DNA of 55,863 bases from Methanobrevibacter sp. (GTDB lineage: Archaea; Methanobacteriota; Methanobacteria; Methanobacteriales; Methanobacteriaceae), in the NCBI RefSeq assembly GCF_017432245.1, contig NZ_JAFRJO010000082.1:1-55863 (forward strand). The letters are read 5' to 3'. The notes beneath the pieces are model-generated. The model searched no databases and had not been told where the DNA came from. It worked only from the letters and a program-made list of their open reading frames with translations. Both the position numbers and the translations under genes were made by a program. Positions 1 through 55,863 of the stretch are shown here, in pieces. Every line of letters starts with the position of its first letter. Position 1 is the first letter of the stretch.

Positions 1-83
1 TAAAAGATTCATAAGCAATTAAATTTTAGATATGAATATCTGCAATATTGAATACACAAGTATAAACATATTGGAGGATTATT

Positions 84-1388
84 ATGCATTACCTACTAAA
101 TAACCCTGGAACATTTTGGTTTAAAGATGATGAAGAAAATAAATTTAATGGATCAATTATTGAAGAAAACAACCATTATTTTTTAAAAACCGATATAAAA
201 ATGGAAGATTATCCAAAATATCATAACAAAGAAATAATTATTGGTTATGTGAATAAAACAAAAATAACACTATACAAAAGTCACTTGTGGAATCCTTTTG
301 AAACATTAACATTTTCTATTGATTACATTTTCAAAAATTATGATTATAACTCAAATTTGAATTTTAAAGAAATTACACTTAGATTTCACAATCTAGAGAA
401 TTGGATTAGAAACAAAAAAATCTTTCCAATGAATTTTAATAATAATTATAAAAATCTTACAGAATATAAGCTTGTAAAAATTAAACTAAAAAAATTTGAG
501 ATAATATTTTCTTTAGGTAATTCAGTTAATTCAACTGATATTTCATTTTGTATAAAACCTCATTACTTAATACAGATTATCTATGAAAATAAAACCCCTA
601 TAGAAACTATACTAAAAGACATTAATATAATTAAAAAGTTTTTATCATTTTCAATGCATAATGAGACTGAAATAAAGCTTATGACATGCATGGTAGATAA
701 TGAATTCAATCCTTTTAATAAAATTGAAGTTTATTCAAAACTATTCGATAGAACTAACGAGAAAATAAACTCATTTGATATTTTAATTGAATTTGATGAA
801 ATAGAAGATATGCAACTCATAATTAGCAACTGGTTTAAAATTAGTGAGAAATACAAACCCTTACTTGACATTTATTTTATGAATTTTACAAATGAATCAT
901 ATCCCGAATACCAATTCTTATCATATACTCAAGCATTAGAATCATATTTAAGAAAAAATGAAAAATATATTGATAAATATATGGGAATTGAAGAATATGA
1001 AGATATTAAAAATCAAATAATTGATTTTATTCAAGAATTAATAAAAAATGAAGATCATAAAAATAGTTTGGGAAATAAAATTAAATTTGGTAATGAAATT
1101 TCACTAAGAAAACGATTAAAAGAACTAATCAATGATTTAAAGGATTATGAAATTATAAATAAAATAATTGATAGAAAGAAAGATAAGTTCATCGGTGAAG
1201 TTGTAGATACAAGAAATTATTATACTCATTACGATGATTCATCTAATTTCAAAAAAGACAATGAAAAATTACACATATTAAATTTTAAATTAAAAATATT
1301 AATTGAATTAATAATTTTAAAAGAATTAGGATTTTATGAAGAATTTATTGATGATAAATTGATGATTAAATATAGTGATATTATATAA
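84..1388 (+). CDS. ApeA-like HEPN domain protein (putative anti-phage RNase)
   Basis: Protein of 434 residues, starting after a clear GGAGG site. The N-terminal half (about 10-190) is a beta-rich domain with the FWF...G...I-G layout of ApeA N-terminal domains. The C-terminal half (about 280-425) is helical, with TQALESYLR near residue 305 and the motif RNYYTH at R377-H382. That motif fits the R-x4-6-H catalytic signature of HEPN ribonucleases, and the following LxxLIELIILKELGF is typical of ApeA C-termini. ApeA proteins are single-gene abortive-infection factors thought to cleave RNA on phage infection. The gene is very AT-rich and lies beside other accessory genes, consistent with a defence island. 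The family assignment comes from motif reading only; the role in this organism is inferred. Confidence 0.62.
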   Translation: MHYLLNNPGTFWFKDDEENKFNGSIIEENNHYFLKTDIKMEDYPKYHNKEIIIGYVNKTKITLYKSHLWNPFETLTFSIDYIFKNYDYNSNLNFKEITLRFHNLENWIRNKKIFPMNFNNNYKNLTEYKLVKIKLKKFEIIFSLGNSVNSTDISFCIKPHYLIQIIYENKTPIETILKDINIIKKFLSFSMHNETEIKLMTCMVDNEFNPFNKIEVYSKLFDRTNEKINSFDILIEFDEIEDMQLIISNWFKISEKYKPLLDIYFMNFTNESYPEYQFLSYTQALESYLRKNEKYIDKYMGIEEYEDIKNQIIDFIQELIKNEDHKNSLGNKIKFGNEISLRKRLKELINDLKDYEIINKIIDRKKDKFIGEVVDTRNYYTHYDDSSNFKKDNEKLHILNFKLKILIELIILKELGFYEEFIDDKLMIKYSDII

Positions 1389-1415
1389 TTTTTTAAACTT
1401 TCCCCCTAAAAATTT

Positions 1416-1645
1416 CTATATGGATAAATTTCCCATAATGTTTCTTAGAATTAATTTTGCAATTCCATCAATGTACTTTTCAAAATTCATGATTTTGCCA
1501 TCTCTTTTATTGTTTACATCGATTCAGTATAAACAATATCTATATAATTTCCAAATACTGGAATACTTGATATTCTTGATTTTGAAGAATTATTAAATCT
1601 AGAATCAAAAATATATTTTACATCTTCAAATTCCATAATTTTCAT
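1416..1645 (-). pseudogene. Small frameshifted gene remnant, unrecognised
   Basis: The minus strand reads MKIMEFEDVKYIFDSRF... from 1645 for 43 codons and stops near 1516. A shift of one frame just before that stop continues with NNKRDGKIMNFEKYIDGIAK and ends at the TAG at 1416-1418. Both halves have normal protein-like composition, so one frameshift in a gene of about 75 codons is the simplest reading. No clear ribosome binding site precedes the start. The product is not recognised. It sits between two accessory genes in a stretch that is otherwise without a gene (1389-1738). Two unrelated random ORFs cannot be excluded. Confidence 0.3.
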
Positions 1646-1738
1646 CTTATTTAAATATTATTCATATATCTTATTATCTTCTATAATACAGAATTATGAA
1701 GTTAATTTTTTGATACAATTATTCATGGTAATCCGATA

Positions 1739-2218
1739 TTACCAGATTTGTAAGAAAATTTGGATAATAATGCATATTGCATTTATAGCAGCTAAAAACA
1801 ACATTGCTTTTGTTAATTTTACATTATATTTCGTGAGATTTAGAGTTTCTTCATTTAATTTTGATGATTGTTCTTCAGATTGTTTAACAAAATTATATAA
1901 TTTCATATTTGTACGGATGATAGAAATTTCTGCTGGAGGGCATCTGTTTGGAAGAAGATCAATACTAGAAGAACCAAATTGAGAAAAATTAATTTTATTT
2001 GAGGTCCTACATCTATCATCAATATTATTTAACTTTTCACAATCATAATAACCTACACAAGTAGAAAAACGAATATAATCTTGATATCCCGTTTTATTAA
2101 AATTCTCTTTGCAACAATCATTAGAACAGAAAAATTCGTTTTCATCAGAAGTTACATAAAAATCATATGAATTAATCTTAGAATCACAAATTTTACATCT
2201 TTTTTCATTAGATTTCAT
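1739..2218 (-). CDS. Small zinc-finger protein with C-terminal membrane anchor, unknown function
   Basis: The ATG at 2218 follows AAGTGATTTTT and gives 159 residues; an upstream in-frame codon at 2227 has no binding site. Residues 8-36 carry Cys8-x2-Cys11 and Cys31-x3-Cys35-Cys36, which look like a treble-clef or TRASH-like zinc site (CKIC...FFCSNDCC). The middle is polar, about 100-130 is a likely amphipathic helix, and about 135-158 is a single hydrophobic segment at the very C-terminus. The layout suggests a cytosolic zinc domain tethered to the membrane. No family is recognised. It is flanked by a gene remnant and an AAA ATPase in the accessory segment. Confidence 0.6.
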   Translation of the reverse strand: MKSNEKRCKICDSKINSYDFYVTSDENEFFCSNDCCKENFNKTGYQDYIRFSTCVGYYDCEKLNNIDDRCRTSNKINFSQFGSSSIDLLPNRCPPAEISIIRTNMKLYNFVKQSEEQSSKLNEETLNLTKYNVKLTKAMLFLAAINAICIIIQIFLQIW

Positions 2219-2449
2219 AAAAATCACTTCGTTTCTAAAATATTTTATTTCATTGAAAAATGTTGAATTTAAAATTTATTAAAAAAATAGATATTAAAAT
2301 GCATAAATATCTATTCGGATTTTTAAAAATTTTTGATATAACTAAAATTCCTTTCTTTTTGAAACATATTTAATATATTTCATAAATACTTTTACCTTTC
2401 AAATTTAGCCTAACATATAATTTTGCTAGTGAAAATTAAAGAAAAAGAT

Positions 2450-3724
2450 TTATCTCAAACAACCAATTGGAATAACCTTTACTCCATCTCTCCTAGTATA
2501 AGCATCCTTTCCGCCTGTAAGAACAGCCAAAAAACTAGGATTATCCATTTTTTCATTCTTCTCAATTAAACTATTTATCTTAAGTAAATTTTGTGCTCCT
2601 TCTTCTATTCTTTCACTACCTAACTTACATTCTATCAATGCATATCTCCCATCCCTTAAATGGACTACACAATCAATTTCTAAATCTGTTTTATCATGGT
2701 AATAAGAAACTTTTCCACCATAAGGACTTGTATAAACACTTAAATCACGAATACATAAGTTTTCAAAAATAAATCCGAAAGTTTCCATATTTTTTTCCAT
2801 AAATTCGGGATTTGCATTCAATGCAGCCACTGCAATTGAAGGATCAATGAAAACCTTTTTATTCCCTGATCTGATAGCTGATTTTGACCTTATATTAGGT
2901 GACCATCCACGATTATCTTCAAGAACGAATAGCTTTTTCAATGCATCAATATAAGAATAATAAGTTGGTCTGCTAATGTCCATGAAATTCTCTTTCATAT
3001 CTGAAATAATAGTTTGGTCTTTTGCTAGTGTAGAGTTATTTCTAGCAATTGAACGCAACAATAATCTAACTCTATCAGGGTCACGTTTAACTCCATCAAC
3101 AGCAGATGCATCACTATTACAAATATTTTCCAAATAGGAATATGCCACGAACAATTGCCCTTCTTTTGTTGGTTGGTTCAATGAATCAGGCCATCCTCCA
3201 CGACAAGCTGCAAAAATCAAATCATCTATTGTCAAATCAGACTTACAATCATTTATATATAAATCAGGATTATTAAATAAATCAATTATTGATATTTGAC
3301 CATTGGATTCACCGCTTTCATATAAACTCATAGGTCTCATTAATAATCTATGTATTCTCCCAGTACCGGTATGTGTAATATTGTCTTCATTAACTACTGT
3401 TGATCCAGTTAAAATATATAATCCGTAACCGTCCGCATCATCAACACTTGTCCTAACTGCATCCCATAATACCGGTGCTACTTGCCATTCATCTATTAAT
3501 CTTGGTTTTTCCCCCCTTAATAGCCTTGAAGGTTCAATATCTGCCCACATCATATTTGTTTTATAATTATCCTTATCTTGTAATTTTAAGACACTTTTAG
3601 CATGTTGTTCTGCAGTAGTTGTTTTGCCACACCATTTAGGACCGATTATTAAAACAGCACCAATCATTTTAAGGTATTTATCTAATTCTTCATCAAGTAT
3701 TCTTTTTAAATATTTCTTAGGCAT
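2450..3724 (-). CDS. AAA_14 / DUF4143 family ATP-binding protein
   Basis: The ATG at 3724 follows GTGATTTTC and gives 424 residues. The N-terminal AAA_14 domain has a P-loop GPKWCGKT at about 28-35 and a Walker B-like PRLIDEWQ near 75. The C-terminal DUF4143 region includes YYSYIDALKKLFVLED and KKVFIDPSIAVAAL. It ends with EIDCVVHLRDGRYALIECKLG-type residues, resembling a PD-(D/E)xK nuclease-fold D...E-x-K site. These proteins are common and often multicopy in Methanobrevibacter; their function is not settled. The length is normal for the family and the frame is intact. Seven or more 23-bp direct repeats lie directly upstream and could be its control region. Confidence 0.85.
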   Translation of the reverse strand: MPKKYLKRILDEELDKYLKMIGAVLIIGPKWCGKTTTAEQHAKSVLKLQDKDNYKTNMMWADIEPSRLLRGEKPRLIDEWQVAPVLWDAVRTSVDDADGYGLYILTGSTVVNEDNITHTGTGRIHRLLMRPMSLYESGESNGQISIIDLFNNPDLYINDCKSDLTIDDLIFAACRGGWPDSLNQPTKEGQLFVAYSYLENICNSDASAVDGVKRDPDRVRLLLRSIARNNSTLAKDQTIISDMKENFMDISRPTYYSYIDALKKLFVLEDNRGWSPNIRSKSAIRSGNKKVFIDPSIAVAALNANPEFMEKNMETFGFIFENLCIRDLSVYTSPYGGKVSYYHDKTDLEIDCVVHLRDGRYALIECKLGSERIEEGAQNLLKINSLIEKNEKMDNPSFLAVLTGGKDAYTRRDGVKVIPIGCLR

Positions 3725-3755
3725 GAAAATCACATAATAAATTTAATTCTATTAT

Positions 3756-3939
3756 TTTATACTTTTTCTTAATAATACTTTACACTTTTTCATATAAATA
3801 TTTTACAATTTTTCCATAATTTAGTTTACAATTTTTCTTAATAATACTTTACACTTTTTCATATAACTATTTTACAATTTTTCCATAATTTAGTTAACAT
3901 TTTTTTCATAATTTTTTTAAGTTTTTTGCATAATCTTTC
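3756..3939. repeat. Iteron-like array of 23-bp direct repeats, upstream of the AAA_14 gene
   Basis: The core TTTACAMTTTTTC recurs at exactly 23-bp steps: units begin at 3756, 3779, 3802, 3825, 3848, 3871 and 3894, with a degenerate eighth from about 3917. The units follow a higher-order ABC-ABC pattern, so 3763-3831 and 3832-3900 form a near-perfect 69-bp duplication with only two differences. The array starts 32 bp upstream of the minus-strand ATPase start, so on that strand it reads as repeated GAAAAAKTGTAAA. It is gap-free, unlike a CRISPR. It could be a multi-site operator or an iteron-type binding region. Confidence 0.8.
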
Positions 3940-4192
3940 ATAATATTAAGTATATAAAAGATTTAATATAAATATTTTTAATAAATTACGACTGATTAAC
4001 TCTTAAATTAAAAACTAAACACATATAACTAGTTATAAATGAAAAAAAGAGTTTACTATACTTAACTATTTATTAAAAAATAGTAGCAGTATTCATCACA
4101 ATTTCAAAAAAATGAAAAATAGATTGAAAATTAGAAAGAATAATTAAAAAAAATAAAAAAATAGTTTAATCAAACTTTTTTAAAAAGTTTTA
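3940..4192. other. AT-rich intergenic stretch without a gene
   Basis: This stretch between the iteron array and the zinc-ribbon micro-genes is more than 80 percent A+T and has stops in all frames. The A-run rich part near 4130-4190 reads as T-rich on the minus strand and probably serves as the oligo-U terminator of the micro-gene ending at 4193. I see no RNA gene or clear promoter in it. Confidence 0.5.
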
Positions 4193-4330
4193 TTAGTCAT
4201 CACTGCTTCCGCCATTATAGACAGAGCCTGGTGCAAATGGATCCAATGGATGTGTTTTCATCCAATATCCACAATTCCAGCAACGACCGTCACTATCCAA
4301 TGGAAAACCGCAAATCGGACAAATAAGCAT
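4193..4330 (-). CDS. Zinc-ribbon micro-protein (45 aa), copy 1
   Basis: The ATG at 4330 follows GGTGATTATT, a strong site for this genome. The 45-residue product begins MLICPICGFPLDSDGRCWNC and continues GYW, then a Pro/Gly-rich acidic tail ending SSDD. Four cysteines form C-P-x-C-G ... C-W-x-C-G-Y, a minimal rubredoxin-knuckle zinc ribbon. The adjacent gene at 4358-4492 encodes a paralogue of nearly the same size and cysteine spacing, which strongly supports both as real genes. The function is unknown; such mini-ribbons usually bind protein or nucleic acid. Confidence 0.75.
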   Translation of the reverse strand: MLICPICGFPLDSDGRCWNCGYWMKTHPLDPFAPGSVYNGGSSDD

Positions 4331-4357
4331 AATAATCACCTAAATAAATGAACCCCT

Positions 4358-4492
4358 TCAAGGCAAGTATTCATCATTAAAATCATCATAGTCATAATCA
4401 TCTGGGCTGCCGAAATGAGCCATATATCCACATACCCAACAGTTTCCTTCGTCGTCTAATTCACTTCCACATGCAGGACATAAACCATACAT
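4358..4492 (-). CDS. Zinc-ribbon micro-protein (44 aa), copy 2
   Basis: The ATG at 4492 follows AGGGGGAATTTT. The 44-residue product begins MYGLCPACGSELDDEGNCWV and continues CGYMAHFG, then an acidic tail rich in Asp and Tyr ending NDEYLP. Its knuckles (C-P-x-C-G, N-C-W-x-C-G-Y) match copy 1, which starts 27 bp downstream, so the two form a tandem duplicated pair likely in one transcript. The tails have diverged in sequence but both stay acidic. The partner or target is unknown. Confidence 0.75.
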   Translation of the reverse strand: MYGLCPACGSELDDEGNCWVCGYMAHFGSPDDYDYDDFNDEYLP

Positions 4493-4631
4493 AAAATTCC
4501 CCCTAGAACTTTCAAATATCTAATCAAATATTCTATTTAAAAAATATTTCATTTAATAATTATAATGATTATAGTTACATTTAAAGTTTTCTATATTGTT
4601 AAGAAACAATAATCAACCAATAATACAATAA

Positions 4632-5123
4632 TTAATACTTACGTACAGAATAAAGCTCATCCCTATAGAATACATGATTATAATCCAATTCCGAGTCCAA
4701 ATCCACCAGTTTATAAGGCATATCCCCCCTTTGATAAATCAACAGATCCGTAGCGCTGAAATCGCTTAACTCATAAATGACATGATCGATAACCATTTGT
4801 TCCTCTTTAGTGAAATTAAACAATGGAATCTGCCTTAAGTAATATCTTTTGATTAGGTAATAATAGTAGACCTCTTGTCTATAATAGAGATTATGAGACC
4901 GTATCAGCTGATTCATATTCTCATTGAAATGCTTAGGAACCACCCCAATTCTTGACTTCATATAGACCTCGTTTGTTAAGGATTCACCATACAATTCATA
5001 ATAATTGAAGTCAATGAAATAGAGCAGAACAGAAATAACCGTTTTTCCAAGATTTTCCTTATGTGTGCAACGTGATATAATGTATAGTATAATTTTTATG
5101 TACTTTTCTTTTTTAAAATCCAT
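4632..5123 (-). CDS. Panacea / SocA-like (DUF4065) protein
   Basis: The start is taken as the ATG at 5123, preceded by GGTGTTTAAT; an in-frame TTG at 5135 is less likely. The 163-residue product has the Panacea core: LLYFIDFNYYELYGESLTNE near 35-55, then a V-P-K-H-F segment, then PLFNFTKEEQMVIDHVIYEL and a C-terminal SATDLLIYQRGDMPYK region. Panacea domains often act as antitoxins, or as adaptors in the case of SocA. No typical toxin gene lies next to it; the zinc-ribbon micro-genes are its nearest co-oriented neighbours. Family confidence is fair, the antitoxin role is only inferred. Confidence 0.7.
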   Translation of the reverse strand: MDFKKEKYIKIILYIISRCTHKENLGKTVISVLLYFIDFNYYELYGESLTNEVYMKSRIGVVPKHFNENMNQLIRSHNLYYRQEVYYYYLIKRYYLRQIPLFNFTKEEQMVIDHVIYELSDFSATDLLIYQRGDMPYKLVDLDSELDYNHVFYRDELYSVRKY

Positions 5124-5283
5124 ATTAAACACCAATCATTAATTCAATAATCAAATAAACCAAATAAAATGATTCAAATTTAATATTCTAAATTAAAAAA
5201 GAGTAACCATATGAACACTAAAATATTGGTTTCAACTTGCTATTAAAAGGAAAGAAAGAGCATATGAAAATTAATATCATTAT

Positions 5284-5298
5284 ATTTATATATAATAA
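5284..5298 (+). promoter_or_regulatory. TATA box of the ABC exporter-MarR operon
   Basis: A TTTATATATAAT-type TATA element lies about 115 bp upstream of the first ABC gene. The expected start site, about 25 bp downstream, would fall between or inside the two palindromes at 5303-5341, as expected for repression by steric blocking. Confidence 0.55.
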
Positions 5299-5301
5299 AA
5301 T

Positions 5302-5317
5302 CTAAAGGTACCTATAG
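5302..5317 (+). promoter_or_regulatory. Operator 1 of the exporter operon (AAAGGTACCT half-palindrome)
   Basis: CTAAAGGTACCTATAG is a near-perfect inverted repeat centred at 5309/5310. The same AAAGGTACCT core recurs 24 bp downstream. It is the likely binding site for the MarR protein encoded at the operon's end (inference). Confidence 0.6.
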
Positions 5318-5325
5318 AAAATAAT

Positions 5326-5341
5326 TTAAAGGTACCTTTAA
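5326..5341 (+). promoter_or_regulatory. Operator 2 of the exporter operon (perfect 16-bp palindrome)
   Basis: TTAAAGGTACCTTTAA is a perfect palindrome centred at 5333/5334. Its centre lies 24 bp from that of operator 1, slightly over two helical turns, so two dimers could bind on nearly the same face. It is downstream of the TATA box and close to the expected transcription start. Confidence 0.7.
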
Positions 5342-5407
5342 GAAATTAAGAATTAACAAAATATTTGCCTTTAAAATTATAGCTTAAAAAACAAAAGTAG
5401 GAAAATC

Positions 5408-7213
5408 ATGAATTTAACTGGAAAAATAAAGACTATAGGAAAATTGCTCAGTCCATTGAAAAAGAGCATAATTCCCCTATTTCTTATTATTGCATTTCTG
5501 TTGATTGACGTTTACTGTAACCTGACTCTACCTAAATACACTGCAGACATCGTAGATATCGGTATACAGAACACAGATTTCAACTACATAATAAGCGTAG
5601 GAACAATGATGATGGCTATGGTCTTGATAGGGGTATTTGCTACAATAGGACTTTCATACTTCTCAAGCAAAGTGTCAGCAGCTTATGGAAGGGATTTAAG
5701 AAAGATAAGCTATGAGAAGATATTGAAGTTTTCAAACTTTGAATTGAACAAGATATCAAGAGCATCACTCATTACACGTAATACAAACGATGTATACCAA
5801 ATACAAATCTTCTTAGGATTGTTCTTTACAACAATACTCTTTTCACCGATATTGGGTATAGGAAGCATACTTAAAGCAATGGAACTTGGAACCAACCTTT
5901 TATGGATCATTGCAGTGACATTCGCTGCTGCAATCATTCCTTTTGTAATAATATTCATCAGAACCATTCCTTACTTCAAGATAATGCAGGAATTGACTGA
6001 TAAGATCAACCAGACCTCAAGGGAAATATTGATGGGAATACCTGTAATCAAGGCATTCGTAAGACAGGACTATGAAGAGGAAAGATTTAGAAAGACCAAT
6101 GAAGACTTCCGTTCAGTGAACTTGAATGTATTCAGAATACTCTTAGTGTTATTGCCTGCAATGACTTTACTCTTGAATTTAATGATAGTTCTCATTTTAT
6201 ACTTTGGAGCATATGATGCAATCCAAGGTGAGATATTAACTGGAACAATCATAGCATTCATCCAATATGCTACACAAATCGTAATGGCATTTTTAATGAT
6301 GGGAGGATTCCTTGTCATGATTCCAAGGATTTTGGTATCTGGAAGACGTGTAGCTGAAGTGATAAATACAGAAATAACAATCAGCGATGGACCAATTGAC
6401 ACCATAGATGATAATCCGATAATTGAATTTAAAGATGTGGTTTACAGTTATCCTGGAAGTGAAAAGGAAACATTGAAAGACATCAATTTCAAACTGGAAA
6501 AGGGAAAAACCACTGCAATAATTGGAGGAACAGGAAGCGGTAAATCCACAATCCTAAATCTAATTCCTCGTCTTCAAGATGTAACTGGTGGTGAAATCCT
6601 TGTAAATGGCAATAACATCAAGGATTATAAATTAACAACCTTGAGAGACAGAATTTCCTATGCTCCACAAAAAGCAATTCTTTTTGAAGGAACAATAAGG
6701 TCAAATATGCTTATCGGAAAAGAGGATGCAAGTGATGAAGAGATTGAAAAAGCATTGAAAATGGCAGAAGTTGACTTTATAGAAAGCTTAGAGGATGGAG
6801 TTTCACAAGGGGCATCCAATTACTCAGGAGGGCAAAAGCAACGTCTACAACTTGCAAGATCAATAATCGCTGAACGTGACTTCTACCTATTTGACGACTG
6901 CTTCTCAGCACTTGACATGAACACTGAAGCAAAGGTGAAAGAGAACCTAAAAGGCTTAAAGGAAAACTCATCAATGCTTATTGTATCACAAAGGATTTCA
7001 ACAATCATGGATGCTGATGAGATTATTGTTCTTGATGAAGGTGAGATAATAGATAAGGGAAGCCATGATTACCTTAATGAGAACTGCAATATCTATAGAG
7101 AAATAGTATCTTCACAAATAGACCGTTCAAAAGACTTATTGTATGATAATGAGGAATCCTCTAATTATGTTTTAGATACAAGTTACCTTAAGAAATCAGC
7201 AGGAGGTAAATGA
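5408..7213 (+). CDS. ABC multidrug exporter half-transporter, subunit with degenerate Walker B
   Basis: Type IV (ABCB-like) half-transporter of 601 residues: a six-helix exporter domain (about 20-310) followed by an ATPase domain. The P-loop GGTGSGKST is at about 373-381, the signature YSGGQKQR near 471, and Walker B reads FYLFDDCFSALD near 491-502. The position after the Walker B Asp is Asp, not the catalytic Glu. Its partner starts one base after this stop and has the complementary defect (SHGQ signature). Together they form a heterodimer with one canonical and one degenerate ATP site, as in TM287/288-type exporters. Expression is probably controlled by the two palindromes upstream. The substrate is unknown; lipophilic drugs or lipids are likely. 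Confidence 0.93.
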   Translation: MNLTGKIKTIGKLLSPLKKSIIPLFLIIAFLLIDVYCNLTLPKYTADIVDIGIQNTDFNYIISVGTMMMAMVLIGVFATIGLSYFSSKVSAAYGRDLRKISYEKILKFSNFELNKISRASLITRNTNDVYQIQIFLGLFFTTILFSPILGIGSILKAMELGTNLLWIIAVTFAAAIIPFVIIFIRTIPYFKIMQELTDKINQTSREILMGIPVIKAFVRQDYEEERFRKTNEDFRSVNLNVFRILLVLLPAMTLLLNLMIVLILYFGAYDAIQGEILTGTIIAFIQYATQIVMAFLMMGGFLVMIPRILVSGRRVAEVINTEITISDGPIDTIDDNPIIEFKDVVYSYPGSEKETLKDINFKLEKGKTTAIIGGTGSGKSTILNLIPRLQDVTGGEILVNGNNIKDYKLTTLRDRISYAPQKAILFEGTIRSNMLIGKEDASDEEIEKALKMAEVDFIESLEDGVSQGASNYSGGQKQRLQLARSIIAERDFYLFDDCFSALDMNTEAKVKENLKGLKENSSMLIVSQRISTIMDADEIIVLDEGEIIDKGSHDYLNENCNIYREIVSSQIDRSKDLLYDNEESSNYVLDTSYLKKSAGGK

Positions 7214-7214
7214 T

Positions 7215-9002
7215 ATGGCAAGAAAACCACGAAGAGCACCTCCTGAAAAACCGGCAAACGCTAAGCAATCAATAAAGAACATATTCTCTCTCTTGACAGG
7301 ATATAAATTGAAGCTAAGCTTGACAGTTATCTGCGGAATCATATCAACAGTCTTTTCAGTCATAAGTCCTCTTTTAATAGGATTTGCTACCACTGCAATA
7401 TTTGATGGGATAAACTCTGGAAATATGGATTTGAACCATATAATAAATCTGCTCATTGCAATCGTGATTTTATATATCATAAGTGCAGTTTTCTCATATC
7501 TTCAAAGTTATCTCCTCTTGGATATAACAACTGACATCAGTTATAATCTAAGAAAAGACTTGATTGAGAAAATCACTCACTTGTCAATGGGTGATTTGGA
7601 CATAAATACCAGAGGAGACATTCTATCAAGAATCACAAACGATGTGGACTCTCTTCAAACAGGAATTGTTCAAACATTCAACCAATTGTTGACTGGAATC
7701 ATAACAATAATCGGCGTTACAGTGATGATGCTCTCAATTAACTTATGGTTAACCCTTACCACAATAGTATTGGTTCCAATCGCATTCCTGATTATAACAT
7801 ACATAACCAAATACTCACAGGATTACTATCTAAAGCAGTTAAGATACAGAGGTAACCTAAATGGTCAAATTGAAGAATCCTTTACAGGACACGAAATCAT
7901 TCGATCATTCAATCAGGAAAAAGAATCCATGAGAATCTTTGAAGAGGAAAATGAGAATTGGTATGAACAGGAATGGAAATCCAAGTTCTTCTCAAGCCTA
8001 TCCGGTCCTTTCGTACACTTCATTTCCAATTTGCAATATGTAATCATATCAGTTCTTGGGGCAGTTCTCGTGCTTCAAAAGGCAATAAGCGTTGGAGACA
8101 TTTTGGCATTTATCCAATACTCCAAAAACTTCACAACACCTATTGAACAGATAACAAGAATAATGAATATGATACAGACTGCAATGGCTGCAAGTGAAAG
8201 AATATTTGAGTTCCTTGAGATAAGGATTGAAGAAAACCCTTCAAAAGAGCAAATCAAGGAAATCAATGATGAGATAAGCTTTGAAAATGTCAACTTCGGT
8301 TACAGTGAGGATGAGCCAGTAATCAAGGACCTTTCATTTAAAGTCAAGAAGGGTGAAAAAATAGCTATTGTAGGAGAAACTGGAGCAGGAAAGACCACAA
8401 TAGTGAAACTGCTCATGAGATTCTATGACCTAAATGGCGGAGAGATAAAGATTGATGGCGTGAACATCAACAATTACGACAAGCATAGCGTAAGGTCTCT
8501 TGTAGGAATGGTGCTTCAAGACACTTGGCTATTCAATGACACAATATACAACAATATACGTTATGGTAAATTGGATGCCACTGAAGAGGAAGTCATAAAC
8601 GCTTCAAAAGAGGCTCATGCAGATCATTTCATAAGACAAATCCCTGAAGGATACGAAAGTGAGCTTAACGAAGATGCAGACAATATCTCCCATGGTCAAA
8701 AGCAGCTCTTGACAATTGCAAGAACCATCCTATCAAACAAGCAAATATTGATTTTGGATGAAGCAACATCCTCAGTTGATACAAGAACTGAAAAGATAAT
8801 TCAGGAAGCTATGGATAAGCTGATGAAAGACAGAACAAGCTTCATCATTGCTCACAGATTGTCAACTGTCAGAAATGCAGACAAGATAATTGTAATTGAA
8901 GAAGGACATATCATAGAGCAAGGTTCACATGAAGAGCTATTGGAGCAAAAAGGATATTATTACAATACCTTGAATGCACAAAGAAAGGAGAATATCATAT
9001 GA
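7215..9002 (+). CDS. ABC multidrug exporter half-transporter, subunit with catalytic Walker B
   Basis: A 595-residue exporter half-transporter, with its GGAGG site inside the end of the preceding gene. A Pro/Lys/Arg-rich leader (about 1-20) precedes six helices (about 35-320). The ATPase domain has Walker A GETGAGKTT near 386, signature ISHGQKQ near 490 (His in place of the first Gly), Walker B ILILDEATSSVD near 512 with the catalytic Glu, and the His switch IIAHRLST near 544. The weak SHGQ signature faces the Asp-type Walker B of the partner, so both defects fall in the same composite ATP site. It overlaps the MarR gene by four bases (ATGA), indicating translational coupling. Confidence 0.93.
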   Translation: MARKPRRAPPEKPANAKQSIKNIFSLLTGYKLKLSLTVICGIISTVFSVISPLLIGFATTAIFDGINSGNMDLNHIINLLIAIVILYIISAVFSYLQSYLLLDITTDISYNLRKDLIEKITHLSMGDLDINTRGDILSRITNDVDSLQTGIVQTFNQLLTGIITIIGVTVMMLSINLWLTLTTIVLVPIAFLIITYITKYSQDYYLKQLRYRGNLNGQIEESFTGHEIIRSFNQEKESMRIFEEENENWYEQEWKSKFFSSLSGPFVHFISNLQYVIISVLGAVLVLQKAISVGDILAFIQYSKNFTTPIEQITRIMNMIQTAMAASERIFEFLEIRIEENPSKEQIKEINDEISFENVNFGYSEDEPVIKDLSFKVKKGEKIAIVGETGAGKTTIVKLLMRFYDLNGGEIKIDGVNINNYDKHSVRSLVGMVLQDTWLFNDTIYNNIRYGKLDATEEEVINASKEAHADHFIRQIPEGYESELNEDADNISHGQKQLLTIARTILSNKQILILDEATSSVDTRTEKIIQEAMDKLMKDRTSFIIAHRLSTVRNADKIIVIEEGHIIEQGSHEELLEQKGYYYNTLNAQRKENII

Positions 9003-9601
9003 ATGGGAAAAATAATTTAGATGAGGATTTGAAAAATCATATCGAACAGTTTAATCCTAATAAAGTGAATAACAAATTATTGTTCCATAAATTCATTATG
9101 ATAAATGAAATTCTGGATAAGAGGAATAAAAAACAAAATCCAGAAATGAAAAGCATCACTAAGGGACAAGGCAGATTAATTGGTTTTCTAAAAAGGAAAG
9201 ATGGATTTTCCACTAAGGAATTATCTGAAATACTAAATATCAGTGTCACTTCCCTTAATGAAACATTGAATAAGCTGGAACAGCAGAATTTCATTAGAAA
9301 AGTCCCATCCCCTAAAGACAAAAGGGTTCTGCTTGTCGAATTGACAGAAGAAGGACGATCCATTGAATTTAAAAATCATGCGGATATCGATATCTTTGAC
9401 ACTTTAAGTGAAGAGGAAAAGGAAAATCTTAATGAATATTTGAATCGCTTAACTGTAGCGCTTCACAATAAATTCAAGGAAGAAAACCCTGAAAAGTATG
9501 AAAAGATAATTAAAAACAGAAAGGAAATCTTTGAAAAATACTTTAAGGAGTATAAGCCTCATGAGGAATGGGCAGGATTGTTTAATTGTGATAAAAAATA
9601 G
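8999..9601 (+). CDS. MarR family transcriptional regulator
   Basis: A 200-residue protein translated from AAGGAG inside the end of the exporter gene, with an ATGA stop/start overlap. Residues about 55-120 hold the winged helix: GQGRLIGFLKRKDGFSTKEL, then ISVTSLNETLNKLEQQNFIR as the recognition region, and the wing SPKDKRVLLVELTEEGR typical of MarR. Long charged N- and C-terminal helices are the likely dimer interface; the 200 residues exceed the usual 140-160 of the family. Being last in the operon, it probably autoregulates the exporter through the two palindromes upstream of 5408. Confidence 0.9.
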   Translation: MNGKNNLDEDLKNHIEQFNPNKVNNKLLFHKFIMINEILDKRNKKQNPEMKSITKGQGRLIGFLKRKDGFSTKELSEILNISVTSLNETLNKLEQQNFIRKVPSPKDKRVLLVELTEEGRSIEFKNHADIDIFDTLSEEEKENLNEYLNRLTVALHNKFKEENPEKYEKIIKNRKEIFEKYFKEYKPHEEWAGLFNCDKK

Positions 9602-9659
9602 TCTTACTTAATCTAATAAAATAAAAGGAAATAAAAAAGAATGAAATTCTAAATAAGAC

Positions 9660-10691
9660 TTATTTTTTAGAATTGCCTAATTCGTAAGTCTTATCTACAA
9701 TAAGTTCAAATAAATTGTCTGTTTTTAACTCAATTGGCTTATGAGGATTTACTATAAAGCTTAAAGCTTGCTTGGTAATATCCTCTAAATCAGTTGTCCT
9801 ATACATCAAACCATTATCCACATAGAACTGATCTACAGATAAGGTGTCTCCAGGATAACATGAAATGACAGGAGTCTGTAGAATAGCCGCTTCCCTATTC
9901 ATTGTTCCACCTGCACCAATTACAAGATCACATGCTTTTATGATACTTGAAGTGTCAACAGGAGGCTTAAGGATTGTTACATTCTTTATTCCTTCAAAAA
10001 TCTCTGCTTGCTCTTTGAATCTAGGAAGAATAAGGATATTAGCATATTCCTTCAATACATCCACCACTGGAGACAATACAGATTTTCTGCAGTCAGTATT
10101 CAAATAGGAAGCAAGAGAAGGTTCAGGTCTCATTAAAATAGTCTTTTGAAGCGGCAAATCAAGCCCTAAATCATCAAAGACATTTTCATTAAACTTAAAA
10201 TTGTTAAAGTGCATAAGCTCAGAAGTTCCATTATACTTGATGATGTCATTTGGATTTGCACCATATTGCATCAATTTCCACTCATCGATAATGCTTGGAA
10301 CTATAATCTTGCTGCATAATGGAAGAGTTAGCTTATTTGCAGCCATTGCATGCTCATTATCCAGAACAAAAAGACTTGGAATTGCAAGGCCAAATGCCAC
10401 CCTTGGAAGCTCTATGGAATGCTTTGACAATGCCACATCAAAGTTTTCACCGGAAACAAGGTCAGCCAAGTCTACAACACGCTGTGCACTTTCCTTTAGC
10501 TTTTCTTCCAATGTGACTCCATGCTTACCTACAGATACAAAATCAATATCATACATATCCATTAATTTATGAATGTCACCGAACTTACGTGCAGTGACTA
10601 AAACATCCTCTCCCTCATTTTCAAAATACTTAATTACATCTTTAAAAAATCTTACATGAGGAGCATTTGATATATCAATCCATATTTTCAT
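9660..10691 (-). CDS. DUF354 family protein, glycosyltransferase-B-like
   Basis: A 343-residue protein with the DUF354 start MKIWIDISNAPHVRFFKDVI, a Rossmann-like segment for GT-B folds. The later DLVIGAGGTMNREAAILQTP (about 265-285) matches the nucleotide-sugar binding region of UDP-GlcNAc 2-epimerases and MurG-like enzymes. DUF354 is widespread in archaea and is predicted to act in glycan or cell-envelope synthesis; no reaction is established. The start follows AAAGGTGATTTC. It converges on the MarR gene, with a 58-bp A/T-rich gap. It could be a sugar epimerase or a glycosyltransferase. Confidence 0.85.
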   Translation of the reverse strand: MKIWIDISNAPHVRFFKDVIKYFENEGEDVLVTARKFGDIHKLMDMYDIDFVSVGKHGVTLEEKLKESAQRVVDLADLVSGENFDVALSKHSIELPRVAFGLAIPSLFVLDNEHAMAANKLTLPLCSKIIVPSIIDEWKLMQYGANPNDIIKYNGTSELMHFNNFKFNENVFDDLGLDLPLQKTILMRPEPSLASYLNTDCRKSVLSPVVDVLKEYANILILPRFKEQAEIFEGIKNVTILKPPVDTSSIIKACDLVIGAGGTMNREAAILQTPVISCYPGDTLSVDQFYVDNGLMYRTTDLEDITKQALSFIVNPHKPIELKTDNLFELIVDKTYELGNSKK

Positions 10692-10794
10692 GAAATCACC
10701 TTTTATAAATATTATTTTAGTAATACTTAATAAATTTTAGTAATAATTTAATAGAAAAATAAAATTAAAAGAAATAAAAATCTAAAAAAGACTT

Positions 10795-10848
10795 ATTTGA
10801 AAAAATAATAAAAAAAGTTAAAATAAAAAAATAAAAATAGAAGAAAGA
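10795..10848 (-). terminator. Oligo-U terminator downstream of hypB
   Basis: Immediately after the hypB stop the minus strand carries repeated runs of 4-7 T (CTATTTTTATTTTTTTATTT and following). No hairpin is visible. Tandem U-tracts without a stem are the usual archaeal intrinsic terminator. Confidence 0.5.
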
Positions 10849-11568
10849 TTAATGATGATGGTCATGATCATGACTGTGCTCATGGTCGTGGTCATGATGA
10901 TGGTGATGTTCAGCTTCGTGTGCTTTAGCATCTTCAATAGCTTCAATCACTTCATCTAATCCTTTACCTTCTTTTAAGCTGGTAGTGATGACTTTAACAT
11001 CAGGATTAAGTTTCTTAGCATCAGCAACCATCTTATCAGTGCTTGCACCGACAGCATCAGCTAAATCAATCTTATTGATGATAATCAAGTCAGAATCCTT
11101 GAAAATGTAAGGGTGTTTTTCTACAGTGTCGTCACCTTCAGTAACACTGACAACAACAATTCTCATATGAGAACCTAATTGGAAGTCAACAGGACAAATT
11201 AAATTACCTACATTTTCAATGAAAAGATAATCAATATCATCTAACGGCAAGTCGCCTAAACCATGACTGACCAAATGTGCATCTAAGTGACATTCAGTAC
11301 CAGTGTTCAATCCGACAACAGGTGCGTTATGTGATTTGATTCTATCCGCATCAAAATCACTGATGATATCTCCTGCAAGTACACCGATCTTTGCATCAAG
11401 GTTATCAATCAAGTCTTCAATAAGAGCGGTTTTACCAGATCCAATTGCTCCTACAAAGTCTATACAAAATATATCGTGGTCTTCCAATAAATGTAAATTC
11501 TTATGTGCTAATCTGTCATTAGCATCCATAATATTCTTTGCTATCTCTACATCTGCAATCTTATGCAT
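10849..11568 (-). CDS. hypB: Hydrogenase nickel incorporation GTPase HypB with C-terminal His-rich tail
   Basis: HypB is the SIMIBI-class GTPase that, with HypA, loads nickel into [NiFe]-hydrogenases. The ATG at 11568 follows AAGGTGAATC; an in-frame TTG at 11583 overlaps that site and is unlikely. The 239-residue protein has a P-loop GAIGSGKT at 40-47, the metal-site region TGTECHLDAHLV, FIENVGNLICP, and the guanine motif INKIDLAD. The last ~23 residues are a His/Asp/Glu tail with at least 13 histidines, probably for nickel storage. Many HypBs carry such a tract at the N-terminus, so its position here is notable. It lies 148 bp downstream of hypA and is likely co-transcribed. Confidence 0.95.
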   Translation of the reverse strand: MHKIADVEIAKNIMDANDRLAHKNLHLLEDHDIFCIDFVGAIGSGKTALIEDLIDNLDAKIGVLAGDIISDFDADRIKSHNAPVVGLNTGTECHLDAHLVSHGLGDLPLDDIDYLFIENVGNLICPVDFQLGSHMRIVVVSVTEGDDTVEKHPYIFKDSDLIIINKIDLADAVGASTDKMVADAKKLNPDVKVITTSLKEGKGLDEVIEAIEDAKAHEAEHHHHHDHDHEHSHDHDHHH

Positions 11569-11716
11569 ATGATTCACCTTCAAAACATATAATTTTATAA
11601 TAAGTTTAATAATTTTAAAAATTTGGACAATATTTTAAATAGTTAATGATAAAAGTATCAAAATTATAGAAAAAAATTTTAATTATTTTAATAGAATTTC
11701 TTATTGCAAATTTTTA

Positions 11717-12100
11717 CTAATTTTCATCATCATCTTTTTCAATGCTGATGCTTCTGACAGTAATATCCTTACCATTTAGAACTTGAACCCTATGACTTTC
11801 ACATTCAGGGCATAAAATCATAGGAGCATAATGGTCACTGTCATCAATGTTACCTATTCCCTCAAATCCACAATTGTGACATTTAATTTCAACATCAATT
11901 GTATTAATGATCATCTCAGCATTTTTAGTAAGCTCTTCGCCTTCACACATAACGCCAAGCATAAACTTCAATTGTTCAGGATTCAACATAGCCAACCTGC
12001 CAATTTCAATAACTATCTCAGTTACCTCATTTGCATCATTAGCCACTGCAGTATCCATAACTGTGTTAAAAATCCCTTGAGCCATAGCAAATTCGTGCAT
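11717..12100 (-). CDS. hypA: Hydrogenase maturation nickel metallochaperone HypA
   Basis: A 127-residue protein with the invariant N-terminus MHE, in which His2 is part of the nickel site. The zinc-binding loop has C74-H-N-C77 and C97-P-E-C100. HypA delivers nickel to hydrogenase large subunits together with HypB, encoded next on the same strand. Methanogens use this for their several [NiFe]-hydrogenases. The length and motifs are normal. The C-terminus ends in an acidic run, EKDDDEN. Confidence 0.96.
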   Translation of the reverse strand: MHEFAMAQGIFNTVMDTAVANDANEVTEIVIEIGRLAMLNPEQLKFMLGVMCEGEELTKNAEMIINTIDVEIKCHNCGFEGIGNIDDSDHYAPMILCPECESHRVQVLNGKDITVRSISIEKDDDEN

Positions 12101-12339
12101 TATATATCTCCAAATATAAATTAATAAATTACAATATAATATTTTAATTAATATAATATAAAACTATTGTTAATAAATAGAACAATTATTATTAGAATAA
12201 TCCGCAAGTAATACTTTTTTAAAAAAATAAAGAAATAAAAAAAATAATGGAACTTGAGATTCCATTAGAAAATAAAATAAAATAAGATTATTTTAATGAA
12301 TATTTAAATTTAGGTAAAATAAAAGATAAAAAATTTAAA

Positions 12340-13260
12340 TTATCTTAAAGCATCTGCAATCAATTTAGCTAAAGAAATTGAACTTACATCAGATGTCAAA
12401 GTATCAGTGCTTGATAAGTCACGAGCTCCTGCAGCCATGATTTTTAAAACAGCATCATTTACAAGAACTGGGTGAACACAACAGACATCTACAGATTTCG
12501 CACCATGCTCCTTTAAGATTCCGATTGCATTTACAATTGTTCCACCAGTAGCTATAATGTCATCAATGATAATTGCCTCTTTTCCAGCTACAGAATCAAT
12601 GTTTACTTTAGAATCCTTTTTGACCTTGTCGAGATCTTCTGAGTCAAAATCACATTGAACATCAACGATTCTGGTTTCGACCTTATCAGGACCTAATCTG
12701 ATTTTGCTCATATAAGTACAGTTGCAACCAAGAATTTCAGCTATTTCTTCTGCAAAATCTAAAGCTCCTTTATCTGGAGCGATAATGATAGGATTTTCCA
12801 CCTTACCTGCAAGGTATTCTGCAATTGGAGGCATAGCAGAAAGGTTTGCAGTTGGAATGGTGAAAAAGTCTCTGACGCTATCTTCATGCAAGTTGATTGA
12901 AATGAATTCATCCGCACCAGATTCTTCAATCAAATTAGCTACCAATTGAGCGGAAATAGCTTCCCCATCTTTAAATCTTAATTCTTGTCTACCATAACCT
13001 AAATATGGAACAACCACTTTAATATGCTCTGCACCTAAGTCCTTAAGAGTTCTAAGTATGAATAACAATTCAATTAAATTTTCATCTTGAGGAAAACCAG
13101 TTGATTGGATAACTGTAACATTCTTTTCCACTTCACCTTTAATCCTCACATATCTTTCACCATCAGGGAATTTTTTAGTTTCAAGAGGACATAAGGTTTC
13201 TCCTAATTCCTTAGCAACATTTGCTGCTAATTTTTGTGATGCTGAACCGCCAATTATCAA
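12340..13260 (-). CDS. prs: Ribose-phosphate pyrophosphokinase (PRPP synthetase)
   Basis: Converts ribose-5-phosphate and ATP to PRPP for nucleotide, histidine and tryptophan synthesis (and, in methanogens, methanopterin synthesis). The start is placed at the TTG at 13260, four bases after GGTGAT, giving MIIGGSASQKLAANV, the usual archaeal N-terminus; an upstream in-frame codon at 13272 would overlap the binding site. The 306-residue protein has VVPYLGYGRQ near 95, the PRPP loop IIIDDIIATGGT near 218, and FPDGERYVRI near 35. The length fits the archaeal class III-like form. It sits alone between hypA and two membrane proteins. Confidence 0.95.
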   Translation of the reverse strand: MIIGGSASQKLAANVAKELGETLCPLETKKFPDGERYVRIKGEVEKNVTVIQSTGFPQDENLIELLFILRTLKDLGAEHIKVVVPYLGYGRQELRFKDGEAISAQLVANLIEESGADEFISINLHEDSVRDFFTIPTANLSAMPPIAEYLAGKVENPIIIAPDKGALDFAEEIAEILGCNCTYMSKIRLGPDKVETRIVDVQCDFDSEDLDKVKKDSKVNIDSVAGKEAIIIDDIIATGGTIVNAIGILKEHGAKSVDVCCVHPVLVNDAVLKIMAAGARDLSSTDTLTSDVSSISLAKLIADALR

Positions 13261-13394
13261 AATAATCACCAAAAATATTGTCGTTAATCTTAAAATTTTA
13301 TTAATTAATCAAATTAATAATATAATAATATCTTTATAAATGTTTATAATTAAATATTACTATTTTAAAAATAGTGAAAATATAAAGAATAAAA

Positions 13395-13480
13395 AATAGT
13401 AAAAAGTTGAAAAAAGTAGAATAAATAAAAAAAGTTAAAATAAAAAATAAAAATAGAAAAATAAAGAATAGAAAATTATT
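13395..13480 (-). terminator. Oligo-U terminator after the 13482-14579 membrane protein gene
   Basis: Downstream of the minus-strand stop at 13482 the transcript would contain many U-runs (CTATTTTTATTTTTTATTTT and similar). This resembles the tract after hypB and fits a stemless archaeal terminator. Confidence 0.45.
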
Positions 13481-13481
13481 T

Positions 13482-14579
13482 CTATCTGCTTACAGCTTCA
13501 TTACTATCTCTTCTAATAGTTACACTATGAGCCAATACTAATGAACCTAAGAACATAAATGTTAATAAAGCCATACCATTTACAGTCCTATTGAATAGGA
13601 AAAGACCTATAACCCCTTGAGAAACAAAACCTGTAAGGGAACCTATTAAAAGAACTTCCTTACCTAAGTACTTTCTATTTTTGCTTTCTCTTTTATGTCT
13701 GTATTCCCTTAAAATCAATAATCCTACAATAATAGTGCCTAAAACTATTAATAACAATATCAGGAATGTTAGATATCCGAAGTCATAAGCATAACCGAAA
13801 ATACCTGGGAGCATATAATCGATTGTATCCTTTCTTGTAACTAATAGACCAAAGAATAGTGGGAATGGTAATCCAAATAACAAAATGAATTGCATTGGCA
13901 AACTAATATAACCATCTGCAAATCCTGAACTATTGGACCAGTAAGAGGAACTTGGATCATGTCCTATTAACCAGGTGTTTCCAACTACTAATTTTAAACT
14001 GGATAATGAATTTGCTGCAAGTCTTGAAATCCTAAGTATAGGTGAGAAAACTCCCATACCCGTAATTCTTGCAATTATCTCCAATACTCCAAAAGCAACT
14101 AAGGCCGCTCCAAAGAACATTCCAATTCTCCTCAATGTGAGAATAGACTTTTGCCTGAAGGATTTTGAAATAATTGTGTATCCAATAAACAAACCGACAA
14201 ACCATAATAACAAGAAAGACCTGTGCATTGCTCCTCCAAATATGGTTATACCTGCAAGAAGCAAATAGACTATCCTTTTAAGCCTTGCCACATTAACCCC
14301 CGACTCTTCCATCACTTTCAGCGAAGCTAATGCAGTTATAATAGCTAAAAGGGCAATTGGGCCGAATGGGTGAGTATATTCATGCTGACCAAAGGATAAT
14401 ATTAAGAATATTAAATCAGTTCCAAATATGAATGTAAATAACCCTGACAAGAACAAGGATAAAAAAGTAACCACACTTAATGAAAGTGGAACTAAATTTA
14501 AAACAAATATCATGGTAGCAAGTAAAATCAAACCTACTTCGACTATAAGTTGAAAATGATTTTGAGCTATTAATAACAT
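13482..14579 (-). CDS. Multi-spanning membrane protein, O-antigen polymerase-like topology, function unknown
   Basis: The ATG at 14579 follows GTGTGATTTC and gives 365 residues with about nine to ten hydrophobic segments. Between segments six and seven there is a loop, about 190-225, reading VVGNTWLIGHDPSSSYWSNS and then GFADGYISLP. The G-H...S...G layout followed by a long hydrophobic LGLP-type segment loosely resembles the periplasmic loop of O-antigen ligases and polymerases, but this is weak. The last cytosolic residues are basic. The next gene upstream encodes a single-span extracytoplasmic protein, so the two may work together in the envelope. I do not recognise a firm family. Confidence 0.7.
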   Translation of the reverse strand: MLLIAQNHFQLIVEVGLILLATMIFVLNLVPLSLSVVTFLSLFLSGLFTFIFGTDLIFLILSFGQHEYTHPFGPIALLAIITALASLKVMEESGVNVARLKRIVYLLLAGITIFGGAMHRSFLLLWFVGLFIGYTIISKSFRQKSILTLRRIGMFFGAALVAFGVLEIIARITGMGVFSPILRISRLAANSLSSLKLVVGNTWLIGHDPSSSYWSNSSGFADGYISLPMQFILLFGLPFPLFFGLLVTRKDTIDYMLPGIFGYAYDFGYLTFLILLLIVLGTIIVGLLILREYRHKRESKNRKYLGKEVLLIGSLTGFVSQGVIGLFLFNRTVNGMALLTFMFLGSLVLAHSVTIRRDSNEAVSR

Positions 14580-14816
14580 GAAATCACACAATAAATTTAA
14601 TATTAAAAATTTTTGATTTATAAATTGAAAATAAATAATCTTTAAAATGCTATAAAAATCTTTTAAGATTAGATATACATCATTATTTTTATTTAATTAA
14701 GTATTTAAATATTAGTAAAATTAGGAAAAATTATTAAAAATTAGAAAAAATAGAAAAAAATAAAAAAGAAAGAGAGATAGTTTTAAAAAAGGATTCAAAA
14801 CCATTAATCAAAACCA

Positions 14817-15299
14817 TTAAATTAACATGATTTTAATATTACCTAACAAGATATCTGGAATAATAGGCAATGGATTTACATGTGTAATACTCATAGCAAC
14901 AGCATCTCCACGGGAGTTTCCTTCAACCCAGTCATGTTGACGAATTGTTTCTAAAATATTATCTCCAAAAATGTGTGCAGCTGCTTGATCGTTAATAATA
15001 ATTAGAATATGAGGACTTACACCATAAGTATATTCCATGATTTCCTTAGCATCTTGATAAGGATTGTCAGTCATGTAAATGTTATGAAGGGTATGACCAT
15101 TTGCATTGTGTGAACTTCCCGGATAGATCCAATTAAATCCTCCATTTACACTCCATAAAGCAGCCATATCTACTCCAGCAATTCCTCCTTCAGTATCATC
15201 TTGAGCTAAAATCAAAATACCGGAAAATGCAGTTATCGCTAAAAACAAAACAACAATAACAGCTACGATACCTATAGCCCTTTTCAAAGTAGTTGCCAT
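14817..15299 (-). CDS. Membrane-anchored extracytoplasmic protein, unknown
   Basis: The start is the ATG at 15299 after GGTGATAAA, giving 160 residues. Residues about 5-32 are one hydrophobic helix (IGIVAVIVVLFLAITAFSGI), followed by an outside domain. That domain has NPYQDAKEIMEYTYGVSPHI, then LIIINDQAAAHIFGDN, and a C-terminal ILLGNIKIMLI segment that may re-enter the membrane. No known family is recognised. Its position, 237 bp before a polytopic membrane protein on the same strand, suggests a functional pair. Confidence 0.65.
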   Translation of the reverse strand: MATTLKRAIGIVAVIVVLFLAITAFSGILILAQDDTEGGIAGVDMAALWSVNGGFNWIYPGSSHNANGHTLHNIYMTDNPYQDAKEIMEYTYGVSPHILIIINDQAAAHIFGDNILETIRQHDWVEGNSRGDAVAMSITHVNPLPIIPDILLGNIKIMLI

Positions 15300-15661
15300 T
15301 TTATCACCACCATAATTTATCAAATTGTAAAATATCAAATCGATAAAATGAATATTTAATATAAATTTACTATAAGATGTTTTTACATCTAATTATTATT
15401 ATAACACATTTTTAATATATAAACTTTTTGCATATACAACAATAAAAATAAGCTAAAATAACAATTAAAATAAGAAAATAATTAAAATAAAGAGAATTAG
15501 AAAGTTAAAAAATATAAAATAAATGAAATAATAATAAAATAAATAATAAGAAAATTGAAAAAAATAAAAAAATTATAAAATGAAAAGTGATAAAAAAATA
15601 AAAAAATTATAAAATAAAAAGTGATAAAAAATAAAAAAAGAAAAAAGAAAAAATTAAGAGA
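15300..15661. other. Non-coding A-rich stretch after lonB with a 34-bp tandem duplication
   Basis: No gene is visible between lonB and the 160-residue membrane protein. Around 15564-15640 the segment AAATTATAAAATRAAAAGTG occurs twice with a 34-bp period. On the minus strand this becomes repeated T-runs directly after the lonB stop and is the likely terminator. The 15300-15420 part should carry the promoter of the downstream minus-strand gene; I see only generic AT-rich elements. Confidence 0.5.
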
Positions 15662-17785
15662 TTAGTTATGGCTTGGATTAGACAAAGCCATAGAGTCAGT
15701 AGATACTTTACTGGTTACAGCACCACTGATTTCTCTCATTTTCTTAATCAACCTTTCCTTTTTACTGCCATTGATTAAGATATTCTCTAAAACGTCTTCA
15801 ATGGTTTCAATAGGAATGATTTCAATCATATCTTCATACTTTTTCTCAAGCATTACATCATCCATATTGGATTTTGGCAAGAGAACTTTCTTAATTCCTG
15901 CTTCTGCTGCCGCTTCAATCTTAGCAGTAGCTCCACCAATAGGCATTACATCTCCACGAACGCTTAATGAACCGGTGAGTGCAACAGATTGATCAATAGG
16001 AATTCCTTCAACAGCAGAAATTACAGCTGCAGTAATGGAAACACTTGCGCTGTCTCCTTCAACTCCATCATAGCTTTGCAAGAATTGAACATGAATATCA
16101 TGATTGGAAATGTCAACTTGAGTGTATTTCTTGATGATTGCACTTACATTCTGAACAGAATCCAATGCAATTTCCCCAAGCTTACCGGTTACAATGATTT
16201 TACCTTCATTCTTACTGTTTGCAGGAGCCATTTCGGCAGCGATTGGCATAACAATACCGCTTCTATCACCCATAACTGCTAAACCATTGACCATACCGAT
16301 TTTTCCACCAGAAGAATGGAATACACTGTATTCTTTTCTTTGGATAATAGATCTGTCAACAATTTGCTGTTCTAAGGTTCTTGCAAATTTCTTAGCGGTT
16401 ACAACATGCTCAGCAGTTACTAAATCTGCACCTTCCTCAATAGCTACATCACCAGAGGAACGTACTAAACCACCTAACTCCCTTAATCTAAGGGTAAGTG
16501 CATTTTTTCTGCCTGCTCTACGTTTAGCTTCCAAAATGATTTCATCAAGCGCATCAGTTGCAAAGTGTGGAATTCTTCCATCATTCTTGACTTCCTGAGC
16601 AACGAATTGAACAAGCTTTCTTCTGTTTTCTTCAGTATCTTCCATGTAATCCTTCATGAATACTTCGTAACCGTATCCTCTGATTCTTGAACGCATAGCA
16701 ATGTGCATACCTTCAAGAACTTGAATGTTACCGGAAGCCACAAGAACAAAGTCACAAGGAACCGCTTGAGAACGTACCATTGCACCACTGCTGTTTTCGC
16801 TTTGACCAGTGATTGCATATTTTTTCTCTTGCATTGCGGATAAAAGCTCTTGTTGGGTTTTCATGCTCATTGTACCGATTTCGTCAATGTATAAAACCCC
16901 TTTATGTGCCTTATGGATCATACCGCTTTCAACACGTTCGTGTGCAGGAGTTCCAAGACCACCAGATTGGTAAGGGTCGTGTCTTACATCACCGAGCAAT
17001 GCACCTGCATGAGCTCCAGTAGCGTCCATAAATGGTGCAAATCTTTTATCACCATTGTTCACTAGCAATTTTGGAGCGCTATTTGACACTCTCGGTTTGA
17101 TTTGCATTGAAATAAATATAACAAGAAGTGCAGCAATAATGGCTTCAAAGATTCTTTGATACATTAATCCAAGAACGAAAATAGCTGCAGTGACAAACAT
17201 GGTAATCATCATCTTTTTCTCATCACCGCTTTTTGCATTAGCCTTGTTTGCCTTAACTATCTTTTTACCTTGACCTGCTGGCACGGTTCTAATCAATGGA
17301 TAATTGCTATCTTCTGGGTTTGGATAAACCAATACATCCTGAAGAACTTCTGGAGGCAATAATTCAGCCATTCCTTTAGCTAACATTGACTTACCTACAC
17401 CAGGGTCTCCAATAAGAAGAACATTTCTTCTTTGTTTTGCTGCCTTTTTAATAGTCTCAACAGACTCTTCATGACCAATGACCTGGTCAATAAGCAAAGG
17501 AGGCACTTCTATATCTGCAGTATTTGAAATTGACTCATAATCAAGCATAGGCTTGATTCTGCGATTTCCCTCATCGTCTTCAACAAACTCAACTTCAAGG
17601 GAATCCTTATCTTCAGACTTGGTTTCTGCAATTTCTTCAACCGCATCAGCAACATCATCAGATTCATCAGCTTCTTCAACTTCTTCAGCTTCATCGATTA
17701 TATTGTCTTCTACAGGAGAGTCTACGATTTCTTCTTTAGGCTCTAACTCTTCTACTTCTGTAGGCATTACTTTATCTTCTTCCAT
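15662..17785 (-). CDS. lonB: ATP-dependent protease LonB (membrane-anchored archaeal Lon)
   Basis: AAA+ serine protease that degrades misfolded and regulatory proteins at the inner face of the membrane. The ATG at 17785 follows a perfect AGGAGG, giving 707 residues. An unusually acidic leader of about 75 residues precedes the AAA+ core. Walker A GDPGVGKS is near 124-131, followed by an inserted pair of transmembrane helices at about 190-227 and Walker [11 protein letters not shown] near 296-305. The proteolytic domain has the Ser-Lys dyad: Ser579 in EGDSAS and Lys622 in [10 protein letters not shown]. The 43-residue spacing equals that of bacterial Lon. The substrate-gripping LAVMGDRSG region is present. 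It is divergent from cbiP. Confidence 0.96.
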
Positions 17786-18102
17786 ATAAAACCTCCTAAA
17801 TGTTTTCATTTTACTTAATTTCTAGTTAATATGACACTTCTATTTTTTTTAATAAAGTTTTGAATTTATAAATTACCTCAATATTTTATTATATTAATAT
17901 ATATTAAACTACATGCTTAATAACTTTATGATTTTAGTCATATAAAAAGGTTTGTATTTTAGTAACTTTTATTAACTAAAATAAGTGAACATGAAAATCA
18001 AAAAATGGAATCCTCCCATAATCAAATCAAATAAAATTTATATTTTATAAAAAACAAATGAAATTAATATATAAGAAAATATACAAGAATTTGGGTAAAA
18101 TT
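17786..18102. other. Divergent promoter region between lonB and cbiP
   Basis: About 317 bp of AT-rich DNA separate the divergent starts. AGGAGG for lonB lies at 17791-17796. TATA-like segments occur around 17888-17907 (TTATATTAATATATATTAA), which could serve lonB. Another, at about 18035-18050, lies nearer cbiP. I see no clear operator palindrome. Confidence 0.4.
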
Positions 18103-19731
18103 ATGACAAAATGTTTAATGATTCAAGGAACTGCTTCTAATGCAGGAAAAAGTTTAATAGTTGCAGCGCTTTGTAGAATATATACAAAAAGAGGATATAA
18201 GGTTGCACCATTCAAATCACAGAACATGTCCTTAAACTCATACACTACAAAGGAAAACAAGGAAATAGCCATAGCACAGGTATTGCAGGCAAAAGCTGCA
18301 AATATAGACCCTACAGTAGACATGAACCCTATTTTGCTAAAGCCAAAAGGGGAATCCTGTTCACAGGTAATCATTCAAGGTGAAGCAGTTGGAAACAAGG
18401 ACTTCTTTAGAAAGTATGACAAGACAAAAGCTACCCAAAAGGACATAGACAATAATCTGATGGACGATGAAGATTATAGAATCATTGCAAAAGAAGCTGT
18501 AATAGACTCATTAAACAACTTAAAGAAAGATTATGACATAATCATTATGGAAGGTGCAGGATCTCCTGCTGAAATCAACTTAAGGGAAGGAGACCTTGCA
18601 AACATGGGGGCTGCAGAAATAGCAGATGCAAATGTGCTTCTTGTTGGAGACATTGACAAGGGAGGAGTGTTCGCATCAATAGCGGGAACCTTCCTGTTGC
18701 TTGATGATGCAGACAGGTCAAGATTCAAAGGAGTTATCATAAACAAGTTCAGAGGAAAACAGGAATTGTTATGCTCTGGAATTGAAAGATTGGAAGAAAT
18801 CATTGAAGTTCCAGTCCTTGGAATAGTTCCTTATGCAGAAAACCTCCAACTGCCTGAAGAGGATTCTGCATCCCTAAAAGAGCATAACTGGACAAAAGAA
18901 TTTGATGAAAATGAAAAACATATAGTCCTAGGAGTTCTGAAACTTCCAAAAATAGCTAATTTCACAGATATCGATCCTTTTGATGCAGAGGATGATGTTG
19001 AAATTAGAATGATTGAATTATATGATGATAAGGAAAAACTTAGGGATATTGATGCACTTATCTTGCCTGGAACCAGAAATTCCACTGAAGATATGAAAGA
19101 ATTGGAAGACTCAGGTATGGCAGAAAGAATAAGGAAATTGCATAAGAATAAGAAAATCCCAATCATTGGAATCTGTGGAGGATACCAAATTTTAGGAAAT
19201 AGAATTTACGATAAGAACCATAAAGAGTCTCAACTTGATGAGATTGAAGGGTTAGGCATTTTAGACATTGAAAGTGAATTCATAAGGGAAGAGAAAATCG
19301 TGAAACAAAGCCTTGCCACTTTCGAATTAGAAAAGAAAACCCATGAAAATGAATCCGACCAAATCCATGAGATATTTTCCAAAATCAATGGTGAAGAAGT
19401 CACAGGATATGAATTGCATGAGGGAACAACAAATCTCTTAAGCGCTAAACCATTATTTAAGATTAAAAAGGGTATGGGGAATAATAATGAAGGAATATAT
19501 GACGGGGCTTATCAGAATAATGTATTCGGAACTTATTTCCACGGAATATTCAATAATTACAATTTAAGAAGGGAACTTTTGAATCATATAAGGAAAAGCA
19601 AAGGTTTGGAAATAAAAAATGATGAAGACCCATATGAAACAAGTGTTGAGAATTCACTTGAAAAATTAGCGAATATCGTAGAGGATGCTCTTGATATGGA
19701 TTATATTGATAAACTTATTTTTGAAGAGTAA
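18103..19731 (+). CDS. cbiP: Cobyric acid synthase CbiP/CobQ
   Basis: Glutamine-dependent enzyme that amidates carboxylates b, d, e and g of adenosylcobyrinic acid a,c-diamide in cobamide synthesis; methanogens need corrinoids for the Mtr methyltransferase. The ATG at 18103, after GGGTAAAATT, gives 542 residues starting MTKCLMIQGTASNAGKS; an in-frame ATG at 18058 is a weaker option. The N-terminal dethiobiotin-synthetase-like ATPase has P-loop GTASNAGKS near 9-17 and MEGAGSPAEINLR near 150. The C-terminal glutaminase has the nucleophile Cys in GICGGYQILG and the His in YFHGIF. The length and motifs are normal. Confidence 0.95.
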   Translation: MTKCLMIQGTASNAGKSLIVAALCRIYTKRGYKVAPFKSQNMSLNSYTTKENKEIAIAQVLQAKAANIDPTVDMNPILLKPKGESCSQVIIQGEAVGNKDFFRKYDKTKATQKDIDNNLMDDEDYRIIAKEAVIDSLNNLKKDYDIIIMEGAGSPAEINLREGDLANMGAAEIADANVLLVGDIDKGGVFASIAGTFLLLDDADRSRFKGVIINKFRGKQELLCSGIERLEEIIEVPVLGIVPYAENLQLPEEDSASLKEHNWTKEFDENEKHIVLGVLKLPKIANFTDIDPFDAEDDVEIRMIELYDDKEKLRDIDALILPGTRNSTEDMKELEDSGMAERIRKLHKNKKIPIIGICGGYQILGNRIYDKNHKESQLDEIEGLGILDIESEFIREEKIVKQSLATFELEKKTHENESDQIHEIFSKINGEEVTGYELHEGTTNLLSAKPLFKIKKGMGNNNEGIYDGAYQNNVFGTYFHGIFNNYNLRRELLNHIRKSKGLEIKNDEDPYETSVENSLEKLANIVEDALDMDYIDKLIFEE

Positions 19732-19821
19732 AAAATAGAAATAAGAAAAATAGAATAATAGAAAAATAGTTAAAAAGCAATTAAAAATAAGAAAATAAAA
19801 AAAAGTTAAGAAAGTAGAAAT

Positions 19822-21036
<1,215 letters not shown>

Positions 21037-22077
21037 CTATGCCATTCTAAGTTTTCCTTTAAATTTAGCATAAACTGCATAATCAACATAAATCTTTTTA
21101 GAGAGGATTTCTTCAGTTGTAGGAGCTAAATTTTTAACTTCTTCAATTCTGTCATTTACAGTTAAGGTAAATCCATCACTACCTGCACCTGAACCGTAGG
21201 ATACAATGAAAATCTTATCGCCAGGTTCTGTTTTATCCAAAACATTGGAAAGTGCTAAAGGAACAGCACCAGAGTAGGTGTTTCCTACATTAGGAGTTAA
21301 TAGACCATCCTTATATTGTTCTGGTTTGAATCCTAATTTTGTAGCTGCCCTTAAGTAGAATTTACCATTAGGTTGATGGAAAATAGCATAATCATAATCT
21401 TCCACTGTTGTATCGGTTTTTTCAAGCAATCCTTTTGCTGCACCGAATACATGTTTGAAGTAAGCTGGATCACCAGTGAATCTTCCTCCGTGACTTGGAT
21501 AAGGTTGACCTTCTCTTCTGTAAAAATCGGGAGTGTCAGTAGTGTAGCTGTAAGTAGTTCCAAAGTCAGCAATGGTGTTTTTATTACCAACTATATAAGC
21601 TGCACCACCAGCAGATGCAGTGTATTCCAAAGCATCTCCAGGAGCTCCTTGAGAGGTATCAGCACCAATAGCTAAACCATATTTAATCATGCCAGAGTCT
21701 ACTAAACCCATAGTGGCTTGAATTCCTGCAGTTCCTGCTTTACAAGCAAATTCCAAGTCTGCTGCAGTCATATCAGGAGTAGCTCCAATTGCTTCTGCAA
21801 CGATTGTAGCGGTTGGTTTTACTGCATAAGGATGAGATTCTGAACCAACGTAAACTGCTCCAATATCTTGAGGATCGATTTGTGCTCTAGCTAATGCATA
21901 TCTTGCAGCGGTAACTGCAATGGTTGCAGTATCCTCATCAGATGAAGGCACAGACTTTTCATTAACGATTAAACCGTTTGAGATTGAATCAGGGTTATCT
22001 CCCCATACCTTTGCGATTTCTTCTACTTTAATTCTATATGAAGGCACATTTGCCCCATATCCAACAATTCCTGCCAT
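21037..22077 (-). CDS. Hydroxymethylglutaryl-CoA synthase (archaeal type)
   Basis: Makes HMG-CoA from acetoacetyl-CoA and acetyl-CoA, feeding the mevalonate route to isoprenoid ether lipids. The 346-residue protein shows the catalytic triad by motif: Glu80 in [12 protein letters not shown], Cys112 in [11 protein letters not shown] and His234 in [10 protein letters not shown]. The [10 protein letters not shown] glycine loop lies near 295. It starts after TGTGATTTA and is followed by its thiolase partner. The sequence looks complete and typical for the archaeal family. Confidence 0.96.
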
Positions 22078-22442
22078 TAAATCACAACCATTTAATAATT
22101 TAGTTTTAATTAAAATAGCTAATAATTGCTATTAATTCAATTTTAATTTTAACAAATAAATATAATTTTTAAATTCAACAATGATTTTATTTTCATTTTG
22201 TTTTTTTTAAAGAAATATAAACTTAAAATGACTAAAAAAACTTAAAATGTTCATTATAAGGTTATATTAATATAATATTATTTTTTAATACATATAAACT
22301 TATTTAATAAAATAAGGGAAAATATGTAAAAAATGATTTAAAAGCTATACTAAAACCAGTTAACAATAAAATCATTTCAAAAATAGACGAAAATCATAAA
22401 ATAGTTAAAAAAATTAAGGTTAAAAAAATCATGAAAAACAGA
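22078..22442. other. Promoter region of the HMG-CoA synthase operon and non-coding DNA
   Basis: No gene is visible. An imperfect inverted repeat, AATAGC-N8-GCTATT at 22114-22133, lies 37-56 bp upstream of the start codon. A minus-strand TATA-like element (AAATTATATTTAT) sits at about 22155-22170. The remainder up to the tRNA-Gly gene is AT-rich and its function is unclear. Confidence 0.4.
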
Positions 22443-22516
22443 TGCAGCTGCCGGGATTCGAACCCGGGTTGTAGGCTTGGAAGGCCCAAGTAATAACCAG
22501 ACTATACCACAGCTGC
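22443..22516 (-). tRNA. tRNA-Gly (anticodon TCC)
   Basis: The minus strand folds as a full cloverleaf: acceptor GCAGCTG/CAGCTGC, anticodon stem TGGGC/GCCTA with loop CTTCCAA (anticodon TCC), and T-arm CCGGGTTCGAATCCCGG. The discriminator is A and CCA is not encoded. It lies 11 bp after a second tRNA-Gly gene with a different anticodon and is probably co-transcribed with it. Confidence 0.96.
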
Positions 22517-22527
22517 GATAAAAAAAG

Positions 22528-22601
22528 TGCGGCGTCCGGGATTTGAACCCGGGTCTCTAACGTGGCAGGCTAGAGTCTTAACCAGGCTGGACTAACACCG
22601 C
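22528..22601 (-). tRNA. tRNA-Gly (anticodon GCC)
   Basis: The minus strand reads acceptor GCGGTGT paired with ACGCCGC, anticodon stem CTAGC/GTTAG with loop CTGCCAC (anticodon GCC), and T-arm CCGGGTTCAAATCCCGG. The discriminator is A and CCA is not encoded. It is the first gene of a two-gene glycine tRNA unit. Confidence 0.96.
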
Positions 22602-22630
22602 AATATACAACATATAATTGTTAGTTAACA

Positions 22631-22643
22631 TAATATATAAATC
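22631..22643 (-). promoter_or_regulatory. TATA box of the tRNA-Gly pair
   Basis: The minus strand reads GATTTATATATTA about 30-40 bp upstream of the tRNA-Gly(GCC) 5' end, the normal distance for an archaeal tRNA promoter. Confidence 0.6.
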
Positions 22644-22724
22644 TTTCTATAATTAAGATTTTTAATATATAAATAACAAAAAGAGGCAATAATTTAAATT
22701 AGAATAAGGAAAATCCTTAAAAAT

Positions 22725-23012
22725 TTAAATCAACTGATTTATCAAAGGAAGCATTGATTGAATACCTAAAACAAATATAGCAAATCCACCAATAAACTCA
22801 ATATGTCTGGAATATTTCATAGCGGATTTTGTACCGAAAACACCTATAAACTGCCAAGTAATTACTGCTAATAAACTTAGTCCTGCAACAAGTAGAGGAT
22901 CTGCACCTTCAATTACACCTTGAGCGGATAAAACCAAGTTTTCGATGTTTCCGAAAATTAATAATCTTAAGAAAGGCTTATACTCATTTACGAAATCTTT
23001 AAATGAAGACAT
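22725..23012 (-). CDS. Three-helix membrane protein, paralogue of its neighbour (copy 1)
   Basis: A 95-residue protein starting after GTGATAGA. It has three hydrophobic segments at about 14-34, 39-60 and 70-91. Key conserved features are FGNIENLVLSAQGV in the first and IEFIGGFAIFVLGIQSML in the third. The neighbour at 23020-23286 shares both motifs almost exactly. The layout of an acidic/Asn site in helix 1 and a Gly-rich helix 3 recalls half of a six-helix LysE-superfamily transporter (MntP, TerC or CadD type), but identity is too low to claim it. The two genes are 7 bp apart and surely co-expressed. Confidence 0.75.
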   Translation of the reverse strand: MSSFKDFVNEYKPFLRLLIFGNIENLVLSAQGVIEGADPLLVAGLSLLAVITWQFIGVFGTKSAMKYSRHIEFIGGFAIFVLGIQSMLPLINQLI

Positions 23013-23019
23013 TCTATCA

Positions 23020-23286
23020 CTAACCTCTAACTGCTTCTAGCATTGATTGAATACCTAAAATAAAAATAGCTAATCCGCCAATGAATTCAATGTAAATGCC
23101 ATAAGTTTCCAATTGCTGAGTACAAACAGTACCAATTATTAACCAACAAGTTACGAAAATTAAACTAAAAATTGCTAATTTTAAAGGATTTGCTGCTTTA
23201 ACTACTCCTTGAGAAGCTAAAATTAAGTTCTCGATATTTCCAAAAATAATTAAGGAAATTAATCCAATTGATAAAGCCATACTCAT
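23020..23286 (-). CDS. Three-helix membrane protein, paralogue of its neighbour (copy 2)
   Basis: An 88-residue protein starting after GGTGATTAG, first gene of the pair. It has three hydrophobic segments at about 4-27, 35-55 and 65-83. FGNIENLILASQGVVKAANP and YIEFIGGLAIFILGIQSML match copy 1, while helix 2 has diverged. The likely product is half of a heterodimeric membrane transporter or channel. The substrate is unknown. It lies between a tRNA cluster and a methyltransferase gene, which gives no functional hint. Confidence 0.75.
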   Translation of the reverse strand: MSMALSIGLISLIIFGNIENLILASQGVVKAANPLKLAIFSLIFVTCWLIIGTVCTQQLETYGIYIEFIGGLAIFILGIQSMLEAVRG

Positions 23287-23590
23287 CTAATCACCATTTA
23301 CTTCCTAAGATTAAAGTCAAGTGATATTTTTTATTAGTTATTATTTTAGAATCCGCTATAAAAAAATATCAAATGAAAAATAATAATTAATAAGAAATAT
23401 AATCAAAATTAATCTTTAACATATTTTATTAATCTTTAATCATATTTAAAATTTACTTAAAAAAATTAATTGTTCTTAAAAAGTAGAATAAATATATGAG
23501 ATTATGTATTAAAACAAAAAATAATGAAGAAAGAAAAATTAGAAAGAATTAAAGAAAATAATCGAATATCAATTGAAAAAACAGAATATT
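23287..23590. other. AT-rich intergenic DNA without a gene
   Basis: This stretch separates two minus-strand transcripts. The part near 23500-23590 is A-rich and would give U-tracts after the methyltransferase stop. The part near 23340-23480 is the likely promoter area of the small membrane protein pair. I see no RNA gene and no clear palindrome. Confidence 0.4.
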
Positions 23591-24268
23591 TTATTTCCTT
23601 GCGATTACACAAAGCCATCCAGTAACCAATTCCCTATCTACACTATCAGGACCGCTTTTTGAGAAACAGATAATGTCTGAAAATCCTGCTTCACGCAAGT
23701 ATTCATCAAATTCATCTTCAGAGAATATTTTCATGTCCAAGAGATCAATAAGCTCCTTTTGACGCTCATCCTCTTCATCAGGAATTGCCTCATTGCAGAT
23801 GAACATTATTCCATCATCTTTCAATACCCTTCTGACTTCTTTGCAGTCATTTACAAAGTCTGGCCAGAAATAAACTGTTTCAAATCCAGTTACAATATCA
23901 AAGGTATTGTCTTCAAATGGGAGTTCAGAGACAGATCCTTGAATAACCTCACATCTTCCTTCATCAATTGCATCCTGATTTAGGTTTGTAGATTTCTCAA
24001 CAGCTATTTCAGAGTAATCAAGTCCATAAACCTTATTTTCAGTCATGTTAAGGAATCTTTCCACATTGACTCCCCCTCCACAACCGATATCTAAAATAAT
24101 ATCATCCTTCGAAATGTCCAAATGGCTTACACCCCATTGAGCAAGGCTTTCATGACTTTCGTTCATGCGGTCCAATAATTTATCACCTAATTCGCCAACA
24201 GGTTTTCGAGCATTAATGATTAATTCCTTCTCTTCTTCACTTCTAATATTTTTTTCATTATCAACCAT
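23591..24268 (-). CDS. SAM-dependent methyltransferase (class I, Methyltransf_11 type)
   Basis: A 225-residue protein starting after AGGAG. Motif I is ILDIGCGGGVNVERF at about 58-72, followed by the acidic ribose-binding VYGLDYSE near 80-87 and the post-I segment VIQGSVSELPFEDNTFDIVT near 103-122. A C-terminal region includes a lid-like EDEFDEYLREAGF. The substrate cannot be read from the sequence. It has no operon partner; the next gene upstream, at 24685, is an unknown. The fold assignment is secure, the reaction is not. Confidence 0.88.
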   Translation of the reverse strand: MVDNEKNIRSEEEKELIINARKPVGELGDKLLDRMNESHESLAQWGVSHLDISKDDIILDIGCGGGVNVERFLNMTENKVYGLDYSEIAVEKSTNLNQDAIDEGRCEVIQGSVSELPFEDNTFDIVTGFETVYFWPDFVNDCKEVRRVLKDDGIMFICNEAIPDEEDERQKELIDLLDMKIFSEDEFDEYLREAGFSDIICFSKSGPDSVDRELVTGWLCVIARK

Positions 24269-24406
24269 TTTATAACTCCTATATCAATCATTTTTAATAT
24301 CTATTTATCAATATAATCTTACCATTAATAATATCAATTGCATGATTAATAAATTTTAGTATCTCTGAAGAAAATGTTAAAATAATTAAAGGAATATTAA
24401 AGAAGA

Positions 24407-24685
24407 TTATTCCTCAAAATAAACTTCTCTAATAAACTCATGAATGCCTATATCAATCAAGGCAAAATCATTAAAAAATCCTAAAAGTGCTAATTCATTC
24501 AAGTCATTTTCTTCAAGATCAATTGGAACCTCCCTTTCCCCATCACCCCCAGATTTAGAAGGTTCGCAAGAACCGTAATCTATGCTGTTTTTAACATACA
24601 TATCTTCATGATAATTTCCTTTAATATTTTTTTCATTTTCTTCATTGTTTTCTTTTTTACATTCCTTTTTATTTTCCAAAGACAT
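24407..24685 (-). CDS. Hypothetical acidic protein
   Basis: The frame is open from 24760, but the ATG at 24685, after GGATTTGGTAAA, is the better start, giving 92 residues. The N-terminal ~30 residues are Lys/Glu/Asn-rich and probably disordered. The C-terminal half (DLEENDLNELALLGFFNDFA and beyond) could form helices. No domain is recognised and there is no strong operon link. It may be a lineage-specific gene. Confidence 0.4.
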   Translation of the reverse strand: MSLENKKECKKENNEENEKNIKGNYHEDMYVKNSIDYGSCEPSKSGGDGEREVPIDLEENDLNELALLGFFNDFALIDIGIHEFIREVYFEE

Positions 24686-25061
24686 TTTACCAAATCCTTT
24701 ACATATTTTTAAAAAGTTCTTGAATAGAGATTGATTTTTAAAGAATATAAACATAAACAAAGAGCATTTGAAAAGTAATATTAAAAATAAAGGATAATTA
24801 CTTAGTTAAATTAGAAATAAATTATATATAGTTTAATATATTAAAAAACAAGAATTATTATTAGAAATAGTTTAACATATAAAATCAATGCGGATTCTAA
24901 AAGAAAATAATATTCATTGAAGAATAATTTTAATTGAAAAATTAGTTAAAATCAATGAAAATAAATATTAAAAAAAGTAAAAAAAGAAAAGAAATAAACC
25001 TTAAAAAAGGTTCATTTAAATAAAAGCCTAATCCTTTACCAAAATAGGAAAAAATTTTGGT
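24686..25061. other. Non-coding region downstream of the thermosome gene
   Basis: No gene is visible. At 25039-25060 a short hairpin (CCAAAAT / ATTTTGG with an 8-base loop) follows the larger one at 25062-25098 in the thermosome 3' region. The rest is AT-rich, with A-runs near 24960-25000 that give U-tracts on the minus strand and probably complete termination. Confidence 0.5.
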
Positions 25062-25098
25062 CAAGGTTTTGCGTTGCCGTAGGCAACGGAAAAGCTTG
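25062..25098 (-). terminator. Symmetric long hairpin right after the thermosome stop codon
   Basis: The stem is CAAG-x-TTTT-x-CGTTGCC on one arm and the exact complement on the other, with a 3-base loop. That gives 15 paired bases and two single mismatches placed symmetrically (C opposite C on the minus strand). It begins two bases after the TAG of the thermosome gene. A stable 3' stem is unusual for this genome, where terminators are plain U-tracts, so it may stabilise the mRNA or be a small palindromic element. Confidence 0.7.
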
Positions 25099-25099
25099 G

Positions 25100-26710
25100 C
25101 TACATCATTGGAGGCATGCCGCCCATACCTGGGTCCATAGGCATGTCGCCAGCACTGGTTCCGCTGGAAGCAATTACGTCATCGATTCTTAAAATCATTT
25201 CAGCAGCTTCAGAAGCAGATTGAATAGCTTGTTTTTTGACACGTTTAGGTTCTACAACACCTTCTTCTTTCATGTCAGTAACATCACCAGTGAATACGTT
25301 TAATCCCATGTAAGCAGATTTTTCGTGAGCAGCTCTTAAGTCTACTAAAGAGTCAATGCTGTCTAAACCAGCGTTTTCAGCTAAGGTTTTAGGAACAATT
25401 TCTAAGGATTCTGCAAATGCAGTTACAGCTAATTGTTCTCTTCCGCTAATGGATTGTGCGTATTCTTTAAGTTTTTTAGCCATAGCGATTTCAGGAGCTC
25501 CTCCACCAGCTACAACTTGACCGTCTTCTACAGTAGCAGCTACTACACCGATTGCGTCATCAACAGCTCTGTCGATTTCGTCAACGATGTGTTTGGTACT
25601 TCCTCTGACGAGTAAGGTTACTGCTTTAGGTTCTTGACATTCTTCTACAAAGATCATGTCATCACCAGAGATTTTCTTCTCGATTACGGAACCTGCGTGA
25701 CCTAAGTCAGCTTCGGTTAAGTCATCTAAGTTGGATACAACAGTAGCGCCAGTTGCTTTAGCTAATTTGTCAATGTCAGATTTTTTAACTCTTCTTACAG
25801 CTAAGATTCCTTCTTTAGCTAAGTAGTGTTGTGCTAAGTCGTCGATACCTTTTTGTGCGAATAATACGTTTGCACCGACATCAGCGATTTTGTTAACCAT
25901 ATCTCTGACCATTTGTTCTTCTTGTTCAATGAATGCTTGCATTTGAGCAGGGTCAGTGATTCTGATTTCAGCATCTACTTCAGTTTCCTTAACTTCTAAA
26001 GGAGAGTTGATTAAGACAACTTTTGCGTCTTTCAATTCAGATGGCATACCTGGGTGTACTTTTTCCTTGTCTACGATTACACCTTGGATTAAGGTAGATT
26101 CTTCTACTACAGCGCCGTCTTTCTTCTCGATTTTAATGTGATCAGTGTCAACTTCACCATCGTCAGCTACTTGTTGTACAGCATCTACGATTAAGTTTGC
26201 TAAAGGTTCACGAGCTTTTTCGGTTCCTTTACCAGTCATAGCAGTCATAGCTACTTTTACTAACATTTCACGGGAAATGTCTTCGATAGCGATATCATCT
26301 AAGATTTCTTGTGCTTTTTCTGCTGCTTGTCTGTAACCCATAGCAATGATGGTTGGGTGAATGTCCATATCTAATAAGGTTTCGGATTTTTTGAGGAGTT
26401 CTCCAGCAATGATTACTGCGGTAGTAGTTCCGTCTCCAACTTCGTCTTCTTGGGTTTTTGCAACTTCTACGAGCATTTTTGCTGCAGGGTGTTCAATATC
26501 CATTTCTTTTAAGATAGTAACTCCGTCGTTGGTTACTACAATATCTCCGAGTCCGTCCACTAACATTTTGTCCATACCTTTTGGACCTAAAGTGGTTCTT
26601 ACAGTTTCTGCTAATACTTTACCTGCTAAGATGTTGGTTCTTTGTGCATCTCTACCTAACAATCTGTTAGTTCCTTCAGGTAAAATGAAAATAGGTTGAC
26701 CTTGTGCCAT
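25100..26710 (-). CDS. thsA: Thermosome subunit (group II chaperonin)
   Basis: ATP-driven double-ring chaperonin that folds cytosolic proteins. The ATG at 26710 follows GAGGTGTATAGA and yields 536 residues starting [19 protein letters not shown]-site motifs are GPKGMDKML near 42, [15 protein letters not shown] near 92 with the catalytic Asp, and the C-terminal [10 protein letters not shown] near 405. The tail ends in a Gly/Met-rich GGMPPMM, typical of the cavity-facing end. Its minus-strand TATA box is about 130 bp upstream. Gene symbol by family; paralogues may exist elsewhere in the genome. Confidence 0.97.
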
Positions 26711-26836
26711 TCTATACACCTCAATTTTTTTAATAAATAATTTTTTTGATAGATTAAATAAATATAAGTTAATTTAAATCATTGATAGATTCAACTAATT
26801 TAATAATATTTATTCTATAATAACAATGGGTTTAAA

Positions 26837-26852
26837 GTAATATATAAAGTTT
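26837..26852 (-). promoter_or_regulatory. TATA box of the thermosome gene
   Basis: The minus strand reads AAACTTTATATATTAC about 130 bp upstream of the thermosome ATG, implying a 5' untranslated region of around 100 nt. Confidence 0.5.
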
Positions 26853-27002
26853 TTGTTTTTATGATGAATTTTTGGAAAATTATTATTTTAAAGAAAAATA
26901 TAGAAAAATGATTAAAAATTGAATGAAATTATAATTATTTTAAAATAATATGAACAAAATAATATAAATTTAATTTAGTTACAAAAATATATTAAAATTG
27001 AA

Positions 27003-27041
27003 AGTTCCTTTGCAGTTAACACTAGTTCCTTTGCGGTAAAC
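27003..27041. repeat. Tandem 18-bp motif upstream of the TMEM175-like gene
   Basis: AGTTCCTTTGCAGTTAAC (27003-27020) and AGTTCCTTTGCGGTAAAC (27024-27041) are direct repeats with a 21-bp period, two helical turns. They are the only GC-containing feature in the divergent region between the thermosome gene and the TMEM175-like gene, and could be paired regulator sites. Confidence 0.6.
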
Positions 27042-27141
27042 AATTGAAAAAGACATGATGAGCTAAGCATATTTTCCAAAATATTATTATAATAAGATAA
27101 ACAAAATTTTAAGTAATTATAATTGACTTGGAGATGATTTT

Positions 27142-28032
27142 ATAGCAAATGAAGAAATTGAAAATCACAATCCATCTAATGATTATGACAATGCAAATCT
27201 TGATGAAAAATACAAAGAATTAGAAAGCCTGAAAGAAAAAATTAATCGGAAATTAGATGAAATGGATGAAAGCAATGCTAAAAAGATTCAGGAAAAGATT
27301 GAAAAGCATAAAAATAATCAAATGAGTAATGAGATTGAGGAAGGAAACATTGATGAAGAGATTAAGAGGCTCGAAAAAACCGATAAGAAAATCAGCACTT
27401 ACCAAAGATTCATAGATGCATTCGAAAAAGACCTTGATATTGATCCTGGAAGACTAATGGGACTTACTGATGGTATATTCAGTATAGTAATGACACTTTT
27501 GATCTTTGGAATGGCATTGCCTGAAAATGAAATAGTCAATTATACAGGATTTATAGCTTTTATCGGCTCCATCGCATCAGTTGCTGGAGTGGTGATTGTT
27601 AGTTTCATACTCTTGGCTTCATTCTGGATTTATCATCATGAGTTTATGAAAATAAAAAAATTGAATATTCCTTATATATGGTTAAATATATTTTATTTAG
27701 CCAGCATATGCTTCATACCATTTACAACATCCATTATCGGAAACTATTCACACTTCTTCTTGGCAAATGTGATCTTTGGATTAAATATACTTTTAGTTGT
27801 AGTGTTCTTCTTAATAATGTTCTATTATGCCCATAAAAGAGGATTCCTTGAGGAATACACAACTGAAAAAGACAAGAAACATGTATACCACACATTGTAT
27901 ATTGTTATGGGAGCTACAGTTATTGTAAACCTATTGGACTTTAACGTAAACCCTAACTTTATTTATCTGTTCCTATTGGTACCTATCATTTCAACAATAA
28001 GACATATTCAATACATGATGAAACAAGTATGA
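27142..28032 (+). CDS. TMEM175-family (DUF1211) potassium channel-like protein; apparent ATA start
   Basis: The core is six hydrophobic segments. The first carries GRLMGLTDGIFSIVMTLLIF, the TMEM175 hallmark (usually RxxxFSD, here LTD). Helix 2 ends with FWIYHHEF and helix 3 carries WLNIFYLASICFIPF, also typical. The family forms K+-selective channels. The first in-frame ATG, at 27262, has no good binding site. The frame is open upstream for 40 codons to an ATA at 27142, which follows GGAGATGATTTT exactly where an ATG would be expected. The extra residues continue the charged, coiled-coil-like N-terminus. Either translation starts at ATA, or the start was lost and the protein begins at 27262 (256 residues). 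Confidence 0.8.
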   Translation: MANEEIENHNPSNDYDNANLDEKYKELESLKEKINRKLDEMDESNAKKIQEKIEKHKNNQMSNEIEEGNIDEEIKRLEKTDKKISTYQRFIDAFEKDLDIDPGRLMGLTDGIFSIVMTLLIFGMALPENEIVNYTGFIAFIGSIASVAGVVIVSFILLASFWIYHHEFMKIKKLNIPYIWLNIFYLASICFIPFTTSIIGNYSHFFLANVIFGLNILLVVVFFLIMFYYAHKRGFLEEYTTEKDKKHVYHTLYIVMGATVIVNLLDFNVNPNFIYLFLLVPIISTIRHIQYMMKQV

Positions 28033-28239
28033 TGAAGGAATTAGAAAAATAGTATAAATTAGAAAAAATTAGTATAAAAAATGGAATTGAAAAAATAGGT
28101 ATAAAAAATAGAAAAAAATAAGAAAAAACGATTTCATGAAAATTTTAAAAATTACATGAAATTCAAAACCGCCATAAAAATAAGCATATGAAAAAATAAA
28201 ACCAAAAAATAATAAAAAAAGAAAATAAAGGAAAATTAA

Positions 28240-29841
28240 TTATTCTTCAGGTAAAGGAAGCTTTTGCCAGAAGAATATATCATTTTCTTTTTTAGCCACT
28301 TCAACATAACCTTTTCTCTCTAAGCTTTTAAGAATGTTCTTTGTATTACCGAATGAAAGGTTCTTGAATGCAAGATCATTTAGATAATCTTTTACAGACA
28401 ATGTATCCATAGATTCATCTTCAGGTAACAGATGATAAATTTGAGACTGGATGGAATTTAAGTTCTTCAATTGAGGAGCAGTTAACTTATCATATACGAA
28501 CTTGAATTTTTCCAATTCCTCAACTGTAGATTTGTATCCTTCAAGTTCCGCTTTAAGTCTTTCGACTTCCTCATTATTTTGAGATGCCCCATCATTTGAT
28601 TGGGAATCAATTAAATTAGCCACATTTTCCAATTCCTCATCACCAACAGCTCTAATCTTAAGCTTATTCTCTTTAGCTAATTCCAATTCTCTCTTTATGT
28701 CATTCAATTCAAGCAATTCCCTATCTTCAACAGATGTTTTGTTAATGATTCCATCATGAGATTGATTATCCAAGAAACTATCATCAGACAATTCAAAGAA
28801 CAAGTCCTTCACTTCATTTAATCTTTGGATTTGAAGGTCTTTTTTAGACAATTCATTTTGAACCTTTGCATAGTCCTCACGTGAAACTGACTTGTCTTTC
28901 AATAATTGTATCTGCACATCTTTCTCACGAATGGTTAAATCACGGGAATCAAGCTCTCTTTGCAATGCTACAAGATTATCCTTATTTACCAAATTATTCT
29001 TCAAGTCGAGGATTTCCTCATTTTGAGAAGCAATTTGAGCATTGAGAGATTGGATTTCCATATTCTTATCATCAACAGCAGTTAATGTATTAGCCAATTT
29101 AAGGTTAGCTTCATTCTCCTTATTTTTTGCTTCATCCAATTGGCGTTGAAGATCCACCAAATTATTTTCAGCAATCTTCAAATCATTAGAAATAGCTTGA
29201 ATTTCATTGTCTTTAGAACTGACATCATTCAATGCCTCTTTCAATTTAAGGTTTGCCTGACCTAATTCTAAAGTTTTAAAGCTGTTAAATTCATCATCAA
29301 AGGATTCCTTCATTTTAGAAAGAGATTCATTAATATCAGAAAGTTCATTAACCTTATCTGATAGGTTTCTGATGGTTTCATCCTTTGAATTCAATAGATC
29401 CTTGGATCTGTTCAATACTTCAATATTAGTATTTAAAGAATGAGTTAGGTTTTCAATTTCATAGTTTTTAGTATTCAAATCAGCATAATATTTAGATTTT
29501 AAATCAGAAATCTCATCATCCTTAGCCTTGATATCATTATCGAATTTAGCTAAAAAGTCATTGAGCTCTAATCCTTTATTCTTTAAATCTTCGTCATACT
29601 TAAGTTTCAAATTAGATATTTCCAGTTCATGCTGTTTCTTTAATTCAAAAATCTCATCATCCTTTTGCTTTAAGGATTCTTCAGATTCAGCTTTCAGTGT
29701 TTCAAATTCATCATTAGATTTCAGGGAACTTTGCTCTTCTTTTAATTGAACAATTTCCATCTTAAGCTTGTTGATCTCTAAAAGAGAAGACTTTACCAAT
29801 TTTTGTAACTTATACATATCGCTTGAACTTTCAAAACTCAT
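28240..29841 (-). CDS. Long coiled-coil protein with C-terminal winged-helix-like domain
   Basis: A 533-residue protein starting after GTGATAAA. Residues about 10-450 are nearly continuous heptad-rich, Lys/Glu/Asp/Leu helix with recurring blocks such as NxEIQxLNxQI and KDxxIQxL, an SMC-like rod without ATPase heads. The C-terminal ~80 residues (LTAPQLKNLNSIQSQIYHLL onward, ending WQKLPLPEE) look like a small winged helix: NTKNILKSLERKGYVEV would be the recognition part. It may be a structural or chromosome-associated protein. There are no close operon partners and no family is firmly recognised. Confidence 0.75.
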   Translation of the reverse strand: MSFESSSDMYKLQKLVKSSLLEINKLKMEIVQLKEEQSSLKSNDEFETLKAESEESLKQKDDEIFELKKQHELEISNLKLKYDEDLKNKGLELNDFLAKFDNDIKAKDDEISDLKSKYYADLNTKNYEIENLTHSLNTNIEVLNRSKDLLNSKDETIRNLSDKVNELSDINESLSKMKESFDDEFNSFKTLELGQANLKLKEALNDVSSKDNEIQAISNDLKIAENNLVDLQRQLDEAKNKENEANLKLANTLTAVDDKNMEIQSLNAQIASQNEEILDLKNNLVNKDNLVALQRELDSRDLTIREKDVQIQLLKDKSVSREDYAKVQNELSKKDLQIQRLNEVKDLFFELSDDSFLDNQSHDGIINKTSVEDRELLELNDIKRELELAKENKLKIRAVGDEELENVANLIDSQSNDGASQNNEEVERLKAELEGYKSTVEELEKFKFVYDKLTAPQLKNLNSIQSQIYHLLPEDESMDTLSVKDYLNDLAFKNLSFGNTKNILKSLERKGYVEVAKKENDIFFWQKLPLPEE

Positions 29842-30108
29842 TTTATCACTTAAACATAACTTAATTTAATGCTAATCAAAATAGATTAGTCTTTAATTAA
29901 AACTATATTTAAATGTATGTTTAAACTCTTATTTAAAGTATATGGATAAATTCTATTAAAATTGCATAAATTTTAAAGTTTTGATTAGGAAAATATGATT
30001 ATTTAAGAAAAATTAGGATAAAATAAGAAAAAATTTATAAAAAATTAAAAAATAAGGGGAGAAAATAAATTCTCCACAATAATAAAAAAAATATTATTTA
30101 TAAAATGC

Positions 30109-30570
30109 TTATAATGCATCTGCTAATGGCTCTACGTTATTGTTTTCATTGAATTTCATCAATTCATCATAACATGCTTTCCAATCATCAGGGCTTGCCT
30201 TTTCCATATATGCAAAAATGACATACTCTTTGCCTTCAAATTCCACTTTTTCTAAAACTCCATAAGTTAAAGTAGCTTTTCCACTTGTCACATAAGAAAT
30301 GGCATGTCCGATTTCACTTGCATCATCTTCAGTAACATTATATGTATTGCTGTCTCCTTCAACTATAATGTAACCAGTGCCGTTTTGCAAATAATACTCT
30401 TGAACTGATTCGTCATTTTCCCAAGTACATAAAGTCATCCCTGTTTCGTTATTGACAGAGAAATACTCAGTCACCTCTTCAAATCCATCATTGATCTTAA
30501 AGTCTGCAGCACTTGCTGCTCCAATTACCAAAAAGCCCAATATTAAAAAGGCCAATAATTTCCTATACAT
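30109..30570 (-). CDS. Small secreted protein, unknown
   Basis: A 153-residue protein starting after GAGGTGAAAGA. The N-terminus MYRKLLAFLILGFLVIGAAS followed by AA-D is a clear Sec signal peptide with a probable cleavage after ASAA. The mature ~130 residues are acidic, with two cysteines (one in CTWEND, one in WKACYDEL) that could form a disulfide. Part of it reads EVEFEGKEYVIFAYMEK-like beta strands. No family is named. It lies 45 bp upstream of no partner; the kinase gene at 30616 precedes it on the same strand. Confidence 0.7.
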   Translation of the reverse strand: MYRKLLAFLILGFLVIGAASAADFKINDGFEEVTEYFSVNNETGMTLCTWENDESVQEYYLQNGTGYIIVEGDSNTYNVTEDDASEIGHAISYVTSGKATLTYGVLEKVEFEGKEYVIFAYMEKASPDDWKACYDELMKFNENNNVEPLADAL

Positions 30571-30615
30571 TCTTTCACCTCATACATGATTAAGCAATCA
30601 TTTAAATTGTTTAAA

Positions 30616-32208
30616 TTACTTTTCAGTTCTTATGAATTTAATTATAATGTATAATCCAAGAATTGCACTGATAAGGAATCCAAAGAACCCAATAGCTGAA
30701 ATATCCCATACTCTTGGTCCTTTATCTGCTAAAATAGCAATGGATGAACCTACAAGCAATGCAGAAACTATTAAGGATATGGATAATTGATCTTTCAATT
30801 CATCCAAACCGGTATGGTTCATATTTATTTCCAATTCCCCTTTTTCAACCTTATCAAGAGTGCTGTTGAGTCTGTCAGGCAAATCCTTTAACAAATGTTC
30901 AATTTCAACGATATAGTTGAATCCGCCACTTACAAGATTTCCTGGACTGAATTTCTGACCAACCATCTTCTTAGCGAAGTGTTCAAGCTCTCCTGTGATG
31001 TTGAAGTGAGGGTCCAATCTGCTTCCTGCATCCTCAATAAGGATTATACCTCTTCCAATCATAACGAATTCCCTTGGAAGAACAATGTTATGTTCAATCA
31101 TAAGATCCATCAAACGGTCAAAAATACCATCCATTTGGTCTATATCAACACCTACATAGGTATTCAATAAATCGTCAACATCCTCTCTGAAGTCAGGAGT
31201 GTTTTGCTCTGGTGTGATAATCTTCATATAAAGCATTTGCTTGATCAAGTGGTTTGAGTTTCCGCCGAGCAAAAGCAAGATCATTTGAGAGAAGTTTGCT
31301 CTGAACTCATCATTTACAACTCCCATCATACCGAAGTCTATGTAGCAAAGCTTATTGTCCTTGGTTACAAACAAGTTTCCTGGATGTGGGTCTGCATGGA
31401 AAAATCCATCAATCAATACTTGTTTCAAATAGGATTGGGTTCCATATTGGGCAATTTCAGTATTGTTGATGCCTTCAATCTCATTGTCAAACAAATCAGT
31501 CACTTCATATCCGTCAATAAGTTCCATGGTAATGAGCTTAGGAGTACAGTATTCTGGATAGACTTCAGGTATTTTAATGTAGTCCACTTCTTCAAAGTTT
31601 TTAGTGATTTTTCCAATGTTTCTGACTTCCTCCATATAGTCAAGTTCCTTGAATATGGATTTTTCAAATTCCTTAGCTATTGCAGGCAAGTTATAGGTTC
31701 TTGACTTTGATATATGCTTATCGATAGTTCCTGCCAAGTTATTCAATATCTTTACATCAGGAACAATGACATCATAGATGCCTGGCTTTTGAACCTTAAC
31801 AGCAACTTCCATTCCAGTTTCCTTTAATCTTGCCCTATAAACCTGACCGATTGAAGCGGAACCAAGAGGTTCTTCATTGAATTCACAGTATACATCTTCC
31901 AAGGGCTGTGCAAGCTCCCCTTCAATGACATCCCTTATTTCATCAAAAGGAGTTACAGGGGTGTTGTCCCTAAGCAACTTCAAGTCATCTGCAATTTCAT
32001 TACCTACCATATCCGGCCTTGTAGCCAATAGCTGACCTAATTTAATGAATGCAGGACCTAACTCTTCCATTGCATATCTGAGGTCTGAAACTTCAAAATC
32101 TTCATCGTTTTCATTCTTTGTTAATAGTTTTGCCAAGTGGTGCTTTTTTGCAACACCAATAATCTCATCAAAACGTTTTCTAGCAGCTTTTTTCTCTTCT
32201 CTTGCCAT
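30616..32208 (-). CDS. AarF/UbiB/ABC1 family atypical protein kinase
   Basis: A 530-residue protein starting after GAGTGATTAA. It has the family-specific KxGQ motif (FIKLGQLLATRPD, K56-Q59), the Ala-rich loop PLGSASIGQVYRA in place of a Gly-rich loop, VKVQKPG with the ATP-binding Lys, the catalytic HADPHPGN, and the metal-binding YIDFGM. Two hydrophobic helices at the C-terminus (about 478-525) anchor it to the membrane. UbiB-type proteins support quinone or other isoprenoid lipid metabolism. Methanobacteria lack ubiquinone, so an isoprenoid-lipid role is only inferred. The length and motifs are complete. Confidence 0.95.
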   Translation of the reverse strand: MAREEKKAARKRFDEIIGVAKKHHLAKLLTKNENDEDFEVSDLRYAMEELGPAFIKLGQLLATRPDMVGNEIADDLKLLRDNTPVTPFDEIRDVIEGELAQPLEDVYCEFNEEPLGSASIGQVYRARLKETGMEVAVKVQKPGIYDVIVPDVKILNNLAGTIDKHISKSRTYNLPAIAKEFEKSIFKELDYMEEVRNIGKITKNFEEVDYIKIPEVYPEYCTPKLITMELIDGYEVTDLFDNEIEGINNTEIAQYGTQSYLKQVLIDGFFHADPHPGNLFVTKDNKLCYIDFGMMGVVNDEFRANFSQMILLLLGGNSNHLIKQMLYMKIITPEQNTPDFREDVDDLLNTYVGVDIDQMDGIFDRLMDLMIEHNIVLPREFVMIGRGIILIEDAGSRLDPHFNITGELEHFAKKMVGQKFSPGNLVSGGFNYIVEIEHLLKDLPDRLNSTLDKVEKGELEINMNHTGLDELKDQLSISLIVSALLVGSSIAILADKGPRVWDISAIGFFGFLISAILGLYIIIKFIRTEK

Positions 32209-32450
32209 TTAATCACTCAATGTTTTTCTATAAAAAAATACTTAAGTCGTTAAGACTTGCGTAGGTTAAATATATATATATATCTATACAAGTATACTTA
32301 TAATATTTTTGTTAATTTGATTAAGTTTAGTAATTAAGATACAATGAAACTGTTAAAAAATAGAAAAAAGAAGACAATAAAAAAAATAAATAAAAAAGAG
32401 AAATTAAGATAAAAAAAGAAAAAACAATTAAGAACGAAGATTGTAAGCAA

Positions 32451-33215
32451 TTATAATCTATTTACTTGCAAATCCTTACGAGGGACGATTCTTTGGTATT
32501 TGACCTTAGGATAACCTATAACCATACAGGAAACCACTTCATGTCCCTTTTCCAATTCAATGAGATTTCTAAGTTTCCTGCTTAGCTTTGTGCACATTAC
32601 GAAAAATCCACTGTATAGGACACCTAAACCAAGACTGTTAGCCATTATCTCCATATATGCGCTTGCAAGCCCTGCATTTATATTGCTTTTGCTTGAAACG
32701 ACTATGACCAATGGAGCCCCTTTGAAGAAGAAATCATCTGTCACTTCAATTCTTCTCAAATAGCTGCTCAAATTTCCCACTTTTTTGCCCTTTCTAAATA
32801 AGTTTACACAGATTTCCTCTGCTTCAGCCTGCTTTGAACCGAGAATTGTATATTTGACATCCTGGGAATTTGCTCCAGTTGGGGCATATCTTCCAGCTTC
32901 GAGGATCATATTGATTTTTTCATCTTCTACCTCAATTGGTTTGAATTGCCTTATAGTGCGTCTGCTTTTCATTGCATTTAGAAGTGTATCTTCATTTATT
33001 TCACTCATAGACACTACCATTTCATCACTGAAGTCATAATTTGCCATTTTAATGGCACCTTCAGGACAGATAGCGTAACAATGTCCACACTCCATACATC
33101 CCTTGTCATGTGTTTGTATTTTGCCGTCTTCCATATAGATAAATGAATTAGGACAATCACTTATGCAAGAGGAACAGACAATGCATTTTTCATCATCAAT
33201 TAAAATAGGACCCAT
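32451..33215 (-). CDS. Ferredoxin-nitroreductase fusion protein
   Basis: A 254-residue flavoprotein. Residues about 5-60 contain two 4Fe-4S motifs: C-x2-C-x2-C-x3-CP (CIVCSSCISDCP) and CMECGHCYAICP. The remainder is a nitroreductase-like FMN domain: SRRTIRQFKPIEVEDEKI near 88, YAPTGANSQDVKYTI near 113, and a C-terminal CMVIGYPKVKYQRIVPRK. The iron-sulfur domain probably passes electrons to FMN, reducing an unknown acceptor. Such fusions are common in anaerobes. The divergent neighbour is a membrane protein. Complete and typical. Confidence 0.93.
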   Translation of the reverse strand: MGPILIDDEKCIVCSSCISDCPNSFIYMEDGKIQTHDKGCMECGHCYAICPEGAIKMANYDFSDEMVVSMSEINEDTLLNAMKSRRTIRQFKPIEVEDEKINMILEAGRYAPTGANSQDVKYTILGSKQAEAEEICVNLFRKGKKVGNLSSYLRRIEVTDDFFFKGAPLVIVVSSKSNINAGLASAYMEIMANSLGLGVLYSGFFVMCTKLSRKLRNLIELEKGHEVVSCMVIGYPKVKYQRIVPRKDLQVNRL

Positions 33216-33241
33216 ATTTTTACCTCATTAACTCAATAATC

Positions 33242-33281
33242 AATTTTAATCAATTTTGATTAATTTTGATTAATTTTAATA
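33242..33281. repeat. Four tandem decamers (AATTTTRATN), helically phased
   Basis: AATTTTAATC, AATTTTGATT, AATTTTGATT and AATTTTAATA follow each other without gaps. The T-runs are spaced every 10 bp, matching the helix turn, so this DNA should be intrinsically curved. It lies upstream of the ferredoxin-nitroreductase gene in a divergent promoter region. Confidence 0.6.
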
Positions 33282-33474
33282 ATTTTAAAATTTATAGTCT
33301 TATTATAATTTAAAAATGGAAATTTATATATTTTATTATTTTGTTTAAAAAAAACCAATTATAATAATTTTTATTTAAACAATAATAACTCTCATTTTAC
33401 GAAAGCCCTAAAAAGAATAAAATATATAATAGTTTATTTATTATGAACCATAAACATATTAACAAGTGATAATT

Positions 33475-34308
33475 ATGGGATTAGTTAACTATCTAACACA
33501 GATCATTGTTGCAATGGGCATATTCATAATATTATGTTTCCTTGGGGAACAAATTAAAAAATATTTATTCAAACATCACAAAAAACTAATGAACCCAAAT
33601 GAATTTCTCCCTAAGGAAGAGATCTTTTCATTAAGGCAAGTCCATTACCTAATCCTAATTCTGTTGATATATTTCTGCATAATAAACTTCTTCTTTGATA
33701 GATTTTTTACAGTGAGCAATGAACTGTTTTTAATTAATTCCCTAATTGATATCTTCGTATCAACATATATTGTAGTGGTATTTTATGACTCTTCAACAAG
33801 AAGCAGGATATCAAGCATATTCCTAATGCCACTGGCATCAATATCTGCCCTTGTCTTTGGAACCACATTACTTGGATATTGGGACTTCATCCGCATCCCT
33901 ACATTGCTTTATATGGTAGTGTTCCTATATCACAGGTTTTTAGAGTTTACTGATGAAAATGGATTGGAAAAACTGATTTTGATTTTGGTAAGCATTGTAT
34001 TCACTTGTCTTGTAACAACAATATTCCTTGAAAATCAACCCCCTCTAAATTCATTGGCTATGACTTCAAATGCATTTACAAGTAATGGGTATGCAGTTTT
34101 AGGCAGTACCCCTGGAGGCATATTGACAAGCATATTCCTTGTTTGGAGTGGATATATCCTTTCAGGAGTGGGTACAGCTACTTTAGCTGCTGCAATCATT
34201 CATAGAAACTCCAAAAAGAAATTTGAAAAACTAGAGGAAAAGATCGATAATCTGGAAAGGATAATTACCCAAAATCAAGATGGAAACAGTGAAGAAAATG
34301 ATGAATAA
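33475..34308 (+). CDS. Ion channel-like membrane protein with non-canonical filter
   Basis: The ATG at 33475 after AGTGATAATT gives 277 residues. Five or six hydrophobic segments precede a pore-like region at about 205-250: NAFTSNGYAVLGSTPGGILT followed by SIFLVWSGYILSGVGTATLA. Its layout matches K+-channel pore-helix, filter and last helix (TVGYGD...TPxG), but the filter reads SNGYAVLG and lacks the usual second Gly-Asp. The last ~35 residues are a charged coiled coil (KKFEKLEEKIDNLERIIT), a likely tetramerisation element. The channel assignment is by pattern only. Confidence 0.55.
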   Translation: MGLVNYLTQIIVAMGIFIILCFLGEQIKKYLFKHHKKLMNPNEFLPKEEIFSLRQVHYLILILLIYFCIINFFFDRFFTVSNELFLINSLIDIFVSTYIVVVFYDSSTRSRISSIFLMPLASISALVFGTTLLGYWDFIRIPTLLYMVVFLYHRFLEFTDENGLEKLILILVSIVFTCLVTTIFLENQPPLNSLAMTSNAFTSNGYAVLGSTPGGILTSIFLVWSGYILSGVGTATLAAAIIHRNSKKKFEKLEEKIDNLERIITQNQDGNSEENDE

Positions 34309-34324
34309 CTTGTTAAATATATCC

Positions 34325-34454
34325 ATTTAGTTGTTTAAAAAAAAGCTGTGCAAAACTAAAAAGCATGTTTAATTTAGTATTTAAAAAAATCTGTGCAAAA
34401 CTAAAAAGCATGTTTAATTTAGTTATTTAAAAAAAGTTATACAAAACTAAAAAG
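34325..34454. repeat. Tandem ~45-bp repeat between the channel-like gene and tRNA-Lys
   Basis: The block CTGTGCAAAACTAAAAAGCA followed by TGTTTAATTTAGTATTTAAA recurs with a 45-46-bp period: full copies start near 34346 and 34391, and a partial, diverged third copy runs into the tRNA-Lys 3' end. A partial copy also precedes the first. This is an expanded tract on the 3' side of a tRNA gene. Confidence 0.75.
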
Positions 34455-34528
<74 letters not shown>

Positions 34529-34686
34529 GGTTAAAAAATTTTTAAAAGCAATATTATTATATTATACTTTAACTTATTTAACTATTTTGTTTATTTTAGC
34601 CTAAAAGTAAAAAATAAGAAACTGATTATTGATTAAAAAAAAGAAGTAATGTGCCTAAAATCTTCAAAAAAATAAAAAAAATAATG

Positions 34687-35490
34687 TTATTTTCTAGACA
34701 ATAATCTTCCAAAGAAGGACTCCTTGTTTTTACCAACTTTAATATCCAATTTAGACTCAAAATCAGGTTCGACCAATCTTATTTTCTCTTCATAATGCCT
34801 TATCTTCTTTATATGAACATCCTGATCGTCAGCAAGCTTAATTATATCCAGATAATACCAAATTCCAGTCTTATATGAATTTACAGCCAATTCCTCATAC
34901 TTCCCATCAAAAATTCTTTCCAAATCATCACCGAAAGTGAAAAATAGCTTAGTCAATTCGAGAATGCGAAGATACCATTCCTTATTGACTCTCTGTGCAT
35001 AGGCATCATTGGCCATTTTTCTTGTATTCGAATCCCCTGAATTCTTAAAGGTAACTGCAGTTATCTGAAATACGCCACCTACTTCCCAAATTGCTTCCAT
35101 TTCCTTCTCTTCAGTTAAATGACTGTCCTTTATTGACTTTAATATTTTAGGAGATGTGTTAATCATTTTTCTAATATATGGAATTATTTCAGTGACTTTA
35201 GCCTTTTCAGCACTTAGATAAATTATATTCAATTGAGCGTTAAAATCATCAGGATTTCTTTTTAAAGCAGATTCATAATAGCTTAATGGTTTTTTAGGAT
35301 GAAAATCCTTAGTCTTTTCAGTTATGGAACCTTTTTTGGATTCAAAAGTCTTTTGGTCAGATATCACATCATCTGTAAGCTCTATAACCTCAAATGCAGA
35401 ATATTCTCTGCCACAGCCAGTGCAAATGTACATCTCTTCCTTTCTAGCAAAGTTATTGCTTCCACAGTCCTTGCAATGAATTTCCATCAT
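34687..35490 (-). CDS. Zinc-ribbon protein with TPR-like helical region, unknown
   Basis: A 267-residue protein translated from GAGGAAATCAT. Residues 5-30 are a zinc ribbon (CKDCGSNNF...YICTGCGREYSA). A polar linker leads to a helical region starting PLSYYESALKRNPDDFNAQL near 80, one tetratricopeptide-like unit, with more helices to the end. The C-terminus is basic (FFGRLLSRK). It may be a cytosolic adaptor. The divergent neighbour encodes a single-span membrane protein with no known link. Confidence 0.75.
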   Translation of the reverse strand: MMEIHCKDCGSNNFARKEEMYICTGCGREYSAFEVIELTDDVISDQKTFESKKGSITEKTKDFHPKKPLSYYESALKRNPDDFNAQLNIIYLSAEKAKVTEIIPYIRKMINTSPKILKSIKDSHLTEEKEMEAIWEVGGVFQITAVTFKNSGDSNTRKMANDAYAQRVNKEWYLRILELTKLFFTFGDDLERIFDGKYEELAVNSYKTGIWYYLDIIKLADDQDVHIKKIRHYEEKIRLVEPDFESKLDIKVGKNKESFFGRLLSRK

Positions 35491-35728
35491 ATGATTTCCT
35501 CTTTAAAAAAAATAAAACTCTTAAAAAAGCTTCTTTTTAAAAAAAACGTAACATTAAAATTTAAAAACATTATGTTAAATATTCCTTATAATCTTATTTT
35601 ACGAACGTTAAATAAGTATTTTGTGAAAATTAATTAATTGGTTTAACTATTTTGAAAAATAGAAATATAAAAAAATAAATACTTATAATAAAAATAGAAT
35701 TAATCAAAAGAATGAATGGGGGAAATTC

Positions 35729-36367
35729 ATGATAGGTGACGATGACTTTTTCATGCAGAATGCAGACTATCACTATGGAGCTAGCGATACAGAGAAGATG
35801 TATGGAAGAAATTATGATGATTCTGATCTTGGAGGATACTATCCAAGAAGTTATGGAGGAAATGGATCAAGTAGACAAAATGCTAGCTCTGAAAACGACA
35901 ACAGCGGAAAATATTGCCTTGCAGGGGTTCTGATTGTTCTTGGGATAATAGTTATAGCAACAGTTGTTGTGCCTGCAGTCACTAATTCCATGGCTAGCTC
36001 AGTCATCGTAGATGATTTGAAAATCACCAGATACATTCATTCAAGCCAGTATGATTCAAAGGTTTCTACAGAAGAAGGATACGAGATTACATACAATCAG
36101 AGAAGCTTTGGAACTCATGCAATAAATGTTATCTTCTACTCAAAAAATGGAAAAGTCTTGTATAATGACAGCAACTATGTTGGAACTTGCTATCTTGGAG
36201 ATGTGCCATACCAAGTGCATTTAGATGAAAAAGCGGATTATGCAATATTTGAAGTATACAGGACCCATTTGGATTATGGCAAGTGCATATATCGTGAAAG
36301 AGTGGATGTTGACAATGTTAATGTAAAAAAAGAGTTTATTAATTATGATACATTGTATGATTATTAA
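35729..36367 (+). CDS. Single-span membrane protein with Tyr/Gly-rich N-terminus, unknown
   Basis: A 212-residue protein preceded by GGGGG. Residues 1-60 are low-complexity, rich in Tyr, Asp, Gly and Ser (DLGGYYPRSYGGNGSS). One transmembrane helix (about 64-88, LAGVLIVLGIIVIATVVVPA) follows, then an external beta-rich domain of about 115 residues. The latter, with VVDDLKITRYIHSSQY and NYVGTCYLGDVPYQV, faintly recalls FxLYD-type repeats. Two Cys (near 169 and 197 in GTCYLG and GKCIYR) may pair. It may be envelope-associated. Confidence 0.7.
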   Translation: MIGDDDFFMQNADYHYGASDTEKMYGRNYDDSDLGGYYPRSYGGNGSSRQNASSENDNSGKYCLAGVLIVLGIIVIATVVVPAVTNSMASSVIVDDLKITRYIHSSQYDSKVSTEEGYEITYNQRSFGTHAINVIFYSKNGKVLYNDSNYVGTCYLGDVPYQVHLDEKADYAIFEVYRTHLDYGKCIYRERVDVDNVNVKKEFINYDTLYDY

Positions 36368-36394
36368 ATATTTAATTAAAAAACTTTTAATTAT

Positions 36395-36434
36395 GCTTAA
36401 TTTACCTCTTTAAATAGGGGTTTTACAAAACTTA
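36395..36434 (+). repeat. Dispersed 40-bp repeat, copy A
   Basis: Starts GCTTAATTTACCTCTTTAAA and ends GGTTTTACAAAACTTA. Copies B and C, about 1.8 and 2.3 kb downstream, share TTAATTTACYTCTTT and GTTTTACRAAAC. Confidence 0.7.
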
Positions 36435-36462
36435 AAAAAAAAGATTTTTCCTAATTGAATAA

Positions 36463-37341
36463 TCATCTATTTTGAGAGTTTTCTGAGATTTCTCCAAACC
36501 AATTGGTTTTATTGCCAACATAATACATTATGATGAATAATATAATTAAGAAAACAATTGATGCCACAACTTCCCATAATTGTGGAGAGGAAGTTGATGC
36601 TTTAAGTCCAAGCATAACAAATAAGCCAACTGCAAAATTATTCGCAGTATGAAGGGCAGAGCTTATTTCCAAACCATTTGTTTTCCAAGCCAAAAATCCA
36701 AAACCAAGACCTGTAACTAATGTTTCAAAGAGTCCTAAGATGTTATATTGATGGCATACTGTAAATAATATGGCTTGAAGGACTATCGCCAAAACTGGCA
36801 TCTTAAACCAAGCCCCAAATGTCTGCATAATAAACCCTCTGAACATATATTCTTCTGCAATGCATTGGAGAGGTACAGAAATAAAAAGTAAAAGGAGAAA
36901 TGCTATTGAGAAATTAGATGTGCCTTCCGGTCCTTTAATGGCAGTTTCTGCAATCATATATACTATGAACAGTATCATCGGAATTATCAATGCCTTGAAA
37001 TAGAGCTTGAAATTCCATCCTCCACGTGAAGAGGAATAAGATGAAAATGGCCTATCCTTAACAACTTTTGATGCAATATATAATGAAGGGATAAACATAA
37101 TGATAATTAAATCCATAAAGAACATCGCCATTGGAGATACAAGTATTTCATATCCTCCATAAAGAACAGCCCTTAAAAAATCAGGACCCGCCATTTTGTA
37201 AAAAGCCGCTATTGTTAGTCCTGAGAGTATGGACATTATAATTATAGTCAGTACAAAAACAAGTATCGGTTTGTACCATCTATATTTCTCAAAAGTTTTT
37301 GGAAAGGTAATATAATCAGCTATTTTATCATTCATTGCCAT
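36463..37341 (-). CDS. CPBP family intramembrane metalloprotease (CAAX-like)
   Basis: The start is taken at the ATG at 37341, downstream of TTGGAAAAT, giving 292 residues; an ATG at 37365 lacks a binding site. The protein has eight or so hydrophobic segments. Motif 1 is CIAEEYMFRGFIMQ (EExxxR), motif 2 is FTVCHQYN (FxxxH) and a third conserved His/Asn pair is in LHTANNF. These are the metal-binding elements of ABI/CPBP glutamic-type proteases. Roles range from prenyl-protein processing to bacteriocin immunity; none is evident here. No linked genes. Confidence 0.93.
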   Translation of the reverse strand: MAMNDKIADYITFPKTFEKYRWYKPILVFVLTIIIMSILSGLTIAAFYKMAGPDFLRAVLYGGYEILVSPMAMFFMDLIIIMFIPSLYIASKVVKDRPFSSYSSSRGGWNFKLYFKALIIPMILFIVYMIAETAIKGPEGTSNFSIAFLLLLFISVPLQCIAEEYMFRGFIMQTFGAWFKMPVLAIVLQAILFTVCHQYNILGLFETLVTGLGFGFLAWKTNGLEISSALHTANNFAVGLFVMLGLKASTSSPQLWEVVASIVFLIILFIIMYYVGNKTNWFGEISENSQNR

Positions 37342-37516
37342 AACTATAATTTTCCAATTAGTCATATAAATAATTATTATTTAAATTAATTGTTAATGCA
37401 TTTAACTTAGCATTTTTAAATGAAAAAACGGATTTCTAGTATGAAGTTTTAAAAAAAAGTAAAAAAATAGTAAATTGAAGTAAAAAAATAAAAAATGAAA
37501 ATCTTAAAAGTTATAT

Positions 37517-37837
37517 TTAAGATTTGAACCATTCTTCTAATTCAGGTCTTAGATTAACTACTCTAAATTCATAGATTGTGTAATCTACAATGTTTTTTGC
37601 TACAAATGGATCATTTGCCATAAGCTCTTCAGCTTCTTCTTTTGAATTAGTTTTCAATACCATGACTCCGCCTCCACCATAGGAGCCATCTTCTTGAGCA
37701 TGGGGACCTGCAATAAGGACTTTGCCTTCTTCACTACATTTTGCGAAATATTTCAAGTGTTCTTTTAATATTGCCATTACTTCTTTTTGTTCTGGTATGT
37801 CTTCTCTAAAATGAGATACAACTGCATATGCATTCAT
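37517..37837 (-). CDS. YCII-related (YciI-like) domain protein
   Basis: A 106-residue protein starting after GGTGATATA. The ferredoxin-like YCII fold is recognised by MNAYAVVSHFRED, then LKEHLKYFAKCSEEGKVLIA, GPHAQEDGSYGGGGVMVLKT, and NDPFVAKNIVDYTIYEFRVV. The His in KEHLKYF and the Asp in NDPF are the conserved pair in YciI, which has weak muconolactone isomerase- or dehalogenase-like activity in some members. The function here is unknown. A single gene. Confidence 0.9.
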   Translation of the reverse strand: MNAYAVVSHFREDIPEQKEVMAILKEHLKYFAKCSEEGKVLIAGPHAQEDGSYGGGGVMVLKTNSKEEAEELMANDPFVAKNIVDYTIYEFRVVNLRPELEEWFKS

Positions 37838-38157
37838 TATATCACCTAATCAAATTTTTCATAATATTATGAAATTTAGTTCAATTTTAAAAAGTTTTGT
37901 TATACTTATGTTTACTTATATGACAATATATGTTTCATAATATATAACATTTCATTATTTTTGTTAGTGTCAACTTAATGATTTTTTTAATTATGAGTAT
38001 TTTGAACAGATCTATCTATAATTTTCGCTCACCCTAGTTATATTAGCTTTCAAAAATCATTTCTAGGAGTCGTTACTGGAAAATTTCAAGTTGTTTTTTA
38101 GAATATGGCTCTAAAATTATTCTATTTTTATAATATAACTTATTTTGGCCTTATTTT
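37838..38157. other. Non-coding region with promoter-like elements
   Basis: No gene is visible. TATA-like sequences occur around 37925-37945 (TATATGTTTCATAATATATA), which would suit the minus-strand YCII gene. The section 38000-38120 is less AT-rich than usual intergenic DNA and contains no ORF or obvious fold. Confidence 0.4.
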
Positions 38158-38197
38158 GTTTAATTTACTTCTTTAAATTACAGTTTTACGAAACTTA
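38158..38197 (+). repeat. Dispersed 40-bp repeat, copy B
   Basis: GTTTAATTTACTTCTTTAAA ... GTTTTACGAAACTTA. Its end overlaps the stop codon of the gene at 38195-38653, and copy C lies just upstream of that gene's start, so the gene is bracketed by direct repeats. Confidence 0.8.
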
Positions 38198-38653
38198 TTT
38201 ATGAATTTCAACCTTTTCCGAATTCCAGTCAATCTCAACAACATCAGTAACGTTCTTCACGATATTAGTATTCTTTTTAAAAAAAGACTTCTTCGGTGAC
38301 CAAGACTGTCTCTGATTGCATGCAGGACAAACAGCATCTAAAATAGACAAATCACCCTTCTCAATTGCTTGGTGGAATTTGTCGTGAGCATTTTTGATCC
38401 TTCTATTATCCTTTGTGTAGACTTCTATTGGGACTTCATCCGAATGGTCAGTTGACATAATAGCACTCATCGTATCAACAACATTAGCGGACAGGGTTGA
38501 CAAAGCGACATCATTCGCATAAATTTTCATTTCCTCAGCAAGACTTTTGAGATTTCCGGCATCTTGAGTGATGCTGTAACTTAGCCAATCAGTTGGCTTT
38601 TCACATTTCTCGCAAACAAAGCGATACTTAACAGAATAAGTAAATAAAGCCAT
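38195..38653 (-). CDS. Unknown protein with two CxxC knuckles, bracketed by direct repeats
   Basis: A 152-residue protein starting after GAAGGAGATATT. One Cys pair (FVCEKCEK, residues 13-16) is near the N-terminus and the other (VCPACNQ, near 109-112) toward the C-terminus; together they could form one zinc site with helices between. No catalytic motif is visible and no family is recognised. It has its own strong binding site and no operon partners. The flanking direct repeats (38158-38197 and 38688-38724) suggest a mobile or duplicated cassette, though no transposase or terminal inversion is seen. Confidence 0.6.
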   Translation of the reverse strand: MALFTYSVKYRFVCEKCEKPTDWLSYSITQDAGNLKSLAEEMKIYANDVALSTLSANVVDTMSAIMSTDHSDEVPIEVYTKDNRRIKNAHDKFHQAIEKGDLSILDAVCPACNQRQSWSPKKSFFKKNTNIVKNVTDVVEIDWNSEKVEIHK

Positions 38654-38687
38654 AATATCTCCTTCCCTTAAAAAACTCTCTGTGTCT

Positions 38688-38724
38688 GTTTAATTTACTT
38701 CTTTGAATAATAGTTTTACGAAAC
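38688..38724 (+). repeat. Dispersed 37-bp repeat, copy C
   Basis: GTTTAATTTACTTCTTTGAA ... GTTTTACGAAAC, 530 bp from copy B and in the same orientation, located in the upstream region of the gene ending at 38195. Confidence 0.8.
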
Positions 38725-38802
38725 GACTAATTGAAATAGAATAATTAAAATTTAGAAAAAAATGAATATAAAAAATAAAAAAAGAAAAGAAATGATTAAT
38801 AA

Positions 38803-39852
38803 TTAAAGTATTTGCTTATTAATCAATTCAGCATTCAATATAGAAGCACCAGCAGCACCTCTAATTGTATTATGTCCTACAAGAACATATTTGAAACTGT
38901 TATCAAATGCTTGATCTTTTCTGACTCTACCTACTGTAGCAGCCATACCACCATAAGCCATTCTGTCCATTCTTGGTTGAGGCCTGTCATCTTCTTCTTT
39001 TACAATAACAGGTTGATCTGGAGCAGAGTGAAGTCCTAATTCTTGTGGAAGACCTCTAAAGTCAGCCATTGTCTTTTTGATTTTATCAATGTCTGCTTCA
39101 TCATCAAGCTCTACAAATACAGCTTCAGTGTGACCGTCAATTACAGGCACTCTGTGACATGAAGCACTTAATGAGAAGTTTGCAGGTTTGACTTCATCAC
39201 CATCAAGGGAACCTAACAAGTGTAAGGTCTCGCTTTCCATCTTTTCCTCTTCTCCACCAATGTAAGGGACCAAGTTATCTAAAATAGCCATTGAAGGAAC
39301 ACCGTTATAACCTGCTCCTGAAACAGCTTGCATGGTAGATACATAGATTCTATTGATATTGAAATTGTCATAGATTGGTTTTAAAGTTAAAGTCAATGCA
39401 ATAGTTGAACAATTAGGGTTGGTTACAATGAATCCATCCCAGTTGTTGTTTTTTTGCTGTGCTTCAATCATGTCTAAGAATTGTGGGTTAACTTCTGGAA
39501 TGACTAAAGGTATGTCCTTTTTCATACGCATTGCACTAGCGTTGGAAGCCACTACAAAGTCTTTTGCATATTGAGGTTCAACTTTAGCTGCAAAATCAGC
39601 TGGAAGTGATGAGAAAACAATTTCCACATCCTTATCCATCTGTGCAGGGTCAGTTTCAATTACAGTAATGTCCCTTACGGATTCTGGCATTTCACTATTC
39701 ATATACCAAGTGGTAGCGTCTTCATATTTTTTTCCAGCAGATCTTCCAGACGCTGCAAGGGCAGCAATTTCAAAATCTGGGTGATCAGCCAATAATTGGA
39801 TAAATCTTTGACCTACCATTCCAGTTGCACCAAGTACACCTACTTTTACCAT
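38803..39852 (-). CDS. asd: Aspartate-semialdehyde dehydrogenase
   Basis: Reduces aspartyl phosphate to aspartate semialdehyde, the branch point to lysine, threonine and methionine. The ATG at 39852, after GAGATGATAAAA, gives 349 residues starting MVKVGVLGATGMVGQRFIQL, a classic NADP-binding Rossmann start. The nucleophile Cys is in VTNPNCSTIALTL near 148, and SASCHRVPVIDGHTEAVFVE near 225-245 provides the substrate Arg and catalytic His. It is last in the dapA-dapB-asd run, spaced by 73 bp from dapB. Confidence 0.96.
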   Translation of the reverse strand: MVKVGVLGATGMVGQRFIQLLADHPDFEIAALAASGRSAGKKYEDATTWYMNSEMPESVRDITVIETDPAQMDKDVEIVFSSLPADFAAKVEPQYAKDFVVASNASAMRMKKDIPLVIPEVNPQFLDMIEAQQKNNNWDGFIVTNPNCSTIALTLTLKPIYDNFNINRIYVSTMQAVSGAGYNGVPSMAILDNLVPYIGGEEEKMESETLHLLGSLDGDEVKPANFSLSASCHRVPVIDGHTEAVFVELDDEADIDKIKKTMADFRGLPQELGLHSAPDQPVIVKEEDDRPQPRMDRMAYGGMAATVGRVRKDQAFDNSFKYVLVGHNTIRGAAGASILNAELINKQIL

Positions 39853-39934
39853 TTTTATCATCTCAATAATTATAAATATTTTTTAAATATTTCCTATAAG
39901 AATAAAAAAGGAATTAAAATTAAATAAAAATTAA

Positions 39935-40753
39935 TTAGATTCCTAAAACATCAGCCATATCATTCACTTTACCTGGCTCTGCAGAACCTACGAATCTTAA
40001 AGCCCTGATAACACCAGCAATGAATACTTCTCTAGTATGTGCCATATGTTTAACTTCTAATCTTTCACCATCACCAACATAGAGTACTGTGTGGTCTCCT
40101 ACAATGTCTCCACCACGTACTGCATGTATGCCGATTTCCTCTTTGGTTCTTTTACCTACTTGACCTTGTCTTCCGTAAATGCCCACTTCTTCTGGGTTTC
40201 TCTCTAAAGCACCTGCAACCACTTCAAATGCAGTCATAGCAGTACCGGAAGGAGCATCTGCCTTTTGATTGTGGTGAGCTTCAATAATTTCAATATCAAA
40301 GTCATTTAAGATAGGAGTCAAGTCTTTTAAAACCTTAAAGAATACATTTACACCAATTGAGAAGTTAGAGGAAATAACTGCCTTGATGTTCTTTTCCTTG
40401 ATTACATCAGCGTTTCCTTTAGCTTGCTCTTCAGTAAATCCAGTGGTACCAACCACTAAGTTTACACCGCAATCAGCAGTTCTTTTAATTGTTTCAACAG
40501 CAGCAGGAGCAATGGTGAAGTCAACTAACACTTCAGCTCCAGATTCTTTCAATGCTTTTTCCAAATCCTCTGAACCGACAATAGGAACTCCAATATTACC
40601 GATACCTGCTTTTTCACCTGCATCTACACCTGCTAAAGGAGTGTTTGGCATTTCAATAGCAGCTACTACTTCCATATCATCCTGTTCAGTAATTTTTCTT
40701 ATAATGCCGGAGCCCATTCTTCCAGCAGCTCCAGTTACAGCAACTTTTATCAT
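39935..40753 (-). CDS. dapB: 4-hydroxy-tetrahydrodipicolinate reductase
   Basis: NAD(P)H-dependent step of the diaminopimelate route to lysine. The 272-residue protein has the Rossmann start VAVTGAAGRMGSGI, the cofactor loop VGTTGFTEEQ near 115, catalytic EAHHNQKADAPSGTA near 160-175 (His-His and Lys), and RGGDIVGDHTV near 215. It begins 63 bp after dapA. Lysine is also a component of pseudomurein, the cell-wall polymer of this order, which adds demand for the pathway. Complete and typical. Confidence 0.96.
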   Translation of the reverse strand: MIKVAVTGAAGRMGSGIIRKITEQDDMEVVAAIEMPNTPLAGVDAGEKAGIGNIGVPIVGSEDLEKALKESGAEVLVDFTIAPAAVETIKRTADCGVNLVVGTTGFTEEQAKGNADVIKEKNIKAVISSNFSIGVNVFFKVLKDLTPILNDFDIEIIEAHHNQKADAPSGTAMTAFEVVAGALERNPEEVGIYGRQGQVGKRTKEEIGIHAVRGGDIVGDHTVLYVGDGERLEVKHMAHTREVFIAGVIRALRFVGSAEPGKVNDMADVLGI

Positions 40754-40816
40754 AATATCATCTAAAACATTTAGTTATAATCATAAATTAAATTCTAAAA
40801 AAAATAAGAACTGGAA

Positions 40817-41710
40817 TTATAAAATTCCAGCATCTTCCAATGCTTTTCTTAAGATTGCTCTGTTTTCTTCCAACATAGGAACTAAAGGTAATCTTAATGG
40901 ACCTGCAGGCATTCCCATCATTTTCAATGCTTCTTTTGCAGGTGCAGGACTGGTTTCAATGAATAAAGCTTTGATTAAGTCATATTGTTTGTAATGTAAT
41001 TCCAATGCTTTGTCATAGTCACCGTCTAAAATGCAGTTTACCATTTGAACCATGGTTCTTGGGTCGATGTTAGCGGATGCACTTACAACACCTCTTGCAC
41101 CAACAGACATTAAAGGAAGGGTCAATTCATCACTACCAGACAATATTACAATATCGTCTTCCAATCCTTCATCCCTTAAGAGTTTCATGGTTTTAGACAC
41201 TTTGTCCACATCAGATGAAGCTTCTTTTAAAGCGGAGATGTTGTCCACTTTTGCAAGTTCAACAATGGTTTCAGGAGCCATATCCAAACTGGTACGTGAT
41301 GGTACATTGTAAGTGATCAAGTCAATGTCCACAGCATTTGCAATTTGGGTATAATGTTCAATTACACCATGTTGTTGTGGTTTGTTGTAATATGGAGTGA
41401 TTAAGAGAGCCATGTCTGCTCCAGCATCATCTGCATATTTAGTTAAGTCCAATGCTTCACTAGTTGCATTACTTCCGGTTCCAGCAATGGTAGTGACTCT
41501 GCCGTCAACTTCATCAATCATGATGTCAAGAACTCTTCTATGTTCATCATGGGTTAAAGTAGCGGATTCACCGGTAGTTCCTACAGCAACTAAACCGTCT
41601 ACATCATTGTCAATCAACCAGTTAATATTTTGTCTGTATCCTTCTTCATCTATGGATCCATCCTCATGCATAGGAGTGACCATAGCAACAGCAGTTCCTT
41701 CAAAACGCAT
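40817..41710 (-). CDS. dapA: 4-hydroxy-tetrahydrodipicolinate synthase
   Basis: TIM-barrel aldolase that condenses pyruvate with aspartate semialdehyde. The ATG at 41710 follows AAAGGTGTTTTTT, giving 297 residues starting [34 protein letters not shown] near 45, the catalytic Tyr in ITYNVPSRT near 135, and the Schiff-base Lys in [11 protein letters not shown] near 162 are present. It is followed closely by dapB and asd and preceded by lysC, with a hairpin in the 290-bp gap. Confidence 0.97.
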
Positions 41711-41836
41711 AAAAAACACCTTTTTACTATATAATTATTTTTAAATTTTTATTTTCAGATATTTTATAAATCTAATTATTTATTTTTATTTCATTTAATT
41801 TTAATTTCTAAAGAATCATATTAATTTCAAATACTT

Positions 41837-41893
41837 AATCCGTTAAAGTTCGTATCCTTAAAAACCAAATATTTTTACGTAACTTCAAGGATT
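41837..41893 (-). promoter_or_regulatory. Long imperfect hairpin between lysC and dapA
   Basis: AATCCGTTAAAGTTCGTA pairs with TACGTAACTTCAAGGATT across a ~21-base loop, with one bulge on each arm. It lies about 125 bp upstream of dapA and 110 bp downstream of lysC. It could be a terminator, an attenuator or an mRNA processing site separating the two halves of the pathway operon. Confidence 0.55.
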
Positions 41894-42000
41894 GTAAATA
41901 AAAATTAATTACAATAAAAAACGATAGAAACAAATTACTTCTCTTTAATGAAAATAAAAGTAAATGCCTCTTTATTGGGTAAAAATAATAAAAGCGAGAG

Positions 42001-43218
42001 TTATAAAACTCCCTTTATTAAGTCGTATGCTACCTTACCATCTTCCCAGTTAATAAATAAGACAATAGCAGTTTGAGAAGATGAGATTTCAACAATGTTT
42101 ATGTGTGCTTCCTTAAGTGGATTGGTGATTTCAGTGATTACTCCAGGAGTTTCAATAAAGTCTGGATTAATCATGGTTAACATTGCAATGTCTCTACCTA
42201 AGGAAATTGAACTTAAATTATCTTCAGCAATGACTAGCTTGTGCAATATGTGATATGCTTCATCAGCATCACATTTATCCAAGAATAAGGTAATTGAATT
42301 TTGACCTGCAGAAATACCATAAATGTTAATGTTAGCTTCCGCTACCAAAGTTGTCATTTTTGCAAGGAGACCTATTTGATTAAGCAAATCCTCTCCAACT
42401 AAAGCAACTACAGAGATAGGTTCCGGATGCAAGCATACTGATTTGCTCATGGAATCTTCAAAGGGACCTACAATCTCAGTTCCAGGGTCAGACAAATCAC
42501 CTTTTTCAAAGCTAATGATTTTTGCTTTTATTTCAGGATCTTTAAATCTTAAAGCATGAGGGTGTAAAACTTGTGCTCCATGAGTAGCTAAATCTCTCAT
42601 CTCTTCAACAGAGATGTAATCCAATTTTTCAGCTTCATTGATTTTTCTTGGATCAGTGGACATGACTCCATCCACATCAGTAACGATAATCACATCATCT
42701 GCATTTAAGCAATGACCTAATAGGAATGCAGTTACATCACTTCCACCTCTTCCCAAGGTAGTCACTTCTCCATTTTCAGTTCTTCCTAAGAATCCGCAGA
42801 CAACTGGAATGATTCCTTGCTCTAAAAGTCCTAAAAGCCCTTGAGCTTGTTCTTCAGTTCTTTCGAAATCAATTTGAGCTTTTCCATAGTTGTCATCAGT
42901 TATCACAGGCCATAAATCATGGCTTGGATCGATGTATTCGGATTTTACACCTAAGGATTCCAAGACTGATGAAAATACTCTAATGCTGGTTCTCTCACCC
43001 ATGGATAAAATTTCCGCCAATTGCTTTTCGGTTACTTCTTTTCCAATGGATTCATCAGCAATAGCTACTAAATCATCAGTAGTCTTGTTAATAGCTGATA
43101 CAACAACCACAACCTTCTTTCCTTCCATATAAGCATTTACGATAGATTGTGCAGCTTTTCTAATTCTTTGTCCATTTCCAATCGAAGTACCGCCAAATTT
43201 GGCTACAATTAATTCCAT
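42001..43218 (-). CDS. lysC: Aspartate kinase with two ACT domains
   Basis: First step of the aspartate family: phosphorylates aspartate. The ATG at 43218 follows AAAGGTGTG, giving 405 residues starting [19 protein letters not shown]. The kinase core includes [20 protein letters not shown] near 150-170. Two ACT domains (about 265-405) end in [20 protein letters not shown], the usual site of lysine or threonine feedback. The gene precedes dapA-dapB-asd and follows rps17e, with gaps of about 290 and 338 bp. Confidence 0.96.
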
Positions 43219-43556
43219 TTGTTTACACACCTTTTCTTTTAAATTAAAAATTAAAATAAATATTTTGATAAATCATATTTTATAGACTATTATCCATTTA
43301 TTAATTATATTAAAGGGTATTTATATATTTAATTATTAATTTTACAATTTTTTAATGTAAATTATCCATTTGTTAATAAAAAATACTGAATAATTAATAA
43401 AAATCTAAATAAAAAAGATCCAAAAATAATTCACCAAAAAATTTAAAAAAATCTTAAAGATTGATATAAAAATTATAAAAAAGTAGTAGATTAAATTAAT
43501 TAATCTAAAAATAGAAAATTAAAATAAATTAATCTTAAAAAAAGTAAAAAATAAAA
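43219..43556. other. AT-rich gap between rps17e and lysC
   Basis: No gene is visible. T-runs on the minus strand near 43480-43556 probably terminate the aroQ-rps17e transcript. TATA-like AT stretches near 43290-43350 (TTATATATTTAATTATTAAT) may serve lysC. No palindrome stands out. Confidence 0.4.
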
Positions 43557-43754
43557 TTAAGCTTGGTTTGCTTGTTGTCTTACTAATCTAGTAATGTAAC
43601 CAGCAATTTTATTTCTTAAGTGTTTAGTACTTACAGTAGAGTACTCTGCTACTAATTTTTTGTTTTCTTCAAAATCAGTAGTAAATTTGCCTTGGTGAGT
43701 TTCAATTAATTCTTTTGATATACGTTTTACAAATGAAGTTCTAATATTTCCCAT
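43557..43754 (-). CDS. rps17e: 30S ribosomal protein S17e
   Basis: Small-subunit ribosomal protein specific to archaea and eukaryotes. The ATG at 43754 follows GGAGGAATGATT; the site lies inside the last codons of the chorismate mutase gene. The 65-residue protein, [20 protein letters not shown] onward, has the family's [12 protein letters not shown]-like basic helix ([17 protein letters not shown]). A full-length archaeal S17e. Its start is two bases after the preceding stop, so it is translationally coupled. Confidence 0.96.
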
Positions 43755-43756
43755 AA

Positions 43757-44080
43757 TCATTCCTCCAAAATTTCTCTTTGTCTATTTTTACTTAAAGTTG
43801 TTAGCATGTCCATAATATCGCTAAGAATACTTTTATCAATATTCAAGTCTTCAGCTAATTTATTTACTTTGGCATGAACTTGAGCTTCTCTTGACTTATC
43901 ATAAATTTCCATGCCTAAAAAAACTTTAGCTAAAACAATACTCCTAGCAAGTGAAGTTCTTTCACTTATTAAGTTAACTAAATCATTATCAATTTCATCG
44001 ATTCTTTTTCTAGACTTTTCAAGAATATCCTGAGCTTCTTCCTCATTTTCAAATAAGCTCATAATCTCTTTCTTATCCAC
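43757..44080 (-). CDS. aroQ: Chorismate mutase (AroQ class)
   Basis: Converts chorismate to prephenate for phenylalanine and tyrosine. The start is a GTG at 44080 after GGAG, giving 107 residues. The all-helical AroQ fold shows [20 protein letters not shown] near 19-38, [12 protein letters not shown] with the conserved Arg/Lys, and [17 protein letters not shown] near 80. The tail Gln-containing [12 protein letters not shown] provides the last active-site element. It is coupled to rps17e. It matches the pathway of the GHMP shikimate kinase encoded 1.1 kb away. Confidence 0.93.
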
Positions 44081-44265
44081 AAAAATAACTCCATAGTTTT
44101 GATAATAATTATACTTTATATCTCATCTTATATAAACATGCTTATTGAAATTAACTTTTACTTTGTATTGATTTTTATTAATTTCTTTTCAAATGCTCTC
44201 AAAAATAATTAAATATAATAAAACCAAAAATAGAATAAGAAAAAATAGGAAATACAAGTGAAATC

Positions 44266-45135
44266 ATGCATTACGTTAACGCTAAAAGCATTTTATCCAA
44301 TAAGAATGGTATGAACCTATACAGAGGATGTTCACATGGCTGCATCTACTGTGACTCAAGAAGCAATGTCTACAATATGGACCATGCATTTGAAGACATT
44401 GAAGTCAAGGCAAATGCAACAGAACTCCTTAAGAAAGCCCTAAAGAATAAAAAGGAAAAGGTCATGATTGGAACAGGATCTATGACAGACCCATACATAC
44501 CTCTTGAAAAGAAGATACAAAATGTGAGAGAATCATTAGAACTCATTAACAGATACGGTCATGGATTTACTTGCATCACAAAATCAAATCTAATACTTAG
44601 GGACTTGGATTTGCTTAAAGAGATCAATGAAAAGGCAAAAGTAGTCATTCAGATGACCTTGACAACATACGATGAAGACTTGTGCAAAATACTTGAACCT
44701 AATGTTTGCACTACAAAGGAAAGAGTGAAGGTATTGAAAATTCTAAATAAACACGATATACCAACAATCGTTTGGCTATGCCCTATTCTCCCATTCATAA
44801 ACGATACAGAAGAAAACATCAATGGAATACTTGACTACTGCATAGAATCAAATGTCAAGGGAATTATCTGCTTTGGAATGGGAATGACATTAAGAGATGG
44901 AAACAGGGAATATTTCTATAAAAAGTTGGATAAGCATTTCCCCGGACTTAAGGAAAAGTACATCAAGACTTATGGAAATAGCTATGGAATAGCCAGTCCA
45001 AATCAAAAGGAATTAATGAAGATCTTCTATAAAAGAACTAATGAAAACAAGATAATGAACAATCCAGATGAAATATTCGAATACTTGCATGAGTTTCCAA
45101 GCAAGGATAAAACTAAGCAGACCACTTTATTTTAA
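44266..45135 (+). CDS. Radical SAM protein, SPL-like family
   Basis: A 289-residue protein starting after AAGTGAAATC. The N-terminal cluster motif is C22-x3-C26-x2-C29 in RGCSHGCIYCDSRSN, followed by MIGTGSMTDPYIPLEKK near 82 and FTCITKSNLILRDLDLL near 115. This arrangement (SAM barrel with TGSxTDPYxPxE) is that of the spore-photoproduct-lyase-like radical SAM group. Substrate and reaction are unknown for these archaeal members. It is divergent from the aroQ-rps17e pair and convergent with shikimate kinase. Confidence 0.92.
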   Translation: MHYVNAKSILSNKNGMNLYRGCSHGCIYCDSRSNVYNMDHAFEDIEVKANATELLKKALKNKKEKVMIGTGSMTDPYIPLEKKIQNVRESLELINRYGHGFTCITKSNLILRDLDLLKEINEKAKVVIQMTLTTYDEDLCKILEPNVCTTKERVKVLKILNKHDIPTIVWLCPILPFINDTEENINGILDYCIESNVKGIICFGMGMTLRDGNREYFYKKLDKHFPGLKEKYIKTYGNSYGIASPNQKELMKIFYKRTNENKIMNNPDEIFEYLHEFPSKDKTKQTTLF

Positions 45136-45187
45136 AAAAAATAGATGAAAATATAGTATAAAAAAATAAAAAGAAAAAGAAAAATAA

Positions 45188-46096
45188 TTAAATAATTCTT
45201 GTTCCTCTGTTATCCACAGTTGTTTCAATGACTCTACCATCATATGAAGCCCAAGCTTCCTTAACACCATCAATGGAACTCTCATCAACAATAGCTACAA
45301 ATGAAGACCCAGTTCCAGACAATCCAGAAGCAAGTGCACCAGCTTGAAGTGCATCAAGGGCAATGTTATTGTCAAATCCTAAAACATTACCATACAATAG
45401 TCCATTTAATGTCAAAGCTTCAAGATAATCTCCATCAAGAGCTTGATTGAATGCTATCCTTACATATGGAGCAATCAATTTTATCCTATCTACATCAGAA
45501 GAGCCACTTAAGGATTCCTTATCCGGCATAAAGACCAAAACATCATAATCAGGCATTCTTTCCTGATGCAAAATCTCCCTATTGCCATTGTCAGTGATTG
45601 TCAATCCTCCAAAGAAAGATGCAGAAGCATCATCAAAAGCACCTGTAATTGTAACGCCCGCTTCAAGTGATGCATCGATACCCATGTTAATCATTTCCAT
45701 ATCGGTCAATGGCTCGAGGTAAAACTCGCTTGCAATCAAAGCAGCAGTAGCCATGACAACAGCATTGGATAAGGCACTGCTTGAAGAAAGCCCAGAACCT
45801 AAAGGCAAATTGGATTTTGTATTGACTTCAATTCCCTGCCCATTTCCAAAATCCAAGCTAGGTATGATATCATCGAAATCCAATGCACTTCCTATCTTAT
45901 AATGGTCTAAAACCTGTTCCACACATAAGTTCATCAAATGAGGATCCGCCCCTATATCTGATGAGCAGTTGACACCAACATCAGAAAACTTAGCCTCCGC
46001 CTCAATACCTAAGCCTATACCAAATGCAGAACCAAAACCAGTTGAAATAGCATTGATAATTGTAGCAGAACCTGGAGAAAATACTGTTTTACTCAA
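45188..46096 (-). CDS. aroK: Archaeal shikimate kinase (GHMP kinase family)
   Basis: Phosphorylates shikimate in aromatic amino acid synthesis; archaea use this GHMP enzyme instead of the bacterial AroK fold. The start is a TTG at 46096, after GGTGATTTT, giving 302 residues. PGSATIINAISTGFGSAFGI near the N-terminus and the ATP loop PLGSGLSSSSALSNAVV near 103 are typical, as is GLSGTGSSFVAIVD at the C-terminus. It lies near chorismate mutase. Complete. Confidence 0.95.
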   Translation of the reverse strand: MSKTVFSPGSATIINAISTGFGSAFGIGLGIEAEAKFSDVGVNCSSDIGADPHLMNLCVEQVLDHYKIGSALDFDDIIPSLDFGNGQGIEVNTKSNLPLGSGLSSSSALSNAVVMATAALIASEFYLEPLTDMEMINMGIDASLEAGVTITGAFDDASASFFGGLTITDNGNREILHQERMPDYDVLVFMPDKESLSGSSDVDRIKLIAPYVRIAFNQALDGDYLEALTLNGLLYGNVLGFDNNIALDALQAGALASGLSGTGSSFVAIVDESSIDGVKEAWASYDGRVIETTVDNRGTRII

Positions 46097-46328
46097 AAAA
46101 TCACCTAATATCTTATAAATCTATATATTAGTTTTAAAATCAAATCTTATATATTTAATGTAAATCTTTGAAAGTATTTCTAATTTTTATAAAAAAAATA
46201 AAAAATTAAATAAACTTTATATTAATGTAAATAAATATATTATAATACAAAATTTTTTTATAAACTAATTTTAAGAATAATGCAAATTTATCAAATAGAG
46301 AAAATTTATATAACTAAGATGTGATACT

Positions 46329-47159
46329 ATGAGCGAAAATAACATAAATTGGCTTAATGTAGGAATTGGTGCCTTTATAATATTGGCTATAGTATTGCTT
46401 TTAGTTCTCATTTTGCCATTTGGAAATTTGGTAGCGCAACAGGATGAAATAGCTGTGATTACAATCAATGGAGCCGTCACTTACGACTCATCTAACTCCA
46501 CAAAGATATTTACCAGTGCTAGCCAAATAGAAAATGCATTGAATGAAGCAAATTCAAATCCAAATGTCAAGGCTATTGTTTTGGACATAAACAGTAAAGG
46601 CGGAAGCCAAGTGGCATGTGAAGAGATAGCTGATAACATCAAGAAATCATCTAAACCAGTTGTTGCATACATTGGAGATAAAGGATTGGATGAAAGCTAT
46701 TTGATTGCAAGCAGTGCAGATGCAATTCTTGCAAGCCCATCATCATCAGTTGGTGGAATCGGCCTTAGCTTTATTGACAGCAACAAATACTCAAAAACAA
46801 AACTTACTGGAGTTTATAATGAGGATTATCTCAAATTGAAAAAATCAAATGAAATCAATCCTGATAATCTTTTAAACGGTCAAAAGATGATTGATCAAGA
46901 TTACACACAATTCATTAAAGCAATAGCGGAAAATAGAGATTTGAAACCTAATTACCTTGCAAAATTAGCTCATGGAAAAAGATATAATGGAAATGAAGCT
47001 AAAAACTTAGGATTAATCGATAAGATTGGAAATAAAAACAAAGCTATTGAATTAGCTGCTTCAAAAGCAAATGCAACTAATTACACTGCAGTGAATTATC
47101 CTAAATCCCATAAAAGCTTAACTGAAACTTTGAGTGAAAACAAGATTTTCAATTTATAA
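46329..47159 (+). CDS. S49 (SppA-like) signal peptide peptidase homologue, possibly inactive
   Basis: A 276-residue protein with one N-terminal membrane anchor (about 8-38, IGAFIILAIVLLLVLILPF) and an external S49 domain: AVITINGAVTYDSS, KAIVLDINSKGGSQ, ADAILASPSSSVGGIGL and LAHGKRYNGNEAKNLGLIDK are the family's landmarks. At the usual nucleophile position (AASGGYYIA in SppA) this protein reads GLDESYLIA, so the catalytic Ser appears to be Asp. Either the active site is shifted or it is a non-catalytic homologue. It starts after TGTGATACT, divergent from shikimate kinase. Confidence 0.85.
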   Translation: MSENNINWLNVGIGAFIILAIVLLLVLILPFGNLVAQQDEIAVITINGAVTYDSSNSTKIFTSASQIENALNEANSNPNVKAIVLDINSKGGSQVACEEIADNIKKSSKPVVAYIGDKGLDESYLIASSADAILASPSSSVGGIGLSFIDSNKYSKTKLTGVYNEDYLKLKKSNEINPDNLLNGQKMIDQDYTQFIKAIAENRDLKPNYLAKLAHGKRYNGNEAKNLGLIDKIGNKNKAIELAASKANATNYTAVNYPKSHKSLTETLSENKIFNL

Positions 47160-47361
47160 TTATAATACCTATTCCAATAAAACTAGATTCTAATCTATTT
47201 TTTCTTAACTATGTTTTCTATTTAAATAGGAATATTTATATAGTAACGAACAATAATATATAAAATAAATTTATAAAAGTTAAAGATTTTTATGAATTTA
47301 TAATTACAATTTAACTAAAAACAAAATAAAAACTTAAATAATTATTAAACAAGGTGATAAA

Positions 47362-47613
47362 ATGGCACACAAAATAGAAGTATTTACCTCACCAACCTGC
47401 CCACATTGTCCAGGTGCTGTAAAAGTTGTTGAAGAAGCAAAAGCAAAATTAGGAGATGCAATAGATGTGCAAATCCTCAGTATTGCTGATCCTGCTAACA
47501 GAGACTTAGCTATTGACTATGGAGTTCATGCAGTTCCTGCAATTGCAATCAACAATTCATTAGCATTTATTGGTGCTCCAACTCTCGAAGAGTTATTAGA
47601 AAGATTAGAATAA
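47362..47613 (+). CDS. Small thioredoxin/glutaredoxin-like protein
   Basis: An 83-residue redox protein starting after AAGGTGATAAA. The active site is C13-P-H-C16 in FTSPTCPHCPGAV, the same CPHC type as in small archaeal thioredoxins such as that of M. thermautotrophicus. The cis-Pro is in HAVPAIAIN near 58. It is cytosolic and probably reduces disulfides with a methanogen thioredoxin reductase. A T-rich terminator follows. Confidence 0.93.
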   Translation: MAHKIEVFTSPTCPHCPGAVKVVEEAKAKLGDAIDVQILSIADPANRDLAIDYGVHAVPAIAINNSLAFIGAPTLEELLERLE

Positions 47614-47680
47614 TTGCAAAAACAATTTTCTAATATTTTTCTTTTTTTACTAATTTACTATTTTTATTTTAATTAAATTT
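47614..47680 (+). terminator. Oligo-U terminator after the thioredoxin gene
   Basis: Repeated T-runs (AATATTTTTCTTTTTTTACT, then TATTTTTATTTT) begin 25 bases past the stop on the coding strand. There is no strong stem, as usual for archaea. Confidence 0.6.
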
Positions 47681-47857
47681 TCAACACTCCTTTTAAAAAC
47701 AAATTTTTACTATTTTTAAATCAATTCCACTATTTTTTCAAGCAATTTTATATAAGAATAAATAGAATTAATAAGATATATTATAACATTAAGTTAATGT
47801 TTAGTAAATATTAAATTAATTAATTCAAATATTTCTAAATTGAAAGAGGTTGAAAAC

Positions 47858-48973
47858 ATGAAATTTGCTATGGTTGGACAGTTTCCACCACATATTGGAG
47901 GAGTTGGAGTCCATATACACACATTATCAAAGGAATTGGTCAAACAAGGCCATGAAGTGTATGTAATCACTTACCCTCATAAGGACATTAAGGATATCGA
48001 TGGAATCCATGTAATTGGCACTAAAGGAGTCAATATTCCTGGACTTCGAGGATTATTCTTTGCAATCAATGCTGAAAAGGAGCTTAAAAAATTGATTGAA
48101 AGGGAAAACATAGACATAATCCACGGACACTATCTGCTTCCTGCAGGATGGGCAAGCGTAAAGGCTGGAAAATCAACCCATACCAAAACCTATGTTACTT
48201 CACATGGATCTGACATGTTTGAAACATATAAAAAGCAAAAGTTCACAAGACCTCTGATCAATAAAGTGCTTAAGGATGCAGATGTTGTTCTTGCTGTAAG
48301 TAACGCTTTGAAAGACGAAATCATCAAGACAAATATCCCAAATATTAAAGAAAAGACAAGATTGCATTGGAATAGTATAGATGTTAGTAAGTTTAAAACA
48401 ACAGAAGAAAACAAAGACAAATTTAAAAAAGAATTGGTCCAAGAATTCAGCATAGATGCGAACAAACCTATCATTTTATTTGTCGGAAATATAATTAAAA
48501 GAAAGAATGTTAACTTGCTCATTGAAGCTAAAAAGAAAATGCACATGGAAGCGAATCTTGTCATCGTTGGTGATGGACCGCAATCAAAAGAACTCAAGGA
48601 AAAATGTGAAAGGGAACATGATGGAGGAAATCTTGATGATGTATACTTTACAGGTACAAGAAGTGATGTTGAAGATATAATACCAAGCTGTGACCTTCTC
48701 GTATTGCCATCATTCAGTGAAAGCTTTGGACTTGTGCTTATTGAAGCATTATCCTGTGGAAAGCCAGTTATTGGAAGCAATGTTGGAGGAATAAAGGAAA
48801 TCATCACTGAAGATGTTGGTTTATTGATTGATCCGAATGACCCAACAGATTTGGCTAATGCAATTGATAGAATCTTAAGCGATGAAGAATTGATGGAAAG
48901 ATTCAAGTCAAATGCAAGAGATAGGGCAAAGGACTTTGGAGAAACCAAGTTGCCTTATGATGAATTGAATTGA
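47858..48973 (+). CDS. Glycosyltransferase family 4 protein
   Basis: The ATG at 47858 follows AGAGGTTGAAAAC, giving 371 residues starting MKFAMVGQFPPHIGGVGVHI, a GT-B glycine loop. The acceptor-side YVTSHGSDMFET lies near 108 and the donor side has FVGNIIKRKNVNLLIEA near 200. The E-x7-E motif is in SFSESFGLVLIEALSCGKPV near 290-310. It transfers a sugar from a nucleotide donor, likely to a lipid or envelope glycan. There is no adjacent polysaccharide cluster. Complete. Confidence 0.93.
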   Translation: MKFAMVGQFPPHIGGVGVHIHTLSKELVKQGHEVYVITYPHKDIKDIDGIHVIGTKGVNIPGLRGLFFAINAEKELKKLIERENIDIIHGHYLLPAGWASVKAGKSTHTKTYVTSHGSDMFETYKKQKFTRPLINKVLKDADVVLAVSNALKDEIIKTNIPNIKEKTRLHWNSIDVSKFKTTEENKDKFKKELVQEFSIDANKPIILFVGNIIKRKNVNLLIEAKKKMHMEANLVIVGDGPQSKELKEKCEREHDGGNLDDVYFTGTRSDVEDIIPSCDLLVLPSFSESFGLVLIEALSCGKPVIGSNVGGIKEIITEDVGLLIDPNDPTDLANAIDRILSDEELMERFKSNARDRAKDFGETKLPYDELN

Positions 48974-49195
48974 AATATAATTAAATAAAAAATTATTCTA
49001 AAAATTAAAGATTATAAAAATTATTTAAACTTAGCAAAATTGATTTAAATTAATAAAATTCATTGGAATTAAAAAATAATAATTATTTGGCTAAATTTTA
49101 ATTAGATTTTAGATAATAGTTATTAATAATAAAAAATAAACTAAATTAAAGAAAACATATTCATGAAATTAACAATTAATTTAAGAGGTAATCAA

Positions 49196-49666
49196 ATGGG
49201 AGAAAAGGAATTTACTCATCTGACTGAAACTGGAGTTCATATGGTGGAAGTTGGAGCTAAGCCACAGCAAAGAAGAACTGCAGTGGCAAGCGGAAAGATT
49301 CATCTTCAAAAGGAAACAATTGAAATGATCAAGAATGCAGAAATCAAAAAGGGAAATGTATTGACAACTGCTCAAATAGCTGGAATTCAAGCTGTCAAAA
49401 AGACATCTGACATTATTCCTCTTTGCCATCCATTGAACTTGAGTGGAATTGAAATAGAATTTGATGTTGGAGAAGAGGAAATCACTGCAACTTGTGAATG
49501 TAGATTGACTGGACAAACTGGAGTTGAAATGGAAGCAATCACAGGAGTAAGTGTGGCATTGCTCACCATTTGGGACATGACAAAAGCCGTTGAAAAGGAT
49601 GAGAACGGACAATATCCAGACACTAAGATTTCTGATATAGTTGTTCTTAAGAAAGAGAAAATCTAA
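49196..49666 (+). CDS. moaC: Cyclic pyranopterin monophosphate synthase MoaC
   Basis: Second step of molybdopterin synthesis, needed for the tungsten or molybdenum formylmethanofuran dehydrogenase of methanogens. The ATG at 49196 follows GAGGTAATC, giving 156 residues. Signature parts are MVEVGAKPQQRRTAVASGKI near the start, KKTSDIIPLCHPLNLSGIEI with the catalytic region near 70-90, and TGVEMEAITGVSVALLTIWD with the Lys in MTKAVEKD. Typical length. No other moa gene lies nearby. Confidence 0.95.
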   Translation: MGEKEFTHLTETGVHMVEVGAKPQQRRTAVASGKIHLQKETIEMIKNAEIKKGNVLTTAQIAGIQAVKKTSDIIPLCHPLNLSGIEIEFDVGEEEITATCECRLTGQTGVEMEAITGVSVALLTIWDMTKAVEKDENGQYPDTKISDIVVLKKEKI

Positions 49667-49782
49667 TAAAACTTATCAAATGCTCTTAGAAAAGTAAAAT
49701 TTTATATTAGATGCAAACTTTATATTATTAAGAATTTATTTTTATAAAATCATAAATTTTAAAAATTATTAGACTGATTAAT

Positions 49783-51855
49783 ATGGAAAACATCCCTGAA
49801 AACATTAAAACAATTATCAATAGCTGCTATCCCTATATTGAGGATTTCAACTCTGCCCAAAAGGCAGTGATTGAATCAGGATACCTTGAAAACAATAAAA
49901 ATTGTGTCATAGCTATCCCTACTGCTAGTGGAAAGACTGTGCTTGGAATAATGGCAGCTCTCAAATCCATTTTAGATGGTGGAAAAGCAGTTTATGCTGC
50001 ACCTCTCCTTTCAATCCAAAATGAAAAGGTCAAGGAATTCAAGAAATTCGAGGAATTTGGAATCAAGGTAGGGAAACACCCATCATCTTCAGACTTGTCT
50101 GTCATGGTATTTGAATCATTTGATGCATTGACCAGATTTTCATGGGATGCATTAAGGGAAGTCGATACATTAATCATCGACGAGTTCCATATGATTGGAG
50201 AATTTACAAGAGGCCCTACAATAGAATGTGCAATCACAAGGGCAAAAATAATCAATCCAAGCTTAAGAATCATTGCATTATCTGCAACACTTGAGAATAT
50301 GGGTGAAATTGAAAGCTGGCTGGACGCGACTGTTGTGGAACACGACTACAGGCCAGTCCCATTGAATAAGGATGTTTTGGATGCTGAAATGTTCAATACA
50401 AAAAACAAGAATGATGTGGTTGTAAAGGTTATTGAAAAGGCAATATCCGACGATGCACAGGCATTAAGCTTTGTGTCAACTAGAAGATTTACAGAAAGCT
50501 TGGCAAACTATGTTGCAGGAAAATTGAAAAAGAAAACTACAGCAGAGCAAAAGCAACGTTTCAAGGAAGTTGCAGATAAGTTGCTTGCAGTGCCTGAGAA
50601 AAAGGGATCAAGACCAACTTCAACTTGTCTTAAATTAGCGGAAAGCTGTGAGAATGGTGCTGTTTTCCACCATGCAGGTCTTTTCAGTGAGCAAAAGGAA
50701 ATCATTGAAGAGGAATTCAGAAATGGAAACATATTGATGATTGCAGCGACTCCAAGCTTGATGTATGGGGTAAACTTGCCTTCAAAATATGTAGTTATCA
50801 GAGATTATACAAGATGGACTTCAGATGGTCCGCAAGCGATTCCTGTTTTTGATTATGAGCAAATGTCAGGTAGAGCTGGAAGGCCACAATATGATGATAC
50901 AGGATATTCCTATTTGATTGCTAAATCTATGGAAGAGGCAATTACACTTGAAGAGCGTTACATAAATGGCCAGGTAGAACCTACAAACTCTAAATTAATT
51001 GAAAACAAGGATGCAGTATTTAAGCAGATAATTGCACAAGTGGCATCCACCTTATCAAAAACTCCTGAAGAGCTTCAAGACTTTTTCACCAAAACATTTT
51101 ATGGATATCAGATGACTGCAAATTCTTCAATGAGCTTCTTTGCTGAAGAAAGCTTGAAATTTGAAATCATGAATGCTTTGGAATTCTTGCTTCAGAACCA
51201 GATTTTGCAAGCTACACCAAGCGGACTTAAAACAACCCCATTTGGTAATTTAATTGCAAGATCAAATTATAGCGTTGAAACAGCTGTAAAAATCAAGGAA
51301 TATGCAAACAATCTTGATAAATTCAATCCTGAAGAACTTATTTATCAACTTGCTCAAACTCCAGATATGCCACTCATTGCATTTAAAGGTAGGAAATCCA
51401 AAGACCCTGTTCGTGAAATGCTATCAAACTATGGCCTATTTGCCATTGATATTGGAAACCCTGAAGCAACAGCAGTCTCTTTAATTGAATGGATAAATGA
51501 AAGGACCGAGTACCAAATTGAAAATGCTTATCATGTATATTCCTCATCCACCAGACGCTCAGCATATGAAGCTTCATTGCTTGTAAGGTTTACAAAGAAC
51601 ACACTTGAAGTTCTTGGAAAATATTCTTATTCTAAAGATCTGGATTTCCTTTCTGCAAGGCTTTATTACGGTGTTAAAGAAGACATAATCCCTCTTGTGA
51701 TTGGAGTCAAACGTTTAGGAAGACGCCGTGCAAGAGCATTGGTTGATGTATTCGGCGATGACTTAAGACCATATTCAGAAAAAGAGCTTCAGAAAGTTGA
51801 TGGAATTGGTCCAAAATTAGCTCAAAACATTAAGAAATTCGCAGATAATTATTAA
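49783..51855 (+). CDS. hel308: Hel308-type superfamily 2 DNA helicase
   Basis: A 690-residue 3'-5' helicase that acts on stalled replication forks, homologous to eukaryotic HELQ. Motif I is IPTASGKT near 45-52, motif II is the unusual DEFH (IIDEFHMIG) near 130, motif III is LSATL near 167, and motif VI is QMSGRAGRPQYD near 362-373. The ratchet and winged-helix parts follow. The C-terminal LGRRRARALVDVFGDD and KVDGIGPKLAQNI form the RAR and helix-hairpin-helix segments. The stop codon overlaps a 46-bp tandem duplication. Confidence 0.92.
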   Translation: MENIPENIKTIINSCYPYIEDFNSAQKAVIESGYLENNKNCVIAIPTASGKTVLGIMAALKSILDGGKAVYAAPLLSIQNEKVKEFKKFEEFGIKVGKHPSSSDLSVMVFESFDALTRFSWDALREVDTLIIDEFHMIGEFTRGPTIECAITRAKIINPSLRIIALSATLENMGEIESWLDATVVEHDYRPVPLNKDVLDAEMFNTKNKNDVVVKVIEKAISDDAQALSFVSTRRFTESLANYVAGKLKKKTTAEQKQRFKEVADKLLAVPEKKGSRPTSTCLKLAESCENGAVFHHAGLFSEQKEIIEEEFRNGNILMIAATPSLMYGVNLPSKYVVIRDYTRWTSDGPQAIPVFDYEQMSGRAGRPQYDDTGYSYLIAKSMEEAITLEERYINGQVEPTNSKLIENKDAVFKQIIAQVASTLSKTPEELQDFFTKTFYGYQMTANSSMSFFAEESLKFEIMNALEFLLQNQILQATPSGLKTTPFGNLIARSNYSVETAVKIKEYANNLDKFNPEELIYQLAQTPDMPLIAFKGRKSKDPVREMLSNYGLFAIDIGNPEATAVSLIEWINERTEYQIENAYHVYSSSTRRSAYEASLLVRFTKNTLEVLGKYSYSKDLDFLSARLYYGVKEDIIPLVIGVKRLGRRRARALVDVFGDDLRPYSEKELQKVDGIGPKLAQNIKKFADNY

Positions 51856-51942
51856 TTAATTATCTCTTCACTATTTTTAAAAAGAAATCTAAAAAAATTA
51901 ATTAATTATCTCTTCACTATTTTTAAAAAGAGACCTAAAATA
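51851..51942. repeat. 46-bp tandem duplication at the 3' end of the helicase gene
   Basis: ATTAATTAATTATCTCTTCA followed by CTATTTTTAAAAAG occurs at 51851 and again 46 bp downstream, with only a few differences. The first copy starts inside the helicase stop codon region. The TCTTCACTATTTTT part gives two T-runs on the coding strand, a possible doubled terminator. Confidence 0.8.
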
Positions 51943-52029
51943 TTTGAAAAAATATGAAAAATAGATTGATTTTGATTTCAATAATATAAAAAATTTAAAA
52001 AAAAGTAAAAATAAAAAGAGAGAGGATAA

Positions 52030-52332
52030 TTATCCTCCACCTTCACAACCTTGAATATCGTTTAGGTTAGCATTGAGTTCTTCATAGCCTTCCTTAATGT
52101 CCTTGACTTGCTCAAGAGTGTCCTTATCAAGGTTTTCTGAATCAACGATGTCTTTTTCATTAACAACCTCTAAAGAATCGGCAGCATACCATAATGCAGG
52201 TTCATCTAATTTTACCCATTGCTCGTTGTCTTCTTCTTTCAAATCAACAACTTTACTTATGGTACCAGTACCGGTATATCTTATAAAGGAACCTATATCA
52301 ATGGTTTCTCCTCGAATATCACAAATACTCAT
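52030..52332 (-). CDS. DUF2098 family protein
   Basis: The ATG at 52332 follows GGTGATAAT, giving 100 residues. DUF2098 is a methanogen-specific small domain recognised by RGETIDIGSFIRYTGTGTIS, then VVDLKEEDNEQWVKLDEPAL and WYAADSLEVV, a likely SH3-like barrel. The C-terminal tail is acidic, ending CEGGG. Its biochemical role is unknown. It is 59 bp after the PRC-barrel gene and may share its transcript. Confidence 0.9.
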   Translation of the reverse strand: MSICDIRGETIDIGSFIRYTGTGTISKVVDLKEEDNEQWVKLDEPALWYAADSLEVVNEKDIVDSENLDKDTLEQVKDIKEGYEELNANLNDIQGCEGGG

Positions 52333-52390
52333 ATTATCACCGATAGGTTTTAATAAAGTCTTCAAAGAAGAAAATAAATAAAAATTTAAT

Positions 52391-52747
52391 TTAGTCTATT
52401 TTTACTTCAGCTGCTTCTTCAGCCTCTTCTTCTGCTTCTTCCGCTTCATCATCAACAATTTCAGCTTCAACTTCTTCTACTTCTTCTTTAGCATCTTTTG
52501 CTTTTTCAGCTTCTTCAATTGCAGCTTCTTTGTTGATTTCCTTATTTAATAAAACGTAATCTCCAATGCTTTTTACATCTTCAAAGTCAATTTCGATTTT
52601 GTTGGAAGAGATGAAGTTTTTCTTAAGGACAATGGTTATTGCACTGATTTTTCCTTCTTCAGGATCAAATTCTGCATCATCGATTTTACCTACTTCATTT
52701 GCATTAGCATCTAAAGCCATCATACCTAATAATTGTTTAATTTTCAT
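52391..52747 (-). CDS. PRC-barrel domain protein with acidic tail
   Basis: A 118-residue protein starting after GAGGTAATAAA. Residues about 1-72 are a PRC barrel (LLGMMALDANANEVGKIDDA, IEIDFEDVKSIGDYVLLNK). The last ~45 residues are almost entirely Glu, Ala and Asp and are probably disordered or helical. Archaeal PRC-barrel proteins act in RNA processing or in cell division (CdpB-like). Neither role can be assigned here. DUF2098 follows on the same strand. Confidence 0.88.
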   Translation of the reverse strand: MKIKQLLGMMALDANANEVGKIDDAEFDPEEGKISAITIVLKKNFISSNKIEIDFEDVKSIGDYVLLNKEINKEAAIEEAEKAKDAKEEVEEVEAEIVDDEAEEAEEEAEEAAEVKID

Positions 52748-52972
52748 TTTATTACCTCAATTATTAATTTCATGAAATTATGCCATTTACATAATTTCCA
52801 CTATTTAAGAATATGAAATGAAAATTATATAAACTTATCTAAATATTTTTTTAATAGTAATAAGATTTATATAATATATGAAAATAAATTAATATTTTAA
52901 AAGCAATATAATATATTAAAAGAAACAAATTGAATCTTAAAAAAATATTGAAAAATTTATATGGTGAACTTA

Positions 52973-54679
52973 ATGGAAGAAGCATGTCGAATTATCATCG
53001 AGGATATCATAAATGGAAAGATAACTACTCGCCGCGAGCTTGAAGTGGAAAAAAGACAGCTCTGCCGAGATAGGAATCTAAAGAAATTTATGAGCAATTC
53101 TGTAATACTTGAACATGCAAGCCTTGAAGAGAAGAAAATCGTTTCCAATCTCTTAAGAAAGAAACCCACCAGAACTATCTCTGGAGTGGCTATTGTTGCA
53201 GTAATGTGCCATCCACACCAATGCCCTCACGGCAGATGCTACTACTGTCCTGAAAGTGACATTGCACCTCCAAGCTATACTGGAGAGGAACCTGCAGCGC
53301 TTAGAGGAAGAATGTTTAAGTTCCATCCATATGTCCAGTGCTACAACCGCCTTAAGCAATTGCATAAGGTAGGCCATCCAATCGATAAGGTTGAACTCAT
53401 CATCATGGGAGGAACATTCCCTTCAAAAGACATTTGCTATCAGGAATGGTTCGTTTCACAATGCCTAAAAGCAATGAGTGACTTTGGAGTGATCCTTGAA
53501 AACATCACTGAAATTGGGGATATTGAATCATTCAATAAGGAAGACCTTTTAAACTATCCTCCATATAGCAACAATGCCCTTAAGACCTATCCTCCAAATG
53601 ATTATGTGCTTATAGATGACATTCAAAGAATTAACGAAAGCTCTAAGGTAAGATGCATTGGAATGACCTTTGAAACCAGACCAGACTACTGTAAGGAGCC
53701 TCATGTTGACAGAATGTTGAAGATGGGAGTTACAAGGGTTGAGTTAGGTGTTCAAACAATCCATAATCACATCTACGAAAAAATCAAAAGAGGCCATACA
53801 GTTGAGGATGTCATTGAAGCAAATAGGATTCTAAGGGATTCCGGAGTAAAGGTTGCCATGCACATGATGCCTGGGCTTTTCCCTCTTGCAAGGGATGAGC
53901 CGAGAATAGAGCAATGCCCAGAGAAAGATTTGGAAATGTTTAAAACCATATTTACAAATGAGAACTTCAAGCCAGACATGCTAAAGATTTATCCTTGCCT
54001 TGTAACCGATGGCAGTGAACTTCACAAATTATGGAAAGATGGTAGATACAGACCATATAGTGATGAAGAGGCTGTTGAGTTGATAGTTCAAATCAAAAAG
54101 ATCTTGCCGAAATGGGTAAGGACCATGAGAATCCAAAGGGATATTCCCTCTACATTAATTGAAGATGGGGTTAAGAAATCTAACCTTGGAGAACTTGTCT
54201 ACAATCGTCTTGAAGAGGAGAAAATCAATTGCCAATGCATTAGATGCAGGGAAATAGGCCATAAAAAGACCAAGGAAGAGTATTCAATTGATGATTATAA
54301 GTTATTTGAAGAGGATTACATTGCTACAGAAGGAAGGGAACACTTCCTATCCATTGAAGATAAGAATGAAGAGACCCTTGCAGGATTCCTAAGATTAAGA
54401 ATGCCTTCCGAAAAAGCACATAGAGAAGAGATTGATGATAAAACAGCTATTGTGCGTGAATTGCATGTTTATGGAAACATGATAAAAATTGGTCAGAAAG
54501 GTAACAATATCGGACAGCACACTGGATTTGGTGAAAAGCTATTGAAACGTGCTGAAGAGATAAGCATTGACCAAAACAAGGAAGAGCTTTTAATCATCAG
54601 TGGAATTGGAGCCAGAAATTATTACCGAAAATTCGGTTATGAACGTAAAGGTCCTTATATGGCTAAAAAATTAGTTTAA
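52973..54679 (+). CDS. elp3: Elp3: tRNA U34 carboxymethyl transferase (radical SAM + GNAT)
   Basis: Attaches a carboxymethyl group to wobble U34 of certain tRNAs. The start is the ATG at 52973 after GGTGAACTTA, giving 568 residues; the ATG at 52961 lacks a site. The radical SAM motif is C79-x9-C89-x2-C92 ([14 protein letters not shown]). The domain continues with MGGTFPSKD near 140 and [20 protein letters not shown] near 260. A zinc-type [11 protein letters not shown] lies near 420. The GNAT acetyltransferase (about 430-568) has [20 protein letters not shown] for acetyl-CoA. Complete archaeal Elp3. Confidence 0.96.
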
Positions 54680-54860
54680 ATCAAGTTTCAATATTTGTTT
54701 TATTAAAAAAATGCCAAAAGTTGAAACAATCAGACAAGACAAAAGTATTATATAGTTTGAAGTTAAACTAACTATTATATACATATAAAACTAAATCAAT
54801 TAATATTATATTTATTGGAGATTAAAATTAAAAAATCGTTTTAATATGGAGATGAACGAA

Positions 54861-55586
54861 ATGATCAACAAAGCTGAAAAACTTGCACAAGCTATTGAAT
54901 TTACTCATTTAGATAATACTGCAACCATTGATGAAATGAAAGCATTCTTCGCAAAAGCTAAGGAATATCCTTTTTATGCAGTTGTAGTTTTACCTCATTT
55001 TGTAAAATTAGCAAAAGAAGAATTGAAAGACACTGACATGAAAGTGGTAACTGTAATTGACTTCCCATTAGGTGCTGGAAACACTGAAGGAAAAGTGGCA
55101 GAAGCTAAAGCTGCAATTGCAGATGGTGCAGATGAAATTGACATGATGGCAAATATTCCTGCAATCAAGGAACGTGACTTTGAATATGTTAAAAATGATA
55201 TCAAAGCTGTTAAAGAAGCGATTGGAGACCACATACTCAAAGTAATTATTGAAAACCCACTTCTCAATGAAGACGAAATGGCAGGAGCTTCCAGAATGTG
55301 TGAAGAAGGAGGAGCAGATTTCGTTAAAACCTCAAGTGGATTCAATGGAAAACAGCATTTCCACTCTTTAATGGAAAGCTTAAGAATTATGAAAAAGAAT
55401 GAACCTCATCTTGACATGAAAGCAGCTGGTGGAATAGACAACTACAAATTGGCAAATAACGTATTAGCTGCAGGAGTTACCAAGATTGGTACATCTTCAG
55501 GCCATATCATTATGGATCAACTCAATCATGTACTTGATAATCAAAAAGTGGATCCTAATCAGAAAACAGGCCCAAGACTCATTTAA
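54861..55586 (+). CDS. deoC: Deoxyribose-phosphate aldolase
   Basis: The ATG at 54861 follows GGAGATGAACGAA, itself just inside an upstream ATG at 54846, so the later codon is preferred; this gives 241 residues. DeoC features: EFTHLDNTATIDEM near the start, VTVIDFPLGAGNTEGK near 70, ADEIDMMANIP near 92, the Schiff-base Lys156 in DFVKTSSGF and KAAGGIDNY near 190. It catalyses the reversible aldol cleavage of 2-deoxyribose-5-phosphate. In archaea it salvages nucleosides. Confidence 0.93.
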   Translation: MINKAEKLAQAIEFTHLDNTATIDEMKAFFAKAKEYPFYAVVVLPHFVKLAKEELKDTDMKVVTVIDFPLGAGNTEGKVAEAKAAIADGADEIDMMANIPAIKERDFEYVKNDIKAVKEAIGDHILKVIIENPLLNEDEMAGASRMCEEGGADFVKTSSGFNGKQHFHSLMESLRIMKKNEPHLDMKAAGGIDNYKLANNVLAAGVTKIGTSSGHIIMDQLNHVLDNQKVDPNQKTGPRLI

Positions 55587-55622
55587 TAAATTTTCTTAAT
55601 TTATTATTTTTTTCTTTTTAAA
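55587..55622 (+). terminator. Oligo-U terminator after deoC
   Basis: TTTATTATTTTTTTCTTTTT begins about 14 bases past the deoC stop on the coding strand. Confidence 0.6.
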
Positions 55623-55667
55623 AATAGTTCGTATAGAATAAAACTAAAAATTCTTAGATAAAAAAAG

Positions 55668-55740
<73 letters not shown>

Positions 55741-55743
55741 AAA

Positions 55744-55815
55744 TGGACCGAACGAGATTCGAACTCGTGATCACCGCCATGTCAAGGCGGTATCATACCC
55801 CTAGACCACCGGTCC
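55744..55815 (-). tRNA. tRNA-Val (anticodon GAC)
   Basis: The minus strand has acceptor GGACCGG/TCGGTCC (last pair a G-T wobble), anticodon stem CCGCC/GGCGG with loop TTGACAT (anticodon GAC), and T-arm ACGAGTTCGAATCTCGT. The discriminator is A. It is first in a tRNA-Val-tRNA-Phe unit. Confidence 0.96.
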
Positions 55816-55843
55816 TTCTTACTCATTAAAATATGTTTATAAT

Positions 55844-55855
55844 TATATATAAATG
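55844..55855 (-). promoter_or_regulatory. TATA box of the tRNA-Val-tRNA-Phe unit
   Basis: The minus strand reads CATTTATATATAA about 30-40 bp upstream of the tRNA-Val 5' end, the expected distance. Confidence 0.6.
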
Positions 55856-55863
55856 TTTCTAAA

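Follow-up and report, generated by a model that had tools for sequence, protein, structure and literature searches.

The gene pair and its setting

The window analysed here is a stretch of 55,863 nucleotides from Methanobrevibacter sp. (contig NZ_JAFRJO010000082.1). Two short genes, A and B, lie next to each other on its minus strand, separated by 7 nt (Table 1). The sequence-only reading of this DNA had described two adjacent paralogous open reading frames at 22725-23286, and both are present. Their products are 52% identical over 79 residues (BLASTP, E=4e-27), with FGNIENL, QGV and IEFIGGxAIFxLGIQSML common to the two. A and B are real genes: members of the family are found in 104 of 139 genomes of Methanobacteriaceae, and comparison with congeners gives pN/pS values of 0.06-0.29, which indicates purifying selection. 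Because GTGAT precedes each start, the second copy overlapping the stop of A, the two genes probably form a bicistronic unit and are translated together.

Table 1. Features of the A-B gene pair in the window (positions are those of the window)
Feature	Coordinates	Strand	Description
Gene A (upstream partner)	23020..23286	-	Three-helix protein of 88 aa, predicted N-out/C-in, with K/R in loop 1 and the C-terminus
Gene B (downstream partner)	22725..23012	-	Three-helix protein of 95 aa, predicted N-in/C-out, with K/R in the N-terminus and loop 2
GNIENL codons of A (helix 1, residues 16-21)	23224..23241	-	Conserved polar/acidic motif; helix break there in the fusion model
GNIENL codons of B (helix 1, residues 21-26)	22935..22952	-	Seen in sequence and in the fusion model
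GGTGAT, Shine-Dalgarno-like	23290..23295	-	3 nt before ATG of A; from sequence
GTGAT, Shine-Dalgarno-like	23016..23020	-	Before ATG of B, overlapping stop of A; from sequence

The genes nearest the pair are a methyltransferase-like gene and two for tRNA-Gly. The tRNA genes (TCC and GCC anticodons) adjoin one another directly downstream of the pair, at 22443-22601 on the minus strand. Apart from tRNAs, no RNA families were detected near the pair, and a search for a metal riboswitch upstream of it found none.

Distribution and pairing

The carrier genomes belong to four of the 17 genera of Methanobacteriaceae sampled, and when 152 genomes of the phylum were searched with a profile, the result was again 104 genomes in four genera. 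In a genome-contig collection, the best 80 of 137 relatives all come from Methanobrevibacter, Methanosphaera or unnamed Methanobacteriaceae, and many of their titles name animal guts. The family was not found in viral contigs, plasmid records or phage records. A second paralogous pair occurs in the genome from which the window was taken (G000:C16:6221-6746), where it adjoins ribB.

Members of the family occur in twos. Exactly two adjacent members are present at 132 of the 137 retrieved loci, some of which overlap, and A and B are separated by a median of 1 nt. The other five are a natural A-B fusion retrieved twice (L034/L114), an A-B-B arrangement retrieved twice (L017/L121) and a copy at a contig end (L046). 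At intact loci, A or B is never found alone. The A-B-B triple, at L017:728-1770 on the minus strand (the same place as L121:731-1773), belongs to one genome in which B was duplicated beside its own pair; both B copies keep the N-in charge pattern.

Opposite charge bias of the partners

The orientation of each protein was assessed from its lysine and arginine residues, by subtracting the K/R count of loop 1 and the C-terminus from that of the N-terminus and loop 2, for 100 unique pairs; 22 sequences that could not be segmented by pattern were left out. The difference is negative in 85 of 86 A proteins (mean -3.2), the sole exception, L082, having a wrongly chosen start, and positive in all 92 B proteins (mean +3.9). 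These sequences are not independent, but the opposite bias is seen in both paralogous pairs and in every clade sampled. The family thus has what characterizes paired membrane proteins of opposite topology, namely adjacent paralogues with opposite K/R bias. When the positive-inside rule is applied, A is predicted to be N-out/C-in and B N-in/C-out, so that the two very probably lie upside-down relative to each other in the membrane. It had been pointed out in advance that an odd number of helices would call for partners in opposite orientations, and that a shared topology would speak against this; the charge bias of the loops is opposite in essentially every sequence.

A natural fusion and the age of the duplication

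In a tree of 75 rows, one branch (98/90) parts all A from all B. The same tree contains the two halves of a natural fusion, one falling in A and one in B, in each case beside an unfused pair from genome G059. The fusion is a single open frame of 196 aa arranged as A-acidic linker-B (L034:1869-2459, minus strand) and comes from a rabbit-gut Methanobrevibacter (isolate Lapin-016, contig CANQZY010000001.1). Its linker has 11 D/E in 31 residues, and the K/R counts per segment (0, 3, 0, linker 5, 0, 2, 0) follow the A pattern and then the B pattern. In the sister pair, the tail of A has the same EEIIDEY sequence, and the B gene begins in a different frame. An assembly error could still account for the fused frame. 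A fused homologue, which the sequence-only reading had suggested looking for, is present once, with a sister pair that is still unfused.

The median identity of A with B is 60%, while the two halves of MntP are only about 27% identical. A and B therefore seem to have duplicated more recently than the MntP halves did, unless the partners were kept alike by gene conversion; frequent conversion is unlikely given the clean split of A from B in the tree. This changes one part of the earlier proposal, that the pair represents the unfused state of the repeat in a fused transporter. Pairing, topology and the fusion agree with it, although the partners appear to derive from a more recent duplication of a single unit rather than from splitting an old fused transporter into its halves.

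Model of the fused protein

The structure of the natural fusion was predicted with AlphaFold2 from an alignment that included 18 in-frame A-stop-B read-through rows, which keep the halves in register. A mixed alignment of the fusion with separate A and B rows was rejected, since MAFFT placed both partners on one half; the read-through sequences were used instead, as alignment rows only. The model (pLDDT 83.8, pTM 0.77) has six membrane helices in two like halves. Helices 1 and 4 are each broken at GNIEN, at residue 19 and residues 122-124 respectively. With three helices per half, the halves of one chain have to be antiparallel if all six helices cross the membrane. The LysE superfamily has a core of six TM segments built as two tandem 3-TM repeats (PMC4608589), and this architecture, with homologous halves, is found both across the pair and within the single-chain fusion. 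A model of MntP reached a pLDDT of only 68 and was used for helix order alone.

Foldseek searches with the fusion model gave no match below E=1.2 in the PDB and none below E=0.39 among viral structures. Among the weak PDB matches, those with the highest probability are to six-helix halves of MFS proteins, with TM-scores of 0.44-0.48. A structural match to an unrelated family, the other outcome that would have spoken against a paired transporter, was thus not obtained at a significant level.

Relation to the LysE superfamily

None of the NCBIfam models matches A, B or the fusion above its cut-off, no Pfam model reaches its curated cut-off with any of the three, and a sequence search of the PDB returned no match for the family. 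The MntP model (PF02659) gives no hit in A, B or the fusion, and to the TerC model (PF03741) the fusion gives a co-linear match of 13.1 bits (E=0.08) against a cut-off of 27.8. The E-x-G-D-(K/R)-(S/T) motif of UPF0016/GDT1 (PF01169) is absent from all alignment rows, and that family has no Pfam match either. The Asp of MDAF/IDAF, found in helices 1 and 4 of MntP, is likewise missing; in helix 4 the Glu of GNIENL is aligned there. Sub-threshold matches to SpoIIIAC, KASH and SemiSWEET were rejected as inconsistent between members, as was a match to PGAP2IP (E=1.4e-4 in one row).

In profile comparison, the fusion profile matches archaeal MntP with a probability of 88% (E=3.2e-6, 131 columns), the Glu of the second GNIEN falling on the Asp of IDAF in helix 4. 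The best of 60 column-shuffled controls gave E=0.007 and reversed profiles about 0.5. The acidic linker inflates this value: with it removed, E rises to 0.003. The first figure was not taken at face value, and controls at the level of the three-helix unit were used. In these, the unit scores 22.7 against the N-terminal half of CcdA, 20.9 against LysE-N, 19.8 against MntP-C and 15.9 against CcdA-C, all in matching register, and B alone scores 27.7 against MntP-C. The 34 membrane windows used as controls reach at most 13.8 (mean 11.2, s.d. 1.4). MntP-N, LysE-C and bacterial TerC are at control level, and a comparison of the family profile with TerC/Alx rows also gave no match. The similarity covers one to two helices (two for CcdA) and is strongest in one. 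Similar scores come from recognised superfamily pairs in the same set-up, such as LysE with MntP (E=0.004) and CcdA with LysE (E=0.0007). From half scores above all controls and the similar scores of accepted relatives, the three-helix unit can be placed with moderate confidence in or next to the LysE superfamily, though in none of its existing families. The kinship first suggested, to LysE, MntP and TerC, is accordingly supported but unproved for LysE and MntP halves, with CcdA to be added, and for TerC there is only the sub-threshold Pfam match.

A probable paired exporter

Gene pairing, opposite charge bias, the natural fusion, the six-helix model and the likeness to LysE-superfamily halves together suggest an antiparallel pair. 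Probably, A and B form a heterodimer that is an unfused exporter of the LysE-superfamily type, each protein supplying one half of an inverted-repeat transporter. A would be inserted with its N-terminus outside and its C-terminus in the cytoplasm, and B the opposite way. The two would then associate antiparallel into a six-helix unit; the physical heterodimer is what the pairing and the natural fusion lead us to expect. Across 20 rows, both partners have the same invariant positions: helix 1 carries G-N-I-E-N-L and Q-G, helix 2 a W and helix 3 GG...LG. In a few relatives H replaces the Q of helix 1. The helix-1 motifs (G-N-I-E-N-L...Q), located at the broken helices, would lie opposite one another about a pseudo-twofold axis and could form a polar, acidic substrate site whose centre is surrounded by two Glu, four Asn and two Gln. 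The acidic residues that MntP and GDT1 have in helices 1 and 4 offer a comparison. Such a unit may alternate between inward- and outward-facing states, with export as the presumed direction. Since the three-helix unit is in or closest to the LysE superfamily (MntP, CcdA, LysE), the likeliest cargo by analogy is a small cation or polar solute.

The rival that survives best keeps the antiparallel 3+3 heterodimer and gives it an independent origin outside the LysE superfamily, the likeness in helix 3 (GGxxIxxLGIxxL) being convergence on helix-packing glycines. This is unlikely but deserves weight: no family model is above cut-off, the PDB offers only the MFS halves mentioned above, and the similarity is strongest in a single helix. 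Against it, four of six LysE-superfamily halves outscore every one of the 34 membrane controls with the register correct, over two helices in the case of CcdA, and an acidic motif lies in helices 1 and 4, as in MntP.

A related and tentative suggestion, which has perhaps one chance in three, concerns how the pair arose. It may be a young inverted-repeat transporter still forming in gut Methanobacteriaceae: one three-helix unit gave rise to two copies, which adopted opposite topologies; the pair was itself doubled, and in one lineage it was fused, possibly independently of LysE-type proteins. If true, a single archaeal family would be repeating the path by which LysE-type 3+3 transporters have been proposed to originate.

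Genomic context and further alternatives

A same-strand gene follows the pair within 60 bp at only 15 of 76 loci, and no conserved operon that would indicate a substrate was found at these 76 loci. In one Methanobrevibacter clade, at 10 of 80 loci (L090, L095, L098, L099, L103, L104, L106, L108, L109 and L117), a CDP-glycerol glycerophosphotransferase gene (PF04464, E=3.7e-74) lies 7-34 bp downstream of B, and in most cases there are dTDP-rhamnose genes upstream; an operon for a surface polymer is possible there. The fusion and four of its relatives adjoin glycosyltransferase genes. It is on these arrangements that a different function could be based, in which the pair, as a scaffold or flippase helper for instance, would be an accessory membrane subunit of cell-surface glycan synthesis rather than a general solute exporter. 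This is improbable, as most loci lack adjacent glycan genes. Outside the PF04464-linked clade and the fusion the pair stands alone, including in the window, and the pair next to ribB is also without glycan genes.

The same genomes already have an ordinary MntP. Replacement of LysE by the pair was considered and rejected: LysE-family genes (PF01810) score above cut-off in genera that lack the pair and in no others, but the comparison is confounded by phylogeny, and most non-carriers also lack LysE. A 741-aa membrane protein of the ABC-2 type (PF12698), long and repetitive in its middle part, was observed near the pair in 13 loci (e.g., L063, L092 and L100), in varying orientation.

That A and B do not pair, each being homodimeric or working alone in its own orientation, is very unlikely. 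The one A-B-B locus would fit such an arrangement, but the absence of solitary A or B from intact loci, the short or overlapping spacing and the natural in-frame fusion all argue for partnership. SemiSWEET dimers are parallel, and parallel three-helix bundles of this SemiSWEET/PQ-loop kind, hinted at by sub-threshold NCBIfam matches in 8 of 19 rows (best E=0.0055; fusion 14.9 bits against a cut-off of 80), are hardly credible given the opposite charge bias of A and B, the lack of any solved SemiSWEET among sequence matches and its absence from the fold matches listed.

Comparison with known paired transporters

Precedents for the LysE-type pair proposed here exist in UPF0016/GDT1, DUF606 and the paired SMR proteins; what is new is that the family is archaeal and that its partners have diverged unusually little. 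In MntP, the best profile match, 3+3 helices of similar length are joined by an acidic central linker, an acidic residue is present in helices 1 and 4, and helix 6 has GGxxLIxxGIxxL. MntP differs from A and B in being one fused gene with far more divergent halves, and in having Asp in MDAF/IDAF in place of Glu in GNIENL. TerC/Alx also has an inverted 3-helix repeat (PMC4608589), and the co-linear sub-threshold match of the fusion is the other point of likeness; TerC/Alx is absent from the phylum sample. The DUF606 proteins and paired SMR proteins (YdgE/YdgF) are adjoining paralogues of opposite orientation like A and B, and fused forms are also found in DUF606, but they have five and four helices respectively, carry other motifs and were described in bacteria (PMC3962082).

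A 2014 study named only DUF606 and UPF0016 as families that include both pairs and fusions of the same inverted-repeat unit (PMC4067407). The family described here adds another, with archaeal members, a gene order that fits fusion, and fused and unfused sisters in close relatives. With it, the duplicate-invert-fuse route can be tested on small proteins, and the fusion captures one step in the evolution of symmetric transporters. It also marks an uncharacterised, mostly host-associated membrane system present in most genomes sampled from the four carrier genera.

The closest parallel is UPF0016/GDT1 (CaCA2), itself of the LysE superfamily, which occurs as singletons, pairs and fusions, the pairs having been found in that study only in cyanobacteria (PMC4067407). 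The cyanobacterial pairs resemble A and B in being adjacent genes for proteins of three helices each, with opposite K/R bias and an acidic motif in helix 1 (PMC4067407), and the fused six-helix relatives have an acidic, cytoplasmic central loop, as is predicted for the A-B fusion. In contrast, A and B have a different motif and no singletons were seen; no GDT1 match was obtained in the phylum sample. In the UPF0016 pairs the N-terminus of the 5' gene product and the C-terminus of the 3' gene product are cytoplasmic (PMC4067407), and the A-B order is the reverse. Since both the C-terminus of A and the N-terminus of B are predicted to lie in the cytoplasm, the two genes can fuse directly, as they have in one lineage.
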